Assembly: GCA_038396605.1 (NCBI GenBank)
Contig: CP121690.1
Span: forward strand, 2,818,356-2,882,355
Length of the DNA stretch: 64,000 nucleotides
Origin: Eubacteriales bacterium mix99
Lineage (GTDB): Bacteria > Bacillota > Clostridia > Caldicoprobacterales > DTU083
Direction of reading: 5' to 3'
The position numbers and the translations under genes were made by a program. Shown here piece after piece: positions 1-64,000 of this stretch; the first letter of the stretch is position 1, and each line of letters starts with the position of its first letter. The notes under the pieces were generated by a model. The model was not told the origin of the DNA. It worked only from the letters and a program-made list of their open reading frames with translations, and did not search any database.

Positions 1-1
1 G

Positions 2-1558
2 ACAATCATCCCTGCCAGACGGCAGGTCGGAAACAACGTCAAGCAAGCCGAGCAGCCGAAGCTCCGTATAGCCGCATACTGCCGTGTCAGCACCGACTCG
101 GACGAACAGGAAACCAGCTACGAAACGCAGGTCTCCCACTACACGGAGTACATCAAAAGCCACTCGGAATGGGAACTCGCCGGAATCTTCGCCGACGACG
201 GAATCAGTGGCACCAACACAAAGAAGCGTGATGAATTCAACCGCATGATCGACGAATGCATGGCCGGAAACATCGACATGATCATCACCAAGAGCATCAG
301 CCGATTCGCCCGCAACACGCTCGACTGCCTCAAGTACATCCGGCTTCTAAAGGACAAGAACATCGCGGTCTGGTTCGAGAAGGAATCCATCAACACGATG
401 GACTCCAAGGGCGAGGTTCTGATCACCATCATGGCAAGCCTCGCGCAGCAGGAATCCCAGTCCCTTTCCCAGAACGTGAAGCTCGGACTACAGTACCGCT
501 ACCAGCAGGGAAAGGTGCAGGTCAACCACAATCACTTCCTCGGATACACCAAGGACAGCGACGGGCACCTCGTCATCGACCCGGAACAGGCGGAGGTCGT
601 CAAGCGGATCTACCGCGAGTACCTCGAAGGGCTCTCCATGAAGAAGATCGCCGAAGGACTGGAGCAGGACGGCATCCTCACCGGCGCGGGCAAGACAAAA
701 TGGTACGACTCCACCATCAACAAAATTCTCCGAAACGAGAAATACATGGGCGACGCCCTGCTTCAGAAAACCGTAACCACGGACTTTCTCACCAAGAAAC
801 GCGTACGCAACTCCGGTGCCCTGCCGCAATACTATGTGGAAGATGACCATGAAGCCATCATTCCGAAGGAAATCTTCATGCAGGTGCAGGCGGAGCTTGT
901 GCGACGCAGGAAGGTTCACACTGGGCCGAACGGCCAGAAGCGCATCTACTCCGGCAACAACTGCTTCTCTCAGATGGTCGTCTGCGGAGAATGCGGCGAG
1001 CTCTACCGGCGCGTCCACTGGAATAACCACGGCTGCAAGAGCATCGTCTGGCGATGCATCAGCCGCCTTGAACCCAGCCGCGCCGCCATGAACTGCATCA
1101 GCCGAACCGTCAAGGAAGACCTATTGCAAGAGGTCACGGTCAAGGCCTTCAATCGGATACTCACCGATAGCGACGGTTTCCTCCGGCAGATGCAGGAGAA
1201 CATAGCAAAAGCTATAATGGCCGCCGACACGATGAGCCCGGACGGTATCCAGGCACGGCTCGACGAGCTGCAGAAGGAGCTCATCCGAAAGGCCAACAGC
1301 AAGCAGGACTACGATGCCATCGCCGATGAAATCTTCCGGCTGCGCGAGCAGAAATCACAGGCCGAGGCAGACACCCGCAGCCGCGAGGAGACCCGGAAGC
1401 GCATCGCCGAGCTGCAGGACTTCATCGCCGGGCAGGAAACCGACATCACAGAATTTGATGAGGCTCTGGTCAAAAAGCTCATCGACAAAATCACCGTCTT
1501 CGCCGACCACTTCACCGTGGAATTCAAGTCAGGGATCATAATCGAAATCGAAGCATAA
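2..1558 (+). CDS. Large serine recombinase, start outside window
   Basis: Site-specific recombinase of the large serine family, which integrates or excises mobile elements through a Ser-DNA intermediate. The frame is open from base 2, giving 518 visible residues; perhaps only a few N-terminal codons are missing. The resolvase domain starts with AAYCRVSTD, the catalytic Ser being visible residue 30, and continues through FADDGISGT and [11 protein letters not shown]. The Recombinase domain follows ([16 protein letters not shown] to EKYMGD), then a zinc-ribbon region with paired cysteines (VVCGECG, later a WRC and a MNC), then a charged coiled coil ([12 protein letters not shown] to KRIAELQDF). 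Length and order fit a full-size family member, so it is probably intact. Codons end mostly in C or G, unlike the cassette after it. The gene converges on the 459-residue cassette gene. Whether it acts on the att sites near rlmD is unknown. Confidence 0.93.
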
Positions 1559-1562
1559 AACG

Positions 1563-1616
1563 AGGCTCCCTTACTACCAATGATGGTAATGTGGGAGCCT
1601 TGGTCTGTTTGTTTTT
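1563..1616 (+). terminator. Rho-independent terminator after serine recombinase
   Basis: An 8-bp perfect stem (AGGCTCCC with GGGAGCCT), extended inside by TTAC/GTAA, is followed by a T-rich run (1601-1616). It starts 5 bases after the recombinase stop codon and reaches the stop codon of the convergent cassette gene, so it separates two convergent units. Confidence 0.8.
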
Positions 1617-2994
1617 ACTCAAATACTACAATATAATCTGCGGAGATTTCATCAAAAGTAGAATCTACATCTTCAAATATCTCAGCAAGTTGCTCGTTTA
1701 TTATTCCTCTAACATAATCGTCACGCACACTCGGTTTTTCTATTAACACCCATTTCAGTTGCTGATATGAATACTTTGCAAAAGCTATCCACTGTGGATA
1801 ATTGATTGCCATTGGATTCTGCGTAAAATACACTTTTCCAGCATTAACAGCAGTTGCCGCAGAATGCCCGATGAACAGCATGGTCGCCAACTTTGGATGC
1901 TTCGCCCGACCAAGTGAAAAAGGAATGGATTCTTTGATAGAGTACCCTTCCTTAATTCGCTTGAAAGCATACCCTATCCTTGTTACCACTTCAACAATCA
2001 TGACCGGTATGGACAGCGTACAGAAATGTATGAAATCGTACCCCTCGTAATACATGCCCTGCACAATCTCTGCAATGGTCTGATCATATTCTCCAATTTC
2101 ACCAACCTGCAAAAGATTGAATAATCCCATCAATGGAGCAGGAAGTCCCATCGATGTTGTGATATCTGATTTGAAATGAATTATCTGTTTTGCGATTGCT
2201 GCAAAGATATCTGTTTCTTTTCGATCAGCATAGTTTTCCATAACCTGAGACACAATTTTACCGGTCTTATCGATCGTGGTCATTTTTCCTGTTAGAATAT
2301 CCGCCACTCCAAATATTAGACCAAGCAAAGGATCATGCCCAAGAGAAAGAAGTCGATGATAATATGCAGACAACCCTTCAACACGTACCGTTGTATTACG
2401 ATTATCCTGTGCATCAAAGGGAACCTTACTGACCTTGGAATTAGCCAGTTTTTCCATCTCTTCTTCCGGGAATTTCTTGTCAAACCAGTCCCTGACGTAA
2501 TTCGCAAGAGTCCCGCCTTTAAGACCTTCAGGTGTCTTCTGCGGAATACCCACCAGCAAAATATCTATGGCTGCGCCGAGCAATCCTGCTGCCGCACTTA
2601 TTGCAATATCATATTTGTCCAGATGATGTAATACATTGTACTCTTTATTTAACTGCCGAATTGCTCTATTGTTATTGGCCAGTTCTTCAGGAGTAAATAT
2701 ATCTTCCAGTTCGCTGCCTGTCCCCACGCTTCTTTCTGCTTCAAGGCAAAGATTCTCCCATGATGGAACAACCATAACCTTTCTCGGTACTTCTGCTGGC
2801 ACATTTCGAGCCGCTGCTCTCAACTCTGAAAGTTGTCTGCCATATCCGAGGTTCTGCAAAAGAGCTTCACTTTCAGAAATCCTATCATTTACAGCGGATA
2901 TTGAGGGACGATGTATTTCGAATAATTCCTTTTCCTGATGGGCGAGAACGGTATTAATCTGTTTTTCAACTTCACTATAGTTATATTTACTCAT
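1615..2994 (-). CDS. Unrecognised cassette protein A, 459 aa, probably membrane-associated
   Basis: I do not recognise this protein. It is complete (ATG at 2994). Residues 1-128 are polar and probably helical. After that come about five hydrophobic stretches (near 129-150, 215-236, 280-296, 322-345, 369-395) that carry striking polar motifs: LGHDPLLG (218-225), KSDITTSMGLPAP (275-287), YEGYDFIHF (316-324), RAKHPKLATMLFIGHS (363-378) and NAGKVYFTQNPMAINYPQW (384-402). Motifs with His, Asp, Asn and Gly inside hydrophobic segments suggest a conserved fold with buried polar sites, membrane-embedded or not. It starts 6 bases after the stop of the 187-residue gene, so the two are almost certainly co-transcribed and translationally coupled. 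It is AT-rich relative to both neighbouring recombinase genes and the chromosome. As cargo between two recombinases, a defence, exclusion or toxin-type role is possible but purely inferred. Confidence 0.85.
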   Translation of the reverse strand: MSKYNYSEVEKQINTVLAHQEKELFEIHRPSISAVNDRISESEALLQNLGYGRQLSELRAAARNVPAEVPRKVMVVPSWENLCLEAERSVGTGSELEDIFTPEELANNNRAIRQLNKEYNVLHHLDKYDIAISAAAGLLGAAIDILLVGIPQKTPEGLKGGTLANYVRDWFDKKFPEEEMEKLANSKVSKVPFDAQDNRNTTVRVEGLSAYYHRLLSLGHDPLLGLIFGVADILTGKMTTIDKTGKIVSQVMENYADRKETDIFAAIAKQIIHFKSDITTSMGLPAPLMGLFNLLQVGEIGEYDQTIAEIVQGMYYEGYDFIHFCTLSIPVMIVEVVTRIGYAFKRIKEGYSIKESIPFSLGRAKHPKLATMLFIGHSAATAVNAGKVYFTQNPMAINYPQWIAFAKYSYQQLKWVLIEKPSVRDDYVRGIINEQLAEIFEDVDSTFDEISADYIVVFE

Positions 2995-3000
2995 GTTTAC

Positions 3001-3564
3001 TCATGAAGCAATCCCCAGATCTTTCTGTAGATCCTTTATAGCCTGTTGCAATAGAATATTGAGGCTCTGCAAATAATCCATTCTCTCCTTGCCTGCATCG
3101 GCTTCTGTCTTCATTGCCTTAATTATAGCCTCATGCTTCTTCAAGGCTTCTTTGTATAAACGTTCCTTTTCCTGCCGTAACTGTTTATTCTTCAGATGAG
3201 AGGCAACACCCACCCCCGCGGCAGCAAGGCCTGCGACCGGAGCTGCAAGAACAAATACTCCGGCGACCATACCACCACCAATTAATGCACCTGCTGTAGC
3301 AAGACCAGATGTGATACCAGCAGCAGATAATCCAACAACGCCAAGACCGTAAAGAGCCGCAAAAGAACCTACGCCACCAATACCGGCTCCCAGAGCACCA
3401 GCCAAAACTTCTGGAATTGCACTTTCTTTAATGGTACGATTCTTATCATTCAGAGCCGCTGCAGCCTCGTTTACAACATTAACAACTGACTGCATGGATT
3501 CCACGCTCTGGAAATTCATGTCCTTCTTCTTTTTGACATATGTGTCTTTTTCTTTTTTGCTCAT
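3001..3564 (-). CDS. Unrecognised cassette protein B, 187 aa, glycine-zipper membrane protein
   Basis: Function unknown. Three parts are visible: a Lys-rich N terminus (1-50), a Gly/Ala-rich hydrophobic core (about 52-122) full of small-xxx-small spacing (for example GVVGLSAAGITSGLATAG), and a charged helical C terminus (123-187) that looks like a coiled coil. There is no signal peptide. Glycine zippers of this kind pack or insert in membranes and occur in pore-forming proteins, so an oligomeric membrane role is plausible but not shown. The ATG at 3564 is preceded by a GGGGGT ribosome-binding sequence about 8 bases upstream. It is the first gene of the two-gene unit. A TAAAAT box (3586-3591) and three 28-bp repeats lie just upstream and could control it. 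Confidence 0.85.
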   Translation of the reverse strand: MSKKEKDTYVKKKKDMNFQSVESMQSVVNVVNEAAAALNDKNRTIKESAIPEVLAGALGAGIGGVGSFAALYGLGVVGLSAAGITSGLATAGALIGGGMVAGVFVLAAPVAGLAAAGVGVASHLKNKQLRQEKERLYKEALKKHEAIIKAMKTEADAGKERMDYLQSLNILLQQAIKDLQKDLGIAS

Positions 3565-3604
3565 AACGAGATACCCCCGAATGCTATTTTATCTCAACGT
3601 CTCT

Positions 3605-3688
3605 GACGTCTATCTTACAGCCACAACTCCCCGACATCTAACTCGGCAACTCAACATAGTGACATCTATCAAGGCAACTCAACCCTCA
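3605..3688. repeat. Three imperfect 28-bp direct repeats with att-like boxes
   Basis: Units start at 3605, 3633 and 3661, an exact 28-bp period. The second and third share GACATC-N11-CTCAAC, the same pattern and spacing as in the attachment-like sequences at 3816 and 5016; the first is degenerate (GACGTC at its start). They lie directly upstream of a TAAAAT box at 3586-3591 that has no recognisable -35, so they cover the -35 position of the two-gene cassette. They could be regulator sites, recombinase-binding sites or relics of earlier integration. The 3565-3948 gap otherwise contains the rlmD 3' remnant and no supported gene. Confidence 0.65.
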
Positions 3689-3797
3689 CTCTTTTTTTCC
3701 TGATTTGCCCTTGGATAAGTTACCGAGAAGCGTTTTGTATGCCCGATGCCAAATTTGCCCGATTGCCAGAAACCGCAGTATTACTGGACTTTCGCGG

Positions 3798-3842
3798 CTA
3801 TTTCCCTTCGACCCTTGACATCAATACTACCGTCTCAACATG
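3798..3842 (-). pseudogene. Detached copy of the 3' end of rlmD
   Basis: Read on the minus strand, this encodes HVETVVLMSRVEGK and a TAG stop (3798-3800). This is a normal-looking C terminus for RlmD, but the codons before it do not match the protein. The present rlmD ends with HVETVALMSRNM instead. The simplest reading is that insertion at the HVETV codons pushed the original gene end 1.2 kb away and replaced it with an element-supplied one. It could instead be a gene end carried in by the left element. Confidence 0.65.
3816..3842. other. Candidate attachment site, distal copy
   Basis: 27 bp matching 5016-5042 with one mismatch. It reads as the rlmD codons for HVETVVLMS on the minus strand and contains GACATC-N11-CTCAACATG. 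Its position at the junction between the left element and the recombinase-bearing segment fits an attL/attR-type site. The true crossover dinucleotide cannot be read from one sequence. Confidence 0.6.
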
Positions 3843-3948
3843 TGAAAGTTAGGCTATTTCACACACTTGTAGAATTTCCTTTATTTACAAAGGTTTTCTG
3901 GCTGTTTGAGTGTATCGTACATCCATATCGCCATCTCAGATGAGTAGG

Positions 3949-4875
3949 CTATTTTTGCTTTTTGGAGCTGTATTTCGTGCTCTTCCTCTGCCTTTCACCA
4001 GATTCGGTAATAACAATATTGCTTCGTTTCGCTCGTGCTTCCCGCGCGGCACGGAATACGTCCTCTGTAATGATCGGCGGGTGGCTGTCCTTCATTTCAA
4101 ACATCTGACCCTCCGTCACAGAGTCTGCCAGCCGCACAGTTCCTATGTATTTCTCGTTTGATAGCAGGGTGTCTACTGACCTCTTGCTCCACCGTTCTTT
4201 TCCCGTAGGAGAGGGAATCTTTTGTTCAGCCAGTTTCTTTGTAATCCCCAATATGCTTGCTCCGTCAATGTACCAACGGAATATATCACGTACCACTTGT
4301 GCCTGTGTCGGCTCTACCACGAGATTTCCATCATCGTCCTTCACATAACCATACAGGCGCTTTCGGTAATTACCGGAACTGCCGTTCAAAGCGCGGTTTC
4401 TGAATCCTATGCGGATATTCATGCTTCTGGTCTCATTTTCAGCCTGCGCAAATGACTCAGCAACAGAAATGAGCAGATCATCATCAACTACATCTGTATC
4501 AAGACCATCCTCATCAAATATGACACGTACTCCAGCGGCTTTTAGTCTTCGAAGTGCCTCAAGCGTATCAACGCTATCTCTTCCAAACCGGCTGATGCTT
4601 TTTGTAAGGATAACCGATATATGATGCGCCTCAGCTTCTCGGATCATCCGCTCAAATTCTCGGCGCGGTGCTTCTCCCTTTGCGGTACCAATATCTATAA
4701 ACGTATCAGTCAGTTTCCATTGTTCGACATTGGCCACCGCTCTTGTTAGAGCTGCTATTTGTGCGGCAAGGCTATTTAGTTGGTTCTTTTCACCGGTACT
4801 AACCCTGCAGTAGATGCCAACATTCATGCCCGGATCAGTTCTTTTGGCAGGTATATACCACACCTTTGGGCTCAC
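3949..4875 (-). CDS. Short serine recombinase, 308 aa
   Basis: Site-specific serine recombinase. The resolvase domain is near residues 17-150, with the catalytic Ser in VGIYCRVSTGEK, then DIGTAKGEAPRREFERM and LTKSISRFGRDSVDTLEAL. A Recombinase domain follows (GYVKDDDGNLVVEPTQAQ to SNEKYIGTV, to about 270). The protein stops soon after with a basic tail and lacks the zinc ribbon and coiled coil of the full-size recombinase at 2-1558. It may be a naturally short class or may need a partner. The start is GTG at 4875, fixed by AAAGGAGG seven bases upstream. It lies between the two candidate attachment sites and is transcribed away from rlmD, as expected of an integrase beside its att site. A promoter is visible at 4908-4936. 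Confidence 0.92.
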   Translation of the reverse strand: MSPKVWYIPAKRTDPGMNVGIYCRVSTGEKNQLNSLAAQIAALTRAVANVEQWKLTDTFIDIGTAKGEAPRREFERMIREAEAHHISVILTKSISRFGRDSVDTLEALRRLKAAGVRVIFDEDGLDTDVVDDDLLISVAESFAQAENETRSMNIRIGFRNRALNGSSGNYRKRLYGYVKDDDGNLVVEPTQAQVVRDIFRWYIDGASILGITKKLAEQKIPSPTGKERWSKRSVDTLLSNEKYIGTVRLADSVTEGQMFEMKDSHPPIITEDVFRAAREARAKRSNIVITESGERQRKSTKYSSKKQK

Positions 4876-4907
4876 TGTACCGCCTCCTTTCGCCTTATTT
4901 TAGCCTA

Positions 4908-4936
4908 ATTATATCGAATAATACTATCAATGTACA
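4908..4936 (-). promoter_or_regulatory. Candidate SigA-type promoter for short recombinase
   Basis: On the minus strand TATAAT (4908-4913) and TGTACA (4931-4936) are 17 bases apart, about 33 bases upstream of the GTG start. The -35 matches the consensus at four of six positions. Confidence 0.5.
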
Positions 4937-5003
4937 GTAGTCTATTATTGGTCTTTCCCCGTCTCGAAATACAATATATATGAGTCAGATTGCCATGCAT
5001 ACA

Positions 5004-6374
5004 CTACATATTGCGTGACATCAATGCTACCGTCTCAACATGCATTGTCTGGGGGAAAAGATCGACCGGCTGCACTTCCTCTGCCTGATACCCATTCTCC
5101 GACATAAGGTTCAGATCTCTTGCCAGAGTGGCTGGATTGCAGGAGACATAAATCATTCTTTCCGGTGCCATTTTTACAATCGCATCCAACAATTTGGGGT
5201 CACAACCTTTGCGGGGCGGGTCCACCACCACGACATCCGGATGCAGCCCAAGCCCGGAAAGCCTTGGCAGTACCGCTTCCGATCGGCCTTCCAGAAACTC
5301 TGCATTTTCTATCCCGTTCAATCCGGCATTTTCTTCTGCATCCCGGACTGCCTGCGGGATCGCTTCCACTCCGTAAACCTTTGCCGCTTTGCCTGCAAGA
5401 AAAAGAGAAATGGTGCCGATCCCGCAATAGGCATCCACGACCTTTTCCTTCCCGGTCAGGTTTGCATACTCCAGAACTTTGCCATACAGTTTTTTGATTT
5501 GAATCGGATTGACCTGAAAAAACGACAGCGGGGATATCCTAAACTTTAAATCGCCAATCGCATCCAGAATGGAATCGGATCCCCACAAGGTAATGTTTTT
5601 TTCCCCCAATACCACGTTTGTTTTTTTCGTTTGAACATTCTGTATAATGCTGGTGATCCCCGGCAAGCCATCTTTCAAAAGGGAAATCATCTCTTTTTCC
5701 CGATGAAGCTCCCCATTGGTCACGACAATGACCATCAACTGATGACTCCGAAAGCCCACTTTGATTACCACATGCCGAAGGACACCCCTGTGGGTACTTT
5801 CCTCATAAACGGGGATGTTATAGGTCTGAATGAATTCCCGCATGAGGCACATGACCCGGTTGATGACTTCATGCTGTATGGGGCATTGTTCAATATTGAT
5901 CAGATTATGACTCCTGGCAGCATAAAAGCCCAGCACAGGGCGGCCTTTTACCAATCCCACAGGGAACTGGGCTTTATTGCGATAGTTCCATGGCTCATCC
6001 ATGCCTATGGCAGAATGGACAGTAACATCCCTCAAATGCCCGATTCGTTCCAACGCATCCCGTACTTTCTCCGTCTTATAATCCAGCTGGGCATCATAAG
6101 TCAGGTGCTGGAGCTGGCACCCTCCGCAGGCCTTGAAATACGGGCACCAAGGTTCGATGCGAAGAGGAGAATTCTGTAGGATATCCAGGAGCTTTCCATA
6201 GGCATAGGCCCGGGCGATCCTTACGATTTTAACAAGCACCCTTTCCCCCGCCAGGGCTCCCTCCACAAAGACAGTAAAGCCGTCCACACGGCCGACGCCC
6301 TCTCCGTTGGTTCCAAGGCGGTCTATATTCATTTCATAATCCTGATTTTTTATAACAGGTATTTCCGGTCTCAT
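5004..6374 (-). CDS. rlmD: 23S rRNA (uracil-5-)-methyltransferase, RumA/RlmD family
   Basis: SAM-dependent enzyme that makes m5U in 23S rRNA (U1939 in E. coli; some Bacillota enzymes also do U747). An N-terminal TRAM domain (about 12-70) is followed by a 4Fe-4S cysteine set (C77, C83, C86, C164), the SAM site DAYCGIGTIS (314-323) and VVDPPRKGCDP. The catalytic Cys is 412 in VSCNPATLARDL, and the catalytic Glu 447 in HVETV is 35 residues later, the same spacing as in E. coli RumA. The last residues (SRNM) are probably supplied by the inserted element; a more usual ending (SRVEGK) survives at 3798-3842. All catalytic residues remain, so the protein should be active. It is the boundary between mobile DNA and chromosome. 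Confidence 0.95.
   Translation of the reverse strand: MRPEIPVIKNQDYEMNIDRLGTNGEGVGRVDGFTVFVEGALAGERVLVKIVRIARAYAYGKLLDILQNSPLRIEPWCPYFKACGGCQLQHLTYDAQLDYKTEKVRDALERIGHLRDVTVHSAIGMDEPWNYRNKAQFPVGLVKGRPVLGFYAARSHNLINIEQCPIQHEVINRVMCLMREFIQTYNIPVYEESTHRGVLRHVVIKVGFRSHQLMVIVVTNGELHREKEMISLLKDGLPGITSIIQNVQTKKTNVVLGEKNITLWGSDSILDAIGDLKFRISPLSFFQVNPIQIKKLYGKVLEYANLTGKEKVVDAYCGIGTISLFLAGKAAKVYGVEAIPQAVRDAEENAGLNGIENAEFLEGRSEAVLPRLSGLGLHPDVVVVDPPRKGCDPKLLDAIVKMAPERMIYVSCNPATLARDLNLMSENGYQAEEVQPVDLFPQTMHVETVALMSRNM
5016..5042. other. Candidate attachment site inside rlmD
   Basis: Second copy of the 27-bp sequence, within the last codons of rlmD (HVETVALMS). It includes the codon for the Glu that serves as catalytic base in this methyltransferase family, so any insertion here must carry its own version of the gene end. 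The element evidently does: rlmD runs on in frame for RNM and stops at 5004. Confidence 0.6.
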
Positions 6375-6457
6375 CCTGACTCCTCTTCGTTTCCGACAGA
6401 TTCCAGCTCGTTGTTGTCATTCGTCGTCCCTATCGCGCCATTCTTTCATCCGATATC

Positions 6458-6874
6458 CTATTCCATATTTTTTCGGAATATCTCATATATTTCCGGCTGC
6501 TTCTTTTTTACATTCACAGGTTTCAGATCGGCATCCGTAAAAGCATGAACCGTGCTGCCACGTGCAAGAAGCAATCCATCTGCATCCCGGATTACTTCAT
6601 ATTCCACTGTAAAACGAATTCCCCTGAACTTTGAAATCCTGGTACGTACCGTCAGCTGATCATCATATTTTGCGCTGTGAAGGTAAACACAATGCGATTC
6701 CAACACGGGGAGCAAAATCCCCCTGCGCTCCATATCATGATAGCTCATGCCTGCTTCCCGCATCCAGTCCGTCCGGCCGATATCAAACCAGGAATAATAA
6801 TTGGAATGATAAACCACACCCATCTGATCTGTCTCGCTGTACCGTACCCGGATTTGCGTATTCTCACAAATCAT
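6458..6874 (-). CDS. Acyl-CoA thioesterase, YbgC/4HBT hotdog family
   Basis: Single-domain hotdog-fold thioesterase of 138 residues, the usual size. The signature YSETDQMGVVYHSNYYSWFD (residues 13-32) carries the catalytic Asp and the helix start typical of the YbgC/FcbC class. These cytosolic enzymes hydrolyse short acyl-CoA or acyl-ACP thioesters; the natural substrate cannot be told from sequence. The ATG at 6874 has GGGAGG nine bases upstream. It lies between pfkA and rlmD on the same strand, with about 80-100 bases on each side. Confidence 0.88.
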   Translation of the reverse strand: MICENTQIRVRYSETDQMGVVYHSNYYSWFDIGRTDWMREAGMSYHDMERRGILLPVLESHCVYLHSAKYDDQLTVRTRISKFRGIRFTVEYEVIRDADGLLLARGSTVHAFTDADLKPVNVKKKQPEIYEIFRKNME

Positions 6875-6973
6875 CCGATTCCTCCCCGGCTTATTTCTCC
6901 CAGATAATTCAAGCTACCCGGTATTCGTACCCGGGCAGTCCGATATTTCATACTGCAGTATCCGGTTGTTTCA

Positions 6974-7933
6974 TTAAATGGAAAGAATCTGTGCGAGATC
7001 ATACAATTCCTTGTTGAATGGCCTGGTCATAGCCAAAGCGTCTTTGATATCATCATCCACGATCTGATTTCCCCGGGTACTGATCACCCGATTGCCCACA
7101 TCCTTTTCCAGCAGCTCCACTGCATAATGGCCCATCCGGCTGGCCAGTATGATGTCTGCCGCCGACGGGCTGCCGCCTCTCTGAATGTAGCCCAGTACCG
7201 TTGCCCTGGTCTCCATTCCGGTTTTCTCCTCAATCACCTTTTCCATTTCGAAAGCCTTGCCGACTCCTTCGGCCAGAATAATGATGCTGGAGTTCTTGCC
7301 GCGATGCCGGCCTTCAATGATCCGTCTGCACAGCTGATCGATATCCATCGGCTTTTCCGGTATCAGGATCCCTTCCGCTCCGCCGGCAATCCCCGTATAG
7401 ATTGCAATGTCCCCCACATGTCTGCCCATCACTTCGACGATATTCGTTCTCTCATGGGAAGATACCGTATCCCGGATCTTGCTGATGGCATCCAGCACGG
7501 TATTGACCGCAGTATCAAATCCAATGGTAAAATCCGTACAGGATATGTCATTGTCAATCGTACCAGGTATCCCAATGACAGAAATTCCCCGTTCGCTTAA
7601 GTCCATAGCCCCGTGAAAGGATCCATCTCCTCCTATCACCACAAGCCCTTGAATTCCAAATATCTCCAGTACATTTGCTGCCTTTTTCAGCCCTTCCTCA
7701 GTTTTAAACGCTTCAGACCGCGCCGTATTCAAAATCGTGCCGCCTCGATGAAGGATTTCTCCAACCGATTTCACGTCCATCCGATCAATCTCTGCGTTGA
7801 CCAGGCCGTCAAATCCTCTCCGTATTCCATAAACCTCCATGTCCTTGTAGACAGCTGTCCTTACCACCGCCCGGATCGCTGCATTCATGCCGGGTGCATC
7901 GCCGCCGCTGGTTAAAACTCCGATTTTTTTCAT
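6974..7933 (-). CDS. pfkA: ATP-dependent 6-phosphofructokinase
   Basis: Phosphorylates fructose 6-phosphate to fructose 1,6-bisphosphate in glycolysis. 319 residues, the standard bacterial length. Motifs: [19 protein letters not shown] (ATP site), [19 protein letters not shown] with the catalytic Asp, and MGRHVGDIA. Gly104-type ATP specificity rather than PPi is suggested by GGDGS. An upstream ATG in frame (7975) exists, but the family start [11 protein letters not shown] at 7933 has GGAG eight bases upstream. It is downstream of dnaE with one small gene between, as in many Clostridia. Confidence 0.96.
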
Positions 7934-7987
7934 AATGTTTCTCCTCTCATGGAATTCTATCAAGCATTGTAGCACTTTACAAACGAT

Positions 7988-8185
7988 TTAAAAACCATTT
8001 TCCATTAATATATTATGGACCTCCTGGGCTTCTGTTTTTGGAGCCAGAATTTCGTAGTAGTTCTCTTCCTCCGGGACATTCCGATAGACAGGCTTTAATT
8101 TGATCAGAAACCCTTCCCTGACCAATAGTTTGTTTATGTGGTCAGCCATCGCTTTTGTCCGGGCCATATAGACAACCCTCCACAT
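7988..8185 (-). CDS. Small conserved protein between dnaE and pfkA, 65 aa
   Basis: A 65-residue soluble protein. Its layout (VVYMARTKAMADHINKLLVREGFLIKLKPV then an ILAPKTEAQEVHNILMENG tail) looks like a small alpha/beta domain of the kind annotated as putative signal-transducing proteins. Similar small proteins sit between dnaE and pfkA in Clostridia and are sometimes wrongly labelled glutamate decarboxylase. No catalytic motif is visible. The start at 8185 has GGAGG six bases upstream. Function unknown. Confidence 0.8.
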   Translation of the reverse strand: MWRVVYMARTKAMADHINKLLVREGFLIKLKPVYRNVPEEENYYEILAPKTEAQEVHNILMENGF

Positions 8186-8257
8186 GCCGTGCCTCCTTCT
8201 TTCCCGTTTTCCATCTGTTGCTGTGCATTGCCCTTCATTATTATTAAGATATACTCA

Positions 8258-11200
8258 TTATACCATTTTAACACACCGTTCCCCAAGCATTCCGGTCAAT
8301 TCCCGGAGCAGGACAGAATCCCGCCGGATCCATAAATCCGGGCTGGACTGATACAGCTTGTCCGTCGCCTCCAGATATAAATACACCGGAATACTTCCTC
8401 TGTACTTCTTCAACACGCTGCAGATATCCTGCTGAACATCCGGACTGCGGTCCCTGGATATCTTCAGGTACAGCCTGTGTCCCTTTTTCCCGGGCTCCTT
8501 TACAGATGTTTTGCCGGAGGTGCTCCCGGACGTCTTGCCGGAGGTGCTCCCGGACGTCTTGCCGGAGGTGCTTCCAGACGCCTTGCCGGAGGTGCTCCTG
8601 AACGCCTTGCCGAAAGTATCTCCTGATGCATTTCCGGTCCGTTTTCCGATCCTTTTCCCGGATGCTTTTCCGGACATCCTGTCGGACACCAGGGGCTCCA
8701 CCTCATTGCAGATGACTTTGGGATCCTCCTCTTCCCGAAGGCTGATTTTACCCTTCAAAATCACAGCCTGATCGGTATTCAATAAGGAAGAAAACCTGGA
8801 ATACACTCTGGGAAACACAATGACTTCAATAGTGCCATACAGGTCTTCCAGGGTAACAAATGCCATGATGCTGTTATTCCTGGTATATTTGATCTTCTTA
8901 TCCATAAGAATACCACCCAGTGTAACCGGGGATCCGTCTGCCAGATCCGTAGCCGGCAGGCTTCCTTCCGCCATCGTTTCCTTCTCATCCTCACCCTGCA
9001 GGCCAAGAATATCCAGAGTGGTCTGAAAGCCTTCCAGGGATTCCTTGTACTCATCCAGAGGATGCCCGCTGATATAGACACCTGTCATTTCCTTTTCCAT
9101 GGAAAGTAAGGTTTTGAGTGGAAATTCCTCCCGATCCGGCAAAATATCCAGCTGGTATGCGGCAGGTGCAGCAGATGAAGCGCCGCCAAACAGGGACAGC
9201 TGTCCGGAAACATTTCGCCTTCTGTCCTGGGCGAAGCTGTCCAGAATCTTTTCATAAACCGCAAGAAGCTGAGAACGATGGGCCCCCAGGGAATCGAACG
9301 CGCCGCATTTGATCAGGCTTTCCACCATCTTTTTATTGATCCCCACGTCCTCCGTCTTCCGGCAGAAATCCAGGAAGCTGACAAACCGGCCCTTTCCCTC
9401 CCGAACTTTGATAATCGCTTCAATCGCCGACGTTCCCACATTTTTCACGGCAGCCAGGCCAAAACGGATGGAATGATCGCGAACCGTAAATCTGGCATAG
9501 CTTTCGTTCACGTCCGGCGGAAGCACCGGGATGTTCTTCTTCCTGCAGTATTGAATATAGCCGGAAACTTTCCCGCTGTTCCCCATAAAACTGGTGATCA
9601 GGGCTGCCAGGAAGGGAACCGGATAATGGCATTTGAGCCACGCCGTATGGTAGGCAACCAGGGCATATGCCGCAGCATGGGACTTGTTGAAGGCATATTT
9701 GGCAAATTCCATCATCTCATCAAAGATCCGGTTGGCCTTTCCCTCCGGAACGCCGTTGCGCAGCGCTCCCGGTACGGTCACATTCCCGTCTTCATCCAGG
9801 ATACCATGAATGAAGTACTCCCTTTCCTTCTGCATGACATCGGCCTTTTTCTTCGCCATGGCCCGGCGCACCAGATCGGATCTTCCCAGCGAATATCCCG
9901 CCAGATCCCTCACAATCTGCATGACCTGCTCCTGATAGACCATGCATCCATATGTCACCTTCAGTGCGGGTTCCAGGCTTTCATCCGTATACTCTATGGA
10001 CTCCGGATGGTTTTTGTTTGCAATATACCTTGGGATCTGGTCCATGGGTCCCGGCCGGTAAAGGGAAATCCCGGCTATGATATCCTCGAAGGTGGATGGC
10101 CTGAGCTCCTTCATGAACTGCTTCATGCCGGCGCTTTCCAGCTGAAACACACCATCCGTATCCCCCTGGCTGAGCATATCATAAACCGATGCATCATCCA
10201 GCGGAATGGAATAGATATCAAGCTTTTCCCCGTTGCTCCGCCCAATCATCCCGACCGTATCCCGGATCACCGTCAGGGTGCGCAGACCGAGAAAATCCAT
10301 TTTCAGCAGTCCCAGCTGTTCCAGCGTTCCCATGGGAAACTGGGTGGTAACACAATCATCGTTTTTCTGCAGCGGAACATAATCCGTCACCGGCTGCCCG
10401 GTGATCAGAACACCGGCCGCATGAGTGGATGCATGTCTCGGCAGTCCTTCCAGCTTCCGGGACATATCAATCAGGGACCGGGTGGAGGAATCCTCCCCGT
10501 AGAGCATTTTCAGCTCCTGATTCCTTTCCATTGCCTTGTCAATGGTCATTCCGATTTCATAGGGAATCATCCTGGCAATCCGATCCACTTCGCCATAGGA
10601 CATGTTCAGAGCCCGTCCCACATCCCGGATGGCAGCTCTGGCTGCCATGGTGCCAAAGGTAATGATCTGGGCCACATGATCCTCCCCATATTTCCGAATG
10701 ACATAATCAATGACTTCCTGCCGTCTTTCATAGCAGAAATCCACATCAATATCCGGCATGCTGACACGCTCCGGATTCAGGAAGCGCTCAAACAGCAGGC
10801 CGTACTTCATCGGATCGATCTGCGTGATATACAGGGTATAGGCCACCAGACTCCCGGCGGCACTGCCTCTACCCGGTCCGACAACAATCCCGTTGTCCCT
10901 GGCATATTTGATAAAGTCCCATACAATGAGGAAATAGTCCACATATCCCATTTGAATGATGGTTTGGAGCTCATACTCCAGGCGATCCCGGATTTCTTCC
11001 GTCACTTCCGGATATCGTTCCTTCAACCCTTTGTAGCAGAGGTCCCTGAGATACTGCTCTGCGGTACAGCCAGCCGGAACATCATACTTCGGGAGGTGGA
11101 GCCTGCCGAATTCAAACCCGACATGACACCGGTTCATGATCCTCACGGTATTTTTCAGAGCTTCCGGATACTCCCGAAACAAAAGTTCCATTTCCTCCGG

Positions 11201-11968
11201 GGATTTCAGGTAGAACTCCGGAGTTTCAAAGCGGAGCCGGTCGGCATCCTCTATGGTCTTTCCGGTTTGGATGCAGAGCAGGACATCATGGGCATCGGCA
11301 TCCTCCCGGTTGATATAGTGCACGTCATTGGTCGCGACCAGCGGAATGCCGGCTTCCCTGCTGATCCGAACCAGCCCTTCATTGATCTCTCTCTGGGCAG
11401 GCAATCCGTGGTCCTGCAGTTCCAGATAAAAGGATCCCTGTCCAAAAATCCCGTTCAGGCGGTTGGCGGCAGCCACTGCATCATCATAGCGCCTTTGTTT
11501 CAGCAATTGGGGAATCTCTCCTGCAAGACATGCGCTGAGCCCAATCAGGCCCCCTGAATACCTGGCAAGGGTTGGGTAATCAATCCGTGGTTTGTAATAA
11601 AATCCTTCTGTAAACCCAAGGGAAGACAGAGCCATCAGATTCCGATAACCGGTTTGATTCTCTGCAAGAAGGACAAGATGGGTATAATTGCCGTCCGTAT
11701 GCGCCTCCTTGTCCTTCATGCTGCGGGGCGCCACATAGACTTCACAGCCGATGACCGGCTTCAGCCCCCTGGCAACTGCCTCCTGATAAAATTCCACCAC
11801 GCCATACATGACACCATGATCCGTAATGGCCATTCCGGGCATTCCCAGCTCCTTGCACCGGTCCAGCAGCTCCGGTATTCTGCCTGCCCCATCCAGCAGG
11901 CTGTATTCGGTATGCACATGCAGATGCACAAAGTCAGACATCTTATCACCTTTATTCCCCATGGTCAT
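8258..11968 (-). CDS. dnaE: DNA polymerase III subunit alpha, DnaE type
   Basis: Replicative polymerase of 1236 residues. Order: N-terminal PHP domain (HLHVHTEYSLLDG, ITDHGVMYG), polymerase catalytic core with PDIDVDFCYERR (catalytic Asp pair near residue 400) and GRGSAAGSLVAY, helix-hairpin-helix region, OB fold (VTLGGILMDKKIKYTRNN), then a C-terminal domain. Between the OB fold and the C-terminal domain is a low-complexity linker of Ser-Gly-Lys-Thr units encoded by 24-bp repeats, which is unusual. The start at 11968 overlaps the upstream stop codon as ATGA; an alternative ATG at 11941 (MSDFVHLHVH) has its own GGTGAT site and matches the usual protein start, so the first nine residues are uncertain. 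Upstream is the DRTGG/CBS regulator, as in Bacillus. Confidence 0.96.
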   Translation of the reverse strand: MTMGNKGDKMSDFVHLHVHTEYSLLDGAGRIPELLDRCKELGMPGMAITDHGVMYGVVEFYQEAVARGLKPVIGCEVYVAPRSMKDKEAHTDGNYTHLVLLAENQTGYRNLMALSSLGFTEGFYYKPRIDYPTLARYSGGLIGLSACLAGEIPQLLKQRRYDDAVAAANRLNGIFGQGSFYLELQDHGLPAQREINEGLVRISREAGIPLVATNDVHYINREDADAHDVLLCIQTGKTIEDADRLRFETPEFYLKSPEEMELLFREYPEALKNTVRIMNRCHVGFEFGRLHLPKYDVPAGCTAEQYLRDLCYKGLKERYPEVTEEIRDRLEYELQTIIQMGYVDYFLIVWDFIKYARDNGIVVGPGRGSAAGSLVAYTLYITQIDPMKYGLLFERFLNPERVSMPDIDVDFCYERRQEVIDYVIRKYGEDHVAQIITFGTMAARAAIRDVGRALNMSYGEVDRIARMIPYEIGMTIDKAMERNQELKMLYGEDSSTRSLIDMSRKLEGLPRHASTHAAGVLITGQPVTDYVPLQKNDDCVTTQFPMGTLEQLGLLKMDFLGLRTLTVIRDTVGMIGRSNGEKLDIYSIPLDDASVYDMLSQGDTDGVFQLESAGMKQFMKELRPSTFEDIIAGISLYRPGPMDQIPRYIANKNHPESIEYTDESLEPALKVTYGCMVYQEQVMQIVRDLAGYSLGRSDLVRRAMAKKKADVMQKEREYFIHGILDEDGNVTVPGALRNGVPEGKANRIFDEMMEFAKYAFNKSHAAAYALVAYHTAWLKCHYPVPFLAALITSFMGNSGKVSGYIQYCRKKNIPVLPPDVNESYARFTVRDHSIRFGLAAVKNVGTSAIEAIIKVREGKGRFVSFLDFCRKTEDVGINKKMVESLIKCGAFDSLGAHRSQLLAVYEKILDSFAQDRRRNVSGQLSLFGGASSAAPAAYQLDILPDREEFPLKTLLSMEKEMTGVYISGHPLDEYKESLEGFQTTLDILGLQGEDEKETMAEGSLPATDLADGSPVTLGGILMDKKIKYTRNNSIMAFVTLEDLYGTIEVIVFPRVYSRFSSLLNTDQAVILKGKISLREEEDPKVICNEVEPLVSDRMSGKASGKRIGKRTGNASGDTFGKAFRSTSGKASGSTSGKTSGSTSGKTSGSTSGKTSVKEPGKKGHRLYLKISRDRSPDVQQDICSVLKKYRGSIPVYLYLEATDKLYQSSPDLWIRRDSVLLRELTGMLGERCVKMV
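8511..8606. repeat. Four tandem 24-bp units inside dnaE
   Basis: Units begin at 8511, 8535, 8559 and 8583. The first two are identical; the third and fourth have three changes or so each. On the coding strand each unit encodes SGSTSGKT-like octapeptides. The unit length is a multiple of three, so copy changes would leave dnaE in frame. More degenerate SGK units continue to about 8690. Confidence 0.9.
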
Positions 11969-13263
11969 TTCTTCATTTCCTTGACGGCAAGCATTCCCCT
12001 GGCAATCAGTGCCTTCTCATGATATACGTTGATTTCCGCCTTGTTCCAGCTTCTCCCCTCTTCCACCGGCTCCACATCGATGTCCAGCATATCTTCCATC
12101 TGGACCGGACGGATAAAATAGACCGTAAAGGTATCCACAGCAATATCGGACTTCCGGAAACTCTTCAGCGTCAGGGTTCCCACCGTGGACATCAACATGG
12201 TCATCGCGTTCCAGCTGGCCGTTCCCATATGACTGAGCAGAATGGGCGTAACCCTGCCGGAGAAACGCGTCTTCCTGTTCAGACGCTTGCTGTTGAAATT
12301 GGCAAGGATGGAATCCTCCAGGGTCTCTCCCACCTGGGGCTGGTTCTTCATATATTGCATGGCCCGGATCACATCCAACTGACTGATAACCCCGATCAGC
12401 CTGCCGTCTTCCGTCACCGGCAGCAGTTCAATGCCCTCCCAGATCATGATATGGGCGGCGTAGGCAACCGTCGTCTGCCTGGTTACCGTAATGGGATGGC
12501 AGGACATATAGTCCTGAACCAGTCCATCCGGCACCTCCGGAATATCCTTTGAGGTAAGAACGCCCACCACATGAGCGGATTCGTTTACAACCGGAAAACG
12601 GCTGTGTCCGGATTTCTTCTGCAGCTTTCTCCAGTTACCGATGGGATCCTTTCCATGAAGATACAGCGGTTTTGAAATCATGATATCCTCGACCAGCAGA
12701 ATTTCCTTTTTGATCATACGCTCGGAGATGGCCCTGTTGATCATGGAAGCCACCGTAAAGGTATCATAAGTGGAAGATATGACAGGCAGACCTTTGCGGT
12801 CCGCCAGATCACGTATCTCATCCCCGCAGCGGAATCCACCGGTAATCAGAACGGCGCAGTCATGCTCCAGGGCAAGACGGAACGCTTCCTCCCGGTTGCC
12901 CACAATCAGCAGACTGCCGGAGGAAAGATATTTCACCATGGCATCCGGGGTCATGGCGCCGATGACAAATCTGGCCAGCGTCCTGCTCAATCCATGAAAG
13001 CCTCCGAGAATCGTTCCGTCCACCATGGCAGCTACCTCTGCAAATGTCAGCCGTTCAATATTGCGCTTTTCCGCTCTCTCCACACGGATGGTACCTGCCC
13101 GGGGGAAGGTTTTGACATAATCTCTGCCTTCCGCATCCTTTATAGCACGATATGCCGTACCTTCGCTGACTCCCAGCTTCCGCGCAACCTTTCGGACGGA
13201 AATGGCAGACCCTATTTCCAGATCCATGATATATTGAATGATCTGATCATGTTTTGTCGTCAT
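11965..13263 (-). CDS. DRTGG/CBS/hotdog regulator, YtoI-like
   Basis: 432-residue multidomain protein with a helix-turn-helix N terminus (ISVRKVARKLGVSEGTAYRAI), a DRTGG domain (about 85-190), a CBS-domain pair (SGHSRFPVVNESAHVVGVLTS and ELLPVTEDGRLIGVIS) and a C-terminal MaoC/4HBT-like hotdog domain (SHMGTASWNAMTMLM onward). The same order is seen in YtoI of Bacillus, which also lies next to dnaE. CBS pairs usually bind adenine nucleotides, so it may be a nucleotide- or acyl-CoA-sensing transcription factor; this is inference. ATG at 13263 chosen because AAGGAAG lies about nine bases upstream and it opens directly into the HTH; the frame extends to 13311. Its stop overlaps the dnaE start. 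Confidence 0.85.
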   Translation of the reverse strand: MTTKHDQIIQYIMDLEIGSAISVRKVARKLGVSEGTAYRAIKDAEGRDYVKTFPRAGTIRVERAEKRNIERLTFAEVAAMVDGTILGGFHGLSRTLARFVIGAMTPDAMVKYLSSGSLLIVGNREEAFRLALEHDCAVLITGGFRCGDEIRDLADRKGLPVISSTYDTFTVASMINRAISERMIKKEILLVEDIMISKPLYLHGKDPIGNWRKLQKKSGHSRFPVVNESAHVVGVLTSKDIPEVPDGLVQDYMSCHPITVTRQTTVAYAAHIMIWEGIELLPVTEDGRLIGVISQLDVIRAMQYMKNQPQVGETLEDSILANFNSKRLNRKTRFSGRVTPILLSHMGTASWNAMTMLMSTVGTLTLKSFRKSDIAVDTFTVYFIRPVQMEDMLDIDVEPVEEGRSWNKAEINVYHEKALIARGMLAVKEMKK

Positions 13264-13415
13264 ATCCTGCTTCCTTCTTTTTGCTGTGCATCCGTTTATC
13301 CGAAAGCGCATGCATTCCTTCTCAACATTTTATCATGAGAAACAGAACATGGCAAGAAATCCGAACCGTGCTTCAAAAATTTTGTCACTTTTTGATTTTT
13401 TTGTACTTTTCGTTC

Positions 13416-14459
13416 CTATTGAGGTGCAACAATACCCAGATAGATATACTTGAGGATGACCCGGAGAATCAGGACAACCGGTACAGCAAAAAACATTCCG
13501 GCAATGCCGAAAAACTGTCCTCCCACCCACAGGGACAAAATAACAGCCACAGGATGCAGGTTTACCACGCTGCCCATGATTCTGGGGGAGATCAGAATGT
13601 TTTCCAGCTGTTGAATCAGGACGGCAGCAAAAATCGTCCAGAGACATTTGTCCGGTCCTGCGAGAAAGGCCAGGACAACGGCCGGAGCGGCTCCTATCCA
13701 TGGGCCGAAATAGGGGATGACTTCAAACAACGCTGCCAGGAATCCGAGGAAAAAAGCATAGGGAAGTCCTATGATCAGATAGGCTATGGTTGCCAGAATG
13801 CCGACCACTACGGCAGTGGACGCTTCCCCGCGGATAAAACAGTGCAGGATATGATTGATCTGCGATGCCACCATCATTACCGTTCTCCTGGAATGAACCG
13901 GAATGAGATGGGTCAGCTTTCCGGCAAAGTATTCCCGGTCCTTCAGGAAATAGAGCCCGGCGACAAATCCCATGAAGAGGGAGGGCAGAGACGATACCCC
14001 GACGATGGAACGATCCAGAAAGCCTGCAATATAGTGCATTGCCTTTTTCTGAAAGGTGAGCAGATATTCGTTCAGGGAGCTCTGTACTCCGTCCGGAATG
14101 CCCATTCTTTCCATGCTCTCCTGAATGTTGTTCAAAGCATCCCGAACCGACGCCATCAGTGCCGGAAACCGTTCCACAAGCTCCATGACTTCATTTGCCA
14201 TCCTGGGCAGGAAAAACAGGGCAATCACAATCAGAAGTGCTGCCAGAGTCAGCACAATGCCTGCAATTGCCCATACCCTGGATACCTTACGTTCCAGAAT
14301 ATTACACAGAGGGGTAAAAAGATATGCTGCAATGACTCCGGTGATCAATAACCGGAAAAGGCCGGCGAACTTATCCCATTTTGCGGTTATGAACCATATT
14401 ACTGCAGCTGAAATCAGAATGGCCAGACATATGCCTGCCTGCTTTCTGGTTGGTCTCAT
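13416..14459 (-). CDS. AI-2E family transporter / YtvI-type permease
   Basis: 347-residue integral membrane protein with about eight hydrophobic segments (for example AGICLAILISAAVIWFIT, LLITGVIAAYLFTP, LTLAALLIVIALFFLP, then a cluster after residue 210). The family signatures PYFGPWIGAAPAVVLAFL and GSVVNLHPVAVILSLWVGGQ near the C terminus place it in the AI-2E/PerM family. Members export diverse solutes or act in Na+/H+ exchange; the old autoinducer-2 role does not apply to all. The start at 14459 follows a GGATG sequence. A terminator upstream (14475-14507) suggests it is transcribed separately from the small YtxH-like gene. Confidence 0.88.
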   Translation of the reverse strand: MRPTRKQAGICLAILISAAVIWFITAKWDKFAGLFRLLITGVIAAYLFTPLCNILERKVSRVWAIAGIVLTLAALLIVIALFFLPRMANEVMELVERFPALMASVRDALNNIQESMERMGIPDGVQSSLNEYLLTFQKKAMHYIAGFLDRSIVGVSSLPSLFMGFVAGLYFLKDREYFAGKLTHLIPVHSRRTVMMVASQINHILHCFIRGEASTAVVVGILATIAYLIIGLPYAFFLGFLAALFEVIPYFGPWIGAAPAVVLAFLAGPDKCLWTIFAAVLIQQLENILISPRIMGSVVNLHPVAVILSLWVGGQFFGIAGMFFAVPVVLILRVILKYIYLGIVAPQ

Positions 14460-14474
14460 GAGGTTTCATCCTTT

Positions 14475-14507
14475 GAAAAGAAAAAAGGGACAAACAGAAG
14501 TCCCTTC
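14475..14507 (-). terminator. Rho-independent terminator after YtxH-like gene
   Basis: On the minus strand AAGGGAC and GTCCCTT form a 7-bp stem with a short loop, followed by a T-rich run. It begins 14 bases after the YtxH-like stop codon. Confidence 0.8.
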
Positions 14508-14520
14508 CCTTGCTTTTCCG

Positions 14521-14691
14521 TCATTTCCGTTTCAAATCGGATACCTTCCGGGAAATATCATCTGCCATGTCCAATCCCTTGTTCAGAATCTTTCTTCTGG
14601 TCTTCGAATCAGCCGGAGGCATAAAGAGCCTGCCTGTCACGATACCAATCAAACTGCCTGCCACAAAGCTTTTCATATTGTGATTTTTCAT
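14521..14691 (-). CDS. YtxH-like small membrane protein, 56 aa
   Basis: Short gene found by reading the frame: ATG at 14691, TGA at 14521. One hydrophobic segment near residues 8-24 (KSFVAGSLIGIVTGRLFMPP) has the Gly-spaced pattern followed by a Pro and the Ser-Lys-Thr-Arg-Arg turn of YtxH-domain proteins. A charged helix follows (KILNKGLDMADDISRKVSDL). GGGGAG lies about 12 bases before the start. It sits between the PRC-barrel gene and the AI-2E permease and is bounded downstream by a terminator. YtxH proteins are linked to general stress in Bacillus, but no function is assigned here. Confidence 0.8.
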   Translation of the reverse strand: MKNHNMKSFVAGSLIGIVTGRLFMPPADSKTRRKILNKGLDMADDISRKVSDLKRK

Positions 14692-14715
14692 AGAAACAAC
14701 ACTCCCCTTTCATAG

Positions 14716-15261
14716 CTATAGTTTGTTGAAAAAAATGTTTTTTATTCCCTTGTCACAGGGAAGTATGCTGTCTGCCTGTTCCAAAGTAATCACAAGCATA
14801 TCGCCTTCCGGATGCTCAAAGGGCTGCCAGGGCAGAATCCGTCTTCCGGATACCAGATCCCCGAAGATGCTTTCCGACAATTCCAGGGCTTCAACTTTCC
14901 CGGTCAGCGGATCCAGCAGAATGTCGCTGATTTGACCCAGTTGCTTTCCGTCCTCCCGCAGAACCTCTTTGTTCAAAAAATCTTTCAATCCACCACTGTC
15001 TTCCGGAAATCTGTTGTTTCCCGGAAACTCCCCTTCCGTGAGGATCATGTCGTATCCGATGGTGGCATCCATAAAAGGAATTCCGATAAACTTTTTGCCC
15101 CACCCCCCATTCGTTACATAAAACCCTTCCAGCCTGGCGTTTTGCCCGCTTGTATACACATCCCGGACCATTCCCAGCCTTTTGCCCGTTCTGCCTTCTA
15201 TCACCGGCATGCCAATGATGGATTGGCGCTTGATCATGGTGCTGCTTCGTTTCTTTTCCAT
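14716..15261 (-). CDS. PRC-barrel domain protein
   Basis: 181-residue soluble protein with two PRC-barrel-like halves: IIGMPVIEGRTGKRLGMVRDVYTSG near the start and LNKEVLREDGKQLGQISDILLDPLTGKVEALELSE further on. PRC barrels are small beta folds found in RimM and in photosynthetic reaction centres, and in stand-alone proteins of spore-formers. The role here is unknown. ATG at 15261 (MEKKRSS) is chosen because a GAGGGACGGGAA purine run precedes it; the open frame extends to 15324. It follows the cysteine desulfurase gene by about 90 bases and may share its transcript. Confidence 0.8.
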   Translation of the reverse strand: MEKKRSSTMIKRQSIIGMPVIEGRTGKRLGMVRDVYTSGQNARLEGFYVTNGGWGKKFIGIPFMDATIGYDMILTEGEFPGNNRFPEDSGGLKDFLNKEVLREDGKQLGQISDILLDPLTGKVEALELSESIFGDLVSGRRILPWQPFEHPEGDMLVITLEQADSILPCDKGIKNIFFNKL

Positions 15262-15348
15262 TTCCCGTCCCTCATCCTTGCTTTTCTTCCCTTTATTTTC
15301 TCCCTGTCTTCCAAAGGAATACATGGAACGAAAACGAATTGATCGGAT

Positions 15349-16536
15349 TTATATGTGCTTCGCACCTTTTCTTTCCTGAAGGAAAAGAGGGGAGGTTTCC
15401 CTGAGACTCTGTACAATCCGGGGAAGTACATCCAGTACATAATCCATTTCTTCCTCCGTATTCTCGTCTCCCAGCGTCAAACGAAGGGAGCCCCTGGCAA
15501 TTTCCTCAGGCAGTCCAATCGCCAGAAGTACATGGGAAGGGTTCAGGGAACCGCTGGAACAGGCGGAACCGCTGGATGCCGCAATGCCTTTTTGGTCCAG
15601 ACGAAGCAGAAGGGATTCCCCTTCTGTAAATCCGAATCCGATATTGACATTGCCGGGGAGTCTTTTGGTCGGATGCCCGTTCAGGCGGGTATAATCCACA
15701 GTAGTCAGGATTTGCTGTATCATTCGGTCCCTCATGGCAGACAATCGGGCATTATGCCCCGGAATATCCCGAGTGGCTGTTTCCATTGCCTTTCCCAGAC
15801 CAACAATACCCGGAAGGTTTTCCGTACCTGCCCTGTGGTCCCTTTCCTGCGGGCCTCCGCTGATGAGCTGCCGGACCTTTGCGCCCTTTCGGATATAAAG
15901 GGCTCCCACTCCCTTTGGTCCATAGAATTTATGTGCGGACAGGGAAAGCATATCAATCTTCATGCCCTTTACATCAATGGGAACGCTGCCGATTGCCTGC
16001 ACCGCATCGGTATGAAAGAGAATCCCTTTTTCCCTGGCAATCGCTCCGATCTCCCGGATTGGCTGGATCGTTCCGATCTCATTGTTTGCCGTCATCACGC
16101 TGATGAGAATCGTCCGCTCGGTAATGGCATCCCGAACCTGCTCCGGAGTGACCAGCCCTTCCCTGTCCACTGGAAGATAAGTGACGTCAAAGCCGTTCCG
16201 CTGCAGATCTTCACAGGTACGCAGAACAGCATGGTGTTCCACGGAAGTTGTGATGATGTGATTGCCTTTTTTTCGATTGGCCAGTGCAGCTCCCCGAAGT
16301 GCCCAGTTGTCCGATTCGCTGCCGCCGGCTGTAAAGTAGATTTCGCCGAAATCGGCATTCAGGGCCCTGGCTGTCCGTTCCCTTGCAAGATCCAGACCTT
16401 TTTTGGCCTCCCGGCCAAAACTGTGAACGCTGGAAGGATTGCCATATATTTTTGTGAAATAAGGAAGCATCTCCTCCAGGACCTCCGGCCTGGTAAAAGT
16501 AGTGGATGCGTGATCCAAATAAACTCTGTCATCCAT
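15349..16536 (-). CDS. Cysteine desulfurase, NifS/IscS family
   Basis: PLP enzyme that takes sulfur from cysteine for Fe-S clusters or tRNA thiolation. 395 residues. Visible: YLDHASTTFTRPEV at the N terminus, GGSESDNWAL, the PLP-binding Lys in LSAHKFYGPKGVGALY (about residue 203), the substrate-side Arg in RAGTENLPG, and the persulfide Cys in ASSGSACSSGSLNPSHVL (about residue 327). The long active-site loop places it in the IscS-like group. No iscU/nifU or mnmA lies beside it, so its sulfur acceptor is not given by context. It is about 40 bases downstream of rarA. Confidence 0.92.
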   Translation of the reverse strand: MDDRVYLDHASTTFTRPEVLEEMLPYFTKIYGNPSSVHSFGREAKKGLDLARERTARALNADFGEIYFTAGGSESDNWALRGAALANRKKGNHIITTSVEHHAVLRTCEDLQRNGFDVTYLPVDREGLVTPEQVRDAITERTILISVMTANNEIGTIQPIREIGAIAREKGILFHTDAVQAIGSVPIDVKGMKIDMLSLSAHKFYGPKGVGALYIRKGAKVRQLISGGPQERDHRAGTENLPGIVGLGKAMETATRDIPGHNARLSAMRDRMIQQILTTVDYTRLNGHPTKRLPGNVNIGFGFTEGESLLLRLDQKGIAASSGSACSSGSLNPSHVLLAIGLPEEIARGSLRLTLGDENTEEEMDYVLDVLPRIVQSLRETSPLFLQERKGAKHI

Positions 16537-16575
16537 CTTATCTTTTGAACTCCTTTCCGCTATACCCGGAGATCA

Positions 16576-17895
16576 CTATTTTCCCCGGGCCTTGTCCCTT
16601 TCTTCCAGATCGCCGAGAATTTGATCCAGGCGCTGCCGGATCCTGGCTTCATTGCCGGCCTCCCTGGGAAAATAGTATTTTTTCCCCTGGAATTCCTCCG
16701 GCATATATTGCTGTATGGCCCGGCCCATGGGATAATCATGGGAATATTTATATCCTGCCCCATGGCCAAGTTCCCTTGCTCCCCTGTAATGGGAATCCCG
16801 CAGATTGACAGGAACCTGCCCGGACCTTTGATTCCGGACATCCTTCAGTGCCCTGTCAATCCCGACGCAGCAGGAATTGGACTTGGGAGAGCAGGCAACC
16901 ATCAATGCCGCTTCCGCCAGGACAATCCTGCTTTCCGGCCATCCGATCCGCTCCACTGCCTGGGATGCCGCCACTGCCACCTGAAGGGCAGCGGGACTGG
17001 CCAGGCCCACATCCTCTGCCGCACAGATGATGATTCTTCTCGCAATGAACTCCGGCTTTTCTCCGGATGCGATCATACGCGCAAGCCAATACAGCACCGC
17101 ATCCGGTTCCATATAGTTTCGCATGCTTTTGATAAATGCACTGATGATGTCATAATGGTTGTCCCCGTTCTTATCATACTTCAAAGTCTTTTGCTGTATG
17201 CATTCCCCGGCCGTCTTCAAATCAATAGAAATCACTCCGTCCGGGTCCGGCTCCGTGGTTAAAACGGCCAGTTCCAAAGCGTTCAATGCCACTCTGGCAT
17301 CGCCGTCACTCAACATGGCAATATGATCCATGGCATCGGAATCGATTTTTACAGAAGTATTTCCCAGGCCTTTTTCCTTGTCCTTCAAAGTCCTCTCCAT
17401 CAACACCCTGATGTCGGCATCGCGAAGCGGTTCAAACCGGAAAATGGTGGAACGGGACAACAGGGCTTTGTTTACTTCAAAGTATGGATTCTCCGTTGTT
17501 GCTCCAATCAATATGATGCTGCCGTCCTCCACATAGGGCAGCAATACATCCTGCTGTCCCTTGTTCAGCCGGTGAATTTCATCAAAGAACAGAATGATTT
17601 TCCCCTTTGGGTTCAGCAGGGCATTTCCTGCCTCCGATGCTGCTTCCCGTATTTCCCTTACTCCCGCCGTAACCGCATTGAGCTGTATGAATTTATATTT
17701 TGTTTCCTGAGAGATAATTTTAGCCAGTGTGGTTTTTCCGGTACCGGGAGGGCCGTAAAAAATCACAGAAGACAGGCGGTCGCCCTTAATGGCACGATAC
17801 AGCAGCTTGTTTTTGCCGATAATTTGCTGCTGCCCGACAAATTCCTCCAGAGTAACCGGCCGCATTCTGGCAGCCAGCGGCATTCGTTGTTCCAT
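16576..17895 (-). CDS. rarA: Replication-associated recombination protein A, RarA/MgsA
   Basis: AAA+ ATPase of the clamp-loader class that acts at stalled forks. 439 residues. The N-terminal RPVTLEEFVGQQQIIG is followed by Walker A YGPPGTGKTTLAKII, Walker B IILFFDEIHRL, sensor 1 IGATTENP, and the arginine-finger region LLSRSTIFRFEPL. The C-terminal oligomerisation domain includes AAEDVGLASPAAL and YKYSHDYPMG. Start at ATG 17895, with AGGAGG upstream; the frame extends to 17943. It follows glyA (upstream on this strand) after a terminator and precedes the cysteine desulfurase. Confidence 0.94.
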   Translation of the reverse strand: MEQRMPLAARMRPVTLEEFVGQQQIIGKNKLLYRAIKGDRLSSVIFYGPPGTGKTTLAKIISQETKYKFIQLNAVTAGVREIREAASEAGNALLNPKGKIILFFDEIHRLNKGQQDVLLPYVEDGSIILIGATTENPYFEVNKALLSRSTIFRFEPLRDADIRVLMERTLKDKEKGLGNTSVKIDSDAMDHIAMLSDGDARVALNALELAVLTTEPDPDGVISIDLKTAGECIQQKTLKYDKNGDNHYDIISAFIKSMRNYMEPDAVLYWLARMIASGEKPEFIARRIIICAAEDVGLASPAALQVAVAASQAVERIGWPESRIVLAEAALMVACSPKSNSCCVGIDRALKDVRNQRSGQVPVNLRDSHYRGARELGHGAGYKYSHDYPMGRAIQQYMPEEFQGKKYYFPREAGNEARIRQRLDQILGDLEERDKARGK

Positions 17896-17940
17896 GCTTC
17901 TTTCCTCCTCCATCCTTCCAGCCAGATAAGTATTCCATTT

Positions 17941-17967
17941 CAAAAGAAAAGGCCCGAAGGCCTTTTC
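17941..17967 (-). terminator. Rho-independent terminator after glyA
   Basis: On the minus strand AAAAGGCC-TTCG-GGCCTTTT makes an 8-bp stem with a stable tetraloop and then TTTTCTTTT. It lies 28 bases beyond the glyA stop. Confidence 0.88.
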
Positions 17968-17994
17968 CCAGGTAAATCCCTTTATGAATGCATT

Positions 17995-19245
17995 CTATTT
18001 TATGTCTTCCGAATAAATCGGATGTTCATCACACAGTTCCCCCACAATGGACTGTACCTTATCCCTGTTTTGATCAAAGTCGCCGATCGTCAGACGGATC
18101 GCTGCGGCAATCTGCTTCATATCCTCTTCCTTCATTCCCCTTGTGGTTACGGCAGGGGTGCCCAGCCGAATGCCGCTGGTAACGAAGGGGCTCTGCGGAT
18201 CATTGGGAATGGTGTTCTTGTTGACGGTGATCCGCACTTTATCAAGAAGCTTTTCCGCATCCTTCCCGGTAATGCCATGATCCCTCAGATCCACCAGTAT
18301 CAGATGGTTATCCGTCCCGCCGGATACCAGGTGAAATCCTCCTTCTGTCAGAGCCTGAGCCAGTGCCACTGCATTCCGGATGATCTGCCCCTGGTATTCC
18401 CGGAAGGATGGCTCCATGGCTTCTTTGAAACATACTGCCTTGGCAGCTATCACATGCATTAGTGGGCCTCCCTGTGTGCCGGGGAAAATGGCCTTGTCAA
18501 TGGCCTTTGCATATTCTTTCCGGCAAAGTATCATACCGCCCCTTGGGCCCCGCAGGGTTTTGTGGGTAGTTGTGGTAACAAAATCCGCATAAGGCACCGG
18601 ACTGGGATGCAGTCCTGCCGCCACCAGACCTGCGATATGGGCCATATCTACCATCAGCAGCGCGCCGACTTCATCTGCAATTTCACGGAACTTCCGGAAA
18701 TCGATCGTCCTGGGATAAGCGCTGGCTCCGGCAATGATTATACGGGGCCTGTGCTTCCTCGCCTGGGCAAGCACCTGATCGTAGTCGATCCGGCCGGTGT
18801 CCGGATCCACTCCATAGAAAACGGAATGAAAATATTTGCCGGATATATTGACCGGGCTGCCATGAGTCAGATGACCGCCCTGATCCAGACTCATTCCCAT
18901 AATGGTGTCTCCGGGCTGAAGCATGGCAAAATAAACCGCAGTATTGGCCTGTGCGCCGGAATGGGGCTGTACATTGGCATGATCCGCTCCAAAAATCGCC
19001 TTTGCCCTTTCCCTTGCCAGCTCCTCCACAATATCCACAAATTCGCATCCGCCGTAATATCTCTTTCCCGGATACCCTTCCGCATACTTGTTCGTCAGAT
19101 GGGATCCCATTGCTGCCATAACAGCCGGGCTGACATAATTCTCCGACGCGATAAGCTCCAGATGATTCCTCTGGCGTTCCCATTCCTGCTTCATCGCTGC
19201 AGCCACTTCCGGATCCACATTTGCAATTTCCTTTAAATCAATCAT
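17995..19245 (-). CDS. glyA: Serine hydroxymethyltransferase
   Basis: PLP enzyme that interconverts serine and glycine and loads one-carbon units on tetrahydrofolate. 416 residues. Motifs: [43 protein letters not shown], and the PLP Lys in [22 protein letters not shown] at 19245 is set by AAGGAG seven bases upstream; the TTG two codons earlier is in frame but badly spaced. Terminators lie on both sides (17941 and 19276), so it is probably a single-gene transcript, although no promoter is obvious in the 31-base gap after the upstream hairpin. Confidence 0.96.
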
Positions 19246-19275
19246 GGCCAAACTCCTTACATATTTTTCTAATTT

Positions 19276-19312
19276 TTTGAAAAAAAGAAAAAGCCGGTTG
19301 ATCAGCCGGCTT
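19276..19312 (-). terminator. Rho-independent terminator after trxA
   Basis: On the minus strand AAGCCGG and CCGGCTT pair around an 8-base loop and are followed by TTTTTCTTTTTTT. It closes the tcdA-RseC-trxA group before glyA. Confidence 0.85.
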
Positions 19313-19402
19313 ATAAAGTACCCAATTGTACATTTGCTCTACACGGCACAAGCGCTTTTGATTATATAAAGGGAAGCAAATTGCCGGGACAAACCGGACA
19401 TC

Positions 19403-19732
19403 TCAAATATTGCTTTGAAGTATTTTTACCAGCTCGCCCTTTGGTCTCGCACCAACCATCTGATTGACGACCTTTCCGTTCCGGAACAGCAGAAGGGTCG
19501 GGATGCTCATTACCTGATACCGGGACGCCAGCTCACTGTTCTCATCCACATTCAGCTTTGCCACCTTTATTTTTCCATCAAACTCCTCTGCCAACTGATC
19601 CACGATAGGTGCGATCATTCGGCAGGGACCACACCAGGATGCCCAGAAATCAACCAATACCGGTATGGTGGACTGCTCCACCTCATCCTTGAAGCTTTTT
19701 TCCGTCAGATTCACGATTTTTTCACTTGCCAC
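19403..19732 (-). CDS. trxA: Thioredoxin
   Basis: Small dithiol oxidoreductase, 109 residues. The redox motif [13 protein letters not shown] carries the CGPC active site (C33/C36 region), and cis-Pro is in [12 protein letters not shown]. The start is GTG at 19732, with AAGGAG nine bases upstream, and overlaps the 3' end of the RseC-like gene by 11 bases, so the two are coupled. A terminator follows at 19276-19312. Confidence 0.95.
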
Positions 19733-20201
19733 TACCCTCGTCTCCTTTTTCAGATACTTTGGGCTGATTACCCATTTTTGAGCCTCTCGTGATGCGCACC
19801 ATTTGCGGTGAAAAGTGCTGCAATCTTTTAAAATGCGGCTCCATTCCCCGGATCACCAGAAATGATATTCCGGCAAACACCAGGCCCAGTATGGAGGCAG
19901 TTAGTTCCACATCCAGATCGTACCTGTGACCAAGAAAAATGCCTGCCAGGACTCCCAGAACCAAGGCACAAAGGGGAAACAAATATGCAATGGCAGAGGC
20001 TTTTAAAACCTGACCGGATGCCAGCTCCAACTGCACAAAATCACCCACTTCGCCGTGCAGCCGGTTTGGAATGGTCAGAAACATTTCTCCGGCCTGCTCT
20101 CCCATTTCACAGGCGCCGCATTTTCCGCACATATCACTTCTGTGTACCATAATCAATGCATTCCTGTCCTGCAATGCCACGATTTCTCCCTGCTCATTCA
20201 T
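19722..20201 (-). CDS. SoxR-reducing system protein RseC family
   Basis: 159-residue membrane protein. Near the N terminus it has the cysteine cluster [15 protein letters not shown], then a small beta region and two hydrophobic segments ([22 protein letters not shown] and [18 protein letters not shown], about residues 70-115). This is the RseC/MucC layout. In proteobacteria RseC helps to re-reduce SoxR or modulates SigE; in Clostridia it often accompanies Rnf electron-transport genes, which are not seen here. It overlaps trxA by 11 bases, which fits a redox theme. Its start is close to the stop of tcdA. Confidence 0.82.
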
Positions 20202-20203
20202 GT

Positions 20204-20986
20204 CTATCCTCTCCGATCCCCCTGCGGATTATCCTTCCAGCCAATCAGATCCCTGATGACTTCCCCTCCAAGAATCATACCGGCAACCGACGGAACAAAG
20301 GAAATACTTCCCGGAACTGCCCTGGGACGGGTGCCGGGCCGGCTCTCCCCGGATTCCATGGTCTGATCTGTATCCTGCTCCGTCAGGGAGGGCTTCAGGG
20401 AAAGCGGCGGCTCGGTGGAGTATACCACCTTCAGGTGCCGGATCCCTCTTTTTCTCAGTTCGCGCCGCATGACCTTCGCCAGGGGATCCACCGAAGTCGC
20501 ATATACATCGCCGATCTGAAACCGGGTGGGATCCATTTTATTGCCGGCTCCCATACAGGATACAATGGGGATACCCATTTCCCCGCAGCAGACCACCAGA
20601 TCGATTTTGGCAGTTACCGTATCCACCGCATCAACGACATAATCAACATCACCCTGTAAAAGCTCCGCCCTGTTCTCCTTCCTGTAGAAAACCGGTTGGG
20701 TCCGGACCTTTGCTTCGGGATTGATGCTCAGGATCCTCTCCTTCATGACCTCCACCTTGAGCCTGCCGATTGTCCTGCAGGTTGCATGCAGCTGACGGTT
20801 GATATTGCTCTTCTCCACCCGATCGCTGTCTGTCAGTACAAAAGACCCGACTCCCGTTCTTGCCAGAGCTTCCACAGCAAAGGATCCCACACCTCCTATG
20901 CCGAATATGGCCACTTTGCTTTCTTTCAGTTTCTCCAGCGCCTCTGTTCCAATCAACATTTCGGATCTGGAAAATGCATCCGGCAT
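20204..20986 (-). CDS. tcdA: tRNA threonylcarbamoyladenosine dehydratase, E1-like
   Basis: ATP-dependent dehydratase that cyclises t6A37 of ANN-decoding tRNAs to ct6A. 260 residues. The E1-like Rossmann fold is visible: KVAIFGIGGVGSFAVEALARTGVG, DSDRVEKSNINRQL, and DYVVDAVDTVTAKIDLV. The C-terminal part has SISFVPSVAGMILGGEVIRDL, typical of TcdA (YgdL/CsdL). ATG at 20986 with an AAGGGGAT sequence upstream; an earlier in-frame start at 21043 is less likely. It is downstream of aspS and directly followed by the RseC-like gene. Confidence 0.9.
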   Translation of the reverse strand: MPDAFSRSEMLIGTEALEKLKESKVAIFGIGGVGSFAVEALARTGVGSFVLTDSDRVEKSNINRQLHATCRTIGRLKVEVMKERILSINPEAKVRTQPVFYRKENRAELLQGDVDYVVDAVDTVTAKIDLVVCCGEMGIPIVSCMGAGNKMDPTRFQIGDVYATSVDPLAKVMRRELRKRGIRHLKVVYSTEPPLSLKPSLTEQDTDQTMESGESRPGTRPRAVPGSISFVPSVAGMILGGEVIRDLIGWKDNPQGDRRG

Positions 20987-21098
20987 CCGTCCATCCCCTT
21001 CACACCTATTTATATTTACCCTCTGATTTCCCTTCCCAAACAACCATCATTCGACCACTGCTGTCCGGCGCCAACCATCGTTGCCGTGCACCTCGTTT

Positions 21099-22919
21099 TT
21101 AAAGTCCGTCCGGTTGTTCGTCCGGATGTTCATTCCGTTCATCCAGCTTGATATGAAGCTCCTTCAGCTGGGCGTCATCCACCCGGGACGGTGCTTCCGT
21201 CATAAGATCCGATGCATTCTGCACCTTGGGGAAGGCTATGACATCCCGGATGGAATCGCAGCCTGTCAGCAGCATGATCATCCGGTCCAGCCCGTATGCA
21301 ATGCCTCCATGGGGCGGCGTTCCATACTGAAAGGCCTCCAGCAGGAATCCAAAGCGCTCCCATGCCTGTTCCCGGGTAAAGCCCAGAATTTCCAGCATTT
21401 TTTCCTGAAGCTTTGTATCGTGAATACGGATGCTGCCGCCGCCCATTTCAACACCATTCAACACAATATCATAGGCCTTGGCCCGTACCCGTTCCGGATG
21501 CTCCTCCAGGAGAGGGATGTCCTCATCCATGGGGCAGGTAAAGGGATGATGCTCCGCAACATAACGATGCTCTTCCTCACTGTATTCCAGAAGGGGAAAC
21601 TCCGTGATCCAGAGCAGGCTTTTCTCCTGATCATCCAGCAATCCGAGCTTTTCGGCCAGCTCCAGACGAAGGTATCCCAGAGCGGCAAAGACAATCTCGT
21701 CCCTGTCCGCCACAAACAGCAGCAAATCCCCCGCTTTCGCATCCAGCCGCTTCAGCAGGGCGCCCATCTGCTCCTCCGAAAAGAATTTCGACAAGGAGGA
21801 CTTAATCCCTGTTTCCGTCACCTGAATCCAGGCCAGGCCCTTTGCCTTATATGTTTTCACGGATTCGCTCAGGGCATCCAGCTTTTTTCTGGAAAATTTG
21901 CGGCAGCAGCCTTTGGCATTGATGGCACGCACACTGCCTCCCTTGCGGACCGCATTGACGAATACCTGAAACCCGCAGTCCCTGACCAGATCACTGACAT
22001 CCTGAAGCTCCATTCCAAAACGGGTATCGGGTTTATCGGAGCCGTACCGTTCCATTGCTTCCTTCCAGGTCAGCCTGGGCAGCGGAAGGGACAGCTTCAC
22101 GCCCAGCGCTTTTTGGAACAGGTCCGCCAGCAGCTGTTCATTCAGGGAAATCACATCGTTCACTTCCACAAAAGACATCTCGATATCAATCTGCGTAAAC
22201 TCCGGCTGCCGGTCTGCCCTCAGGTCCTCATCCCGGAAGCAGCGGGCAATCTGAAAATAGCGGTCAAATCCCGCCAGCATCAACAGCTGTTTGAATAACT
22301 GGGGAGACTGGGGCAGAGCATAGAATGCGCCCGGATGAACCCGGCTGGGGACCAGATAGTCCCTGGCCCCTTCCGGTGTGCTTTTCGTCAGCATAGGGGT
22401 CTCAATCTCCAGAAAGCCTTCCCTGTCCATAAAGTCACGAACCCATTTGGTGACTTTATGCCGCAGAATCAGATTCTTCTGCATTTCAGGACGCCTTAAG
22501 TCCAGATACCGGTACTGCAGACGCAGCGTCTCCGATGCATCCAGACCGTCTTCAATGTAAAAGGGAGGCGTCTTCGCAGAAGAGAGGATCCTGCACTCTT
22601 CCGCACCCACTTCCACATCCCCGTTGGGGTATTGGGGATTGATGGCCGACTCTTCCCTCTTTACCACGGTACCGGAAACTGCCACAACATATTCGCTGCG
22701 GATCTGCTGCGCTTTATCCAATGTCTCTCCGCTTTTCTTCCCGTTGAATACAATCTGGATAAAACCCGTCCGGTCCCGCAGATAAATAAAAATCAAATGC
22801 CCCAGGTCCCGTCTGCGCTGTACCCAACCCATGAGGGTTACTTTTTCACCGATATGATCTTTGTTTATCATACCGCACATATGGGTTCTTTTCAACCCAT
22901 CCGTCCGTTGTTTGTTCAT
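21099..22919 (-). CDS. aspS: Aspartate--tRNA ligase
   Basis: Class II aminoacyl-tRNA synthetase of the bacterial type, 606 residues. The N-terminal OB fold binds the anticodon (VTLMGWVQRRRDLGHLIFIYLRD). The catalytic core has motif 2 near FQIARCFRDEDLRADRQPEF and motif 3 in GIAYGLDRMIMLL, with the GAD insertion domain between. Whether it also charges tRNA-Asn cannot be decided here. It is 46 bases downstream of hisS and should share the T-box-controlled transcript. GGAGG lies just upstream of the ATG. Confidence 0.97.
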   Translation of the reverse strand: MNKQRTDGLKRTHMCGMINKDHIGEKVTLMGWVQRRRDLGHLIFIYLRDRTGFIQIVFNGKKSGETLDKAQQIRSEYVVAVSGTVVKREESAINPQYPNGDVEVGAEECRILSSAKTPPFYIEDGLDASETLRLQYRYLDLRRPEMQKNLILRHKVTKWVRDFMDREGFLEIETPMLTKSTPEGARDYLVPSRVHPGAFYALPQSPQLFKQLLMLAGFDRYFQIARCFRDEDLRADRQPEFTQIDIEMSFVEVNDVISLNEQLLADLFQKALGVKLSLPLPRLTWKEAMERYGSDKPDTRFGMELQDVSDLVRDCGFQVFVNAVRKGGSVRAINAKGCCRKFSRKKLDALSESVKTYKAKGLAWIQVTETGIKSSLSKFFSEEQMGALLKRLDAKAGDLLLFVADRDEIVFAALGYLRLELAEKLGLLDDQEKSLLWITEFPLLEYSEEEHRYVAEHHPFTCPMDEDIPLLEEHPERVRAKAYDIVLNGVEMGGGSIRIHDTKLQEKMLEILGFTREQAWERFGFLLEAFQYGTPPHGGIAYGLDRMIMLLTGCDSIRDVIAFPKVQNASDLMTEAPSRVDDAQLKELHIKLDERNEHPDEQPDGL

Positions 22920-22965
22920 TTTGCTTCCTCCTCATTCCTGCTGCCTTTTCAGCGGATTTTTCCTA

Positions 22966-24279
22966 TTATCTTTTCCGTATAACGTCCTGCAGGCCCGGAC
23001 GACTGATCTGTCCCCTGTCCGGAAGGAAGGGCCGGACAGCATCTCCGATCCGATCAAAAGGGACCTTTTCTTCCGTTCCTGTTTCCATGTTCTTCAGGGT
23101 CACTTCTTCTGCTTCCAGTTCCTCATCGCCCAGAGTACCAACATAACGCACTCCCAGCTTATTGGCATATTTGAACTGGGATTTGAGACTCCGGCCAACA
23201 TGATCCATGTCGGATGCGATTCCATTTTGCCGCATCCGGGTAACCAGTTCAAAGGCTTTTTTCCTTGCGCCTTTCCCAATGGTGGCAAAGAAAATATCGC
23301 AGATTCCCGGCTGAGGGATTGCAACCCCCTGACTCTTCAGAACCAGCAGCAGCCGTTCCAAACCGAGCCCGAACCCGATGCCCGGTACCTGCGGGCCTCC
23401 GCATTCCTGTACCAGGCCGTCATACCGTCCGCCTCCGCAGATCGTTCCCTGGGCGCCGATGGCATCCGAAACAATTTCAAACACCGTTTTGGTATAATAG
23501 TCGAGCCCCCGTACAATCATCGGATCGATTTCATAGTCCAGCCCTGCCGCCTTCAGATAACCCTGCATCTCTTCAAAATGATCCCTGCATTCCTCACAAA
23601 GATAGTCCAGCATATGGGGGACTCCTTCCAGGATCTTGCGGCAGCCCTTGTTCTTGCAGTCCAGGATGCGCAGAGGATTTTTTTCATACCTTTCCCTGCA
23701 GTCATCGCACAATTCATCCAAATGTCCGCCCAGATAGCTTTTCAGCGCTTCCTGATAGGCCGGCCGGCATTTCGGACAACCGATGCTGTTCAGCTTTACC
23801 GTCAGATCCCTTACGCCCAGATCCCGGAACAAGGCCATAGCCAGGGTAATGATCTCCGCATCCACAGAGGCCTGCGGCGCCCCGAAAGCTTCCACGCCAA
23901 ACTGATGAAATTCCCTTAATCGTCCTGCCTGAGGATTCTCATAGCGATAAAAGGGATTGATATAATACATTTTCACCGGCTGGGGTCCGGCATACAGTTT
24001 ATGCCCGATATAGGCCCGAACGGCCCCTGCCGTTCCCTCCGGCTTCAGACTGATGCTTCTTCCGCTCTTGTCTTCAAAGGTATACATTTCCTTCTGTACA
24101 ATATCCGTTGTGTCCCCCACTCCCCGCTGAAACAGTTCAGTATGTTCAAATACCGGGGTGCGGATCTCCCGATATCCAAACGATTCGGAAATGCGGCGGA
24201 TCCTGTCCTCCACATAATGCCATTGATAAGACTCCTGCGGCAGGATGTCCTTCGTACCTTTCGGCGCTTTTACCAACAT
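22966..24279 (-). CDS. hisS: Histidine--tRNA ligase
   Basis: Class II synthetase, 437 residues. N-terminal KGTKDILPQES, motif 2 FYRYENPQAGRLREFHQFGVEAFG, and the HisRS signatures VRGLDYYTKTVFEI and GGGRYDGLVQECGGPQVPGIGFGLGLERLL. The middle insert carries several cysteine pairs (GCPKCRP, LCDDCRERY, CKNKGC, LCEECRDHF), a pattern common in Firmicute HisRS. The C-terminal anticodon domain follows. GGAGG precedes the ATG. It is controlled by the T-box leader immediately upstream and leads a hisS-aspS operon. Confidence 0.97.
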   Translation of the reverse strand: MLVKAPKGTKDILPQESYQWHYVEDRIRRISESFGYREIRTPVFEHTELFQRGVGDTTDIVQKEMYTFEDKSGRSISLKPEGTAGAVRAYIGHKLYAGPQPVKMYYINPFYRYENPQAGRLREFHQFGVEAFGAPQASVDAEIITLAMALFRDLGVRDLTVKLNSIGCPKCRPAYQEALKSYLGGHLDELCDDCRERYEKNPLRILDCKNKGCRKILEGVPHMLDYLCEECRDHFEEMQGYLKAAGLDYEIDPMIVRGLDYYTKTVFEIVSDAIGAQGTICGGGRYDGLVQECGGPQVPGIGFGLGLERLLLVLKSQGVAIPQPGICDIFFATIGKGARKKAFELVTRMRQNGIASDMDHVGRSLKSQFKYANKLGVRYVGTLGDEELEAEEVTLKNMETGTEEKVPFDRIGDAVRPFLPDRGQISRPGLQDVIRKR

Positions 24280-24370
24280 ACTGATTCCTCCTCATAAATT
24301 TATGCAGGCTAATTTATCCATTGCTTATTCATTGTTCTTCATCATCCCCGCCGGAAACGGAATTGGGTAT

Positions 24371-24622
24371 AAAAAAATCCCTTCATCCCGAAAAGGGACG
24401 AGAGATCAACCCGTGGTACCACCCTTGTTGGAAATGCCTGCCCATGCATCTCCCACTTCATGGAAAATAACGCTTTCCTGCGAATCTGCCTAATACCGTT
24501 TCAGCAGATCCCCTCCGAAGTGTCCTTCCCCGGCTTCCCACCGGGAATGCTTTCAGCCTTGGCATTCCCTCTCTGCTGCTTTCCCCCGGGTACTTTCTCC
24601 GTCATCGGTTTTCATTGGATTT
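24371..24622 (-). promoter_or_regulatory. T-box riboswitch leader of hisS-aspS, His specifier
   Basis: The invariant T-box sequence AGGGTGGTACCACGG is at 24411-24425 on the minus strand. The Stem I landmarks AGAAAGTA, AGAGAGGGAA and GGCTGAAAG are upstream. The specifier loop reads GGACACTTCGGAG, with CAC (24520-24522) as a histidine codon, agreeing with the downstream hisS. An intrinsic terminator follows (stem CGTCCC/GGGATG extended outward, then seven T at 24371-24377). Uncharged tRNA-His should stabilise the antiterminator and allow transcription of hisS and aspS. Confidence 0.93.
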
Positions 24623-24628
24623 TACTGT

Positions 24629-24658
24629 ATTATATCCATCCTGCGGCCATTTTGTCAA
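24629..24658 (-). promoter_or_regulatory. SigA-type promoter for T-box/hisS transcript
   Basis: On the minus strand a perfect TTGACA (24653-24658) and a perfect TATAAT (24629-24634) are 18 bases apart. Transcription should start near 24622, at the beginning of T-box Stem I. Confidence 0.88.
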
Positions 24659-24741
24659 ACATTATTCAAGCTTTCGTGTTACCCATAATACCATCCTGCC
24701 ATTCACAGCCTGCCGGTTTCATGTTCGGCTCACAGATATTA

Positions 24742-25740
24742 TCAAAGTCTTTCTTCCTTCCTGTCTCTCAGCATCAATTGATTGACCGTTTTTCGGACAT
24801 CTGCATTATGATTTAAAATATCATACATCGCTTTGACAATGGGCATTTCCACGTTACGGTTTATAGAAAGCTCATATGCAGCGTATGTGGTAGGGATCCC
24901 TTCCACAACCATCCCGATTTTTTTAATGGCCTGATCCCTGGACATACCCTGCCCGATAAGATAACCGGCATTCCGGTTTCTTGAGTGCCTGCTCGTGCAT
25001 GTTACCATTAAATCACCGATCCCCGAAAGGCCGTAGAAGGTATGAACATCCGCGCCCATTGCAATACCCAGCCGCGCTATTTCAACTATGCCCCTGTTCA
25101 TCAGGGCCGCTTTGGCATTGTCGCCGTATCCCACACCATCGGATATTCCTGCGCCGAGAGCAATAATATTTTTTAAAGCTCCTCCCAGCTCTGCTCCTGC
25201 CACGTCTTCATTTGTATAGACCCTGAAATATGTCGACATAAAAATATCCTGTATCTCTTCTGCCACTTTTTTGCTGTCGCACGCGATCGTAATGGCCGTA
25301 GGCATTGAAAGGCCTACTTCTTCAGCGTGCGAAGGCCCTGACAGAACCGCAAAAATACAATCTTTTGTCTCTTCCCGAACTATGTCGGAACCCAGGCTCA
25401 TCGTTCCTATTTCAATTCCCTTCGAAGCATTGACAATTATTTTACCTGTCTTATATTCATTATTGATTTGCCGCAATAGCCTTCTGATATGCTGTGTCGG
25501 TGTAGCTATCAATAATATTTCCGAATTTTTAGCAGCTTCGTTTATATCTGAAGTGAATACTATGTTTTCCGGAATTTTAACATTTGGCAGATATTTTCTA
25601 TTTACTCTTTCAATACTCAGCAATTTGCACTGGGCTTCGTCCCGGAGCCATACAGTAACCTGGTGCCCGTTTTCCGAAAGAAGCTTTGAGAGTGCCGTTC
25701 CCCAACTGCCTCCTCCCAGTATTGCAATCTTTTTTATCAT
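24742..25740 (-). CDS. gpsA: Glycerol-3-phosphate dehydrogenase [NAD(P)+]
   Basis: Makes sn-glycerol 3-phosphate from DHAP for phospholipid synthesis. 332 residues. N-terminal NAD-binding KIAILGGGSWGTALSKLLSENGH, then VNASKGIEIGT, FAVLSGPSHAEEVG, the catalytic Lys region GGALKNIIALGAGISDG and GLSGIGDLMVTCTSRHSRN. ATG at 25740 is chosen because GGGG lies six bases upstream; two further in-frame starts precede it. It is visibly more AT-rich in codon choice than hemZ and hisS on either side, and gpsA is not normally found between these two genes. It may be an acquired or relocated copy. Confidence 0.95.
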   Translation of the reverse strand: MIKKIAILGGGSWGTALSKLLSENGHQVTVWLRDEAQCKLLSIERVNRKYLPNVKIPENIVFTSDINEAAKNSEILLIATPTQHIRRLLRQINNEYKTGKIIVNASKGIEIGTMSLGSDIVREETKDCIFAVLSGPSHAEEVGLSMPTAITIACDSKKVAEEIQDIFMSTYFRVYTNEDVAGAELGGALKNIIALGAGISDGVGYGDNAKAALMNRGIVEIARLGIAMGADVHTFYGLSGIGDLMVTCTSRHSRNRNAGYLIGQGMSRDQAIKKIGMVVEGIPTTYAAYELSINRNVEMPIVKAMYDILNHNADVRKTVNQLMLRDRKEERL

Positions 25741-25910
25741 CACCATCCCCTTCGCCGTTTTGTCATCGCGGAGCAATGAACCTGTCACTCACATAATTCT
25801 CCGGGATACGGATGTAATGTAACATCCGATGGTGCGGCCACGCTTTCGCTTCATAATGCCGGATCCGTTTGATTGTCCACGTTCCCTTCGGCAGCTGTCA
25901 ATGGCCGGAT

Positions 25911-27431
25911 CTATATTCCAGTGCCCAGCGCTTTCCGCTTCCTCTCAATCATTTCCCCAATCCGGCCAATGTAGTCCTCCAGATTCTTCACATTGGCCAC
26001 CCGTTCCAGGCGGTCCTCCTCCGGGTGATAGAGCTTGCTGGACGCGCCGGCGCCGAATGCCCAGATGCTCCGCTTTTCCTCCATGATATCAATATTATAC
26101 CGGCATTCCTTTCCGGGGACCGTATAGCCCACATTCTCCAGATGGTCCAGCATATATTTCTGGCGGTAAAGATAATAAGGAACCATATCCAGATGTTCCA
26201 TCCATCTCCTGCAAACCGCCGACATTTCCTCCGCCAGTCCCCGTCTGGAGGGATCGTATTGATGAAAGGATTCTTTCAGGGCAGACGCCCGTTTCACCGC
26301 CAGCGTATGCACAGTGATATTTTCAGGCCCCAGAGCGGCAATCGCTTCCATGGTATGTTCCATATGCCGGGGCGTTTCACCGGGCAACCCCAGTATGACA
26401 TCCATATTGATGCAGTCAAAGCCGGTTTCCCTAGCCTGCTGAAAAGTGCGCGCCACATCTTCTGTTGTATGGTTCCGGCCCACCCGGTCCAGCGTTTCCT
26501 GGTTCATGGACTGCGGGTTGATGCTGATCCGGGTAACGCCATAGTTCTTCAGCAGCCGAAGCTTCTGTGGATCCAGACTGTCCGGCCTGCCGGCTTCCAC
26601 CGTATATTCTGACAAGGGGAACCGGGAGCGGAAACAGGACTCCGTCATGCAGAGGAGACGCTCCAGATCGGCATACGCCAGAACTGTCGGCGTCCCCCCG
26701 CCGATATAGACGGTATCCACGGAGATTCCAAGCCTCTGAAATTCATCCGACAAAGCGGACATCTCCCGATGCAGGCAATCCAGATAATCCCCGATTTTAT
26801 CGGAAATCCGGCCAAACAAATCGGATGGAAAGGAACAGTAAAAGCACCGGGAGGAACAAAAGGGAATATGAATGTAGACGGAAACGGTGCGGAGTCCCCC
26901 CTTTCGGATAAGGGGCCGCTGTACCTCCGCTGTTTTCATCATCAGATCCACCCTGGACGGATGCAGCCGGTATATCTCCTGCAGCGTATGCCGGACGTCC
27001 TCCCGGGAACAGCCCCGATCCAGCAATTCATGGACAATTTTCACCGGGCGGATCCCGGTCAGGATCCCCCACCTGGGATGTTTACCCGTAAAGGAGGACA
27101 GCAGGTCATAGACAGAGCCTTTCAGGCCATTTTTCATTTCCCGTCTTCTGCGCTTTTCAAAAAGAAAGGAAGTTTCCCCTTCCCCGTTTTCCCTGTCAGG
27201 GGCTTCGACATTTTTTCTCTCGCCCAGCAAAACCGGACCTTTTCGCAGGGTTGTGAGAAAGGAAAAGGATTCCGATCCTTCTGCGGACCAGGTGCTCTTC
27301 AGAATCAGGTCCTCTTCCGAGGGATCCGTTTCGTTTCCCATGGCGGATATGGTTTCCGTCGGGAAAAATTCTTTTGCCAGCTCCACAATTTCATTGCCGT
27401 AGGATACCTGCGGGGCATCTATCCAGATCAT
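25911..27431 (-). CDS. hemZ: Coproporphyrinogen dehydrogenase HemZ, radical SAM
   Basis: Oxygen-independent coproporphyrinogen III oxidase-like radical SAM protein of 506 residues. The 4Fe-4S motif is CSSRCFYC (C192, C196, C199), preceded by VSVYIHIPF; GGGTPTVL and the HemN-type C-terminal domain follow. An N-terminal extension of about 180 residues is typical of HemZ. HemZ-type proteins have not all been shown to make haem; some related proteins act as haem chaperones. It overlaps the MBL gene stop as ATGA, so the two are coupled. No clear terminator was found in the 170 bases before gpsA. Confidence 0.9.
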   Translation of the reverse strand: MIWIDAPQVSYGNEIVELAKEFFPTETISAMGNETDPSEEDLILKSTWSAEGSESFSFLTTLRKGPVLLGERKNVEAPDRENGEGETSFLFEKRRRREMKNGLKGSVYDLLSSFTGKHPRWGILTGIRPVKIVHELLDRGCSREDVRHTLQEIYRLHPSRVDLMMKTAEVQRPLIRKGGLRTVSVYIHIPFCSSRCFYCSFPSDLFGRISDKIGDYLDCLHREMSALSDEFQRLGISVDTVYIGGGTPTVLAYADLERLLCMTESCFRSRFPLSEYTVEAGRPDSLDPQKLRLLKNYGVTRISINPQSMNQETLDRVGRNHTTEDVARTFQQARETGFDCINMDVILGLPGETPRHMEHTMEAIAALGPENITVHTLAVKRASALKESFHQYDPSRRGLAEEMSAVCRRWMEHLDMVPYYLYRQKYMLDHLENVGYTVPGKECRYNIDIMEEKRSIWAFGAGASSKLYHPEEDRLERVANVKNLEDYIGRIGEMIERKRKALGTGI

Positions 27432-28075
27432 GATTTTTCAGGACCTCCCGCAGCCTGCAGGTAAGGATTGGAGATGCGCTCCCGGGCCAATGTACTCTGG
27501 GGGCCATGCCCCGGACAGATCACCACGGAATCGTCCAGATCCGACAGCCTGGACAGGGATTTCATCAGCATCTGCAGGTTTCCTCCGGGCATGTCCGTTC
27601 TGCCGGCGGTTCCCTGCATCAGGGTATCGCCGGAAAAGAGAATCCCGTCCCCGATATAGAATACGCCGCCCATGGTATGTCCCGGGGCATGGAGCACCCG
27701 GAACCGGATCCCTCCGATTTCCAGCATGTCTTCATCCTTCAGAAGCCGGTCCGGTGTTGCTTTGACCCGCAGATCCCCGATTCCGAATGGGCGGGACAGA
27801 TTCCTGTCCGGATCCTGCAGCAGCCCGACATCCTCCGGATGAATGACAAGCTTTGCCCCGGTACGCTTTTTCAGATCGTCCACTGCGCCGATATGATCAA
27901 AATGTCCATGGGTCAGCAGAATGGCTTTCGGCGTCAGCCGATGCTCCTCCAGACTATGAAGAAGAAGTTCCCGGTCTCCGCCGGGATCGATGACCACACA
28001 ATCCCCCGTTTCTTCCTGACAGACGGTATAGCAGTTGGCTTTCAGGGGCCCAACCGGCAGCACCAATACCTTCAT
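27428..28075 (-). CDS. MBL-fold metallohydrolase, glyoxalase II-like
   Basis: 215-residue cytosolic hydrolase. The metal-binding motif LLTHGHFDHIGAV (HxHxDH) is near residue 57; further ligands are in LHAPGHTMGG and SGDTL, and the C-terminal His in VICPGHGPQSTL. This layout fits the hydroxyacylglutathione hydrolase-like group widespread beside dtd and relA in Clostridia. The true substrate is unknown; persulfide dioxygenase or thioester hydrolase activity are alternatives. It overlaps the hemZ start by four bases. Confidence 0.88.
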   Translation of the reverse strand: MKVLVLPVGPLKANCYTVCQEETGDCVVIDPGGDRELLLHSLEEHRLTPKAILLTHGHFDHIGAVDDLKKRTGAKLVIHPEDVGLLQDPDRNLSRPFGIGDLRVKATPDRLLKDEDMLEIGGIRFRVLHAPGHTMGGVFYIGDGILFSGDTLMQGTAGRTDMPGGNLQMLMKSLSRLSDLDDSVVICPGHGPQSTLARERISNPYLQAAGGPEKS

Positions 28076-28116
28076 CCATTCCCATCCTTTCCTGCTGTTT
28101 GTCCTGAAAAATCATT

Positions 28117-28566
28117 CTAGAATGTTTTCCTGCTGTCCAGCAGCATGGTTACCGGACCGTCGTTTACCAGGGAAACCTCCATATGGGCACGGAAGACGCC
28201 TTTTTTTACCGGCACCCCCTGCTTCTCACAGCGTCCGCAAAATTTCTCATAAAAGGGCCTGGCAATTTCCGGTGCGGCGGCTGCGGAGAAGCCCGGGCGC
28301 CTTCCTTTCCTGCAGTCCCCGTAAAGTGTGAACTGGGATACCACCAGCAGCTCTCCTCCGATATCCTTTACGGACAAATTCATTTTGCCCTCATCATCTT
28401 CAAACACGCGCAGATTCACCGTTTTGTCCGCCAGATATTCCACATCCTGATCGGCATCTCCCTGCTCCACACCCAAAAGTACCAGATAGCCGGTTCCAAT
28501 ATGCGAAATCTGTCTGTCCTCCACCACGACACCGGCACTCTTTACCCGTTGTATCACTGCCCGCAA
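28117..28566 (-). CDS. dtd: D-aminoacyl-tRNA deacylase
   Basis: Removes D-amino acids (and glycine) from mischarged tRNA. 149 residues. Family motifs: RAVIQRVKSAGV at the N terminus, the catalytic-site SQFTLYGDCRKGRRPGF, and the Gly-cis-Pro-type motif region VNDGPVTMLLDS near the C terminus. TTG at 28566 is chosen: it gives the family start MRAVIQRV and has AGGAGG seven bases upstream, while the ATG at 28572 would have the ribosome-binding site almost touching it. It lies 12 bases after relA. Confidence 0.94.
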   Translation of the reverse strand: MRAVIQRVKSAGVVVEDRQISHIGTGYLVLLGVEQGDADQDVEYLADKTVNLRVFEDDEGKMNLSVKDIGGELLVVSQFTLYGDCRKGRRPGFSAAAAPEIARPFYEKFCGRCEKQGVPVKKGVFRAHMEVSLVNDGPVTMLLDSRKTF

Positions 28567-28578
28567 GATCATCCCTCC

Positions 28579-30738
28579 TTATGCGTTCACGCGGAATACA
28601 TCCACGACATCCTGCAGGCGTTTCAGATATTTAATCACCTTATCCAGCTGCTGGGTGTCCTGTATGTCCATATTCATATTGATGACTATAATCTTATTTC
28701 TGGCCGTACGGGCGTTGATTGCCGTTACATTCAGCTTGATTTCGGCAACGGCGTTGGTAATGTCCGCCAGTATGGACGGCCTGTCCCTTGCTACAATCTG
28801 AATTTCCGTATTGTAGGACGCCTTGTGCTCCCCGACCCAGTTTACCTCAATCATGCGCTTGGGATCCACTGAGCCGTCTGAAAGATTGACACAATCCGCC
28901 CGATGCACCGAAACGCCTCTTCCCCGGGTAATATATCCGATCACCGGATCGCCGGGCACCGGATTGCAGCACTTTGCAAAGCGGATCATTACATTATCGA
29001 TACCCTTGACATGGATGCCATTGTCCGACGGGCTTTCTTCCTTCCCGGATCTGGTTTCCTTCACAATATCTTCCGGGAACTGCTCCTTGTTGGCCTTGCG
29101 ATACTCATCGATCAACCGAGTCAGGACATGATTCACCGGGACCCCCCCGTACCCCAAAGCAGCATACAGATCCTCCACGGAGGCAAAGCCATACTTTTTC
29201 AGAATACTATCCATCCATGCGCTCTGAATCAGGGAAGACAGGGTATACCCCTGACGTTTGGCCTCCCGTTCCAGCGATTCCCGGCCTTTCTCAATATTCT
29301 CTTCCCGTCTTTCCTTTTTGAACCATTGCCGGATTTTGTTTTTTGCCTGACTGGTCCTGACAATCTTCAGCCAGTCCCGGCTGGGTCCGCGGCCGGCATC
29401 CCGGGTAGTCAGTATTTCCACAATATCCCCGGTCTTGAGCGGACAGTCCAGGGGAACAATCTTTCCATTTGCCTTCGCTCCGATACAGCGGTTTCCAACC
29501 GCACTGTGAATGGCATATGCAAAATCCAGAGGAGTGGCACCCTTGGGTAAGTCAATCACGTCTCCCTTGGGAGTAAATACGAATACTTCGTCCGTAAACA
29601 GATCAATCTTCAGGCTTTCCATAAATTCTTTGGGATCCCTGGAATCGCCTTGCCATTCCAGAAGCTGCCTCAGCCATGCCAGCTTCTTGTCCATATCATA
29701 GGAAGTCTTGCCGCCCTCCTTGTATTTCCAGTGAGCCGCAATTCCATATTCCGCAGTCCGGTGCATTTCCCAGGTCCGGATCTGGATCTCAAAGGGTTCC
29801 CCCCTTGGCCCGATCACAGTGGTATGAAGGGACTGATACATATTGGGCTTTGGCATGGCAATGTAATCCTTGAATCGGCCGGGGATCGGCGTCCACAGGG
29901 TATGCGCAACCCCCAGGACGCCATAGCAGTCCTTTACCGTATTGACCAGGACACGGATCGCCTGCAGATCATAAATCTGTTCAAAATCCTTGTGCTGCAT
30001 ATACATTTTTTTATAAATGCTGTAAAAATTCTTCGGGCGCCCTTCAATTTCGCAGTCAATGTTGAACTCCTTCAGCTTTTTCTGCAGTGTCCCGATGACT
30101 TTCCGGATATAGGCTTCCCGTTCCCTGCGTTTGGCAGCCACCTTGTCCACCAGATCATAGTAGCCCCTGGGATCAATATATCTCAGCGAAATATCCTCAA
30201 GCTCCCACTTGATTTTGAAAATGCCGAGGCGGTGTGCCAGCGGAGCGTAAATTTCAAGCGTTTCATATGCTTTTTCCCGCTGCTTTTCCTCATCCACATA
30301 TTCCAGCGTTCTCAGGTTATGGAGCCGGTCTGCCAGCTTGATGATAATCACACGGATATCCTTTGCCATGGCCAGGAACATTTTGCGCAGACTCTCCGCC
30401 TGCTGCTCTTCCTTCGATTTATAGGAAAGCCGGCTCAATTTGGTAACGCCATCCACCATATCGGTGACCTCGTCGCCGAACCTCTCCGTCAGTTCCTCTT
30501 TGGTAACACTGGTATCCTCAATGGTATCATGCAGCAAACCTGCGGCAATGGTATCCACATCCATGCCCAGATCCACCAGGATGTTTGCGACGGCAAGGGG
30601 ATGAATGCTGTATGGCTCGCCGGAAGATCTTTTCTGCCCTTCATGGGCTTTGGCAGCAAATTCATAGACTTCCCGGATCTTGTCGACGGCTTCCGGTCCG
30701 AATGCCTTTTCAATTTTTGTTAAAAGTTCTTCCAGCAC
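28579..30738 (-). CDS. relA: Bifunctional (p)ppGpp synthetase/hydrolase, RelA/SpoT
   Basis: Stringent-response enzyme, 719 residues. An N-terminal HD hydrolase domain (YSIHPLAVANILVDLG, LLHDTIEDT near residue 70, KLADRLHNLRTLEYV) is followed by the synthetase domain (near 230-350, with MPKPNMYQSLHTTVIGPRG), a TGS domain (VFVFTPKGDVIDLPKGATP), a zinc-finger/helical region (RFAKCCNPVPGDPVIG) and a C-terminal ACT domain (EIQIVARDRPSILADITN). Hydrolase HD residues are present, so it should both make and degrade (p)ppGpp. GTG at 30738 is preferred because AGGGAG stands six bases before it; an ATG at 30744 abuts the site. It lies between apt and dtd. Confidence 0.96.
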   Translation of the reverse strand: MLEELLTKIEKAFGPEAVDKIREVYEFAAKAHEGQKRSSGEPYSIHPLAVANILVDLGMDVDTIAAGLLHDTIEDTSVTKEELTERFGDEVTDMVDGVTKLSRLSYKSKEEQQAESLRKMFLAMAKDIRVIIIKLADRLHNLRTLEYVDEEKQREKAYETLEIYAPLAHRLGIFKIKWELEDISLRYIDPRGYYDLVDKVAAKRREREAYIRKVIGTLQKKLKEFNIDCEIEGRPKNFYSIYKKMYMQHKDFEQIYDLQAIRVLVNTVKDCYGVLGVAHTLWTPIPGRFKDYIAMPKPNMYQSLHTTVIGPRGEPFEIQIRTWEMHRTAEYGIAAHWKYKEGGKTSYDMDKKLAWLRQLLEWQGDSRDPKEFMESLKIDLFTDEVFVFTPKGDVIDLPKGATPLDFAYAIHSAVGNRCIGAKANGKIVPLDCPLKTGDIVEILTTRDAGRGPSRDWLKIVRTSQAKNKIRQWFKKERREENIEKGRESLEREAKRQGYTLSSLIQSAWMDSILKKYGFASVEDLYAALGYGGVPVNHVLTRLIDEYRKANKEQFPEDIVKETRSGKEESPSDNGIHVKGIDNVMIRFAKCCNPVPGDPVIGYITRGRGVSVHRADCVNLSDGSVDPKRMIEVNWVGEHKASYNTEIQIVARDRPSILADITNAVAEIKLNVTAINARTARNKIIVINMNMDIQDTQQLDKVIKYLKRLQDVVDVFRVNA

Positions 30739-30826
30739 AGCCATCTCCCTTTCTGAATCCCTCCATCAGACAAATACGGATCGTACCATTCCTTCCATCC
30801 TTCCGTCTGAACGATGGGCATCCTTG

Positions 30827-31345
30827 CTATTTTTCATATTGAATAAGAGAGTCCACATCGTATCCCTTCAATGTTTCCCTGCCGTTCAAAAAGCTTAGTT
30901 CCATGGCAAAGAGGATCCCGGCGACCTTTCCGCCCAGTTTCTCCACCAGCCGGACCACTGCAAGTGCCGTGCCTCCTGTTGCCAGCAGATCATCCACAAT
31001 CACAACCCTTTGACCAGGTAATATGGCATCCTTATGTATTTCCAGAGTATCCGTGCCATATTCCAGACCGTATTCATAGCGGACGGTCTCGGCAGGAAGT
31101 TTCCCCGGCTTGCGGACCAGAACGAAGCCGGCATTCAGGCCATACGCAACCGGAGCGCCAAGCACAAACCCCCGGGCTTCCGGGCCGACAATCAGATCCG
31201 CGTTCTTATCCCGGCACCGGCCCACCATAGCGTCGACGGTTTCATGATACGCTTCTCTGTCCTTCAGCAGAGTTGTAATATCCTTGAAGGAAACACCCTT
31301 TTTCGGGAAGCCTTCTACCACCCTTATCTTTTCCTTTAAATCCAT
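30827..31345 (-). CDS. apt: Adenine phosphoribosyltransferase
   Basis: Purine salvage enzyme forming AMP from adenine and PRPP. 172 residues, the normal size. The PRPP-binding motif [20 protein letters not shown] is near residue 120; [20 protein letters not shown] and [14 protein letters not shown] are also typical. AAGGAGG precedes the ATG at 31345. It sits between recJ and relA, a conserved Firmicute order. Confidence 0.97.
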
Positions 31346-31393
31346 ACCGCTTCCTCCTTAAATTCAGACAATTATTGGAATCATAAAGGGCTT

Positions 31394-33901
31394 TTAATCC
31401 TTTATGCCGTAACCCATCAACCAGTGCCTGTGAAAGACATACAGCCTGCTCTCCTTCAGTTGCCGATTGGCCGGATCCCGAAAACATCGGATCCGGATCG
31501 TCTGGTTTCCGGTTTTCATCGAAATAAAATTCAGCTCCCTGAAGATCTCCAGAGCCAGCTGCATCTGAAAACCGTTGAAGTCCCTTCCCGACCCCTCCCT
31601 GAGGCAAAGCAGCAGCTGTTCGGAATCCGGCCAGTAATCCCTGCCCGGAACGATTCTGCGCAGCCATTTATAAATGATACCCAGATCCCTGCGCGTCAGG
31701 GTAAAGGACCTGCGCAGGATCTCCTTCAATGAAACCGCCTCTCCGGCAGCACCCGACACGATAAGGTATCGGAGCTTGTCCGGTGGAACCCCCGTTTCAA
31801 AACCAGTCCCATGAAATTTTTCTTCCACAGCGGGCAGTAAAACCGTATGATAATATCTTTCCGGATGGAATCGAGGCCCGGGAATCAGAATAACGGAATT
31901 CCTGCCTGCCCCGTCTGCAGGATCCGGTGAATGATATCGAACCGGGATCCGATCCAGCATATCTTTCTTCAGCAGATCCTCCAGAATACAAACCGCAGAC
32001 TCCAGGGTGCTGACAAAAATGCCGGTTCCAATTGCAGAATCCTTCAAAAGAGCCGTAGCCTGATCCACCGTAAGGACCTCATAATCGTCCGGATCGGTAT
32101 CATCCCGTGCCTGCTGCACATCACCATTATACAAAAAATCATCAAAAAAGACATCAAAAAATTTAAAATAGAAAGAAGCCAACAGGTTGTCCAAATCCCG
32201 GTGATCCCGGTATATTCTTTTCAGACTGCATATCTGAAGCTGCGTACTGCTGACTCCCCTCCATTCATTCCGCTTCAGGGAAGTCAGCAGACTTACCCGG
32301 CATCCTTTCTGCAAATCCCTGCCCGCTTCTGCCATCCCGAAGCCCACTGCATCCCAGGAGCGCTGCCCCAGCGCCAGGGCAAGCTTAATGTGATTGGCGT
32401 TCCTGCCTATAAGCCTGCTGTTTTCCACAACGGCAGAGGAAATCAGAAACCTGGGAGTGGGATTGCCGACTCCAAAAGGTGCCAGGCTGTCGATCTCTTT
32501 CAGTAATCCGGGGGAAATATCCTCCGGAGCAATCTCTCCGTCATAAACATAATGGGGAATCAACGTTTCATCATCCAGAACTTTTCCCGCATACTCACAG
32601 ATTCTTCTGCGGAACTCCGGAATATCCTTTGTAAGGATGGAAAGGCCTGCCGCCTGCTCATGCCCGCCAAACCGCGAAAAAAGATCCCTGCAGGAAGAAA
32701 GGGCACGGTACAGATCAAATCCCGGGACACTTCTGGCGGATCCCACACCCTGCTCTCCATCCAGGGACAGGACGACAGACGGACGGTGATATCGTTCGGA
32801 TATCCTGGAAGCCACAATCCCGATCACTCCGGGATGCCATCCCTCCCCGGCCACCACAAGAAAGCGGTCATCGGCCAGATTGACCTGATCCGGAAGAATT
32901 TCCTGCACGGATTCCAGAATACGCTGCTCGGTTTCCCTGCGGTCCCGGTTGCACCCGATCAGCTCCTCCGCCACAGGCAGGGCCTGATCCGGCCGGGAGG
33001 CAGTCAGCAGCTCATATCCTGCACGATAAGTGGTCATCCGCCCCGGCGCATTCAGGCAAGGTGCGATGGTAAAGGATATCCTGCCGGAATTTACTGCAGA
33101 GGGCTCCATCTCAAGCTTCTGCAGCAAAGCGGCGATTCCGGGACGGGGCTTTCCCCGGATCTGACGGATCCCCAGTGCAGCAAGCACCCGGTTTTCTCCC
33201 GTCAGCGGGACCACATCCGCCACCGTACCCAATGCTGTCAGGTCCAGGAAAGGAACCACAGCTTCCCGTCCCCCCAATGCCTGAACCAATTTGGATGCGA
33301 CACCCACTCCCGCCAGCTCCCGGTATGGATAAGCCTGTCCGGGAATTTTCGGATCGATCACGGCAAAAGCATCCGGCAGGGCAGCTCCCGGCATATGATG
33401 ATCCGTAACGATGATATCCATGTCCGGCGATATCTCCCGGATCTCCTCCGCAGCGGCAATGCCGCAGTCCACCGTCAGGACCAGACCGGTTCCTCCATTC
33501 CTTAACCGCTTCAGAGCCTCAGGATGCAGTCCGTAACCTTCCTCCTGCCGGCTGGGAATATAGACATCCACATCGGCTCCCAATGATTTCAGATAAAGGG
33601 ACAACACCGAAGAGGAAGTAATCCCGTCGGCATCGTAATCCCCGTAAATTGTAATCTTCTCTCCGGATGCAACAGCGCTTCGAACCCTTTTCACTGCCCG
33701 GTCCATACCCGACAAATCAAAGGGGTCGTTCAGCTGATCCAAAGTGGGATGAAGATACGCCCTGGCTTCCTCCACACTGGTTATTCCGCGGTTCACCAGC
33801 AGCCCGGCAGTGATTTTACTGATATTCAGTTCCGTCTGCAGCAGCATTTTAACAGTTTCGGTATTTTCCGAATCCGGTTGGCATACCTGATAAATTGACA
33901 T
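31394..33901 (-). CDS. recJ: Single-stranded-DNA-specific exonuclease RecJ
   Basis: 5'-3' ssDNA exonuclease used in recombination and repair. 835 residues. DHH-family metal motifs: GDYDADGITSSSVLSLYL (near residue 88), VLTVDCGIAAAEEI, IIVTDHHMPGAALPDA, and the DHHA1 part RFGGHEQAAGLSI. A long C-terminal extension (after about 560) of mixed alpha/beta character is usual in Clostridial RecJ. Start at 33901 with GGGAG upstream. It is downstream of the SCIFF maturase gene. Confidence 0.94.
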   Translation of the reverse strand: MSIYQVCQPDSENTETVKMLLQTELNISKITAGLLVNRGITSVEEARAYLHPTLDQLNDPFDLSGMDRAVKRVRSAVASGEKITIYGDYDADGITSSSVLSLYLKSLGADVDVYIPSRQEEGYGLHPEALKRLRNGGTGLVLTVDCGIAAAEEIREISPDMDIIVTDHHMPGAALPDAFAVIDPKIPGQAYPYRELAGVGVASKLVQALGGREAVVPFLDLTALGTVADVVPLTGENRVLAALGIRQIRGKPRPGIAALLQKLEMEPSAVNSGRISFTIAPCLNAPGRMTTYRAGYELLTASRPDQALPVAEELIGCNRDRRETEQRILESVQEILPDQVNLADDRFLVVAGEGWHPGVIGIVASRISERYHRPSVVLSLDGEQGVGSARSVPGFDLYRALSSCRDLFSRFGGHEQAAGLSILTKDIPEFRRRICEYAGKVLDDETLIPHYVYDGEIAPEDISPGLLKEIDSLAPFGVGNPTPRFLISSAVVENSRLIGRNANHIKLALALGQRSWDAVGFGMAEAGRDLQKGCRVSLLTSLKRNEWRGVSSTQLQICSLKRIYRDHRDLDNLLASFYFKFFDVFFDDFLYNGDVQQARDDTDPDDYEVLTVDQATALLKDSAIGTGIFVSTLESAVCILEDLLKKDMLDRIPVRYHSPDPADGAGRNSVILIPGPRFHPERYYHTVLLPAVEEKFHGTGFETGVPPDKLRYLIVSGAAGEAVSLKEILRRSFTLTRRDLGIIYKWLRRIVPGRDYWPDSEQLLLCLREGSGRDFNGFQMQLALEIFRELNFISMKTGNQTIRIRCFRDPANRQLKESRLYVFHRHWLMGYGIKD

Positions 33902-33949
33902 GAATAACTCCCTGTCCCTGCATCTTTGGTATCAATTCCATAAATGTTG

Positions 33950-35302
33950 TTATTCTTCCTCTGCTTCTATGGCTTTCACAGCCAAAGCACATTCCAGCCT
34001 TTTCCTTTCCATCTCGCAGCCCAGTTCATAAGGTTCATCGATGCTTCCGGAAAAATGACTGGCATTGGCGGAGCACCCGCCGCTGCAATAAAATTTGGCC
34101 CAGCAGGAAGAGCATTTTTCCTTTGTAAATACATTGCATTTCCGGAAGTTCTGCTGCATGTCCTGACGGAAGGAGCCATCCAGCACACTTCCCATCTTGA
34201 ATTTTTCCTCCCCGACAAACTGATGACAGGGATAAATATCCCCTGTGGGGGTCACTGCGATATATTCATTGCCCACTCCGCAGCCTGCGGCTCGTTTCGC
34301 TGCACAGGGCCCCTGCTCCAGATCCACCTGGAAATGAAAGAAGTTGAAGCCTTTCCCTTCCTTTCGTCTCTCCAGATAGGCTTTCAGGAGTCGGTCATAG
34401 GACGCAAAAATCTCAGGAAGATCCTCCCGGGAAAGATGATAATCCTCATCCTCCGAAGCAACCACCGGCTCAATGGAGATCTGCTGAAAGCCCAGATCGG
34501 CCAAATGCAGGACATCCTTGTCAAAATCCTTATTGTATTTTGTAAAGGTCCCCCGGACGTAGTAATCGGTCTGATTTCTCAAATCCGCCAGCCGGATTGC
34601 CTTCGGCACAATAGCATCGTAGCTTCCCCTGCCGTTGACGGTTTTGCGAAGACAGTCATGCACCTCCCGCCGTCCGTCAATGCTGAGAACCACATTGACA
34701 AACTCGCGGTTGATATAGGCTATGGTATCGTCATCCAGCAGCAGTCCGTTGGTTGTAACGGTAAACCGGAATTCCTTGTTGTATTGCTTTTCCAGCTGCC
34801 GGCCGTATGTCACCAGCTTCTTCACCACATCAAAGTTCATCAGGGGCTCTCCGCCGAAGAAGTCCACCTCAAGATTTCTCCGGTAACCGGAATGATTTAC
34901 GAGAAACTCCAGAGCCTTTTTTCCCGTTTCCAGATCCAGCATGGCCCGCTGGCCATGAAAATCACCGGTGGAGGCAAAACAGTACCGGCATCGGAGATTG
35001 CAGTCATGAGCCGCATGCAGACACATGGCCTTGATCATCGGCTCCCCCGCCATAACGGGCCGATCCTTCGGATCCCAGGTGGTATACAACATTTCTGCAT
35101 CCACCAATTCGTTTATTTCGGACAGGGCTTCCCGCAGATCACCGACCGGATACCGATCGCCCAATCCCTTCACAATATCTTCCCAGACAAAGTCCGGACC
35201 ATAATCCAACAAATCCCAGACAATTTTATCAATTACATGAACGGCACCGCTGTTTACATCCAATACCAGCCGGACACCGCCTGCTTCAAATTTATGTATC
35301 AT
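33950..35302 (-). CDS. scfB: SCIFF peptide maturase, radical SAM/SPASM
   Basis: Makes Cys-Thr thioether cross-links in the SCIFF precursor. 450 residues. An N-terminal peptide-binding region is followed by the radical SAM motif CNLRCRYC (near residue 105, in LHAAHDCNLRCRYCF) and, toward the C terminus, the auxiliary-cluster cysteines GCGVGNEYIAVTPTGDIYPCHQ and the SPASM set CNVFTKEKCSSCWAKFYC-SGGC. The precursor gene scfA lies immediately upstream, separated by a strong hairpin, which is the usual arrangement in Clostridia. Confidence 0.95.
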   Translation of the reverse strand: MIHKFEAGGVRLVLDVNSGAVHVIDKIVWDLLDYGPDFVWEDIVKGLGDRYPVGDLREALSEINELVDAEMLYTTWDPKDRPVMAGEPMIKAMCLHAAHDCNLRCRYCFASTGDFHGQRAMLDLETGKKALEFLVNHSGYRRNLEVDFFGGEPLMNFDVVKKLVTYGRQLEKQYNKEFRFTVTTNGLLLDDDTIAYINREFVNVVLSIDGRREVHDCLRKTVNGRGSYDAIVPKAIRLADLRNQTDYYVRGTFTKYNKDFDKDVLHLADLGFQQISIEPVVASEDEDYHLSREDLPEIFASYDRLLKAYLERRKEGKGFNFFHFQVDLEQGPCAAKRAAGCGVGNEYIAVTPTGDIYPCHQFVGEEKFKMGSVLDGSFRQDMQQNFRKCNVFTKEKCSSCWAKFYCSGGCSANASHFSGSIDEPYELGCEMERKRLECALAVKAIEAEEE

Positions 35303-35425
35303 TGGCCTTTTCCCTTTCCGATTCCATTCCTGCTCTCCTGTACGGAACCCCCGGCGCCGCAGCTATCCAAAAACAGAATGCCCCGGTGAACGGAAGCCCT
35401 GACAGAACCAGGTGCTTCATAAAGA

Positions 35426-35450
35426 ATAGCAGTAGCTGAGCTACTGCTAT
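35426..35450 (-). terminator. Hairpin between scfA and scfB, probable attenuator
   Basis: A perfect 10-bp stem (ATAGCAGTAG/CTACTGCTAT) with a 5-base loop lies 29 bases after the scfA stop. Only a weak T-run follows, so it probably lets some transcripts through or protects the scfA mRNA end, giving more peptide than enzyme. Confidence 0.6.
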
Positions 35451-35478
35451 CCATGTCTTTTATGTAAGAAATAAAATA

Positions 35479-35616
35479 TTACTTCTGGCAGCTCTGGTTT
35501 CCAACCGTGCAGGATGTCTTGCATGCGGACTGGCAGGATGTCTTGCACTCTCCACAGCCACCCCGATGCATGGTCTGCTTCAGATTGCCCTTGCAAAGGG
35601 TCTTGATATGCTTCAT
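35479..35616 (-). CDS. scfA: SCIFF ribosomally made peptide precursor, 45 aa
   Basis: Six-cysteines-in-forty-five peptide. From the ATG at 35616 it is exactly 45 residues. A leader (MKHIKTLCKGNLKQTMHRGG) is followed by the conserved core with C21, C24, C28, C32, C36 and C43 and Thr/Ser residues between them (KTSC repeated). An extra Cys is at position 8 in the leader. GGGAG lies seven bases before the ATG; a longer in-frame start at 35661 should be ignored. Function of the mature peptide is unknown, although it is nearly universal in Clostridia. Confidence 0.95.
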   Translation of the reverse strand: MKHIKTLCKGNLKQTMHRGGCGECKTSCQSACKTSCTVGNQSCQK

Positions 35617-35659
35617 AATGCAACTCCCTCTCCCTAAACAAAATTCAAAATTACAATTC

Positions 35660-35688
35660 ATTATATCATAAAGTCCGGCAAATGAAAA
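35660..35688 (-). promoter_or_regulatory. Candidate SigA-type promoter for scfA
   Basis: On the minus strand a perfect TATAAT (35660-35665) stands 17 bases from a weak TTTTCA (35683-35688), 44 bases before the scfA ATG. Confidence 0.5.
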
Positions 35689-35722
35689 GGGCCGCGCATC
35701 CTTCCGCTTTTGATTCTTTCAG

Positions 35723-36133
35723 TCAGCGAAGGTTAATTCCGATGGCGCCGCCCACGGTACCCACAATAATGGCCATAATCATATCCGAGAGAAAAATCCG
35801 GTCAAAGGCAAATTTTCCTCCGGAAAAAATCCCGATCAGGGAAACCAGTATCACGTAGAGGATTCCGGTCCCGGCACCTTTCAGCCATCCCCTGCGGACA
35901 CCCTTTCCGGCGGCATATATCCCGCCCACCGCTATGCTCAATATCCGTACCACCTGCACAACAGGCCGGATAATCGATTCCGATAAGCTGGACAGCTGCA
36001 TGACAACCGCAAACAGGATGATACAAAGCAATGTAAGAAGTACCGCAAAGGCGGACCCCCTGGTGATCTGCGCCAGGTCCTTTGTAAGGGAACTCTCTTC
36101 CTGTTTCGCCGCAACTTTCCGACCCTTTTTCAT
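35723..36133 (-). CDS. TIGR04086 family membrane protein
   Basis: 136-residue integral membrane protein with four hydrophobic segments (AFAVLLTLLCIILFAVVMQL, VVQVVRILSIAVGGIYAAG, AGTGILYVILVSLIGIFSGG, MIMAIIVGTVGGAIGINL). Length, topology and position between yajC and scfA match the TIGR04086 family of Clostridia, whose function is unknown. ATG at 36133 is preferred, with GGGAG nine bases upstream; a TTG three codons earlier is less likely. Confidence 0.85.
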   Translation of the reverse strand: MKKGRKVAAKQEESSLTKDLAQITRGSAFAVLLTLLCIILFAVVMQLSSLSESIIRPVVQVVRILSIAVGGIYAAGKGVRRGWLKGAGTGILYVILVSLIGIFSGGKFAFDRIFLSDMIMAIIVGTVGGAIGINLR

Positions 36134-36225
36134 CCTTCCCAACTCCCTCTATGCATCTTATTTCAAACATATGCATCAGGAGAAACGGTTATGACAAACC
36201 ACGGGAAGGATCCGTCAACACAAAA

Positions 36226-36253
36226 AAAGCCGGTTTCCAATGGAAACACAGCT
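36226..36253 (-). terminator. Rho-independent terminator after yajC
   Basis: On the minus strand GTTTCC-ATT-GGAAAC forms a 6-bp stem, partly extended by AGC/GCT pairing, and is followed by CGGC and seven T. Confidence 0.7.
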
Positions 36254-36270
36254 CTTTTTCCGGTTTACCC

Positions 36271-36621
36271 TCAATCGTCTGAAATCGGCTTATCCACATC
36301 GCGGATGGACCAGCGCTCATAGACCAGTTTTACCTTGTCGGCTCCTACTTCAAGAGTCAATACATCATCCCGGATCGAAGTAATCTTGCCGCAAAGTCCG
36401 CCGATTGTCGTAACATTGTCCCCTACCTTCAGGGATGCCAGCATCGCCTTGCTTTCCTTGTCCTTTTTCTTTTGGGGACGGATCAACATAAAGTAGAAGA
36501 TGACAATCAACAGGACGAAAGGTAACAGGTTTGCTATCAGAACTCCTGCACCGCCTACTGCACCGGCATTCTGACCAGCTGTGCCCGCCGCACCCTTTGT
36601 ATTCTTTGCCGCCTGTGCCAT
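36271..36621 (-). CDS. yajC: Preprotein translocase subunit YajC
   Basis: Accessory membrane subunit of the Sec translocon. 116 residues. An Ala/Gly-rich N terminus leads to a single membrane segment (LIANLLPFVLLIVIFYFMLI, about 28-48), then the family signature RPQKKKDKESKAMLASLKVGDNV and TIGGLCGKITSI. GGAGGG precedes the ATG. It lies downstream of tgt, the classic queA-tgt-yajC order; secD/secF do not follow here. Confidence 0.95.
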   Translation of the reverse strand: MAQAAKNTKGAAGTAGQNAGAVGGAGVLIANLLPFVLLIVIFYFMLIRPQKKKDKESKAMLASLKVGDNVTTIGGLCGKITSIRDDVLTLEVGADKVKLVYERWSIRDVDKPISDD

Positions 36622-36700
36622 TCGATTCCCTCCTTTTCCTGCAACTATAGTATTATATTAACCTGTTTGTCCCGTGAATTCAAGGATTTGTAGAAAAATA

Positions 36701-37876
<1,176 letters not shown>

Positions 37877-37895
37877 TCATGAATCGCCCGCATCT

Positions 37896-38957
37896 TCAGT
37901 CGTCGCTGATAAACATTGCGTCGCCAAAGCTGAAAAAACGATATTGCAGCGAAATGGCTTCCCGGTAAACGGCAAGCATTTCCTCCCGCCCGGCCAGCGC
38001 ACTCACCAGCATCAGAAGCGTCGACCTGGGGAGATGAAAATTGGTGATCAGGGCATCAATGATCCTGAAGCGATAACCGGGATAGATAAAAATTCCTGTT
38101 TCGCCTCTTCCTGCATGCACCACTCCATTGTCATCCGCAACGGATTCCAGTGTCCGCAGGGATGTGGTACCCACTGATACAACCCGTTTTCCGGAAGCCT
38201 TTGCCGCATTGATCTGTCGGGCTGCAGCCTCCGTCACCTCATAGACTTCCCGGTGCATTTTATGATCCCGGACATTTTCCACCTTTACCGGGCGAAAGGT
38301 GCCAATCCCTACATGCAGGGTAATCCTTACCATGACAACGCCCTTTTCCTTCAGGCGATCCAGCAGCTCCGGGGTAAAATGCAGCCCTGCCGTAGGCGCC
38401 GCTGCGGAGCCCTTCTGCTTCGCATAGACCGTCTGATAGCGGTTGGGATCCTTCAGTTTTTTATGAATATAAGGGGGCAAAGGCATGACACCCACTTTAT
38501 CCAGGATCTCTTCAAAGACCCCCTCATAAAAAAAGCGGACCAGGCGTCCCCCTTCCTCCGTTTCGCTCAACACCTCTGCTTTCAGCAAACCGTCGCCAAA
38601 AATAAACTTTGTGCCGATCCTTGCCCTTTTCCCCGGCTTTACCAATACACGCCAGGTATCCCCGCTCTCCCTGCGGAGCAGCACAAACTCCATCTTGCCT
38701 CCCGTATCTTCCTTTTTTCCCAGAAGTCTGGCAGGAAGCACCTTCGTATCATTGATCACCAGGCAATCTCCGGGATTCAGATAATCCACAATATCCCGGA
38801 AAATCCTGTGCTCTGTCTTTTTTGTAAAACGGTGATAAACCAGCAGTCTGGATTCATCCCTCTTTTCCGAAGGAGACTGCGCAATCAGTTCCTTCGGCAG
38901 CTCATAGTCAAAATCAGAAACCTTCAAAGCCGGTTTCTCCGTTTCCTGTCTTTCCAT
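37896..38957 (-). CDS. queA: S-adenosylmethionine:tRNA ribosyltransferase-isomerase
   Basis: Adds an epoxycyclopentanediol group from SAM to preQ1-tRNA, the step after Tgt. 353 residues. Motifs: [61 protein letters not shown], and [20 protein letters not shown] near the C terminus. GGAG is found about ten bases before the ATG. It lies between ruvB and tgt. Confidence 0.96.
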
Positions 38958-38992
38958 CCTGTTTCTCCATTCTTTATGGTATTCCGGCAGTG

Positions 38993-40048
38993 TTATTCTT
39001 TTTCCCTGTGCTGTTCTGCTGAAAGCAGATTTTCCTGCTCCTGAACCGGCAGATTGAGATGACGGCGGCCAAGGGGAGTCAGAACCCTTCCCCGGGGAGT
39101 CCGCGCAATATAGCCCAGCTGAAGCAGATAAGGCTCACAGACATCCTCTATGGTGGAACTTTCCTCCCCGGTGGATGCGGACAGGGTGTCCAGGCCCACC
39201 GGCCCTCCGTCAAACTTCAGGGCAATTGCCTCCAGAAGCCGTCTGTCCACATCGTCCAGTCCGACATCATCTATTTCCAGCATATCCAGGGCTTCCTTTG
39301 CCACAGGCAGGGTAATCACTCCGTCCGCCCGGATCTGGGCATAGTCCCGAACCCGCTTCAGCAGGCGGTTGGTAACACGGGGAGTTCCCCTGGAACGCCT
39401 TGCGATCTCCCAGGCACCCTCCTCGTCAATTGCAATGTTCAGAATCCCTGCAGAGCGGATGACGATTTTCTTCAATTCATCGGTGTGATAAAGCTCCAGC
39501 CGGCTGATGACACCAAAACGATCCCGCAGGGGAGACGTCAGCATCCCTGCCCGGGTGGTCGCCCCCACCAGGGTAAACCGGGGCAGATCCAGACGGATGG
39601 AACGGGCACTGGGCCCCTTTCCGATGATAATATCCAGCACAAAATCCTCCATAGCCGGATAGAGGATCTCCTCCACACTCCGGTTCAGCCGATGGATTTC
39701 ATCAATGAACAAAACATCCCGGTCTCCCAGGTTGGTCAGTATGGCGGCCAGATCCCCGGCTTTTTCAATGGCCGGCCCGGAAGTGATCCGTATGTTGACC
39801 CCCAGTTCATTGGCTATGATATTGGCAAGGGTGGTTTTCCCAAGCCCGGGAGGTCCGTAAAGCAGCACATGATCCAGAGCTTCCCCCCGCTGCAGGGCAG
39901 CCTGGATGAAAATCAGCATTTTTTCCTTGACCTTTTCCTGCCCGATGTAGTCGGTCATTTTTCTGGGCCGAAGACTCAGCTCGGTATCCTGATCCTCCGT
40001 TATTTTATCGGTTGCAATAATCCGCTCCGGATGCTCCTCCAAATCCAT
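38993..40048 (-). CDS. ruvB: Holliday junction branch migration helicase RuvB
   Basis: AAA+ motor of the RuvABC complex. 351 residues. N-terminal [20 protein letters not shown], Walker [19 protein letters not shown], Walker [17 protein letters not shown], sensor 1 [20 protein letters not shown] with the Arg finger, and the C-terminal winged helix ([17 protein letters not shown]). It follows ruvA by a few bases, completing ruvC-ruvA-ruvB in transcription order. Confidence 0.97.
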
Positions 40049-40054
40049 TCCCCC

Positions 40055-40651
40055 TTACCCGCGACGATCCATATTTTTCAGTGCCAGACGCACCAGTTCA
40101 GAAGGATCCGTCTCCTGAACGCCTGCCAGGGCGTGCTCTGCCTCTGCTGCGGGATAACCCAGGGCCTGCAGCGCTTCCAGAGCTTCCATGCGTTCCTCAT
40201 TCCATTGGACGGTCGGAACGGGTGCGGCACCCCCTTCCGCAAGGGCATTCTGATCTATTTTATCCTTCAGCTCCAGCAAAATCCTCTCTGCTGTTTTTTT
40301 CCCTATTCCGGGCGCAGTACAGAGCAGTTTCCGGTCTCCTGTCACAATGGCAGTTGCCAACTGCCTGGCAGAAAAGGCGGACAACATTCCCAGTGCCGCC
40401 TTGGGTCCCACACCCGAAACCGTAATCAATTTTTCAAAGAACCGTTTTTCCTCCTGCTCCAGAAAGCCATATAGTTCCTGGGTATCTTCCCTTAAGTGAA
40501 AATAGGTGAACAGCCGAATCCTTTCTCCGGCGGGAGGCAGCCGATGCAGCACGGAATTCGGCACAAAAATAAGGTAGCCCACCCCATTTGCCTCCACAAC
40601 AACCCTTTGATTGTCCACTTCCTCCAGAATTCCCCTTATGTATGCGTACAT
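40055..40651 (-). CDS. ruvA: Holliday junction DNA helicase subunit RuvA
   Basis: Junction-recognition subunit, 198 residues. An N-terminal OB fold (MYAYIRGILEEVDNQRVVVEANGVGY), two helix-hairpin-helix motifs (FEKLITVSGVGPKAALGML and LLCTAPGIGKKTAERILLEL), and the flexible linker plus C-terminal RuvB-binding domain (ALEALQALGYPAAEAEHAL). It is 12 bases after ruvC and 6 bases before ruvB. Confidence 0.97.
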   Translation of the reverse strand: MYAYIRGILEEVDNQRVVVEANGVGYLIFVPNSVLHRLPPAGERIRLFTYFHLREDTQELYGFLEQEEKRFFEKLITVSGVGPKAALGMLSAFSARQLATAIVTGDRKLLCTAPGIGKKTAERILLELKDKIDQNALAEGGAAPVPTVQWNEERMEALEALQALGYPAAEAEHALAGVQETDPSELVRLALKNMDRRG

Positions 40652-40663
40652 CCTGCTTTCCTC

Positions 40664-41164
40664 CTAATGGTAACGGGTCTCGATCTTTCTCCCGTACCGG
40701 GCACTGTTGATGTGACATATCGCCACTGCAAGAGCATCGGCGGCATCGTCCGGCTTCGGGATTTCCCGAAGACTCAGCAGCAGCTTTACCATATGCTGTA
40801 CCTGCTGCTTATCTGCCCTTCCATATCCTACCACTGCCTGTTTGACCTGCAGGGGGGTGTACTCAAACAGGTCAATCCCTTTCCGGGCGCCTGCCAGAAC
40901 GGACACTCCCCTGGCATGTCCGATAATCAGGGCTGTCTTTGCATTTTTATTGAAAAACAACTCCTCATAGGCGATTGCGTCCGGAGAAAACTCTTCAATC
41001 AAACGTTCCGTGGAATTAAATATGTGCAGGAGACGCTGCGGAGTTTCCATGGTGGAAGGAGTCGTCGCCGCTCCATAATCCAGCATCTTTACACTGTTTT
41101 CCCGGTCCTCCACTACGCCGTAACCCATGATCGCCATACCCGGATCGATCCCCAATACTCTCAC
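40664..41164 (-). CDS. ruvC: Holliday junction resolvase RuvC
   Basis: Endonuclease that cuts Holliday junctions. 166 residues. Acidic catalytic residues are visible: the first Asp in [17 protein letters not shown], Glu in [13 protein letters not shown], and the C-terminal pair in [15 protein letters not shown]. First gene of the ruvCAB unit. Upstream lies a 550-base gap with 20-bp repeats but no clear promoter that I can assign. Confidence 0.96.
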
Positions 41165-41180
41165 AACATCACCAATCTCC

Positions 41181-41229
41181 TCATAAAACCAACCATACTT
41201 TCATAAAGCCAACCATGCTCTCATAAAAC
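41181..41229. repeat. 20-bp tandem repeat upstream of ruvC
   Basis: Units at 41181-41200 and 41201-41220 differ at three positions, and a third begins at 41221 and breaks off after nine bases. The unit carries TCATAAA and CCAACCAT. They lie 17 bases before the ruvC start, in its leader or promoter region. In the rest of the gap, from 41230 to about 41650, I see no gene or recognised RNA element. Confidence 0.7.
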
Positions 41230-41653
41230 ACTCTTACCGTTTGAAAGCATAGCTGATCGTTGCAGACACGATTAATAGCGTGATAACAGGTGTAAAACTC
41301 CTTCCCACAATAACAGTATGATATGACATTTATGCTGCGGTGTCAATGAACAATGCAATCCTGCAGGGCCGTTATCCTTCCTTTTGGCGAATCAGTCAGT
41401 CATTAGTATCTGTTCATGAATCCATTATTTTTCACTGCATGGAGGCTCGAAGAAAATGCAGCGCACCCAAGGAAAAGGAACAAACAATTACAGCTGATCA
41501 ACCATACAATTCGCCATGGACCCAGCACATATCCTGAGGGAGTCATCTGAGAAAGCTTAATCCCGAGGAAAAAAGGAAACCCCTGATGTTTCAAAGAATT
41601 TACAGGCGTCTTTGTCCATGGAACTTTTGACTGTTCAGCAAAAAGAAAAAATG

Positions 41654-41683
41654 CTTGCATATATATACATATAGGCGTATAAT
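41654..41683 (+). promoter_or_regulatory. argG promoter with overlapping ARG-box-like operator
   Basis: TTGCAT (41655-41660) and a perfect TATAAT (41678-41683) are 17 bases apart, about 30 bases before the argG ATG. The palindrome at 41654-41671 fits the ArgR/AhrC consensus TNTGNATWWWWATNCANA at 11 of 12 fixed positions and overlaps the -35. Arginine-dependent repression is therefore likely; the regulator gene is not in the window. Confidence 0.7.
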
Positions 41684-41713
41684 TATTTCATTCAGAAAGG
41701 AAAGGTGATACCC

Positions 41714-42946
41714 ATGTCGACAAGGGAAAAAGTAGTTCTCGCCTACTCAGGCGGGTTGGATACCTCCATCATTATACCCTGGCTGAAGGAAAACTATGAC
41801 TATGATGTCATTGCTGTTGCAGGAAATGTGGGTCAGGGAAAGGAATTGAACGGCCTTCGGGAAAAGGCGCTGCAAACGGGAGCAAGTAAGGTATATATCG
41901 AGGATCTTCAGAAGGAATTCGTCAAAGACTATATCTTTCCTACATTAAAGGCCGGCGCCGTATATGAGGAAAAATATCTGCTTGGCACCTCTTTCGCCCG
42001 TCCTGTGATTGCAAAGAGACTGGTGGAAATTGCCGAAAAGGAAGGCGCTGTTGCCATCTGCCACGGTGCCACCGGAAAAGGAAACGATCAGGTGCGGTTT
42101 GAACTGACCATCAAAGCGTTGAATCCTCATCTGAAAATCATCGCGCCCTGGCGCATCTGGAATATCAAATCCAGGGAAGAGGAAATCGAGTATGCCAATG
42201 CCCGGCATATCCCGGTACCGGTTTCCAAAAAAGACAACTACAGCATGGATCGGAATTTATGGCATCTAAGCCATGAAGGCAGCGATCTGGAAGATCCGTG
42301 GAATGAGCCGAAGGATGATCTTCTGATGATCTGCACTCCGCTGACCGAGGCACCGGACGAAGCGGAATACGTGGAAATCGATTTTAAACAGGGCATTCCC
42401 GTAAAAGTCAACGGAACTTCTTTGGATGGTGTTGCCCTGATCAAACAGCTCAATCAGATCGGTGCCCGGCACGGGGTGGGAATTGCCGACATTGTGGAAA
42501 ATCGACTGGTGGGAATGAAGTCCCGGGGAGTTTATGAAACGCCGGGAGGAACCATCCTTTATGATGCCCATCAAAAATTGGAATCCATTACCCTGGACCG
42601 TGCCACACAGCATTACAAACAGATGGCCGGCATCAAATTTTCCGAACTGGTATACGACGGCAACTGGTTTACCCCGCTGCGCAAGGCCCTTTCTGCATTC
42701 GTCGATTCGACGCAGGAAAAAGTCACCGGAAAAGTACGCCTGAAACTGTATAAGGGGAATATCATCCCGGCCGGCGTACAATCCCCCTACTCCCTCTATA
42801 GTCCGGAATATGCCACCTTCGGAGAGGATGAAGTCTACAACCAGAAAGATGCCGAAGGCTTTATCAATCTTTTTGGCCTGCCGCTGAAAATGCACGCCCT
42901 GCAGGCAGGAAAGGAAGAAAGAGAAAAGGAGAGATTTCTGTCATGA
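41714..42946 (+). CDS. argG: Argininosuccinate synthase
   Basis: Joins citrulline and aspartate in arginine synthesis. 410 residues. The N-type ATP pyrophosphatase motif [17 protein letters not shown] is at residues 10-26; [15 protein letters not shown] and [13 protein letters not shown] bind substrates. ATG at 41714 (MSTREKV) is preceded by AAGGTGAT; a GTG three codons earlier is in frame. The stop overlaps the argH start as ATGA, so the two are translationally coupled. Confidence 0.97.
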
Positions 42947-44349
42947 AGCTATGGGGAGGACGGTTCAGGAAAAAGACTGCAGAAGAAGTGGATGATTTTC
43001 AGTCCTCCATCCACATGGACTGCCGGATGGTCCGGGAGGATATTCTGGGCAGTATCGCTCATGCCCGCATGCTGGGCCGCCAGGGCATTATTCCCGCGGA
43101 AGATGCCGAAAAAATCTGCACCGGACTGGACCAGATTCTGGAAGACGTCCGGCAGGGCAAAGTTGAATTTCAGGTCGAAGCGGAGGATATTCATACAAAT
43201 GTGGAAAGCCTTCTGACGGAACGAATCGGCGAAACGGCAAAAAAGCTTCACACCGGAAGAAGCCGGAACGACCAGGTTGCACTGGATGTGCGGATGGTTT
43301 CCATGAAAGAAACGAAACAGATCCTTTCCCTGCTGGCTGTCCTGGAGTCCGAACTGCTTTCCATCGCGGAAGAGAACACAGAAACCTATATGCCCGGATA
43401 TACCCATTTGCAGAAAGCACAGCCCATTACCCTGGCACATTACCTGCTGGCATACTTTGAGATGTTCCGAAGGGACATAGAGCGGGTGAAGGATTGCCGG
43501 AAGCGCACAAACATCCTGCCTCTTGGCTCCGGCGCTCTTGCCGGAACCACCTATCCCCTGGACCGGAAGTGGGTCGCCGATGCGCTTGGCTTTGACGCCA
43601 TCACAAAAAACAGCCTGGACGGCGTCTCAGACAGGGATTTTGCCATAGAGGCTCTGTGCTGCTGTTCCGTGATTATGATGCATCTGAGCCGGTTCTGCGA
43701 AGAATTGATCCTGTGGTCTACGGATGAATTCCGGTTTGTGGAAATGGACGACAGTTACAGCACCGGGAGCAGTATCATGCCGCAGAAAAAAAATCCGGAT
43801 GTAGCGGAACTGATCCGTGGGAAAACCGGACGGGTGTACGGGGACCTGATCACCCTTCTGACCATGATGAAGGGGCTTCCCCTGGCTTATAACAAGGATA
43901 TGCAGGAGGACAAGGAAGCGTTGTTTGACGGTTTTGATACGCTGAAGCAGTGCCTCCGCATTTTTACCGATATGATTTCCACCGTAACCTTCCGGAAGGA
44001 CAGGATGGAGCAAAGCGCCCTGTCCGGTTTCTCCAATGCCACCGACGCGGCGGATTACCTGGTACGGAAGGGAATGCCCTTTCGCACTGCCCATGAAATC
44101 ACAGGCAGGCTGGTCCTTTACTGCATCCGGGAAAACAAGGCGCTGCTGGATTTGCGGCTGGAAGAGCTGCAACGCTTCTCTCCCCTGTTCGGAGAGGACA
44201 TCCATAAAGCCCTGTCCCTTAAAACCTGTGTCAATCAAAGGGATCTGCCGGGCGGTCCCGCACCGGAAACCGTACAGGATGCCATCCGGCAGGACAAAGT
44301 CTGGCTGTCCGAATCCTTTCCGGAAACCTGGGAAACCTGCGCCCATTAA
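42943..44349 (+). CDS. argH: Argininosuccinate lyase
   Basis: Splits argininosuccinate to arginine and fumarate. 468 residues. Family signature [22 protein letters not shown] (near 275-295) carries the catalytic Ser loop; [16 protein letters not shown] and [18 protein letters not shown] are also typical. Second gene of the argGH operon. Its stop codon overlaps that of the convergent BofC-like gene by four bases and no terminator is visible between them. Confidence 0.97.
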
Positions 44350-44936
44350 CTTTCCAGGTTCTCCATCAGCCGTTCCACCGCTTCCCTGCTGTCCACTGCC
44401 AGGCCCTTATCCACCTGTTCCTTCATTTCCGGACTCAGCCAGCGATACGATATATTGGATTCCTCCACCGCTTCCAGCTTGCCTGTATCCTTTTCCGGAC
44501 GGTAAATGACCAGATAGCCTTCCTTCGCCTTGATCACATAGTGATTTGGGCAATAACCATCAATGCTTTTCCGGAACGTCACCTCTTCCGGTGTGAACTT
44601 TGCAAGCTGCCATTCCGGAAAAGCCCGTTTCAGTTGCTTTCCGGTTTTCCCGACGTTCCCGCTGTCCATTTCCGTTTCCTCTTCCAACGTATGCCTGCAG
44701 CGGGTATAGGACCGCTTGAAAACCAGCACGGAATCCGGTCCGGTTTTGCTGACTTCACGCACCTCGTCTCCGGTTTCTTTCCCCTTCTCCGTGTCTGCAT
44801 TTTCTGTCAGGGAACCTTCCTGCGGCTGTTTGCCGGACATTCTAGCCAAATAACCGAAAGAGAATGCTATCAGCATCAATAACACAATCAAACCGGAAAA
44901 GAGAAAAACAGTTCTTTTCGATTTATAGGTAAACAC
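44346..44936 (-). CDS. BofC C-terminal domain protein, membrane-anchored
   Basis: 196-residue protein with an N-terminal membrane anchor (VFLFSGLIVLLMLIAFSFGYLA, 10-31), a polar linker, then a domain with YTRCRHTLEEE, LKRAFPEWQLAKFTPEEVTFRKSIDGYCPNHYVI and GYLVIYRP. This pattern matches the BofC C-terminal domain. In Bacillus, BofC is a forespore protein in the intermembrane space that restrains the SpoIVB protease and so delays SigK activation. Homologues in Clostridia may have another role, since SigK control differs. It is single and tail-to-tail with argH. Confidence 0.78.
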   Translation of the reverse strand: MFTYKSKRTVFLFSGLIVLLMLIAFSFGYLARMSGKQPQEGSLTENADTEKGKETGDEVREVSKTGPDSVLVFKRSYTRCRHTLEEETEMDSGNVGKTGKQLKRAFPEWQLAKFTPEEVTFRKSIDGYCPNHYVIKAKEGYLVIYRPEKDTGKLEAVEESNISYRWLSPEMKEQVDKGLAVDSREAVERLMENLES

Positions 44937-45024
44937 TACAATCCCTCCATATATTACCTTTGAGTATAGTGTTTCCCACCATCTATCACATTATACAGAT
45001 ATATTACCCATAATATGAAAAACT

Positions 45025-45537
45025 TTATTGGATTCGTACCCCCAGGATCTTGATAAAACGGATCCCGCTCCAGCTGTATTGGATCAGGGGATAGTTCAAT
45101 CTGTCATAGGTATGTGTATTGATCCGGATGTTGTCCATTGTTGCCGGGCTGCCGCATGCCGCAACAAACAGGGAATGGGTGAAAATCCCCGGATCCTGAA
45201 AAGCAAGCTGAACAATATCACCGGCTTCGATCCGGGAAACATCCGCCTCCATCCCATAAGGCCCAGGCCCCATAAAATTTCCGGTCAGAAAGGGATAAAG
45301 AAAACGGGCTGCCGTCCAGGCAGGTGCTTTGTCATTGCCGTTCCGATAGTACCATCCTGCGTCCCCGTTGTAATTCATAACGCCGCTGCCGGCATAGATG
45401 CACTGGGAGATAAAATTGGTGCAGTCACCTCCCAGATCGGAATAGTCATAATACTGCGGATTCCTGCGTAATGCCCAGAAATTCGAATATTCCAACGCTG
45501 CCTGCCTGTTGTATCCTGCCAACATATTATGGAACAT
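45025..45537 (-). CDS. Amidase-domain protein (Amidase_6 family)
   Basis: 170 residues. The core motif YDYSDLGGDCTNFISQCIYAGSG gives the putative catalytic Cys; a conserved HS (FTHSLFVAA) and an Asn/Asp near NIRINTHTYD would complete a Cys-His-type triad. The family is found in spore-formers and is thought to cleave amide bonds in the cell wall or in small metabolites; the substrate is unknown. No signal peptide is visible from the ATG at 45537, which has GGGGG about ten bases upstream. A longer frame starting near 45603 is possible. Confidence 0.8.
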   Translation of the reverse strand: MFHNMLAGYNRQAALEYSNFWALRRNPQYYDYSDLGGDCTNFISQCIYAGSGVMNYNGDAGWYYRNGNDKAPAWTAARFLYPFLTGNFMGPGPYGMEADVSRIEAGDIVQLAFQDPGIFTHSLFVAACGSPATMDNIRINTHTYDRLNYPLIQYSWSGIRFIKILGVRIQ

Positions 45538-45626
45538 AACAAATAAGCCCCCTGCATCCTTGATAAAACCAGTATATGCAAAGGCTTCCCGGTGTGCCTG
45601 CATCAAATGTGCAGATGCCCTGCCGA

Positions 45627-46355
45627 TTATTCGATTTCCATGTTGTGAAATACGTTCTGGACATCGTCGCTATCTTCCAGCATATCGATCAGGTTCGAAA
45701 CCTTCTCCGCCTGATCCTCCGTGATCCGGACCGTATTCTTCGGGACCATCCCGATGCCTGCAGACTCAAACGCATATCCGGAGTTCTCCAGTGCATCCCT
45801 TACCGCAGAGAAATCGGAAGGATCGGTATAGATAACATAATCCTCCACATCGTCCGCGACATCCTCGGCTCCTGCCTCGATGGCCTCCATCATCAGGGTA
45901 TCTTCATCCACTTCCCCGTTGTTCTCAATGACGAGAACGCCCTTCCGGTCAAACATCCAGGAAACGCATCCGCTGGCTCCCAGACTGCCTCCGTTGTGAG
46001 CGAAACAATACCGCATTTCACTGGCGGTACGATTCCGGTTGTCCGTCAGTCCTTCCACGATGATCGCAACACCGTGAGGAGCATATCCCTCATATACGAT
46101 ATTCTCATAACTGACGGAACTGTCCTCACCTGCCGCCTTTTTAATGCTTCTGAGGATGTTGTCATTCGGCATATTATTGGATTTTGCCTTGGCGATGACA
46201 TCCTTCAGCCTGGAATTCACCTCCGGATCGCTGCCTCCGCCTTCCTTTACCGCTACTGCAATTTCCCGGCCGATCTTTGTAAAGATCTTCCCTCTCTGCG
46301 CATCGGTTTTTTCTTTTTTATGCTTAATATTTGCCCATTTTGAATGGCCTGACAT
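45627..46355 (-). CDS. YebC/PmpR family regulator
   Basis: 242-residue cytosolic protein. N-terminal MSGHSKWANIKHKKEKTDAQRGKIF and the later NNMPNDNILRSIKKAAGE and APHGVAIIVEGLTDNRNRT are near-invariant in the family. YebC proteins were long annotated as transcription regulators; recent work ties some to translation of proline-rich stretches. Both may apply. It is followed by the amidase gene on the same strand. Confidence 0.93.
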   Translation of the reverse strand: MSGHSKWANIKHKKEKTDAQRGKIFTKIGREIAVAVKEGGGSDPEVNSRLKDVIAKAKSNNMPNDNILRSIKKAAGEDSSVSYENIVYEGYAPHGVAIIVEGLTDNRNRTASEMRYCFAHNGGSLGASGCVSWMFDRKGVLVIENNGEVDEDTLMMEAIEAGAEDVADDVEDYVIYTDPSDFSAVRDALENSGYAFESAGIGMVPKNTVRITEDQAEKVSNLIDMLEDSDDVQNVFHNMEIE

Positions 46356-46447
46356 AAATAAACCTCCTACCTCTCATTGAACGCTCTCATCATACCACAT
46401 GCTGTCCCTCCTGTAAAGATTCCTGAATTTTTCAGAAAATAGTAAAA

Positions 46448-47110
46448 CTAATCTCCGTTTGGTATCAGGTTGAGCATCTGATCCTCATCCGCCACATTGA
46501 CATAGGAATCCGGCACATCTCCCACAATGATCGTCTCAGCGATGGGAACCTTGGTGGATACATTGATCACGTTGCTGCCCAGAGGCACCACAATGCGCAC
46601 CTGGGTCTTCAGCAACAGGAATATCCTGTGACGGGTCTGATTGATGCCGGCCTGCCGGAATTCATCGGTAAAGTCCGTCGATACGGAACCAACCGGAATG
46701 ATTTTCACATCGATATCCGGCCCTCTGCCGGAAAGAAGTTTGCTCTTTGTTACCGAACCAAGGGGCACACTGATTCCCTCTGCGCCAAGGGACCGGATCT
46801 CATTCTGTGCAAGAGTGGAAGTTTCCCTGGCAAGGGTATTGATCAATATGGTGTTGTATTGGATCATTGTTATTTTACCGTTTTTATCCGTCAGCACATC
46901 CGTCAGATCGGTATATTTGATATTGCCTCCGAGGATCTGGCTGACGGCATTGTTCATGGCCAGAACGGCGATATACTCCACTTTTGCTTCGGACATGGCA
47001 ATGATGGTCGGTTTGATTCCCCAGTCAATCAGCAGGAAGGAAGTCAGAAGAAACGTCAGAATACTGATGCCTATAATGAGAATCCTGTTTTTCATGCCCA
47101 TCCTGCTCAT
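46448..47110 (-). CDS. yunB: Sporulation protein YunB
   Basis: 220-residue membrane-anchored protein. An N-terminal segment (ILIIGISILTFLLTSFLLIDWG) is followed by the family region IKPTIIAMSEAKVEYIAVLAMNNAV, GSVTKSKLLSGRGPDIDVKIIPVGSV and the C-terminal VPIAETIIVGDVPDSYVNV. In Bacillus yunB is a SigE-dependent mother-cell gene required for normal sporulation. ATG at 47110 follows a GGGGGG run. It is divergent from the penicillin-binding protein gene, with 172 bases between. Confidence 0.9.
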   Translation of the reverse strand: MSRMGMKNRILIIGISILTFLLTSFLLIDWGIKPTIIAMSEAKVEYIAVLAMNNAVSQILGGNIKYTDLTDVLTDKNGKITMIQYNTILINTLARETSTLAQNEIRSLGAEGISVPLGSVTKSKLLSGRGPDIDVKIIPVGSVSTDFTDEFRQAGINQTRHRIFLLLKTQVRIVVPLGSNVINVSTKVPIAETIIVGDVPDSYVNVADEDQMLNLIPNGD

Positions 47111-47282
47111 GACATACACCCCCCATATATTCTATGCACGGAAGCAGCGAACTGTGACCACACAGGGCGCATGGCATGGCTCCTTTTTACCTGCTTTACT
47201 TTTGGGAAATGCCATAATATAATTGTTATGAAATTTCTACTACATTACATGCATGTATCGGAGTACATGCTTCGGAGGTATT

Positions 47283-50219
47283 ATGGATAAGAGAAATGAA
47301 AACAAGGGAAAGGAACATAAAAAGCGGATTCCATTGGTGGAGACCATCCAACAGAATCTGACAGAAAGGAAGAAGCCTTCCGGTTTCCTGCTTTCCGTAC
47401 TGATTACCACCATCAAACTCTTTGTTATATTCCTTCTCATCCTGGGATTCTCCGGATTCGGTGCGGTCCTTGGCGTTGCAAAGGCTTATGTGGATGGAAC
47501 CCCCGCCCTGGATGTAAACCGCATCGAGGATCAGAGTCTGACCTCCTTTCTATATGACAGGAACGGGGACCTGATTACGGAATACAATGGTCTGGAACAT
47601 CGTATCTGGGCCAGCCTGGATGAGATACCCAGGAATGTTCAAAATGCCCTGATTGCCACGGAAGATGTGAGGTTTTATGCTCATAACGGGCTGGATTACA
47701 AGCGGCTGGCCGGCGCTTTTTTCAACAATCTGAAAAGTGAATCAGTACAGGGCGGCAGCACTATTACCCAACAGCTGGTAAAGAACACCATGCTGAGCAT
47801 GGAGCAGACCTATAAGCGCAAAATACAGGAAGCTTACCTGTCCCTTCAACTGGAAAAGGAATACAGCAAGGACGAAATCCTGGAAGCTTATCTGAACACC
47901 ATTTATCTTGGCAGCGGCAACTACGGCGTCAAAGTCGCCGCGGAGGACTATTTCGGCAAGGATTTGAAGGATCTGAACCTGAGGGAAAGCGCCGTTCTCA
48001 TCGGCATCACCAAAAATCCCTACCGTTATGACCCAAGACTCAACTTCTACAGCAGGGAGAAGCCGGAAGTCACCTATAAAAGGACGAATCTTGTCCTTCA
48101 GCTGATGTATGAAAATGGCTTTCTGAGCAAATCGGATTATGAGAATGCCAGATTTGACGAGAAGAACCCGTCTGATCCAAAAAATAAAGAATTTCAGGTG
48201 ATTGAACAATCCAGCAATCAGAAGCTTTACGATTATCCCTACTTTGTGGAATATGCCATACAGGATCTGACCGAAGCACTGATGAAGCAAAACGGCTGGG
48301 AAGGAAAAGAAGGACGGCAAAAGGCCAACAATATGATTCTGAACGGCGGACTGAAGATCTATACCACTATGGATCCGGCCATTCAGAAGACAACAGAGGA
48401 TACCATTTACCATTTCAATGGATACCCGCGGACCGCCAAGGCAAAGGACAGCGTTAAGCGGGAGCAGCACGGGGACAGGATGATGGATGTCGCTCAGCCG
48501 CAGGCTTCCGCAGTGGTAATGGATCACCATACCGGCGAGCTGCAGGCGATCGTCGGCGGCAGGATGGAACCCAAGGAGCAATTCTGGAGCAACCGGGCAA
48601 GGCTCCCCTGGGCACCTGGTTCTTCCATCAAACCCCTGGCCGTCTATGCCCCCTTTATCGAGGCAGGATATCCCGGAGGAATTATCCTGGAAGACGTTCC
48701 GGTTTCCATTAAGGGATGGAACGGAGGCAAGGGCTTTCCTTCCAACAACAACGCCAGCAAATACTATGGGCCGGTGCCTTTGCGGAAGGCCATTGAGCAA
48801 TCCTACAACGTATCTGCTGCACGGACCGTTCTGGAACGGGTCGGTACCGATTATTCCATGAAAAAGCTGAAGGAGCTTGGCATTACCGAGCCGCGCTATG
48901 TGGAAACCGCTCTTCCCTCCAACCTTGCCCTGGGCAGCGACCCGATCAATATGATCGAACTGACAGCTGCCTATGGCACACTGGCAAACAAAGGGAATTA
49001 TCAGAAGCCCATCTCCATCCGGAAGGTGCTGGACAAGGACGGCAAGGTGATTCTGGACAACGAATCCCGGCAGAAAGTCTCCGTATTCAAGGAAAGCACT
49101 GCCTTTATCATGACGGATCTGTTGGAAAACGCCATAAACAAAGGAACAGGAACCCGGGCAAAGTTCAGCGGGATGTCCATCGCCGGCAAGACCGGTACCA
49201 ACAGTGATTACCACGGCGTGTTTTTTGGCGGCTATACCCCTTATTATACAACCACGGTGGTGATCGCACCGGACAATCACAATGTCTCCCTGCTGCATGG
49301 AGCCAGCGGTGGTAAATTTGCTGCTCCTCTCTGGAAGGAAATCATGCAGCCGATCCATAAGGGCCTTGCCAACAAGCCGTTTTATGACCATACTCCGCAA
49401 GGCATCCGGTCCGTCCGGGTCTGCGCATTGTCCGGCAAACTGCCAAACGGAAACTGCAAGGAAACCGTTACAGAGTATTTCCCGGCCGGTGCCGTGCCAA
49501 AGAAGAAATGCGACATGCATCAGGAATACACGGTTTGTTCGTCCTCCGGCAAGCTTCCTACTCCTTATTGTCCGAAGGATCAGCTGAAAGTCAGCTCCGT
49601 TGTGGTGATTCCAAAAGACTCTGTCTATCAGAAACTGTCGGACGAACAGCTGCAGAAGTATATTCCCGGCGCATTCCGTTCCCTGACTTCCCTGGACTCT
49701 TACGACTACAACAACCCAAAACAGCGAGGTGCCTTCTGCCCGATCCACGGAGAGAACTGGAAACAGAACGAAGGGCAGTTCAATCAGCTGGTTTCCGAAG
49801 CTAATCAGCTGATCCGCCAGGTCCGGGAAAGCATAAAGCAATATTCCGGTCAAATGAGTGCACAGGATAAAGATGCTCTGGAAACAGCGATCAACAAGCT
49901 GAAGGAAGCCCTGAGTGCAAATACACCTTCAAAGGAAGGATCCGGCATGGACACCGGAAAAGTAAAAACGGAAATGGGCAACCTGCGGGCGATTCACGAA
50001 AAGATCCTCAGCCGGATCCCGAAGGAACCCGCCAAAGATCCGGGTATTCCCCCGAATCCCGACAGTACCGACAATCCGGAGGATGAAAAAGGAGAAGAAA
50101 ACAATCCCGATAAAAGCCCGGATCCCGGTGCGGTAACTCCTGTAACACCAAACCCGTCTTCGGGAAAAGAAACGGATCAACAGCAAAAGCAAAAAGATCA
50201 AACAATTGACAACAAATAA
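47283..50219 (+). CDS. Class A penicillin-binding protein, 978 aa
   Basis: Bifunctional peptidoglycan synthase anchored by one membrane segment (about 35-67). The GT51 glycosyltransferase domain has ALIATEDVRFYAHNGLDYKR with the catalytic Glu, and GGSTITQQLVKNTML. The transpeptidase domain has SxxK in PGSSIKPLAVY, SYN in IEQSYNVSA, and KTG in AGKTGTNSDYHG. The C terminus carries two short Cys-containing repeats (LSGKLPNGNCKE, SSGKLPTPYCPK) and then a Gln/Lys-rich coiled region and a Pro/Asp-rich tail. Start at ATG 47283, with GGAGG close upstream. It is followed by a strong terminator. Confidence 0.94.
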   Translation: MDKRNENKGKEHKKRIPLVETIQQNLTERKKPSGFLLSVLITTIKLFVIFLLILGFSGFGAVLGVAKAYVDGTPALDVNRIEDQSLTSFLYDRNGDLITEYNGLEHRIWASLDEIPRNVQNALIATEDVRFYAHNGLDYKRLAGAFFNNLKSESVQGGSTITQQLVKNTMLSMEQTYKRKIQEAYLSLQLEKEYSKDEILEAYLNTIYLGSGNYGVKVAAEDYFGKDLKDLNLRESAVLIGITKNPYRYDPRLNFYSREKPEVTYKRTNLVLQLMYENGFLSKSDYENARFDEKNPSDPKNKEFQVIEQSSNQKLYDYPYFVEYAIQDLTEALMKQNGWEGKEGRQKANNMILNGGLKIYTTMDPAIQKTTEDTIYHFNGYPRTAKAKDSVKREQHGDRMMDVAQPQASAVVMDHHTGELQAIVGGRMEPKEQFWSNRARLPWAPGSSIKPLAVYAPFIEAGYPGGIILEDVPVSIKGWNGGKGFPSNNNASKYYGPVPLRKAIEQSYNVSAARTVLERVGTDYSMKKLKELGITEPRYVETALPSNLALGSDPINMIELTAAYGTLANKGNYQKPISIRKVLDKDGKVILDNESRQKVSVFKESTAFIMTDLLENAINKGTGTRAKFSGMSIAGKTGTNSDYHGVFFGGYTPYYTTTVVIAPDNHNVSLLHGASGGKFAAPLWKEIMQPIHKGLANKPFYDHTPQGIRSVRVCALSGKLPNGNCKETVTEYFPAGAVPKKKCDMHQEYTVCSSSGKLPTPYCPKDQLKVSSVVVIPKDSVYQKLSDEQLQKYIPGAFRSLTSLDSYDYNNPKQRGAFCPIHGENWKQNEGQFNQLVSEANQLIRQVRESIKQYSGQMSAQDKDALETAINKLKEALSANTPSKEGSGMDTGKVKTEMGNLRAIHEKILSRIPKEPAKDPGIPPNPDSTDNPEDEKGEENNPDKSPDPGAVTPVTPNPSSGKETDQQQKQKDQTIDNK

Positions 50220-50240
50220 ACCATATAAGGAAGCATAACG

Positions 50241-50270
50241 AAAGAAGAGAGGATCCTCTCTTCTTTTTTG
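50241..50270 (+). terminator. Rho-independent terminator after penicillin-binding protein gene
   Basis: AAGAAGAGAGGATCCTCTCTTCTT is a self-complementary stem of about ten base pairs followed by TTTTTTG. It lies 22 bases after the stop codon and, being symmetric, could also act on the minus strand. Confidence 0.88.
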
Positions 50271-50288
50271 TCCCTGTCCGGAGTATCG

Positions 50289-50525
50289 TCACAGCCCATT
50301 CCGGACAGCAGACACAGACGAAGGACAGTATGTGCGGACAGCCGATCCCTCCGCCCGAAAAGCCTTCTCCTCCGCCTCTGCACGTATAAATCTGGCACCC
50401 GTATAGGTTTTCTCCTGGTTCGCACGACGACTCAGAATGGACCAGAGGGAAACCGTGCCGATTGCCAGGACGACAACAATCAAAACAACCGTCCAGCGAA
50501 TGGACTTCTTATTCCATATTTTCAT
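50289..50525 (-). CDS. Small single-pass membrane protein, 78 aa
   Basis: Not recognised. From the ATG at 50525 (AAGGA a few bases upstream) it has one membrane segment (WTVVLIVVVLAIGTVSLWSIL, about 12-32) and a polar C-terminal half ending SSVSAVRNGL. It lies downstream of sigF on the same strand, about 100 bases away, and ends close to the terminator of the convergent penicillin-binding protein gene. Coding is plausible from the ribosome-binding site and topology but not proven. Confidence 0.5.
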   Translation of the reverse strand: MKIWNKKSIRWTVVLIVVVLAIGTVSLWSILSRRANQEKTYTGARFIRAEAEEKAFRAEGSAVRTYCPSSVSAVRNGL

Positions 50526-50621
50526 AGAATCCTTCCCCACCACAATTTGTTATCCAGGCTTTTGTTATTGTATACAGGATTTGGATTTTTATTCAAAGCT
50601 ATTCTATGATGGGAATGCCTT

Positions 50622-51383
50622 CTACATCATCTCTCTCATTTTCAACAGAACTTTTTTTTCAATGCGCGAGACCTGAACCTGCGAAATTCCCAATTGCTCC
50701 GCAATTTCGCTCTGGGTTTTATCACGAAAATACCGGAGGGTGATAATGGTTCTTTCCCTTTCATCCAGTCTGGAAAGAAGATCCTTCAATGTAATGTGCT
50801 CCAGGGTATCCTCCGCCTGGTTGCTGTTCTCCGACATTTTATCAATCAGCAGAATGGGATTGTCATCGTCCTCATATATAACGTCGTAAATGGAGGCCGG
50901 AGTCTGCACCGCTTCCATTGCATAGACGATATCCTCGGAGGTCGTGCCCACGGCATCTGCGATCTCCTGGATGCTGGGATCCCTGTTCCATTTGGCCTTC
51001 AGCTGTTCCCTGGCGGATACCGCCCTGCTCACAAGCTCCTTGAGGGAACGGCTTACCTTGATCATTCCATCGTCTCTCAAAAACCGCTTGATTTCCCCCA
51101 CAATCATGGGAACGGCATAGGTGGAAAACTGTACGTTGTATTTCGGATCGTAGTTTTGAATTGCCTTGATCAGGCCGATGGACCCAAGCTGAAACAGATC
51201 TTCATACTCATAGCCCCGGTTCAGGAATTTTTTCACCAGGCTCTTGACAAGGGCGATGTTCCTGCGGACCAGAATATCCTTCGCATTCTCATCGCCATTC
51301 TGTGCCTGTTCGATCAGGGCAAGGGTTTCTTCATGAGTAAGAAGACGCCGCTCCCCGTCCTGAAAATCTGACATGGTACTCAT
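50622..51383 (-). CDS. sigF: RNA polymerase sigma factor SigF
   Basis: First forespore-specific sigma factor, 253 residues. Region 2 is [48 protein letters not shown]; region 3 is [14 protein letters not shown]; region 4 is [33 protein letters not shown]. The start overlaps the spoIIAB stop as ATGA. Held inactive by SpoIIAB until SpoIIAA is dephosphorylated after asymmetric division. SigF rather than SigG because of its place in the spoIIA operon. Confidence 0.95.
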
Positions 51384-51832
51384 CCGTCTTTCCCCATTTC
51401 AGCCGCATCGCTCCGGATCCGTTTCACCATTCGGACCCTGGTACCCTGACCAGGAGCAGAGCTCACCTCCACCTCATCCATAAAAGTCTCCATTACGGTA
51501 AATCCCATACCGGATCGTTCCAGCTCCGGTTTTGAGGTATACAGGGGCTGCCTGGCCAACTCCACATCCTCAATCCCCCGGCCATGGTCGATGACTTCAA
51601 TCGTCACAGAATGATCATCGATCTGTGTAATGACCCGGACCCATTCATTTGGACTGTCGTATCCATGTATGATAGCGTTGGTAACGGCTTCCGACACCGC
51701 AGTCTTGATATCGGCGATCTCCTCCAGAGTCGGGTCCAGCTGGGATGCAAAGGCAGCCACCGCCACTCTGGCAAAGGATTCATTCTGGGATCTGCTTAAA
51801 AACTCCATTTTCATCTCGTTTCTGCTATTCAT
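51380..51832 (-). CDS. spoIIAB: Anti-sigma-F factor and kinase SpoIIAB
   Basis: 150-residue GHKL-family protein kinase that binds SigF and phosphorylates SpoIIAA. N box with the catalytic Glu in [20 protein letters not shown]1 box [13 protein letters not shown]2 region [16 protein letters not shown]3-like [12 protein letters not shown]. It overlaps spoIIAA upstream and sigF downstream by four bases each (ATGA in both cases), so the three proteins are made in fixed ratio. Confidence 0.95.
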
Positions 51833-52179
51833 TGCGTTTTCCCCCTTATGCCTTTTATCGCGTCCTGAACGGTATCATACACCTTCAATATCCGATAGAG
51901 TCCGGAAACCTCCAGCATTCTCTCCAGCTGCGCATTGATGTTGGTGATGCAGACCTGCCCATTCCGTTCCCGTATGGTTTTATACCTTCCGATAAAAACA
52001 CCAATGCCGGAACTGTCCATAAAATACAGATTACTGAGATCCAGAATCAGATTTCGAATGGAAGTATCATCCAGCTGCTTGTCCAGGGCATTCCGGATGT
52101 CATCTGCGTGGTGATGATCCAGCTCTCCCTCCAGCTTTACAATCAAAATATCCTTTTTCCTCCTGTTGTTCATCAGCAA
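51829..52179 (-). CDS. spoIIAA: Anti-sigma-F factor antagonist SpoIIAA
   Basis: 116-residue STAS-domain protein. [22 protein letters not shown] opens the fold, and [17 protein letters not shown] carries the Ser phosphorylated by SpoIIAB. TTG at 52179 is chosen: AGGAGG stands exactly eight bases before it and the length matches Bacillus SpoIIAA. An open frame continues to 52302, but a SigH-type promoter at 52240-52264 lies inside that extension, so the longer start would not be on the transcript. Confidence 0.93.
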
Positions 52180-52239
52180 GGTCCCTGCCTCCTTTGCCCA
52201 GTCCCCTGAAATCATATATTTGAAATCATTCATTGATAT

Positions 52240-52264
52240 ATTCTTCAATGGGCAGGAATATCCT
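52240..52264 (-). promoter_or_regulatory. SigH-type promoter of the spoIIA operon
   Basis: On the minus strand AGGATAT (52258-52264) and AGAAT (52240-52244) are 13 bases apart, fitting the SigH consensus AGGAWWT and RGAAT. spoIIA is transcribed by SigH in Bacillus and Clostridia, and the box lies about 60 bases before the SpoIIAA start. Confidence 0.75.
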
Positions 52265-52300
52265 TCCACGAATTGTGACTTATTTTGGAATATTTTGGAC

Positions 52301-52334
52301 AAAAAATAAAAACCCCCACGACTTTTGTCGTGAG
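52301..52334 (-). terminator. Rho-independent terminator after 73-aa gene
   Basis: On the minus strand CACGAC-AAAA-GTCGTG (52317-52332) is followed by GGGG and a T-rich run to 52301. It separates the small upstream gene from the spoIIA promoter. Confidence 0.85.
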
Positions 52335-52347
52335 AGTCCCTGTTCTT

Positions 52348-52569
52348 TCAAACTTCCACTTCCTGGATCTCCACCCGGATGGACTGGTGCTTGTTCAAAT
52401 CCTCCAATATGCTGTTCCCATCCGGCCAATCTTTATATTTCTGTCGTTCCTCTTTCGTCAGAATCTTTTTGTCAAGGATTTCCCTTCCGGTTAATTGTCG
52501 ATTGCTGACCAAAGTCTGCATGATAGGCTTGTTTTCCAAAACAGTAAGCAACGCATAGACATATTTCAT
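52348..52569 (-). CDS. Unrecognised small protein, 73 aa
   Basis: No family recognised. From the ATG at 52569 it reads MKYVYALLTVLENKPIM and then a charged stretch (GREILDKKILTKEERQKYKDW) with a predicted helical centre and a beta-like end (IRVEIQEVEV). AAGGAG lies ten bases upstream. The own terminator downstream and ribosome-binding site support a real gene. It stands alone between spoIIA and the bL25-type gene. Confidence 0.65.
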   Translation of the reverse strand: MKYVYALLTVLENKPIMQTLVSNRQLTGREILDKKILTKEERQKYKDWPDGNSILEDLNKHQSIRVEIQEVEV

Positions 52570-52636
52570 ATTTTCCAAGCTCCTTAACATATAATAGCGC
52601 TTACTATTTTACTACAATATGGTACGGAATTCAAGG

Positions 52637-52969
52637 CTATGACAATGGAACCGGTGGGGTTCCATCGGAGATCTCTCCGTCCTCCTGCGCCCTCTGCAGG
52701 TCAATATGGATAATTTCCTTCGAGACGGGATCCCTCTGCAATTCCCGGATTTTCACCGACTGTATCTGTTCATTTAAAGATATATCAAAAACAGCATTTC
52801 TGCCCGTATATCTGATAAAATCATCCACATTCTTTTTTCCAAACAGAACGGGAATTGATTGATTCCCATTATCATACAGTATTCCCGGAATATATCCCTT
52901 ACGTCTCAGTTCTCTTGCCCTGAACTGCGGCATTCGCGGGGAAATCGGGAGCTGTTCCCTGTTGCTCAT
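52637..52969 (-). CDS. rplY: Ribosomal protein bL25-like
   Basis: 110-residue protein with the 5S rRNA-binding fold of bL25: RARELRRKGYIPGILYDNG at the N terminus, FIRYTGRNAVFDISLN in the middle, and IRELQRDPVSKEIIHIDLQR toward the end. It is the short form, without the C-terminal beta domain of CTC/TL5 proteins that Clostridia often have. In Bacillus the CTC version is a general stress protein. It lies alone between ftsH and the 73-aa gene. Confidence 0.85.
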   Translation of the reverse strand: MSNREQLPISPRMPQFRARELRRKGYIPGILYDNGNQSIPVLFGKKNVDDFIRYTGRNAVFDISLNEQIQSVKIRELQRDPVSKEIIHIDLQRAQEDGEISDGTPPVPLS

Positions 52970-53058
52970 GCAATCATCCTTTCATCTTGCTAAAAAATAA
53001 CAGTCCATAGTGTATCCAAAACAACAGGTTTTAAACTCCGCAATGGCTCTTTCAGAAT

Positions 53059-54822
53059 TCATCCCGCTTTTCCATATGCCTGAAGGATAGCATCCAGATC
53101 CCTTTCCTCCAGCGTTTCCCGGGCCAGCAGATTCTCTGCGATAGCTGCCAGGATTCTTCGATTTTCCTGAAGAAGCGCCTGGACTTCCCGATAAAATTGA
53201 TCCATGGTATTCTTACATTCCTGCAATATCTCGTCCTGCACCTGTTGCATCCCGTTTCGGTAAAGGACATCGTAATTCAGCAGGCCTGATTTTGGATTCA
53301 TGCCAAAACGCCTTACCATATTGAGAATGGTTTCCGTAGCCTTCTCCAGGTCATTGGACGCCCCGGTGGTAACATTTTCTTCGCCAAATATGAGCTCTTC
53401 CGCAGCTCTGCCGGCCAAACCGATCCGGATGCTGTTCTCCATATCCTTTTTCCGATAGTACATGCGATCCGGCGGAATGTTCATGCTGAAGCCTCCAGCC
53501 CCCTTTGTACTGGGAATAATCGTGATCCGGGAAACCCGGTTTTCCGGAACCATCAGCCTGGTAACCAATGCATGTCCTGCTTCATGATAGGCTGTGACTT
53601 TTCTGTCCCGTTCGGCAATGGCGCTCCGGTCCTTTTTTTCCGCACCGGCAATGACTGTATAGAATGCCTTGTCCATGTCTTCCGCTGCGATACAGCCGCC
53701 GCCACGCTTTGCTGCAAGGATGGCCGCTTCATTGAGCAGGTTTTCCAGCTTGGCTCCGCTGAAATATACCGTCTGCTGAGCAACTTTTCCCAGATTCACA
53801 CTTTTGTCCATGGGCTTGTTTTCCGCATGAAGCTTCAGTATTTTCAGCCTGCTGCGGATATCCGGGAGCTGAATTTCAATATGCCTGTCAAACCGGCCGG
53901 GCCGCAGCAGGGCTTCGTCCAGTGTATCCAGACGATTGGTGGCCGCAATGACAACAATTCCTTCGTTGTCATGGAAACCGGACATCTCGGACAGCAGGGC
54001 ATTCAGCGTCTGATCCCTCTCCTCATTCCCGCTGCCGTCCGTACTCTCCCTCTTTTTTCCAAGAGCGTCAATTTCATCGATAAAGATAACGCCTTTTCCA
54101 TAACTTCTTGCTTTTTTAAACAGTTCCCGGATCCGACTTGCACCAACCCCAACATAAACCTGGACAAAATCCGAACCGGACACGGCAAAGAAAGGCACTC
54201 CCGCTTCCCCTGCCACCGCTTTGGCCATCAGGGTCTTTCCTGTTCCCGGCGAGCCGTAAAAGATAACGCCCCGGGGCAGACGGGCACCATATTTCGTATA
54301 TTTTTCCGGATTCTGAATGAAATCCACCAGATCCTGAATACTCTCCTTTGCTTCCTCATTGCCGGCAACACTGTCAAAATGAACCGTAGATTTTTCCGGC
54401 TGTATGGAATTCATCGGAGATTTCCCCGGCTTGCCCTGTATTTGTTTTGAGGCATTCCGCTGAACCGTAAAGATCAAAAATCCAAAGAGACTCATCATAA
54501 GCACCGCACCAATGATCTGCGAGCCTCGGATCTGGCCTGCCTTCTCGTCCACAGCTATGTTTTCCCTCAGCAGAATCTCCTTCAGGTCCTCCCTGCGTGG
54601 ATTGTCCGTGAGAAACGGCTTTCCGTCTTTGAAGACTCCCTTGATCCAATCCTCGTCCGTAAGATAGACCTTTTTTACTTTTTCCTCCTGAACAGCCTTC
54701 CGGAATGCATTATATGTGATTTTCTCCGGTTCCGGCATCCTTCGCTGCAGGAGAACCGTCAAAACAGAAGCAGACAGAATCAGAACTACCAGTATGATAA
54801 TAATTTTCTTCTTTCTTTTCAA
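53059..54822 (-). CDS. ftsH: FtsH-family ATP-dependent zinc metalloprotease, divergent
   Basis: Membrane-anchored AAA+ protease of 587 residues. Two membrane segments (IIIILVVLILSASVLTVLLQ near 5-25 and IIGAVLMMSLFGFLIFTV near 103-120) flank a small external domain. Walker A GSPGTGKTLMAKA, Walker B GVIFIDEIDALGK, the SRH region NRLDTLDEALLRPGRFDRHI, zinc site HEAGHALV and the third ligand in GASNDLEKATE. The pore loop reads FVQVYVGVGASR rather than the usual FVEMFVGVGASR, and the C terminus is short. It may be a second, specialised FtsH. Divergent from the next penicillin-binding protein. Confidence 0.92.
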   Translation of the reverse strand: MKRKKKIIIILVVLILSASVLTVLLQRRMPEPEKITYNAFRKAVQEEKVKKVYLTDEDWIKGVFKDGKPFLTDNPRREDLKEILLRENIAVDEKAGQIRGSQIIGAVLMMSLFGFLIFTVQRNASKQIQGKPGKSPMNSIQPEKSTVHFDSVAGNEEAKESIQDLVDFIQNPEKYTKYGARLPRGVIFYGSPGTGKTLMAKAVAGEAGVPFFAVSGSDFVQVYVGVGASRIRELFKKARSYGKGVIFIDEIDALGKKRESTDGSGNEERDQTLNALLSEMSGFHDNEGIVVIAATNRLDTLDEALLRPGRFDRHIEIQLPDIRSRLKILKLHAENKPMDKSVNLGKVAQQTVYFSGAKLENLLNEAAILAAKRGGGCIAAEDMDKAFYTVIAGAEKKDRSAIAERDRKVTAYHEAGHALVTRLMVPENRVSRITIIPSTKGAGGFSMNIPPDRMYYRKKDMENSIRIGLAGRAAEELIFGEENVTTGASNDLEKATETILNMVRRFGMNPKSGLLNYDVLYRNGMQQVQDEILQECKNTMDQFYREVQALLQENRRILAAIAENLLARETLEERDLDAILQAYGKAG

Positions 54823-54930
54823 TTCTTCCTCCTCCCTTCCTTCTCAAACAAATATCCAAAATTTTATGATCAAAACAGCGTTTTCTAGTTTACATAATAT
54901 ATAACGTCTATTTATTATACACGCTATGAC

Positions 54931-54959
54931 TTGATAAGTCCACCATAACATTGTAAAAT
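54931..54959 (+). promoter_or_regulatory. SigA-type promoter for second class A penicillin-binding protein
   Basis: TTGATA (54931-54936) and TAAAAT (54954-54959) are 17 bases apart, 74 bases before the ATG at 55033. Each differs from consensus at one position. Confidence 0.65.
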
Positions 54960-55032
54960 GGTTTAGCTGTATTCTTAAATGGACAAAATATTAGATGGAA
55001 TAATATCTGTCAAACCAAGGAAGGTGCAGAAT

Positions 55033-57693
55033 ATGTCCGAATCTCCTGAAAGCAGAAAAGCAAGAAGGGAAAAAAACAGCAAAGCAAAAAAATCCACGTG
55101 GCCACGGTGGAAAAAAATATTAACAGCTATTGGAATTCTTTGTCTGGCAGTCCTGCTTGCCGGAACCATTTACCTGGCTTCCATTCTGGGATCCCTTCGG
55201 GATTTCGATCCAAAGGCACTGGAAAACTATGAGCAGACCTCTCTGGTATACGATAATCAGGACAAACCGATATCCAACATCCATGGCATTGAGAACCGGA
55301 TCTACGTACCCCTGAATGAAATACCAAAGGATGTACAGAATGCATTCATTGCCGTGGAGGATGTCCGTTTCCGGACCCATCCGGGCTTTGATGTCCGGAG
55401 AATGTTCGGCTCCCTGCTCCAGAATATCAAGGCACGTGGCATTGTGGCAGGCGGCGGCACCATTACACAGCAGGTCGTGCGCAATACAGTGCTGACCCAG
55501 GAAAAAACCATCGATCGCAAGGTAAAGGAAATCTTTTTGGCCTGGCAGCTGGAGCAGCAGTATTCAAAGGATCAGATACTGGAAATGTATCTGAATGTCG
55601 TTTATTTTGCAAAGGGAGCCTATGGCATCGAATCTGCCGCCAGGACCTATTTCAGCAAATCCGCCAGTGAGCTGACGGTCGCAGAGGGCGCCATGCTGGC
55701 TGGGCTCATCAAAAATCCCAACCGGAATTCTCCCTTTATCAATATGGAACGGTCCCAGCAGCGGAAGGACCTGGCGCTTGATCTGATGATAAAAAACCAT
55801 TATCTGTCTCCGGAAGAGGGGACAGCTGCAAAAAAGGAAAAGATTCAATTTGCCGAAGACAAAAAGCCAGCCTATATTCACGGATATTTTATGGATATGG
55901 TGGTGGAGGAAGCGGCAAAGTGTCTTGGCGTGAAGCAGGAAAAGCTGTATACCGGTGGATACCGGATCTACACTACAATGGACAGCGAACTGCAGACCTA
56001 TGCCGAACAGCTGTATACCAGGGATGAGTTATTCCCCAAAAGTCCCGTTTCCGGGAAAAGAAGTGAATCCGCCCTGGTCGTCATGGATACGGCAACCGGC
56101 GAACTGCGCACCGTCCTGGGAGGAAAAAGCTATCCGGAGGGACAGACCCATGTGCTGAATCGGGCCAATGCCAAACGGCAGCCGGGCTCCGCCATTAAAC
56201 CATTGGTCGTGTACACGCCTGCCATAGAAAGCAATCAATATACCCCCGTTACTTTCATCGAAGATGCCCCCATTACCATTGGAAATTATTCCCCCAAAAA
56301 CAGCGGCGGAACCTTCCACGGCATGGTTACCCTGAGGACGGCATTGGCAAAATCCATCAATATCCCCGCTGTCAAGGTGCTGAATGATGTGGGCATTGAG
56401 AACGGGATTGAAACGGCAGAAAAGATGGGGATCCCGTTCACGGAAAGCGATCATTACAATCTTGCCATAGCACTGGGCGGGATGGAGAAAGGGGTCAGTC
56501 CGATGGAACTGGCCAGTGCATACACCACCTTTGGTGATCGGGGAAGCTATAAGAGCAGCACCACGATTCGCCGGATCGATGATTCGCTTGGCCGGACGCT
56601 ATACGAATACCGACCCAAAAAAGAACAGGCCATATCAGAGGAAACGGCCTTTCTGATCAGCAATCTGCTCCAGTCCGCTGCGGATACAGGCGGCACTGCG
56701 TCACGTCTGAAGGGTCGGAATCTCGCAGCAAAGACCGGTACGGTCCAGCTGCCCAAAAATACAGCGGTAAAAGGAAGCAACGATGCCTGGATTGCTGCCT
56801 ATAATCCGGAATATACCGTTGCCGTATGGATGGGATTTGATAAAAGAACAAAGGAAGATTATCTTCCTTCCGGTACGTCCGGCGGAAATTATCCTACAGA
56901 GATCTCAAAATATATATTCGACCATCTTTATCAGGGAAAGGAATTTCCCGATTTTCAACAGCCTGTTGGAGTCATTGATGTGCGGCTGGATAAAAAGGCC
57001 CTGCTGGAACAGCACAGGGTTCTGCTGGCTTCGGATATGACGCCTGATGAATATGTGATGAAAGAATATTTCAGGAAAGACACGGCTCCCACCGAACAAT
57101 CGGATTATTGGACCACACCCATTCCCCCGTCCGATTTCAATGCAGTATGCAATGACAAGGGATTGCCCGTTGTTTCCTTTACTCCGCAGAACACCTACGC
57201 TGCTTACAATATCATGAGAATGGAAGGAGAGGACGGAGAAGCCGTCCTGATGCAGCAGGTACGCACCGGCGCAATGGATCCTGTGGAATGGACGGATACG
57301 CAGGCGGAACCCGGCAAAAGCTATGGCTACTATATCGTACCGGTTCATCCCGATATGAAGTCAAAAGGCGAACCGGTTCAGGGAGAAAAGACCAAAACCA
57401 TATATGTTCAGGTACCGGAAGCCTCTGAGAAAAATGGCATCTGGGACAAACTGCCGGATTGGCTCCACCCGGGTGACAGGACAGACAATCCAAACGGCCC
57501 GGATCAGGATAATAATGAAGGAAAGCCGGAAAATTCGGCTGCACCGGATGACGAAGTCACTCCGTCTCCCACTCCGGAAGAGTCCGGAAGTCCCGATGAC
57601 AATGATGACGGAGAGGAAACGGGTGCTCCGTCAGGGGATGATAACCCGGAAAAAGGCCCGGGTTCGGATGCCACACCGACACCGGGTCCGTAA
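55033..57693 (+). CDS. Class A penicillin-binding protein, 886 aa
   Basis: Second bifunctional peptidoglycan synthase of the window. A basic N terminus and membrane segment (ILTAIGILCLAVLLAGTIYLASIL, about 29-52) precede the GT51 domain (AFIAVEDVRFRTHPGFDVRRMF, GGGTITQQVVRNTVL). The transpeptidase has SxxK in PGSAIKPLVVY, SIN in AKSINIPAV and KTG in AAKTGTVQLPKN. After residue about 680 comes a beta-rich, fibronectin-III-like region (PVVSFTPQNTYAAYNI to TIYVQVPEAS) and then an acidic Pro/Asp/Gly-rich tail. ATG 55033 has AAGGAAGG eight bases upstream; the frame opens at 54979. Paralogous to the gene at 47283, but with an unrelated C-terminal half. Confidence 0.94.
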   Translation: MSESPESRKARREKNSKAKKSTWPRWKKILTAIGILCLAVLLAGTIYLASILGSLRDFDPKALENYEQTSLVYDNQDKPISNIHGIENRIYVPLNEIPKDVQNAFIAVEDVRFRTHPGFDVRRMFGSLLQNIKARGIVAGGGTITQQVVRNTVLTQEKTIDRKVKEIFLAWQLEQQYSKDQILEMYLNVVYFAKGAYGIESAARTYFSKSASELTVAEGAMLAGLIKNPNRNSPFINMERSQQRKDLALDLMIKNHYLSPEEGTAAKKEKIQFAEDKKPAYIHGYFMDMVVEEAAKCLGVKQEKLYTGGYRIYTTMDSELQTYAEQLYTRDELFPKSPVSGKRSESALVVMDTATGELRTVLGGKSYPEGQTHVLNRANAKRQPGSAIKPLVVYTPAIESNQYTPVTFIEDAPITIGNYSPKNSGGTFHGMVTLRTALAKSINIPAVKVLNDVGIENGIETAEKMGIPFTESDHYNLAIALGGMEKGVSPMELASAYTTFGDRGSYKSSTTIRRIDDSLGRTLYEYRPKKEQAISEETAFLISNLLQSAADTGGTASRLKGRNLAAKTGTVQLPKNTAVKGSNDAWIAAYNPEYTVAVWMGFDKRTKEDYLPSGTSGGNYPTEISKYIFDHLYQGKEFPDFQQPVGVIDVRLDKKALLEQHRVLLASDMTPDEYVMKEYFRKDTAPTEQSDYWTTPIPPSDFNAVCNDKGLPVVSFTPQNTYAAYNIMRMEGEDGEAVLMQQVRTGAMDPVEWTDTQAEPGKSYGYYIVPVHPDMKSKGEPVQGEKTKTIYVQVPEASEKNGIWDKLPDWLHPGDRTDNPNGPDQDNNEGKPENSAAPDDEVTPSPTPEESGSPDDNDDGEETGAPSGDDNPEKGPGSDATPTPGP

Positions 57694-57704
57694 AATCCGT
57701 TTGT

Positions 57705-58391
57705 TTAGTCCAGCTTTTTCCGCTCCTCTTCGATTTCTTCCCGGGTAACCGTACTGAGAGCGGATATTCTGCAGGTAAGTGCCTGATCCAGAACTGCTTT
57801 CGCTTCTTCGGTCTGACCCCGTTTTTCATAGAGAATTCCCAGGTGGTAGAGTGTCACTGCCTGGTCCTCTTTTTCTTCCTGAGCCTTTTTAAAATACTCA
57901 AAGGCTTTCTCCGTATTTCCCATTCGGTAATAGGTTTGTCCCAGATTATCCAGGACCACGGGATCCTCATCATCGTATTCAAGAGCTTCCTGGTTGAACT
58001 TCAGGGCTTTTTCATAGTCTCCGGCCTCAATCAGCAGATATCCCAGGGATCCATAGGTCTGTGAATTTTTCAACTGATGGTGAAGCTCCGTCATGGACTC
58101 CAATGCCAGATCCAGCTGTCCCTGCTTCCAGTGGGTAAGAGCCAGATTGAGCTTTGCATTGGTCTTTATTTTCGGCTTCCCGGGGAAAAATACAAGCAGC
58201 TTGTTGAAGAGTTTCTCCGCTTTCTCAAATTGTCCGGTCCGAAGCAGCAAAACTCCATAAGCCATTTGATAATTGGCGCTGGTGACACTGTGCTCCTCCG
58301 CTTTTTGATACCATTTCAAAGCCTCTTCCGTCTTCCCTCTGGAATGATTATAATATCCCCGAAAACCATAAAAATTTCCAATTAGCCCCAT
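57705..58391 (-). CDS. TPR-repeat protein downstream of mrfB
   Basis: 228-residue protein made of about five tetratricopeptide repeats (for example ALKFNQEALEYDDEDPVVLDNLGQTYYRMGNTEKAFEYFKKA split over two helices), with a hydrophobic start MGLIGNFYGFRGYY. TPRs mediate protein contacts. It overlaps the end of mrfB by ten bases and has AAGGAG before its ATG, so it is very likely co-translated with the mrfAB repair genes. It converges with the penicillin-binding protein gene, only 11 bases away. Function otherwise unknown. Confidence 0.85.
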   Translation of the reverse strand: MGLIGNFYGFRGYYNHSRGKTEEALKWYQKAEEHSVTSANYQMAYGVLLLRTGQFEKAEKLFNKLLVFFPGKPKIKTNAKLNLALTHWKQGQLDLALESMTELHHQLKNSQTYGSLGYLLIEAGDYEKALKFNQEALEYDDEDPVVLDNLGQTYYRMGNTEKAFEYFKKAQEEKEDQAVTLYHLGILYEKRGQTEEAKAVLDQALTCRISALSTVTREEIEEERKKLD

Positions 58392-59710
58392 TGCTCCATT
58401 CTCCTTCTCATTTTTTTCATCAAACGTTGTCTGCGGTGAAGCAGTTCTGTCTGAAGCCGTTTCGGGCCAATATCGGAATCAGAAAACCGGTTCACCAGCA
58501 GTATGGCTTTTTCCGTGCATTCCAGGGCCCCCGGGAAGTCCTTCTCCCGGTGTTCCAGAAACTTTGCCATCTCAATAAGCGGAAAACACAGGGAGCTTCC
58601 CTCCTTCCCTGCAAGATCCGCCCAAAGCTCCATAGCCTCCTGAGGTCCCCTGTACCGCTTCGTCAAATAGGCAAGCCGTTTTTTGGCATTCAACACGAAG
58701 GAATGCGGTGCCAGATCAATACATTTCTGATAGCAGACTGCAGCCTGCCGGATGCGATGCGCCCTTTCCAGTTCCTTGCCGATACCCAGCAGCTCACAGG
58801 CATCCCGGTTGATCTCCGGATCATGGTATAACGTGGCGAAATGCACCAGCAAGGCAGCCATCGCTGCAATATCCCATTCATTATGTTGAAGGACCTGCCG
58901 CATTTTCCCCGGTGTGCGCGATTTCAGAAAATCAAGGTAGATATTGGGGATCATGGAACCGGGAATATCCTCTGTTCGGTGATGGAATAAAATCTTTTCC
59001 TCCAATGTGGACAAAGAGCAGTCCGGAAGGCGGGCAGCCCATAAACGCCTGGCAACAGGAAGCAGATCCAAATGGGCATCCTCACAATGAATCGGCGGAA
59101 TTCCGGAAAGAATCAGCCGGCCCTCCAGCAAAGGCCAGTCAAAGGATTTTCCATTGAAAGTAACAAGGACTGAATGGTGTCGTAATTGATCCGCCACAGC
59201 CTGAAGCATGGGAACTTCTTCATCAAAGTCCCGCATCAGATATTGATCCACCACCAGACCGTCTTCCTCCACATACCCCAGTCCCACCAAAAATGCCACG
59301 GTCCCGGTCCCTCCGGCCAGTCCTGTTGTCTCTGTATCCAGAAAGACAATATCCTTCGGGCACAAGTCCCGATCCAGACGGGTCCACCAGAAACTGTCCG
59401 TAAAGACGGCATTCCGGAGATCGAAAAGAGGAATCCTTCCATAGTTCTCCTCATATCCATATATCGTCCGTTTTCGTACAAACTCCCCATCCGGTCCCGA
59501 AACAACAGTCCCTCCAAGGCTGCCTCTGTCCGGACAGATCCCCGGGCTCGGACTGCATTCCCTGCCTGGATTCCCGCTTCGTCCCAAATTTGACATGCTT
59601 TCCATTCCTGCACTCCGGACGGTTGTTCCTGTATCCCGGGCGGTTTCCGGCTTACCGGGATGGGAACCGGACTTCATGGCCCTCAGCTTGCTCTTCAGGT
59701 TGGCTATCAT
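58382..59710 (-). CDS. mrfB: MrfB/YprB-type exonuclease, RNase H-like
   Basis: 442-residue DEDDh-type 3'-5' exonuclease homologue. Catalytic motifs: FLDTETTGLAGGTGTVAFLVG (Asp, Glu; near residue 120), LVTFNGKSFDWPLLEGR, DLLPVARRLW and QHNEWDIAAMAALL. The C-terminal third is helical and repeat-like. In Bacillus, MrfB works with the helicase MrfA to excise mitomycin C lesions independently of UvrABC. The N-terminal extension of about 90 residues is low complexity (Gly/Ser/Pro-rich). ATG at 59710 has GGAGG eight bases upstream and lies within the 3' end of mrfA (59-base overlap). Confidence 0.88.
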   Translation of the reverse strand: MIANLKSKLRAMKSGSHPGKPETARDTGTTVRSAGMESMSNLGRSGNPGRECSPSPGICPDRGSLGGTVVSGPDGEFVRKRTIYGYEENYGRIPLFDLRNAVFTDSFWWTRLDRDLCPKDIVFLDTETTGLAGGTGTVAFLVGLGYVEEDGLVVDQYLMRDFDEEVPMLQAVADQLRHHSVLVTFNGKSFDWPLLEGRLILSGIPPIHCEDAHLDLLPVARRLWAARLPDCSLSTLEEKILFHHRTEDIPGSMIPNIYLDFLKSRTPGKMRQVLQHNEWDIAAMAALLVHFATLYHDPEINRDACELLGIGKELERAHRIRQAAVCYQKCIDLAPHSFVLNAKKRLAYLTKRYRGPQEAMELWADLAGKEGSSLCFPLIEMAKFLEHREKDFPGALECTEKAILLVNRFSDSDIGPKRLQTELLHRRQRLMKKMRRRMEQWG

Positions 59711-61967
59711 CCAGGATCCCTCCCAATATCGTCAATGCCAGTGCCTTGTCGTCGGTCGTTACCTCGGCGGCAGGCCCGATGCATGCGGGGCAGCCATTTT
59801 CGCATCCGCAGCCGGACAGAAATTCATAGGCCTTCCGGAACAGCTCCAGATGCATCTCATACAGCCGTTTGCTGAAGCCGATCCCACCGGGACAGCTGTC
59901 ATAAATATAGATGGTCGGTTTTTTCGTAAAAGGGGACTTTACATGGTAAATCACATGAATATCACCGGGATCGCACATAAGATAAAGCGGCGCAATCTGG
60001 CCCAGCACATTGGCAATGCCCATCAGTGCATTCTGCAGATCATCCTGGCTTTTGATGCCGGCAGGGATCTCATTCCATGTTGCCCAATAGGCCGTTGTCT
60101 GCAGTTCCAGTTCGGGCAGCCGCACCGGTCCCCATCCCAGGTTTTCATGGGTATCAAATTTGATCTTCTTGAACATGGTCACCAGGGAGGTCACCATGAC
60201 ATCTCCGTAGCTTCTGCCTGTCTTTCCATCCTCCTCAGATTGAAAGACATCCAGCACCTTCAGGGTAACCGCCAGATTGGCATCGGTATAATAATCCACA
60301 TCCACTTTCCGGACATAGGCTTTTTTCTCCTCAAAGTCCAGCTCTTCCACCTGATACTGTGTTCCTTCGTGAAGATAGATCGCCTCTTCATGGAGAAGCT
60401 GAGGCGCACTGAACCGGTCCATCTCTCCGATGACCCGGCGTTTTGGCTTGCTGATATCAATGATAACAAAATTTTCATCCGCAGCACTGCGGAGGCTTAC
60501 GGCATTGGCAGGAAATTGATCGGCCACCCAATGCCACCGACCGCCTACATGATGAAGCACTTTTTCCTCCTCGAGATAAGCGAGAATGGGATCCAGCGTG
60601 TCCGTTCCAAAGGTCTCTCCATCTTCAAACGGCAGCTCAAAGGCAGCACACTTGATATGGGACATCAGGATATACAGGTTATCCGGATTGATGAGCGCAT
60701 GCTCCGGACTGGAATCCAGGAAGAACTCCGGATGCCGGATGATGTACTGATCCAGAGGATTGCCGGAGGCAACCATCAGGGCAACGGAAGTATCGCTTCT
60801 GCGTCCCGCACGTCCGGCTTGCTGCCAGCTGCTGGCTATGGTGCCGGGATAACCGCACATAATGCATACCTGAAGCTTTCCGATATCGATCCCCAGCTCC
60901 AGCGCATTGGTGCTGACCACTCCCAGTATCCGGCCGGCACGAAGGCCCTGCTCAATCTCCCGCCGTTCCTTTGCCAGATAACCGCTGCGATATCCGCGGA
61001 TGCGGCTGGAGGAACCGGGCTTGTCCCGCACCAGCTTCTTCAGATACGTCACCAATACTTCCACGGATAAACGGCTCCTGGTAAAAATAATGGTCTGTAT
61101 ACCATTTTTCAAAAAGTCAGCTGCAAGATTCCGCGTTTCCAGAAGAGAGCTTCTGCGGATACCCAATTGCCTGTTCACGACCGGAGGATTGTAAAAAATC
61201 AGATGCTTCCTGCCGGAGGGCGCACCGTTCTCCTCCACCAGTTCCGCTTCCTGTCCAATGATTCTCTCCGTCAGTTCCTTTGGATTGGCTATGGTGGCGG
61301 AACAGCAGATATACTGGGGATGTGAGCCATAGAAATGGCAGATGCGGTTCAGGCGGCGAAGAACATTGGCCATGTGGCTCCCAAATACGCCGCGGTAGGA
61401 ATGGATTTCATCAATGACAACATACTTCAGATTTTCAAACAACTTCACCCACTTGGTGTGATGAGGCATGATCCCGGTATGAAGCATATCGGGATTGGTT
61501 ACGACAATGTGCCCTGCCTGCCGGATGGCCTTCCGTGCACCGACAGGGGTATCCCCGTCATAAGTATAGGTTTTGATGGGATGATCCAGCATATCCAGCA
61601 TCCCGTGCAGTTCACTGACCTGATCCTGGGAAAGTGCTTTTGTGGGAAACAAATACAAGGCCCTGGTATCGTCATTCCTCAATATCTCATTGACAACAGG
61701 GAGATTATAGCAAAGGGTTTTCCCGGACGCCGTAGGGGTAACCACCACAACATTCTTTCCCTGCAGCACCAGATCAATCGCCCTGGACTGGTGAGAGTAC
61801 AACTGATGAATGTCTCTCTTTTTCAAAACATCCAGCAATTCGGGCTGCAGGCCCCTGGGGAAGGGACCATAGGTTGCTTCCCTGGGCGGAATCTCCTTCC
61901 ACCCGGTAACGTTCTTCATAACAGCCGGATTATGGCGTATCTGATCCACCAATTGATCGATATTCAT
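59652..61967 (-). CDS. mrfA: MrfA/YprA-type DExH helicase
   Basis: 771-residue SF2 helicase with 3'-5' polarity in studied homologues. Walker A TPTASGKTLCYN (near residue 80), Walker B VIDEIHSYRG, motif III CSATIANP, motif VI QQAGRAGRR. The C-terminal DUF1998-type region ends with a four-Cys zinc site GCGCENGCPACIGPA. Pairing with mrfB downstream matches the Bacillus mrfAB mitomycin-repair operon. It overlaps mrfB by 59 bases, an unusually long overlap that makes co-expression obligatory. Confidence 0.92.
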   Translation of the reverse strand: MNIDQLVDQIRHNPAVMKNVTGWKEIPPREATYGPFPRGLQPELLDVLKKRDIHQLYSHQSRAIDLVLQGKNVVVVTPTASGKTLCYNLPVVNEILRNDDTRALYLFPTKALSQDQVSELHGMLDMLDHPIKTYTYDGDTPVGARKAIRQAGHIVVTNPDMLHTGIMPHHTKWVKLFENLKYVVIDEIHSYRGVFGSHMANVLRRLNRICHFYGSHPQYICCSATIANPKELTERIIGQEAELVEENGAPSGRKHLIFYNPPVVNRQLGIRRSSLLETRNLAADFLKNGIQTIIFTRSRLSVEVLVTYLKKLVRDKPGSSSRIRGYRSGYLAKERREIEQGLRAGRILGVVSTNALELGIDIGKLQVCIMCGYPGTIASSWQQAGRAGRRSDTSVALMVASGNPLDQYIIRHPEFFLDSSPEHALINPDNLYILMSHIKCAAFELPFEDGETFGTDTLDPILAYLEEEKVLHHVGGRWHWVADQFPANAVSLRSAADENFVIIDISKPKRRVIGEMDRFSAPQLLHEEAIYLHEGTQYQVEELDFEEKKAYVRKVDVDYYTDANLAVTLKVLDVFQSEEDGKTGRSYGDVMVTSLVTMFKKIKFDTHENLGWGPVRLPELELQTTAYWATWNEIPAGIKSQDDLQNALMGIANVLGQIAPLYLMCDPGDIHVIYHVKSPFTKKPTIYIYDSCPGGIGFSKRLYEMHLELFRKAYEFLSGCGCENGCPACIGPAAEVTTDDKALALTILGGILDDSQPEEQAEGHEVRFPSR

Positions 61968-62074
61968 GATGGCATCCCCTCATTCCCTCAAGTCATCTTC
62001 CTATCATTATATCCATTTTTCCTGCGGGAATCAAACCCTTTTATGGATGCGCCGGTGTGGGAAACGGAGTGAAG

Positions 62075-62830
62075 TTACTGCACCATCCGCAGCTTGTCGT
62101 GGGTTACGCGGCTCAGGAACTGCTTTGTCCGGTCCTCCTGCGGATGATCGATCACTTCGGAAGGCGATCCCTCTTCCACAATCACTCCATCGTCCATAAA
62201 CAGGACATGGCTTGCCACTTCCCTTGCAAATTCAATTTCGTGAGTGACAACGATCATGGTCCGCCCGTCCCGGGCAACGGATTTCATGACATCCAAAACC
62301 TCTCCGACCAATTCCGGATCTAACGCGGAAGTGGGCTCATCAAACATAATTACATCCGGATCCAATGCCAGTGCCCGTGCAATTCCCACCCTTTGCTGCT
62401 GTCCGCCGGACAGCTGGCAGGGGTAATAGTTCAATCTGTCTTCCAGTCCGACCTTTTCCAGATAGGATACGCTTTTCTCGTATGCTTCCTTTTTATCCAT
62501 TTTCTGAGCTGTAATCAGCCCTTCCATCACATTTTCCACCGATGTCTTATTGCGGAACAGGTTATAGTGCTGGAATACCATTGCGGTTCTTTTCCGAAGT
62601 TCGGTAATCTGTTTCCGATTCGTTTTGCCAACTTCCACCGTGAGCCCGTCGATATGAATCCTGCCTTTGTCCGGCTTTTCCAAAAAATTGATGCAACGCA
62701 GCAAGGTGGATTTTCCGGAACCGCTGGGCCCGAGGATGACATGGACTTCCCCTTTTTTTACATGGAATCCGATACCCTTCAGAACTTCGTTTTTATAAAA
62801 AGATTTGTGCATGTTATTTATTTCGATCAT
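62075..62830 (-). CDS. Polar amino-acid ABC transporter ATP-binding protein
   Basis: 251-residue ATPase of the GlnQ/HisP class. Walker [17 protein letters not shown]-loop [11 protein letters not shown], signature [15 protein letters not shown], Walker [17 protein letters not shown] and the H-loop [13 protein letters not shown]. The substrate, likely a polar amino acid or cystine, cannot be fixed. Its start overlaps the permease stop as ATGA. The gene ends about 100 bases before the mrfA start on the same strand. Confidence 0.95.
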
Positions 62831-64000
62831 GCTGCCATTCCTCCTTCATATTTGTTTAATCTTTTCTCCATAACGGAGACTCCCTTTCCTACCACCAGAC
62901 AGATCAGCCAATAAATAATTGCCGAGTCAATATAGACTTCAAAAAACCGTAAACTTCTCGCGCCGACGATTTTGGCCTGGCCCATAATATCCACCACAGC
63001 GATGATGAAGGCCAGAGAAGTATCCTTCAGTAAACTGATAAAGGAATTTCCAAAATTGGGTAATGCGATGGTCAATGCCTGTGGAAACACAATGCGGACC
63101 ATTCCCTGAAACCGGCTCATTCCAACGGAATAGGCGGCTTCCAGCTGGCCTTTGTCCACGGCCTGAATCGCGGAACGAATCGTTTCGGAAAGATAGGCTC
63201 CGGTATTCAGGGAAAATGAAATATATACAAAAACGATGGCAGGAATATTGCTCACATCAGCATTCCACTGATAATGGCTTTGCATAAATCCCAGTATCTT
63301 CGGAATTCCATAATAGGACAGATACATCTGCACCAGCAACGGAGTCCCCCGGACAAAGGAAACATAAAAGGATGCGATCCATTTCAGCACCGGAACACGG
63401 TAGATCTTGACCAGTGCCGTGATCAGACCAATAATCAGACCAACAAGCATGGAAACAAGCGCTATCATCAGGGTAACAGGAGCGTAGCGAAGTATTTCCG
63501 GAAAGGATTTTACCATATACTTTATATCCAGTAATTCACTCACACTTTCCTTCTTTCCTTCTCCGGCTTGTTGTTGATCCTGCTCCTCCACTGCTGTAAA
63601 GTCCTCCCCGAACCATTTAACGGAGATTTCCGACAAGGTTCCGTCGGACCTCATTTCCGATAACGCTTCATCCACTTCGGACTGCAGCTCCTCCGAATCG
63701 CTTCCCTTCCGGAATACAAAATAGGACGGAACGGTTGTAACCGGTTCCCCGGTCGTCTTCAGCTTCAATCCAAGCTCCTTGATATGTTCCTTTGCAATGA
63801 CTTTGTCATTGATGGTTGCGTCCAGCCGGCCGGCTTCAATATCCTGCAGCACGGAAGAAATATTGCCCTCATAGTATTCAATGGAAATGGGACTGTCATG
63901 TTCCTCATTATATTTCTCCAGTATCTGGGCAAAGGTAGTCCCCACCGATACCCCTACCTTCCTGCCTTTCAGATCATCCATGGTCTTTATGATGTCATTA
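62827..64000 (-). CDS. Amino-acid ABC transporter: binding domain fused to permease, start outside window
   Basis: The visible 390 residues contain the second lobe of a family-3 solute-binding domain ([22 protein letters not shown] to SVKWFGEDF), a short Gln-rich linker, then a HisM/GlnP-type permease ([22 protein letters not shown] onward, with the EAA loop in [22 protein letters not shown]). Fusing binding protein and permease in one chain is known in Gram-positive transporters, where it tethers the receptor at the membrane. The first binding lobe and signal sequence lie beyond base 64000. Coupled to the ATPase gene by an ATGA overlap. Confidence 0.93.

Follow-up and report, generated by a model that had tools for sequence, protein, structure and literature searches.

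The 3' end of rlmD in the window, the 64,000-nucleotide stretch of DNA analysed here, raises the question of what the 1.2 kb between two short direct repeats at this gene represents: a mobile element in its own right, the remnant of a larger one, or a fixed part of the host locus. A preliminary description had claimed near-identical 27-bp sites exactly 1200 bp apart, and our direct-repeat search returned the same coordinates (3816-3842 and 5016-5042, 96% identical, one of 27 bases differing, 1200 bp from start to start); the next longest direct repeats in the surrounding 6 kb measured 25 nt (72% identity) and 23 nt (87% identity). The 27-bp block occurs at just two places in its own genome (3,132,933 bases, one contig) with up to three mismatches allowed, and by our own arithmetic about 1e-5 pairs of 27-mers with at most one mismatch would be expected among all pairs in 64 kb. 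The claim that the copies enclose a lone 308-residue recombinase also held, since the DNA between them has this one open reading frame (4875..3949, minus strand) and the sole other frame of at least 80 aa is antisense and 83 aa long. Together with the far-end profile score, the recurrence at related loci and the att-to-att matches in unrelated bacteria, these repeats make a real integrated element most likely, and we assign a probability of about 0.86 to the reading, drawn from sequence comparison, that the 1,200-bp att-to-att unit (window 3842-5016) is a minimal site-specific element integrated in the rlmD 3' end (Table 1).

Table 1. Coordinates of features at the rlmD locus and next to it, in window positions
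Feature	Position	Strand	Remarks
rlmD (23S rRNA U1939 methyltransferase), host gene	5004..6374	-	TIGR00479, 508 bits; ends HVETVALMSRNM, then stop
Proximal attachment site (rlmD side)	5016..5042	-	repeat; 25.6 bits with distal-site profile; perfect GAG-N11-GATGTC core
Leader of 128 bp, rlmD stop to recombinase start	4876..5003	-	no att-like core inside
Compact serine recombinase, 308 aa	3949..4875	-	resolvase and recombinase domains; ends KYSSKKQK
Second TAGCCTA box	3945..3951	-	opens with the recombinase stop codon; 109 bp from distal att
Possible accessory att-like core	3918..3937	-	GAG-N11-GATGTC, one mismatch
First TAGCCTA box	3850..3856	-	14 bp from distal att; putative element-specific left arm of attachment site
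Distal attachment site	3816..3842	-	repeat; 64.0 bits with profile trained without the window
Displaced rlmD 3' end	3798..3842	-	reads HVETVVLMSRVEGK, then stop; from comparison with relatives
Att-like cores at 28-bp spacing	3605..3680	-	3661-3680 and 3633-3652 perfect, 3605-3624 with two mismatches
Gene of adjoining cassette, 187 aa	3001..3564	-	no family match
BnzB-like gene of adjoining cassette, 459 aa	1615..2994	-	anti-phage defence model PDLC03834 BnzB, E 4.1e-65

Both 27-bp copies correspond to the 3' coding end of rlmD. The preliminary description had placed them in and just beyond this 3' end, which is right for the copy at 5016, inside the gene, and wrong for the other, which lies 1.2 kb away and reads as a displaced rlmD tail. 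Indeed, the comparison indicates that the last codons of the present gene (tail SRNM and stop) come from the element and that the old tail, SRVEGK and stop, now stands at the element's far end. Since the element thus brings its own rlmD 3' codons, rlmD retains a full-length frame. The same description had held that a segment always carried by related strains would speak against mobility, and this could be tested in part in a comparison set of one genome per species: among 30 Blautia rlmD 3' ends, 28 were readable (the other two run off the contig), and 27 of these 28 had no such recombinase downstream (up to 1.5 kb scanned, only 26-554 bp in five). A search for rlmD in the sole congener returned no match. 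Several of the cassette-free Blautia rlmD 3' ends hold other insertions, and their tails are divergent.

The 308-aa protein matches PF00239 (Resolvase, E 3.6e-26) and PF07508 (Recombinase, E 1.4e-21) and has the fold of serine integrases. The zinc ribbon PF13408, present in the integrase at window 245-1558, was not found in it, and its predicted structure contains no further domain; it stops where large serine integrases start their zinc ribbon. It did not pass the Ccr models (CcrB 76 bits against a cut-off of 900, CcrA 52 against 700, CcrC 51 against 900) or the IS607-type TnpA model (45.9 bits against 110). Truncation of an ICE or prophage integrase into a 308-aa pseudogene would be one explanation for the frame: large integrases are known to target rlmD, as reported in PMC4701971, and after YSSK at least one large-integrase frame (G000 2756848-2757510) continues into a cysteine-containing, zinc-ribbon-like stretch. 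However, the same ending motif is common to most intact relatives; in 17 genomes, members of the family reach 316-587 bits and have frames of 302-319 aa (a single one has 392), against at most 250 bits for other recombinases; and in a tree the family is separate from 24 large integrases on a supported branch (99/98). Some members have longer frames (391-425 aa in L046-L048, 498 aa in L067). Because length and KYSSK ending recur across the branch, we reject the truncated-integrase explanation as highly improbable.

The ends of the unit were characterized with a distal-site profile trained without the window, which includes a TAGCCTA box at -14. In the window it gave 64.0 bits at 3842, 25.6 bits at 5042 and at most -3.3 bits elsewhere. 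For comparison we took the best 80 of 440 loci, chosen by similarity to the window's recombinase, so that locus counts are no measure of the family's abundance. Within these 80, sites of at least 14 bits lay solely on the strand of each locus's matched recombinase; the frequency of the -14 box is circular, since the profile by which the sites were located itself contains this box. Of the 71 distal sites, 66 are preceded at 80-125 bp by a second TAGCCTA box, which is outside the profile (100-111 bp in 43 cases, 117-122 bp in 20), compared with one box in 19,170 bp further upstream. Att-like cores were present at 14 of 39 rlmD-side near ends and 22 of 71 far ends, box and core counts alike not being independent, because homologous ends share ancestry. 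Only two of the 12 loci with at least 57% identity and a readable rlmD end had such cores, the near end of the window element had none, and the core at 3918-3937 is weak taken alone, as the window's minus strand holds 15 one-mismatch copies. A host-native origin of the repeated cores was considered and appears unlikely, with cores in just one of the 28 readable Blautia rlmD 3' ends (L128); the sole Blautia locus with a cassette (L111) has none, so cores mark part of the family only. By analogy, the second TAGCCTA boxes and the cores recall resolvase accessory sites, a function that we propose for them.

Among the same 80 of 440 loci, 41 had the rlmD C-terminus upstream on the same strand (only a fragment in L106), 57 had a downstream distal site scoring 20 bits or more, and 66 had one or both; at 44% identity or more, 62 of 67 loci had the rlmD C-terminus upstream or a distal site downstream. 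Orthologues lie at rlmD in two relatives; at one of these loci (L028), three units stand in tandem, delimited by four copies of the rlmD tail. In addition, gaps resembling the window's leader (157-179 bp from att to recombinase match) occur in L033, L034, L037-L040, L042 and L077. Sequence comparison places the recombinase and the two ends in a single family, located at the rlmD tails of many bacteria, with the proviso that MAG hosts (e.g. L052, L064, L066) could have been mis-binned. Sister recombinases of 37-42% identity (L089, L094, L098-L101, L103, L106) were without a far-end site, and flanking direct repeats of 22 bp and 24 bp occur at L100 and L101. On plasmids, 85 records matched the recombinase at 1e-30 or better, all below 60% identity, the top of the 15 listed being 40.8%; no att was found at the locus of the top plasmid match (L143). 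That the repeat is a chance or homologous duplication of an rlmD fragment, unconnected with the recombinase, might be suggested by its being the coding sequence of a conserved gene, but dozens of loci show the same arrangement, with a box and a spacing specific to the element, which leaves this explanation hardly credible.

Some pairs of loci from distant hosts matched from att to att: the Alkalithermobacter and Paracholeplasma cassettes are 98.7% identical over 2,658 bp, and L033 and L035 are 96.0% identical over 1,521 bp. The window is 86.8% identical to L031 in DNA from 23 bp before the near att, with recombinases 90% identical beside RlmD proteins of only 37% identity. These matches between distant hosts, the contrast at L031 and the intact reading frame in the window all argue against a domesticated recombinase fixed beside rlmD that has lost its mobility. 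Such a fixed locus would fit the one-base difference between the att copies, which could also mean age, and a set of one genome per species in which an empty site of the same species was not seen; we regard it as very unlikely. As a separate observation, L053/L060, L097/L102 and L086/L091 match well past att, as expected of related hosts or neighbouring cassettes.

The window unit is the smallest of 44 elements delimited among the best 80 of 440 loci; the sizes of the largest are upper bounds, L035 (6,733 bp) having an inner site at 9829 and L047 one at 8807. Most delimited relatives carry cargo, in some cases Kiwa, Hachiman or Thoeris defence genes, and a defence gene stands just past the window's far att. 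Both facts would suit the view that the recombinase and the tail at 5016 are the scar of a bigger cassette, for example the BnzB-like one, whose cargo was deleted. This is unlikely in our judgement, since the far end lacks none of its parts (a TAGCCTA box, another at 109 bp and an att of 64 bits), the recombinase stop codon lies inside the second box, and near cargo-free units exist elsewhere: L062 has no other ORF of at least 70 aa, and L033 and L040 have only ORFs of 75-76 aa. The preliminary description offered two accounts, one of the smallest self-integrating elements of its kind or two elements accreted at one site, and both found support. The first agrees with the presence of both family-type ends, the rank in size and the att-to-att matches between related cassettes in unrelated hosts; the second agrees with two perfect and one degenerate att-like cores past the far att, followed by the BnzB-like gene. 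From these cores at 28-bp spacing, a feature that some other cassettes have at the near end, and from this gene, we infer that the 1.2-kb element abuts an apparent second cassette, of which the cores at 3605-3680 would be the near end. No second far-end site was found for it in the 146 kb scanned with the profile, and an rlmD-tail copy at genome position 2765072 was rejected as its end, having just 6.7 bits and no TAGCCTA box.

We propose that the 308-aa recombinase uses a presumed active-site serine of resolvase type, S26 in our alignment, to act on the short att block, with a crossover within the first nine bases of the block (the HVE codons). Far ends differ at the third and sixth bases and steadily from the tenth, and near ends differ up to the sixth; as the two comparisons disagree on one point, we limit the claim to these nine bases. 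A crossover at the GA of GAG was not borne out by them. Integration would create two junctions: a near end composed of the rlmD left arm and the element's right arm, and a far end in which the TAGCCTA left arm of the element meets the old tail of rlmD. On excision, the ends of the element would close into a circle and rlmD would regain its old tail. In large serine integrases the C-terminal part serves arm binding and synapsis control. Because the present protein is without this part, the second box, with extra cores in part of the family, is proposed to bind more recombinase, and boxes and cores may replace these two functions in the manner of resolvase accessory sites. Repeated insertion at the regenerated rlmD tail would build tandem arrays, and in the window the element may have come to abut an older defence cassette. 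As the 1.2 kb holds no transfer gene, cell-to-cell transfer would need a vehicle such as a phage.

Further, we tentatively suggest, as a possibility that we still consider doubtful, a distinct class of self-mobile cassettes with their own compact serine integrase, a TAGCCTA-box far end (with cores in some) replacing the zinc ribbon and coiled coil, an rlmD tail regenerated so that arrays grow, and single anti-phage systems traded among distant bacteria, the window unit being a cargo-free minimal form. Should our reading be right, the rlmD tail serves as a docking site for very small cassettes, and some of these carry complete defence systems from one bacterium to an unrelated one, which would help to explain the formation of defence islands, and the TAGCCTA box with the rlmD tail would be a simple marker to find and delimit them. 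It also raises the question of whether accessory sites in DNA can take over the role of the coiled coil and the zinc ribbon in serine integrases, and genome engineering could gain a compact tool from an integrase of 308 aa that has a short target.

We found no description of a family of compact recombinases at rlmD in the open-licence full texts searched. Tandem accretion and defence cargo are familiar from SCC. The passages of PMC6222049 on SCC/ECC (CcrAB/CcrC) describe a serine recombinase, the 3' end of an rRNA methylase, direct-repeat att sites and variable cargo, and the elements studied here likewise keep the target tail, have direct-repeat att sites and accrete in tandem (three units in L028). 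They differ in their target (rlmD rather than rlmH), in having one recombinase of 308 aa where SCC has Ccr proteins (profile lengths 442-558), in units of 1.2 to at most 6.7 kb and in paired TAGCCTA boxes at the far end. According to the relevant parts of PMC4701971, PMC5704250, PMC11578063 and PMC12785378, rumA (rlmD) is a target of ICEs, IMEs and prophages with large serine integrases, and in streptococcal rumA ICEs the 3' parts of rumA and of the integrase gene are exchanged, attR lying inside the integrase gene (PMC4701971). In contrast, the window's far att starts 107 bp beyond the end of the recombinase, the tail of rlmD remains canonical, the recombinase is without the zinc ribbon of the large integrases, and no conjugation or mobilisation genes were found between the att sites.

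The ssrA islands of Dehalococcoides, as portrayed in part of PMC3146451, resemble the rlmD cassettes in being tandem, at a gene 3' end and flanked by direct repeats, with a serine recombinase at the edge and an element-specific motif beside the repeat; the ssrA target, the 540-aa CcrB-like DsiB with its 200-aa partner DsiA and a six-gene integration module are their own (PMC3146451). With Tn3/gamma-delta resolvases the window recombinase shares the catalytic fold, and the repeated sites close to the crossover offer an analogy, but resolvase chains have 183 aa and the 308-aa protein has the LSR-type recombinase domain PF07508. Such repeated sites make up the architecture of res, and resolvases resolve cointegrates and do not integrate into a gene. 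Integron cassettes are similar in being small, with few genes, and in forming arrays at one site; their tyrosine integrase is encoded outside the cassette, whereas nearly every delimited rlmD cassette has its own serine recombinase.

The two 27-bp copies that the preliminary description had placed 1,200 bp apart were confirmed with a single base difference, and this block, searched at up to 3 mismatches, occurred in the 3.13-Mb genome of Eubacteriales bacterium mix99 (G000) at the two att copies only. The right copy is the final portion of rlmD; the left copy, in the rlmD reading direction, encodes another rlmD C-terminus, HVETVVLMSRVEGK*, and is therefore a displaced target tail. The 1,200-bp unit was the smallest of the 44 delimited elements with a recombinase (the next, 1,443 bp), and no transfer gene was found within it. 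Its recombinase contains a catalytic and a recombinase domain only, and the AlphaFold model (mean pLDDT 81; pTM 0.49, which makes the domain placement uncertain) matched serine integrases and resolvases in structure comparison. Elsewhere in the genome, a large-integrase frame (2756848-2757510) has the YSSK motif of the compact protein and continues from it into a cysteine-containing stretch. In 17 genomes the family members scored 316-587 bits and other recombinases at most 250; in a tree of 101 rows the family formed one branch (77 rows, support 99/98) with 24 large integrases outside it, and L046, L047 and L067, the three rows labelled as large serine integrases but placed inside the branch, are family members whose frames are longer. 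Most host names in the branch are of Bacillota; other phyla are represented by single MAGs or genomes.

Features of the element, its surroundings in the own genome and the phage records
Feature	Location	Strand	Remark
Recombinase gene, 308 aa	window 4875-3949	minus	between both 27-bp copies
187-aa partner gene	window 3001-3564		unmatched
BnzB-like gene, 459 aa	window 1615-2994		PADLOC BnzB, E 4.1e-65
Two large serine integrases and prophage-like stretch	window 1-1571 and genome ~2778000-2820000
BREX-like cluster BrxF-BrxC-PglX-BrxH-PglZ-BrxA	G000:C1 2765605-2777876
Compact recombinases with far-end sites	phage records L141, L142

At the far end, most of 30 sites (the window's included) have AAATAGCCTAA directly ahead of the rlmD-like block. 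A 45-bp profile built from 27 of these sites, the window's excluded, gave 16.0 to 66.9 bits for its training sites when one locus at a time was left out, and scored 64.0 bits at 3842 and 25.6 bits at 5042, with nothing above -9.9 on the same strand and a best score of -3.3 on the other strand in the rest of the window. In 80 loci with related recombinases, every site of at least 14 bits had the same strand as the matched recombinase. A second TAGCCTA-type box, outside the profile, was present 80-125 bp ahead of the far-end site in 66 of 71 cases: 43 at 100-111, 20 at 117-122 and 3 at other spacings. It was there also when the recombinase was kilobases distant, against 1 box in 19,170 bp of DNA farther upstream. 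Cores of the pattern GAG-N11-GATGTC (up to 1 mismatch) were 20-30 times denser near the ends than upstream of rlmD: 2.1/kb at 30-400 bp past the rlmD att, 2.7/kb in the 135 bp ahead of the far att and 1.9/kb beyond it, against a background of 0.09/kb, and in the opposite orientation near the ends they were at background density. They are not universal (14/39 near ends, 22/71 far ends; 2/12 near ends of loci with at least 57% identity). On both strands of the 64-kb window, perfect copies were the two att sites and the cores at 3680 and 3652 only; at 3937 a single base deviates, and this core, with 14 further one-mismatch places on its strand, is weak taken alone.

Among 61 genomes (the own and 60 relatives), the nearest homologues adjoin rlmD in two relatives: G009 (57% identity) and G015 (48-50%), the latter with three tandem copies in units delimited by four rlmD-tail copies. 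Named genome contigs were also scanned, and the best 80 of 440 relatives were considered. In 41 of these loci the recombinase was preceded, on its own strand, by the C-terminal part of rlmD (in L106 by a fragment only), in 57 a far-end site scoring 20 bits or more lay downstream, and one or the other was present in 66 of the 80, and in 62 of the 67 with at least 44% identity. The 14 loci with neither feature include several cut by a contig end (L046, L069, L075, L105) and nine below 43% identity, a range in which L104 alone (40%) had a far-end site. Three loci carry sister recombinases (37-40%) without a far-end site, which perhaps use other targets: L100 between 22-bp repeats 1.64 kb apart (9574/11212), L101 between 24-bp repeats (9762/15774), and L106 with two copies 5.3 kb apart (9911 and 15246) and a TAGCCTA motif upstream. 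In 9 of 31 genomes (G003, G008, G011, G014, G017, G021, G022, G025, G027) a minus-strand rlmD match starts within 150 bases of the contig start, as if assemblies broke at the rlmD hotspot.

Cassettes in distant hosts are near-identical, and their similarity stops at the att: those of Alkalithermobacter and Paracholeplasma share 98.7% over 2,658 bp, from the near-att start to 32 bp past the far-att start, and those of L033 and L035 share 96.0% over 1,521 bp (correspondingly, 0 and 9 bp). Similarity continues beyond the att in L053/L060, L097/L102 and L086/L091, as expected from related hosts or common neighbouring cassettes. In the far-end pairs L033/L035, L051/L055 and L051/R28 the block differs at the third and sixth base and steadily from the tenth, and in L051, L055 and the G015 copy the near-end bases up to the sixth are host-specific; these patterns place the crossover within the first nine bases of the att block, and no finer. 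The closest relative of the window element, L031, has 90% identity in the recombinase and 37% in RlmD, a gap that may be partly due to a different rlmD paralogue, and its DNA matches at 86.8% from 23 bp ahead of the near att to its contig end. In 60 Blautia genomes, 52 of them with rlmD, 30 loci were fetched and 28 were readable (five with less than 600 bp of downstream DNA); the compact recombinase was present in 1/28 (the query's own genome) and cores only in 1/28. Several Blautia rlmD frames (L112-L140; e.g. L117, L120, L130, L136) have long foreign tails after HVET, as rumA-type large-integrase elements would leave.

Most likely, the recombinase joins the excised, circular form of the element with the tail of rlmD. 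The attB and attP would have a common inner block and different left arms (rlmD codons in the one, TAGCCTA in the other), a difference that can give direction, and we propose from position, orientation and conservation that the second box, with the cores where present, may substitute for the absent C-terminal domains. Phages are suggested as a possible transfer vehicle by two records in which a cassette end adjoins a compact recombinase, those of S. constellatus Javan105 (54.2 bits) and Gardnerella vB_Gva_AB1 (61.3 bits), although these records may contain bacterial flanks. The cassette end of Javan105 comes after a large integrase with VECVVLM at its 3' end, which would fit insertion of the cassette into an rlmD tail that this prophage had recreated. 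The compact recombinase of L141 adjoins a large integrase terminating in an rlmD-like tail.

A scan of 72 of the 91 cargo ORFs (the 19 omitted were mostly short) gave matches including Kiwa, NUDIX, metallophosphoesterase, methylases, Thoeris TIR and HamA, and single matches to Pfam Beta-lactamase and CAT. Further, the larger ORFs of 19 elements (28 proteins; a sample biased to large cargo, with L035, L044 and L084 less surely delimited) were scanned one by one with PADLOC models: 12 of the 19, three of them with weak or partial hits (L056, L071, L084), had matches at 1e-8 or better (Kiwa, Thoeris, Hachiman, methylases, a ZorD-like helicase and candidate systems), and 7 had none at this level.

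In the own genome, cores in 28-bp steps, the 187-aa gene and the BnzB-like gene follow one another past the far att. The last of these matched neither Pfam nor NCBIfam; BnzB is a component of the Bunzi system. Farther on, ORF order and sequence point to a pair of large integrases and some 40 kb of prophage-like DNA; next comes the BREX-like cluster, followed at 2765072 by an rlmD-tail copy without the TAGCCTA box. With the BnzB-like gene, the integrases and prophage-like stretch and the BREX-like cluster, the rlmD side is therefore a defence-rich island. The window start has 90.5% identity over 1,571 bp to an integrase region that, in L040, neighbours the rlmD cassette. A repeated GKTSGSTS-like tract (window 8511-8650) belongs to the C-terminal part of a 1,236-aa ORF (8258-11968), presumably DnaE-like.

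No description of the compact-recombinase family of rlmD cassettes was found in a search of open-licence full texts. rlmD/rumA is a known target of large-integrase elements (PMC4701971, PMC5704250, PMC11578063, PMC12785378), and both tandem islands (PMC3146451) and SCC-type cassettes (PMC6222049) are already described.
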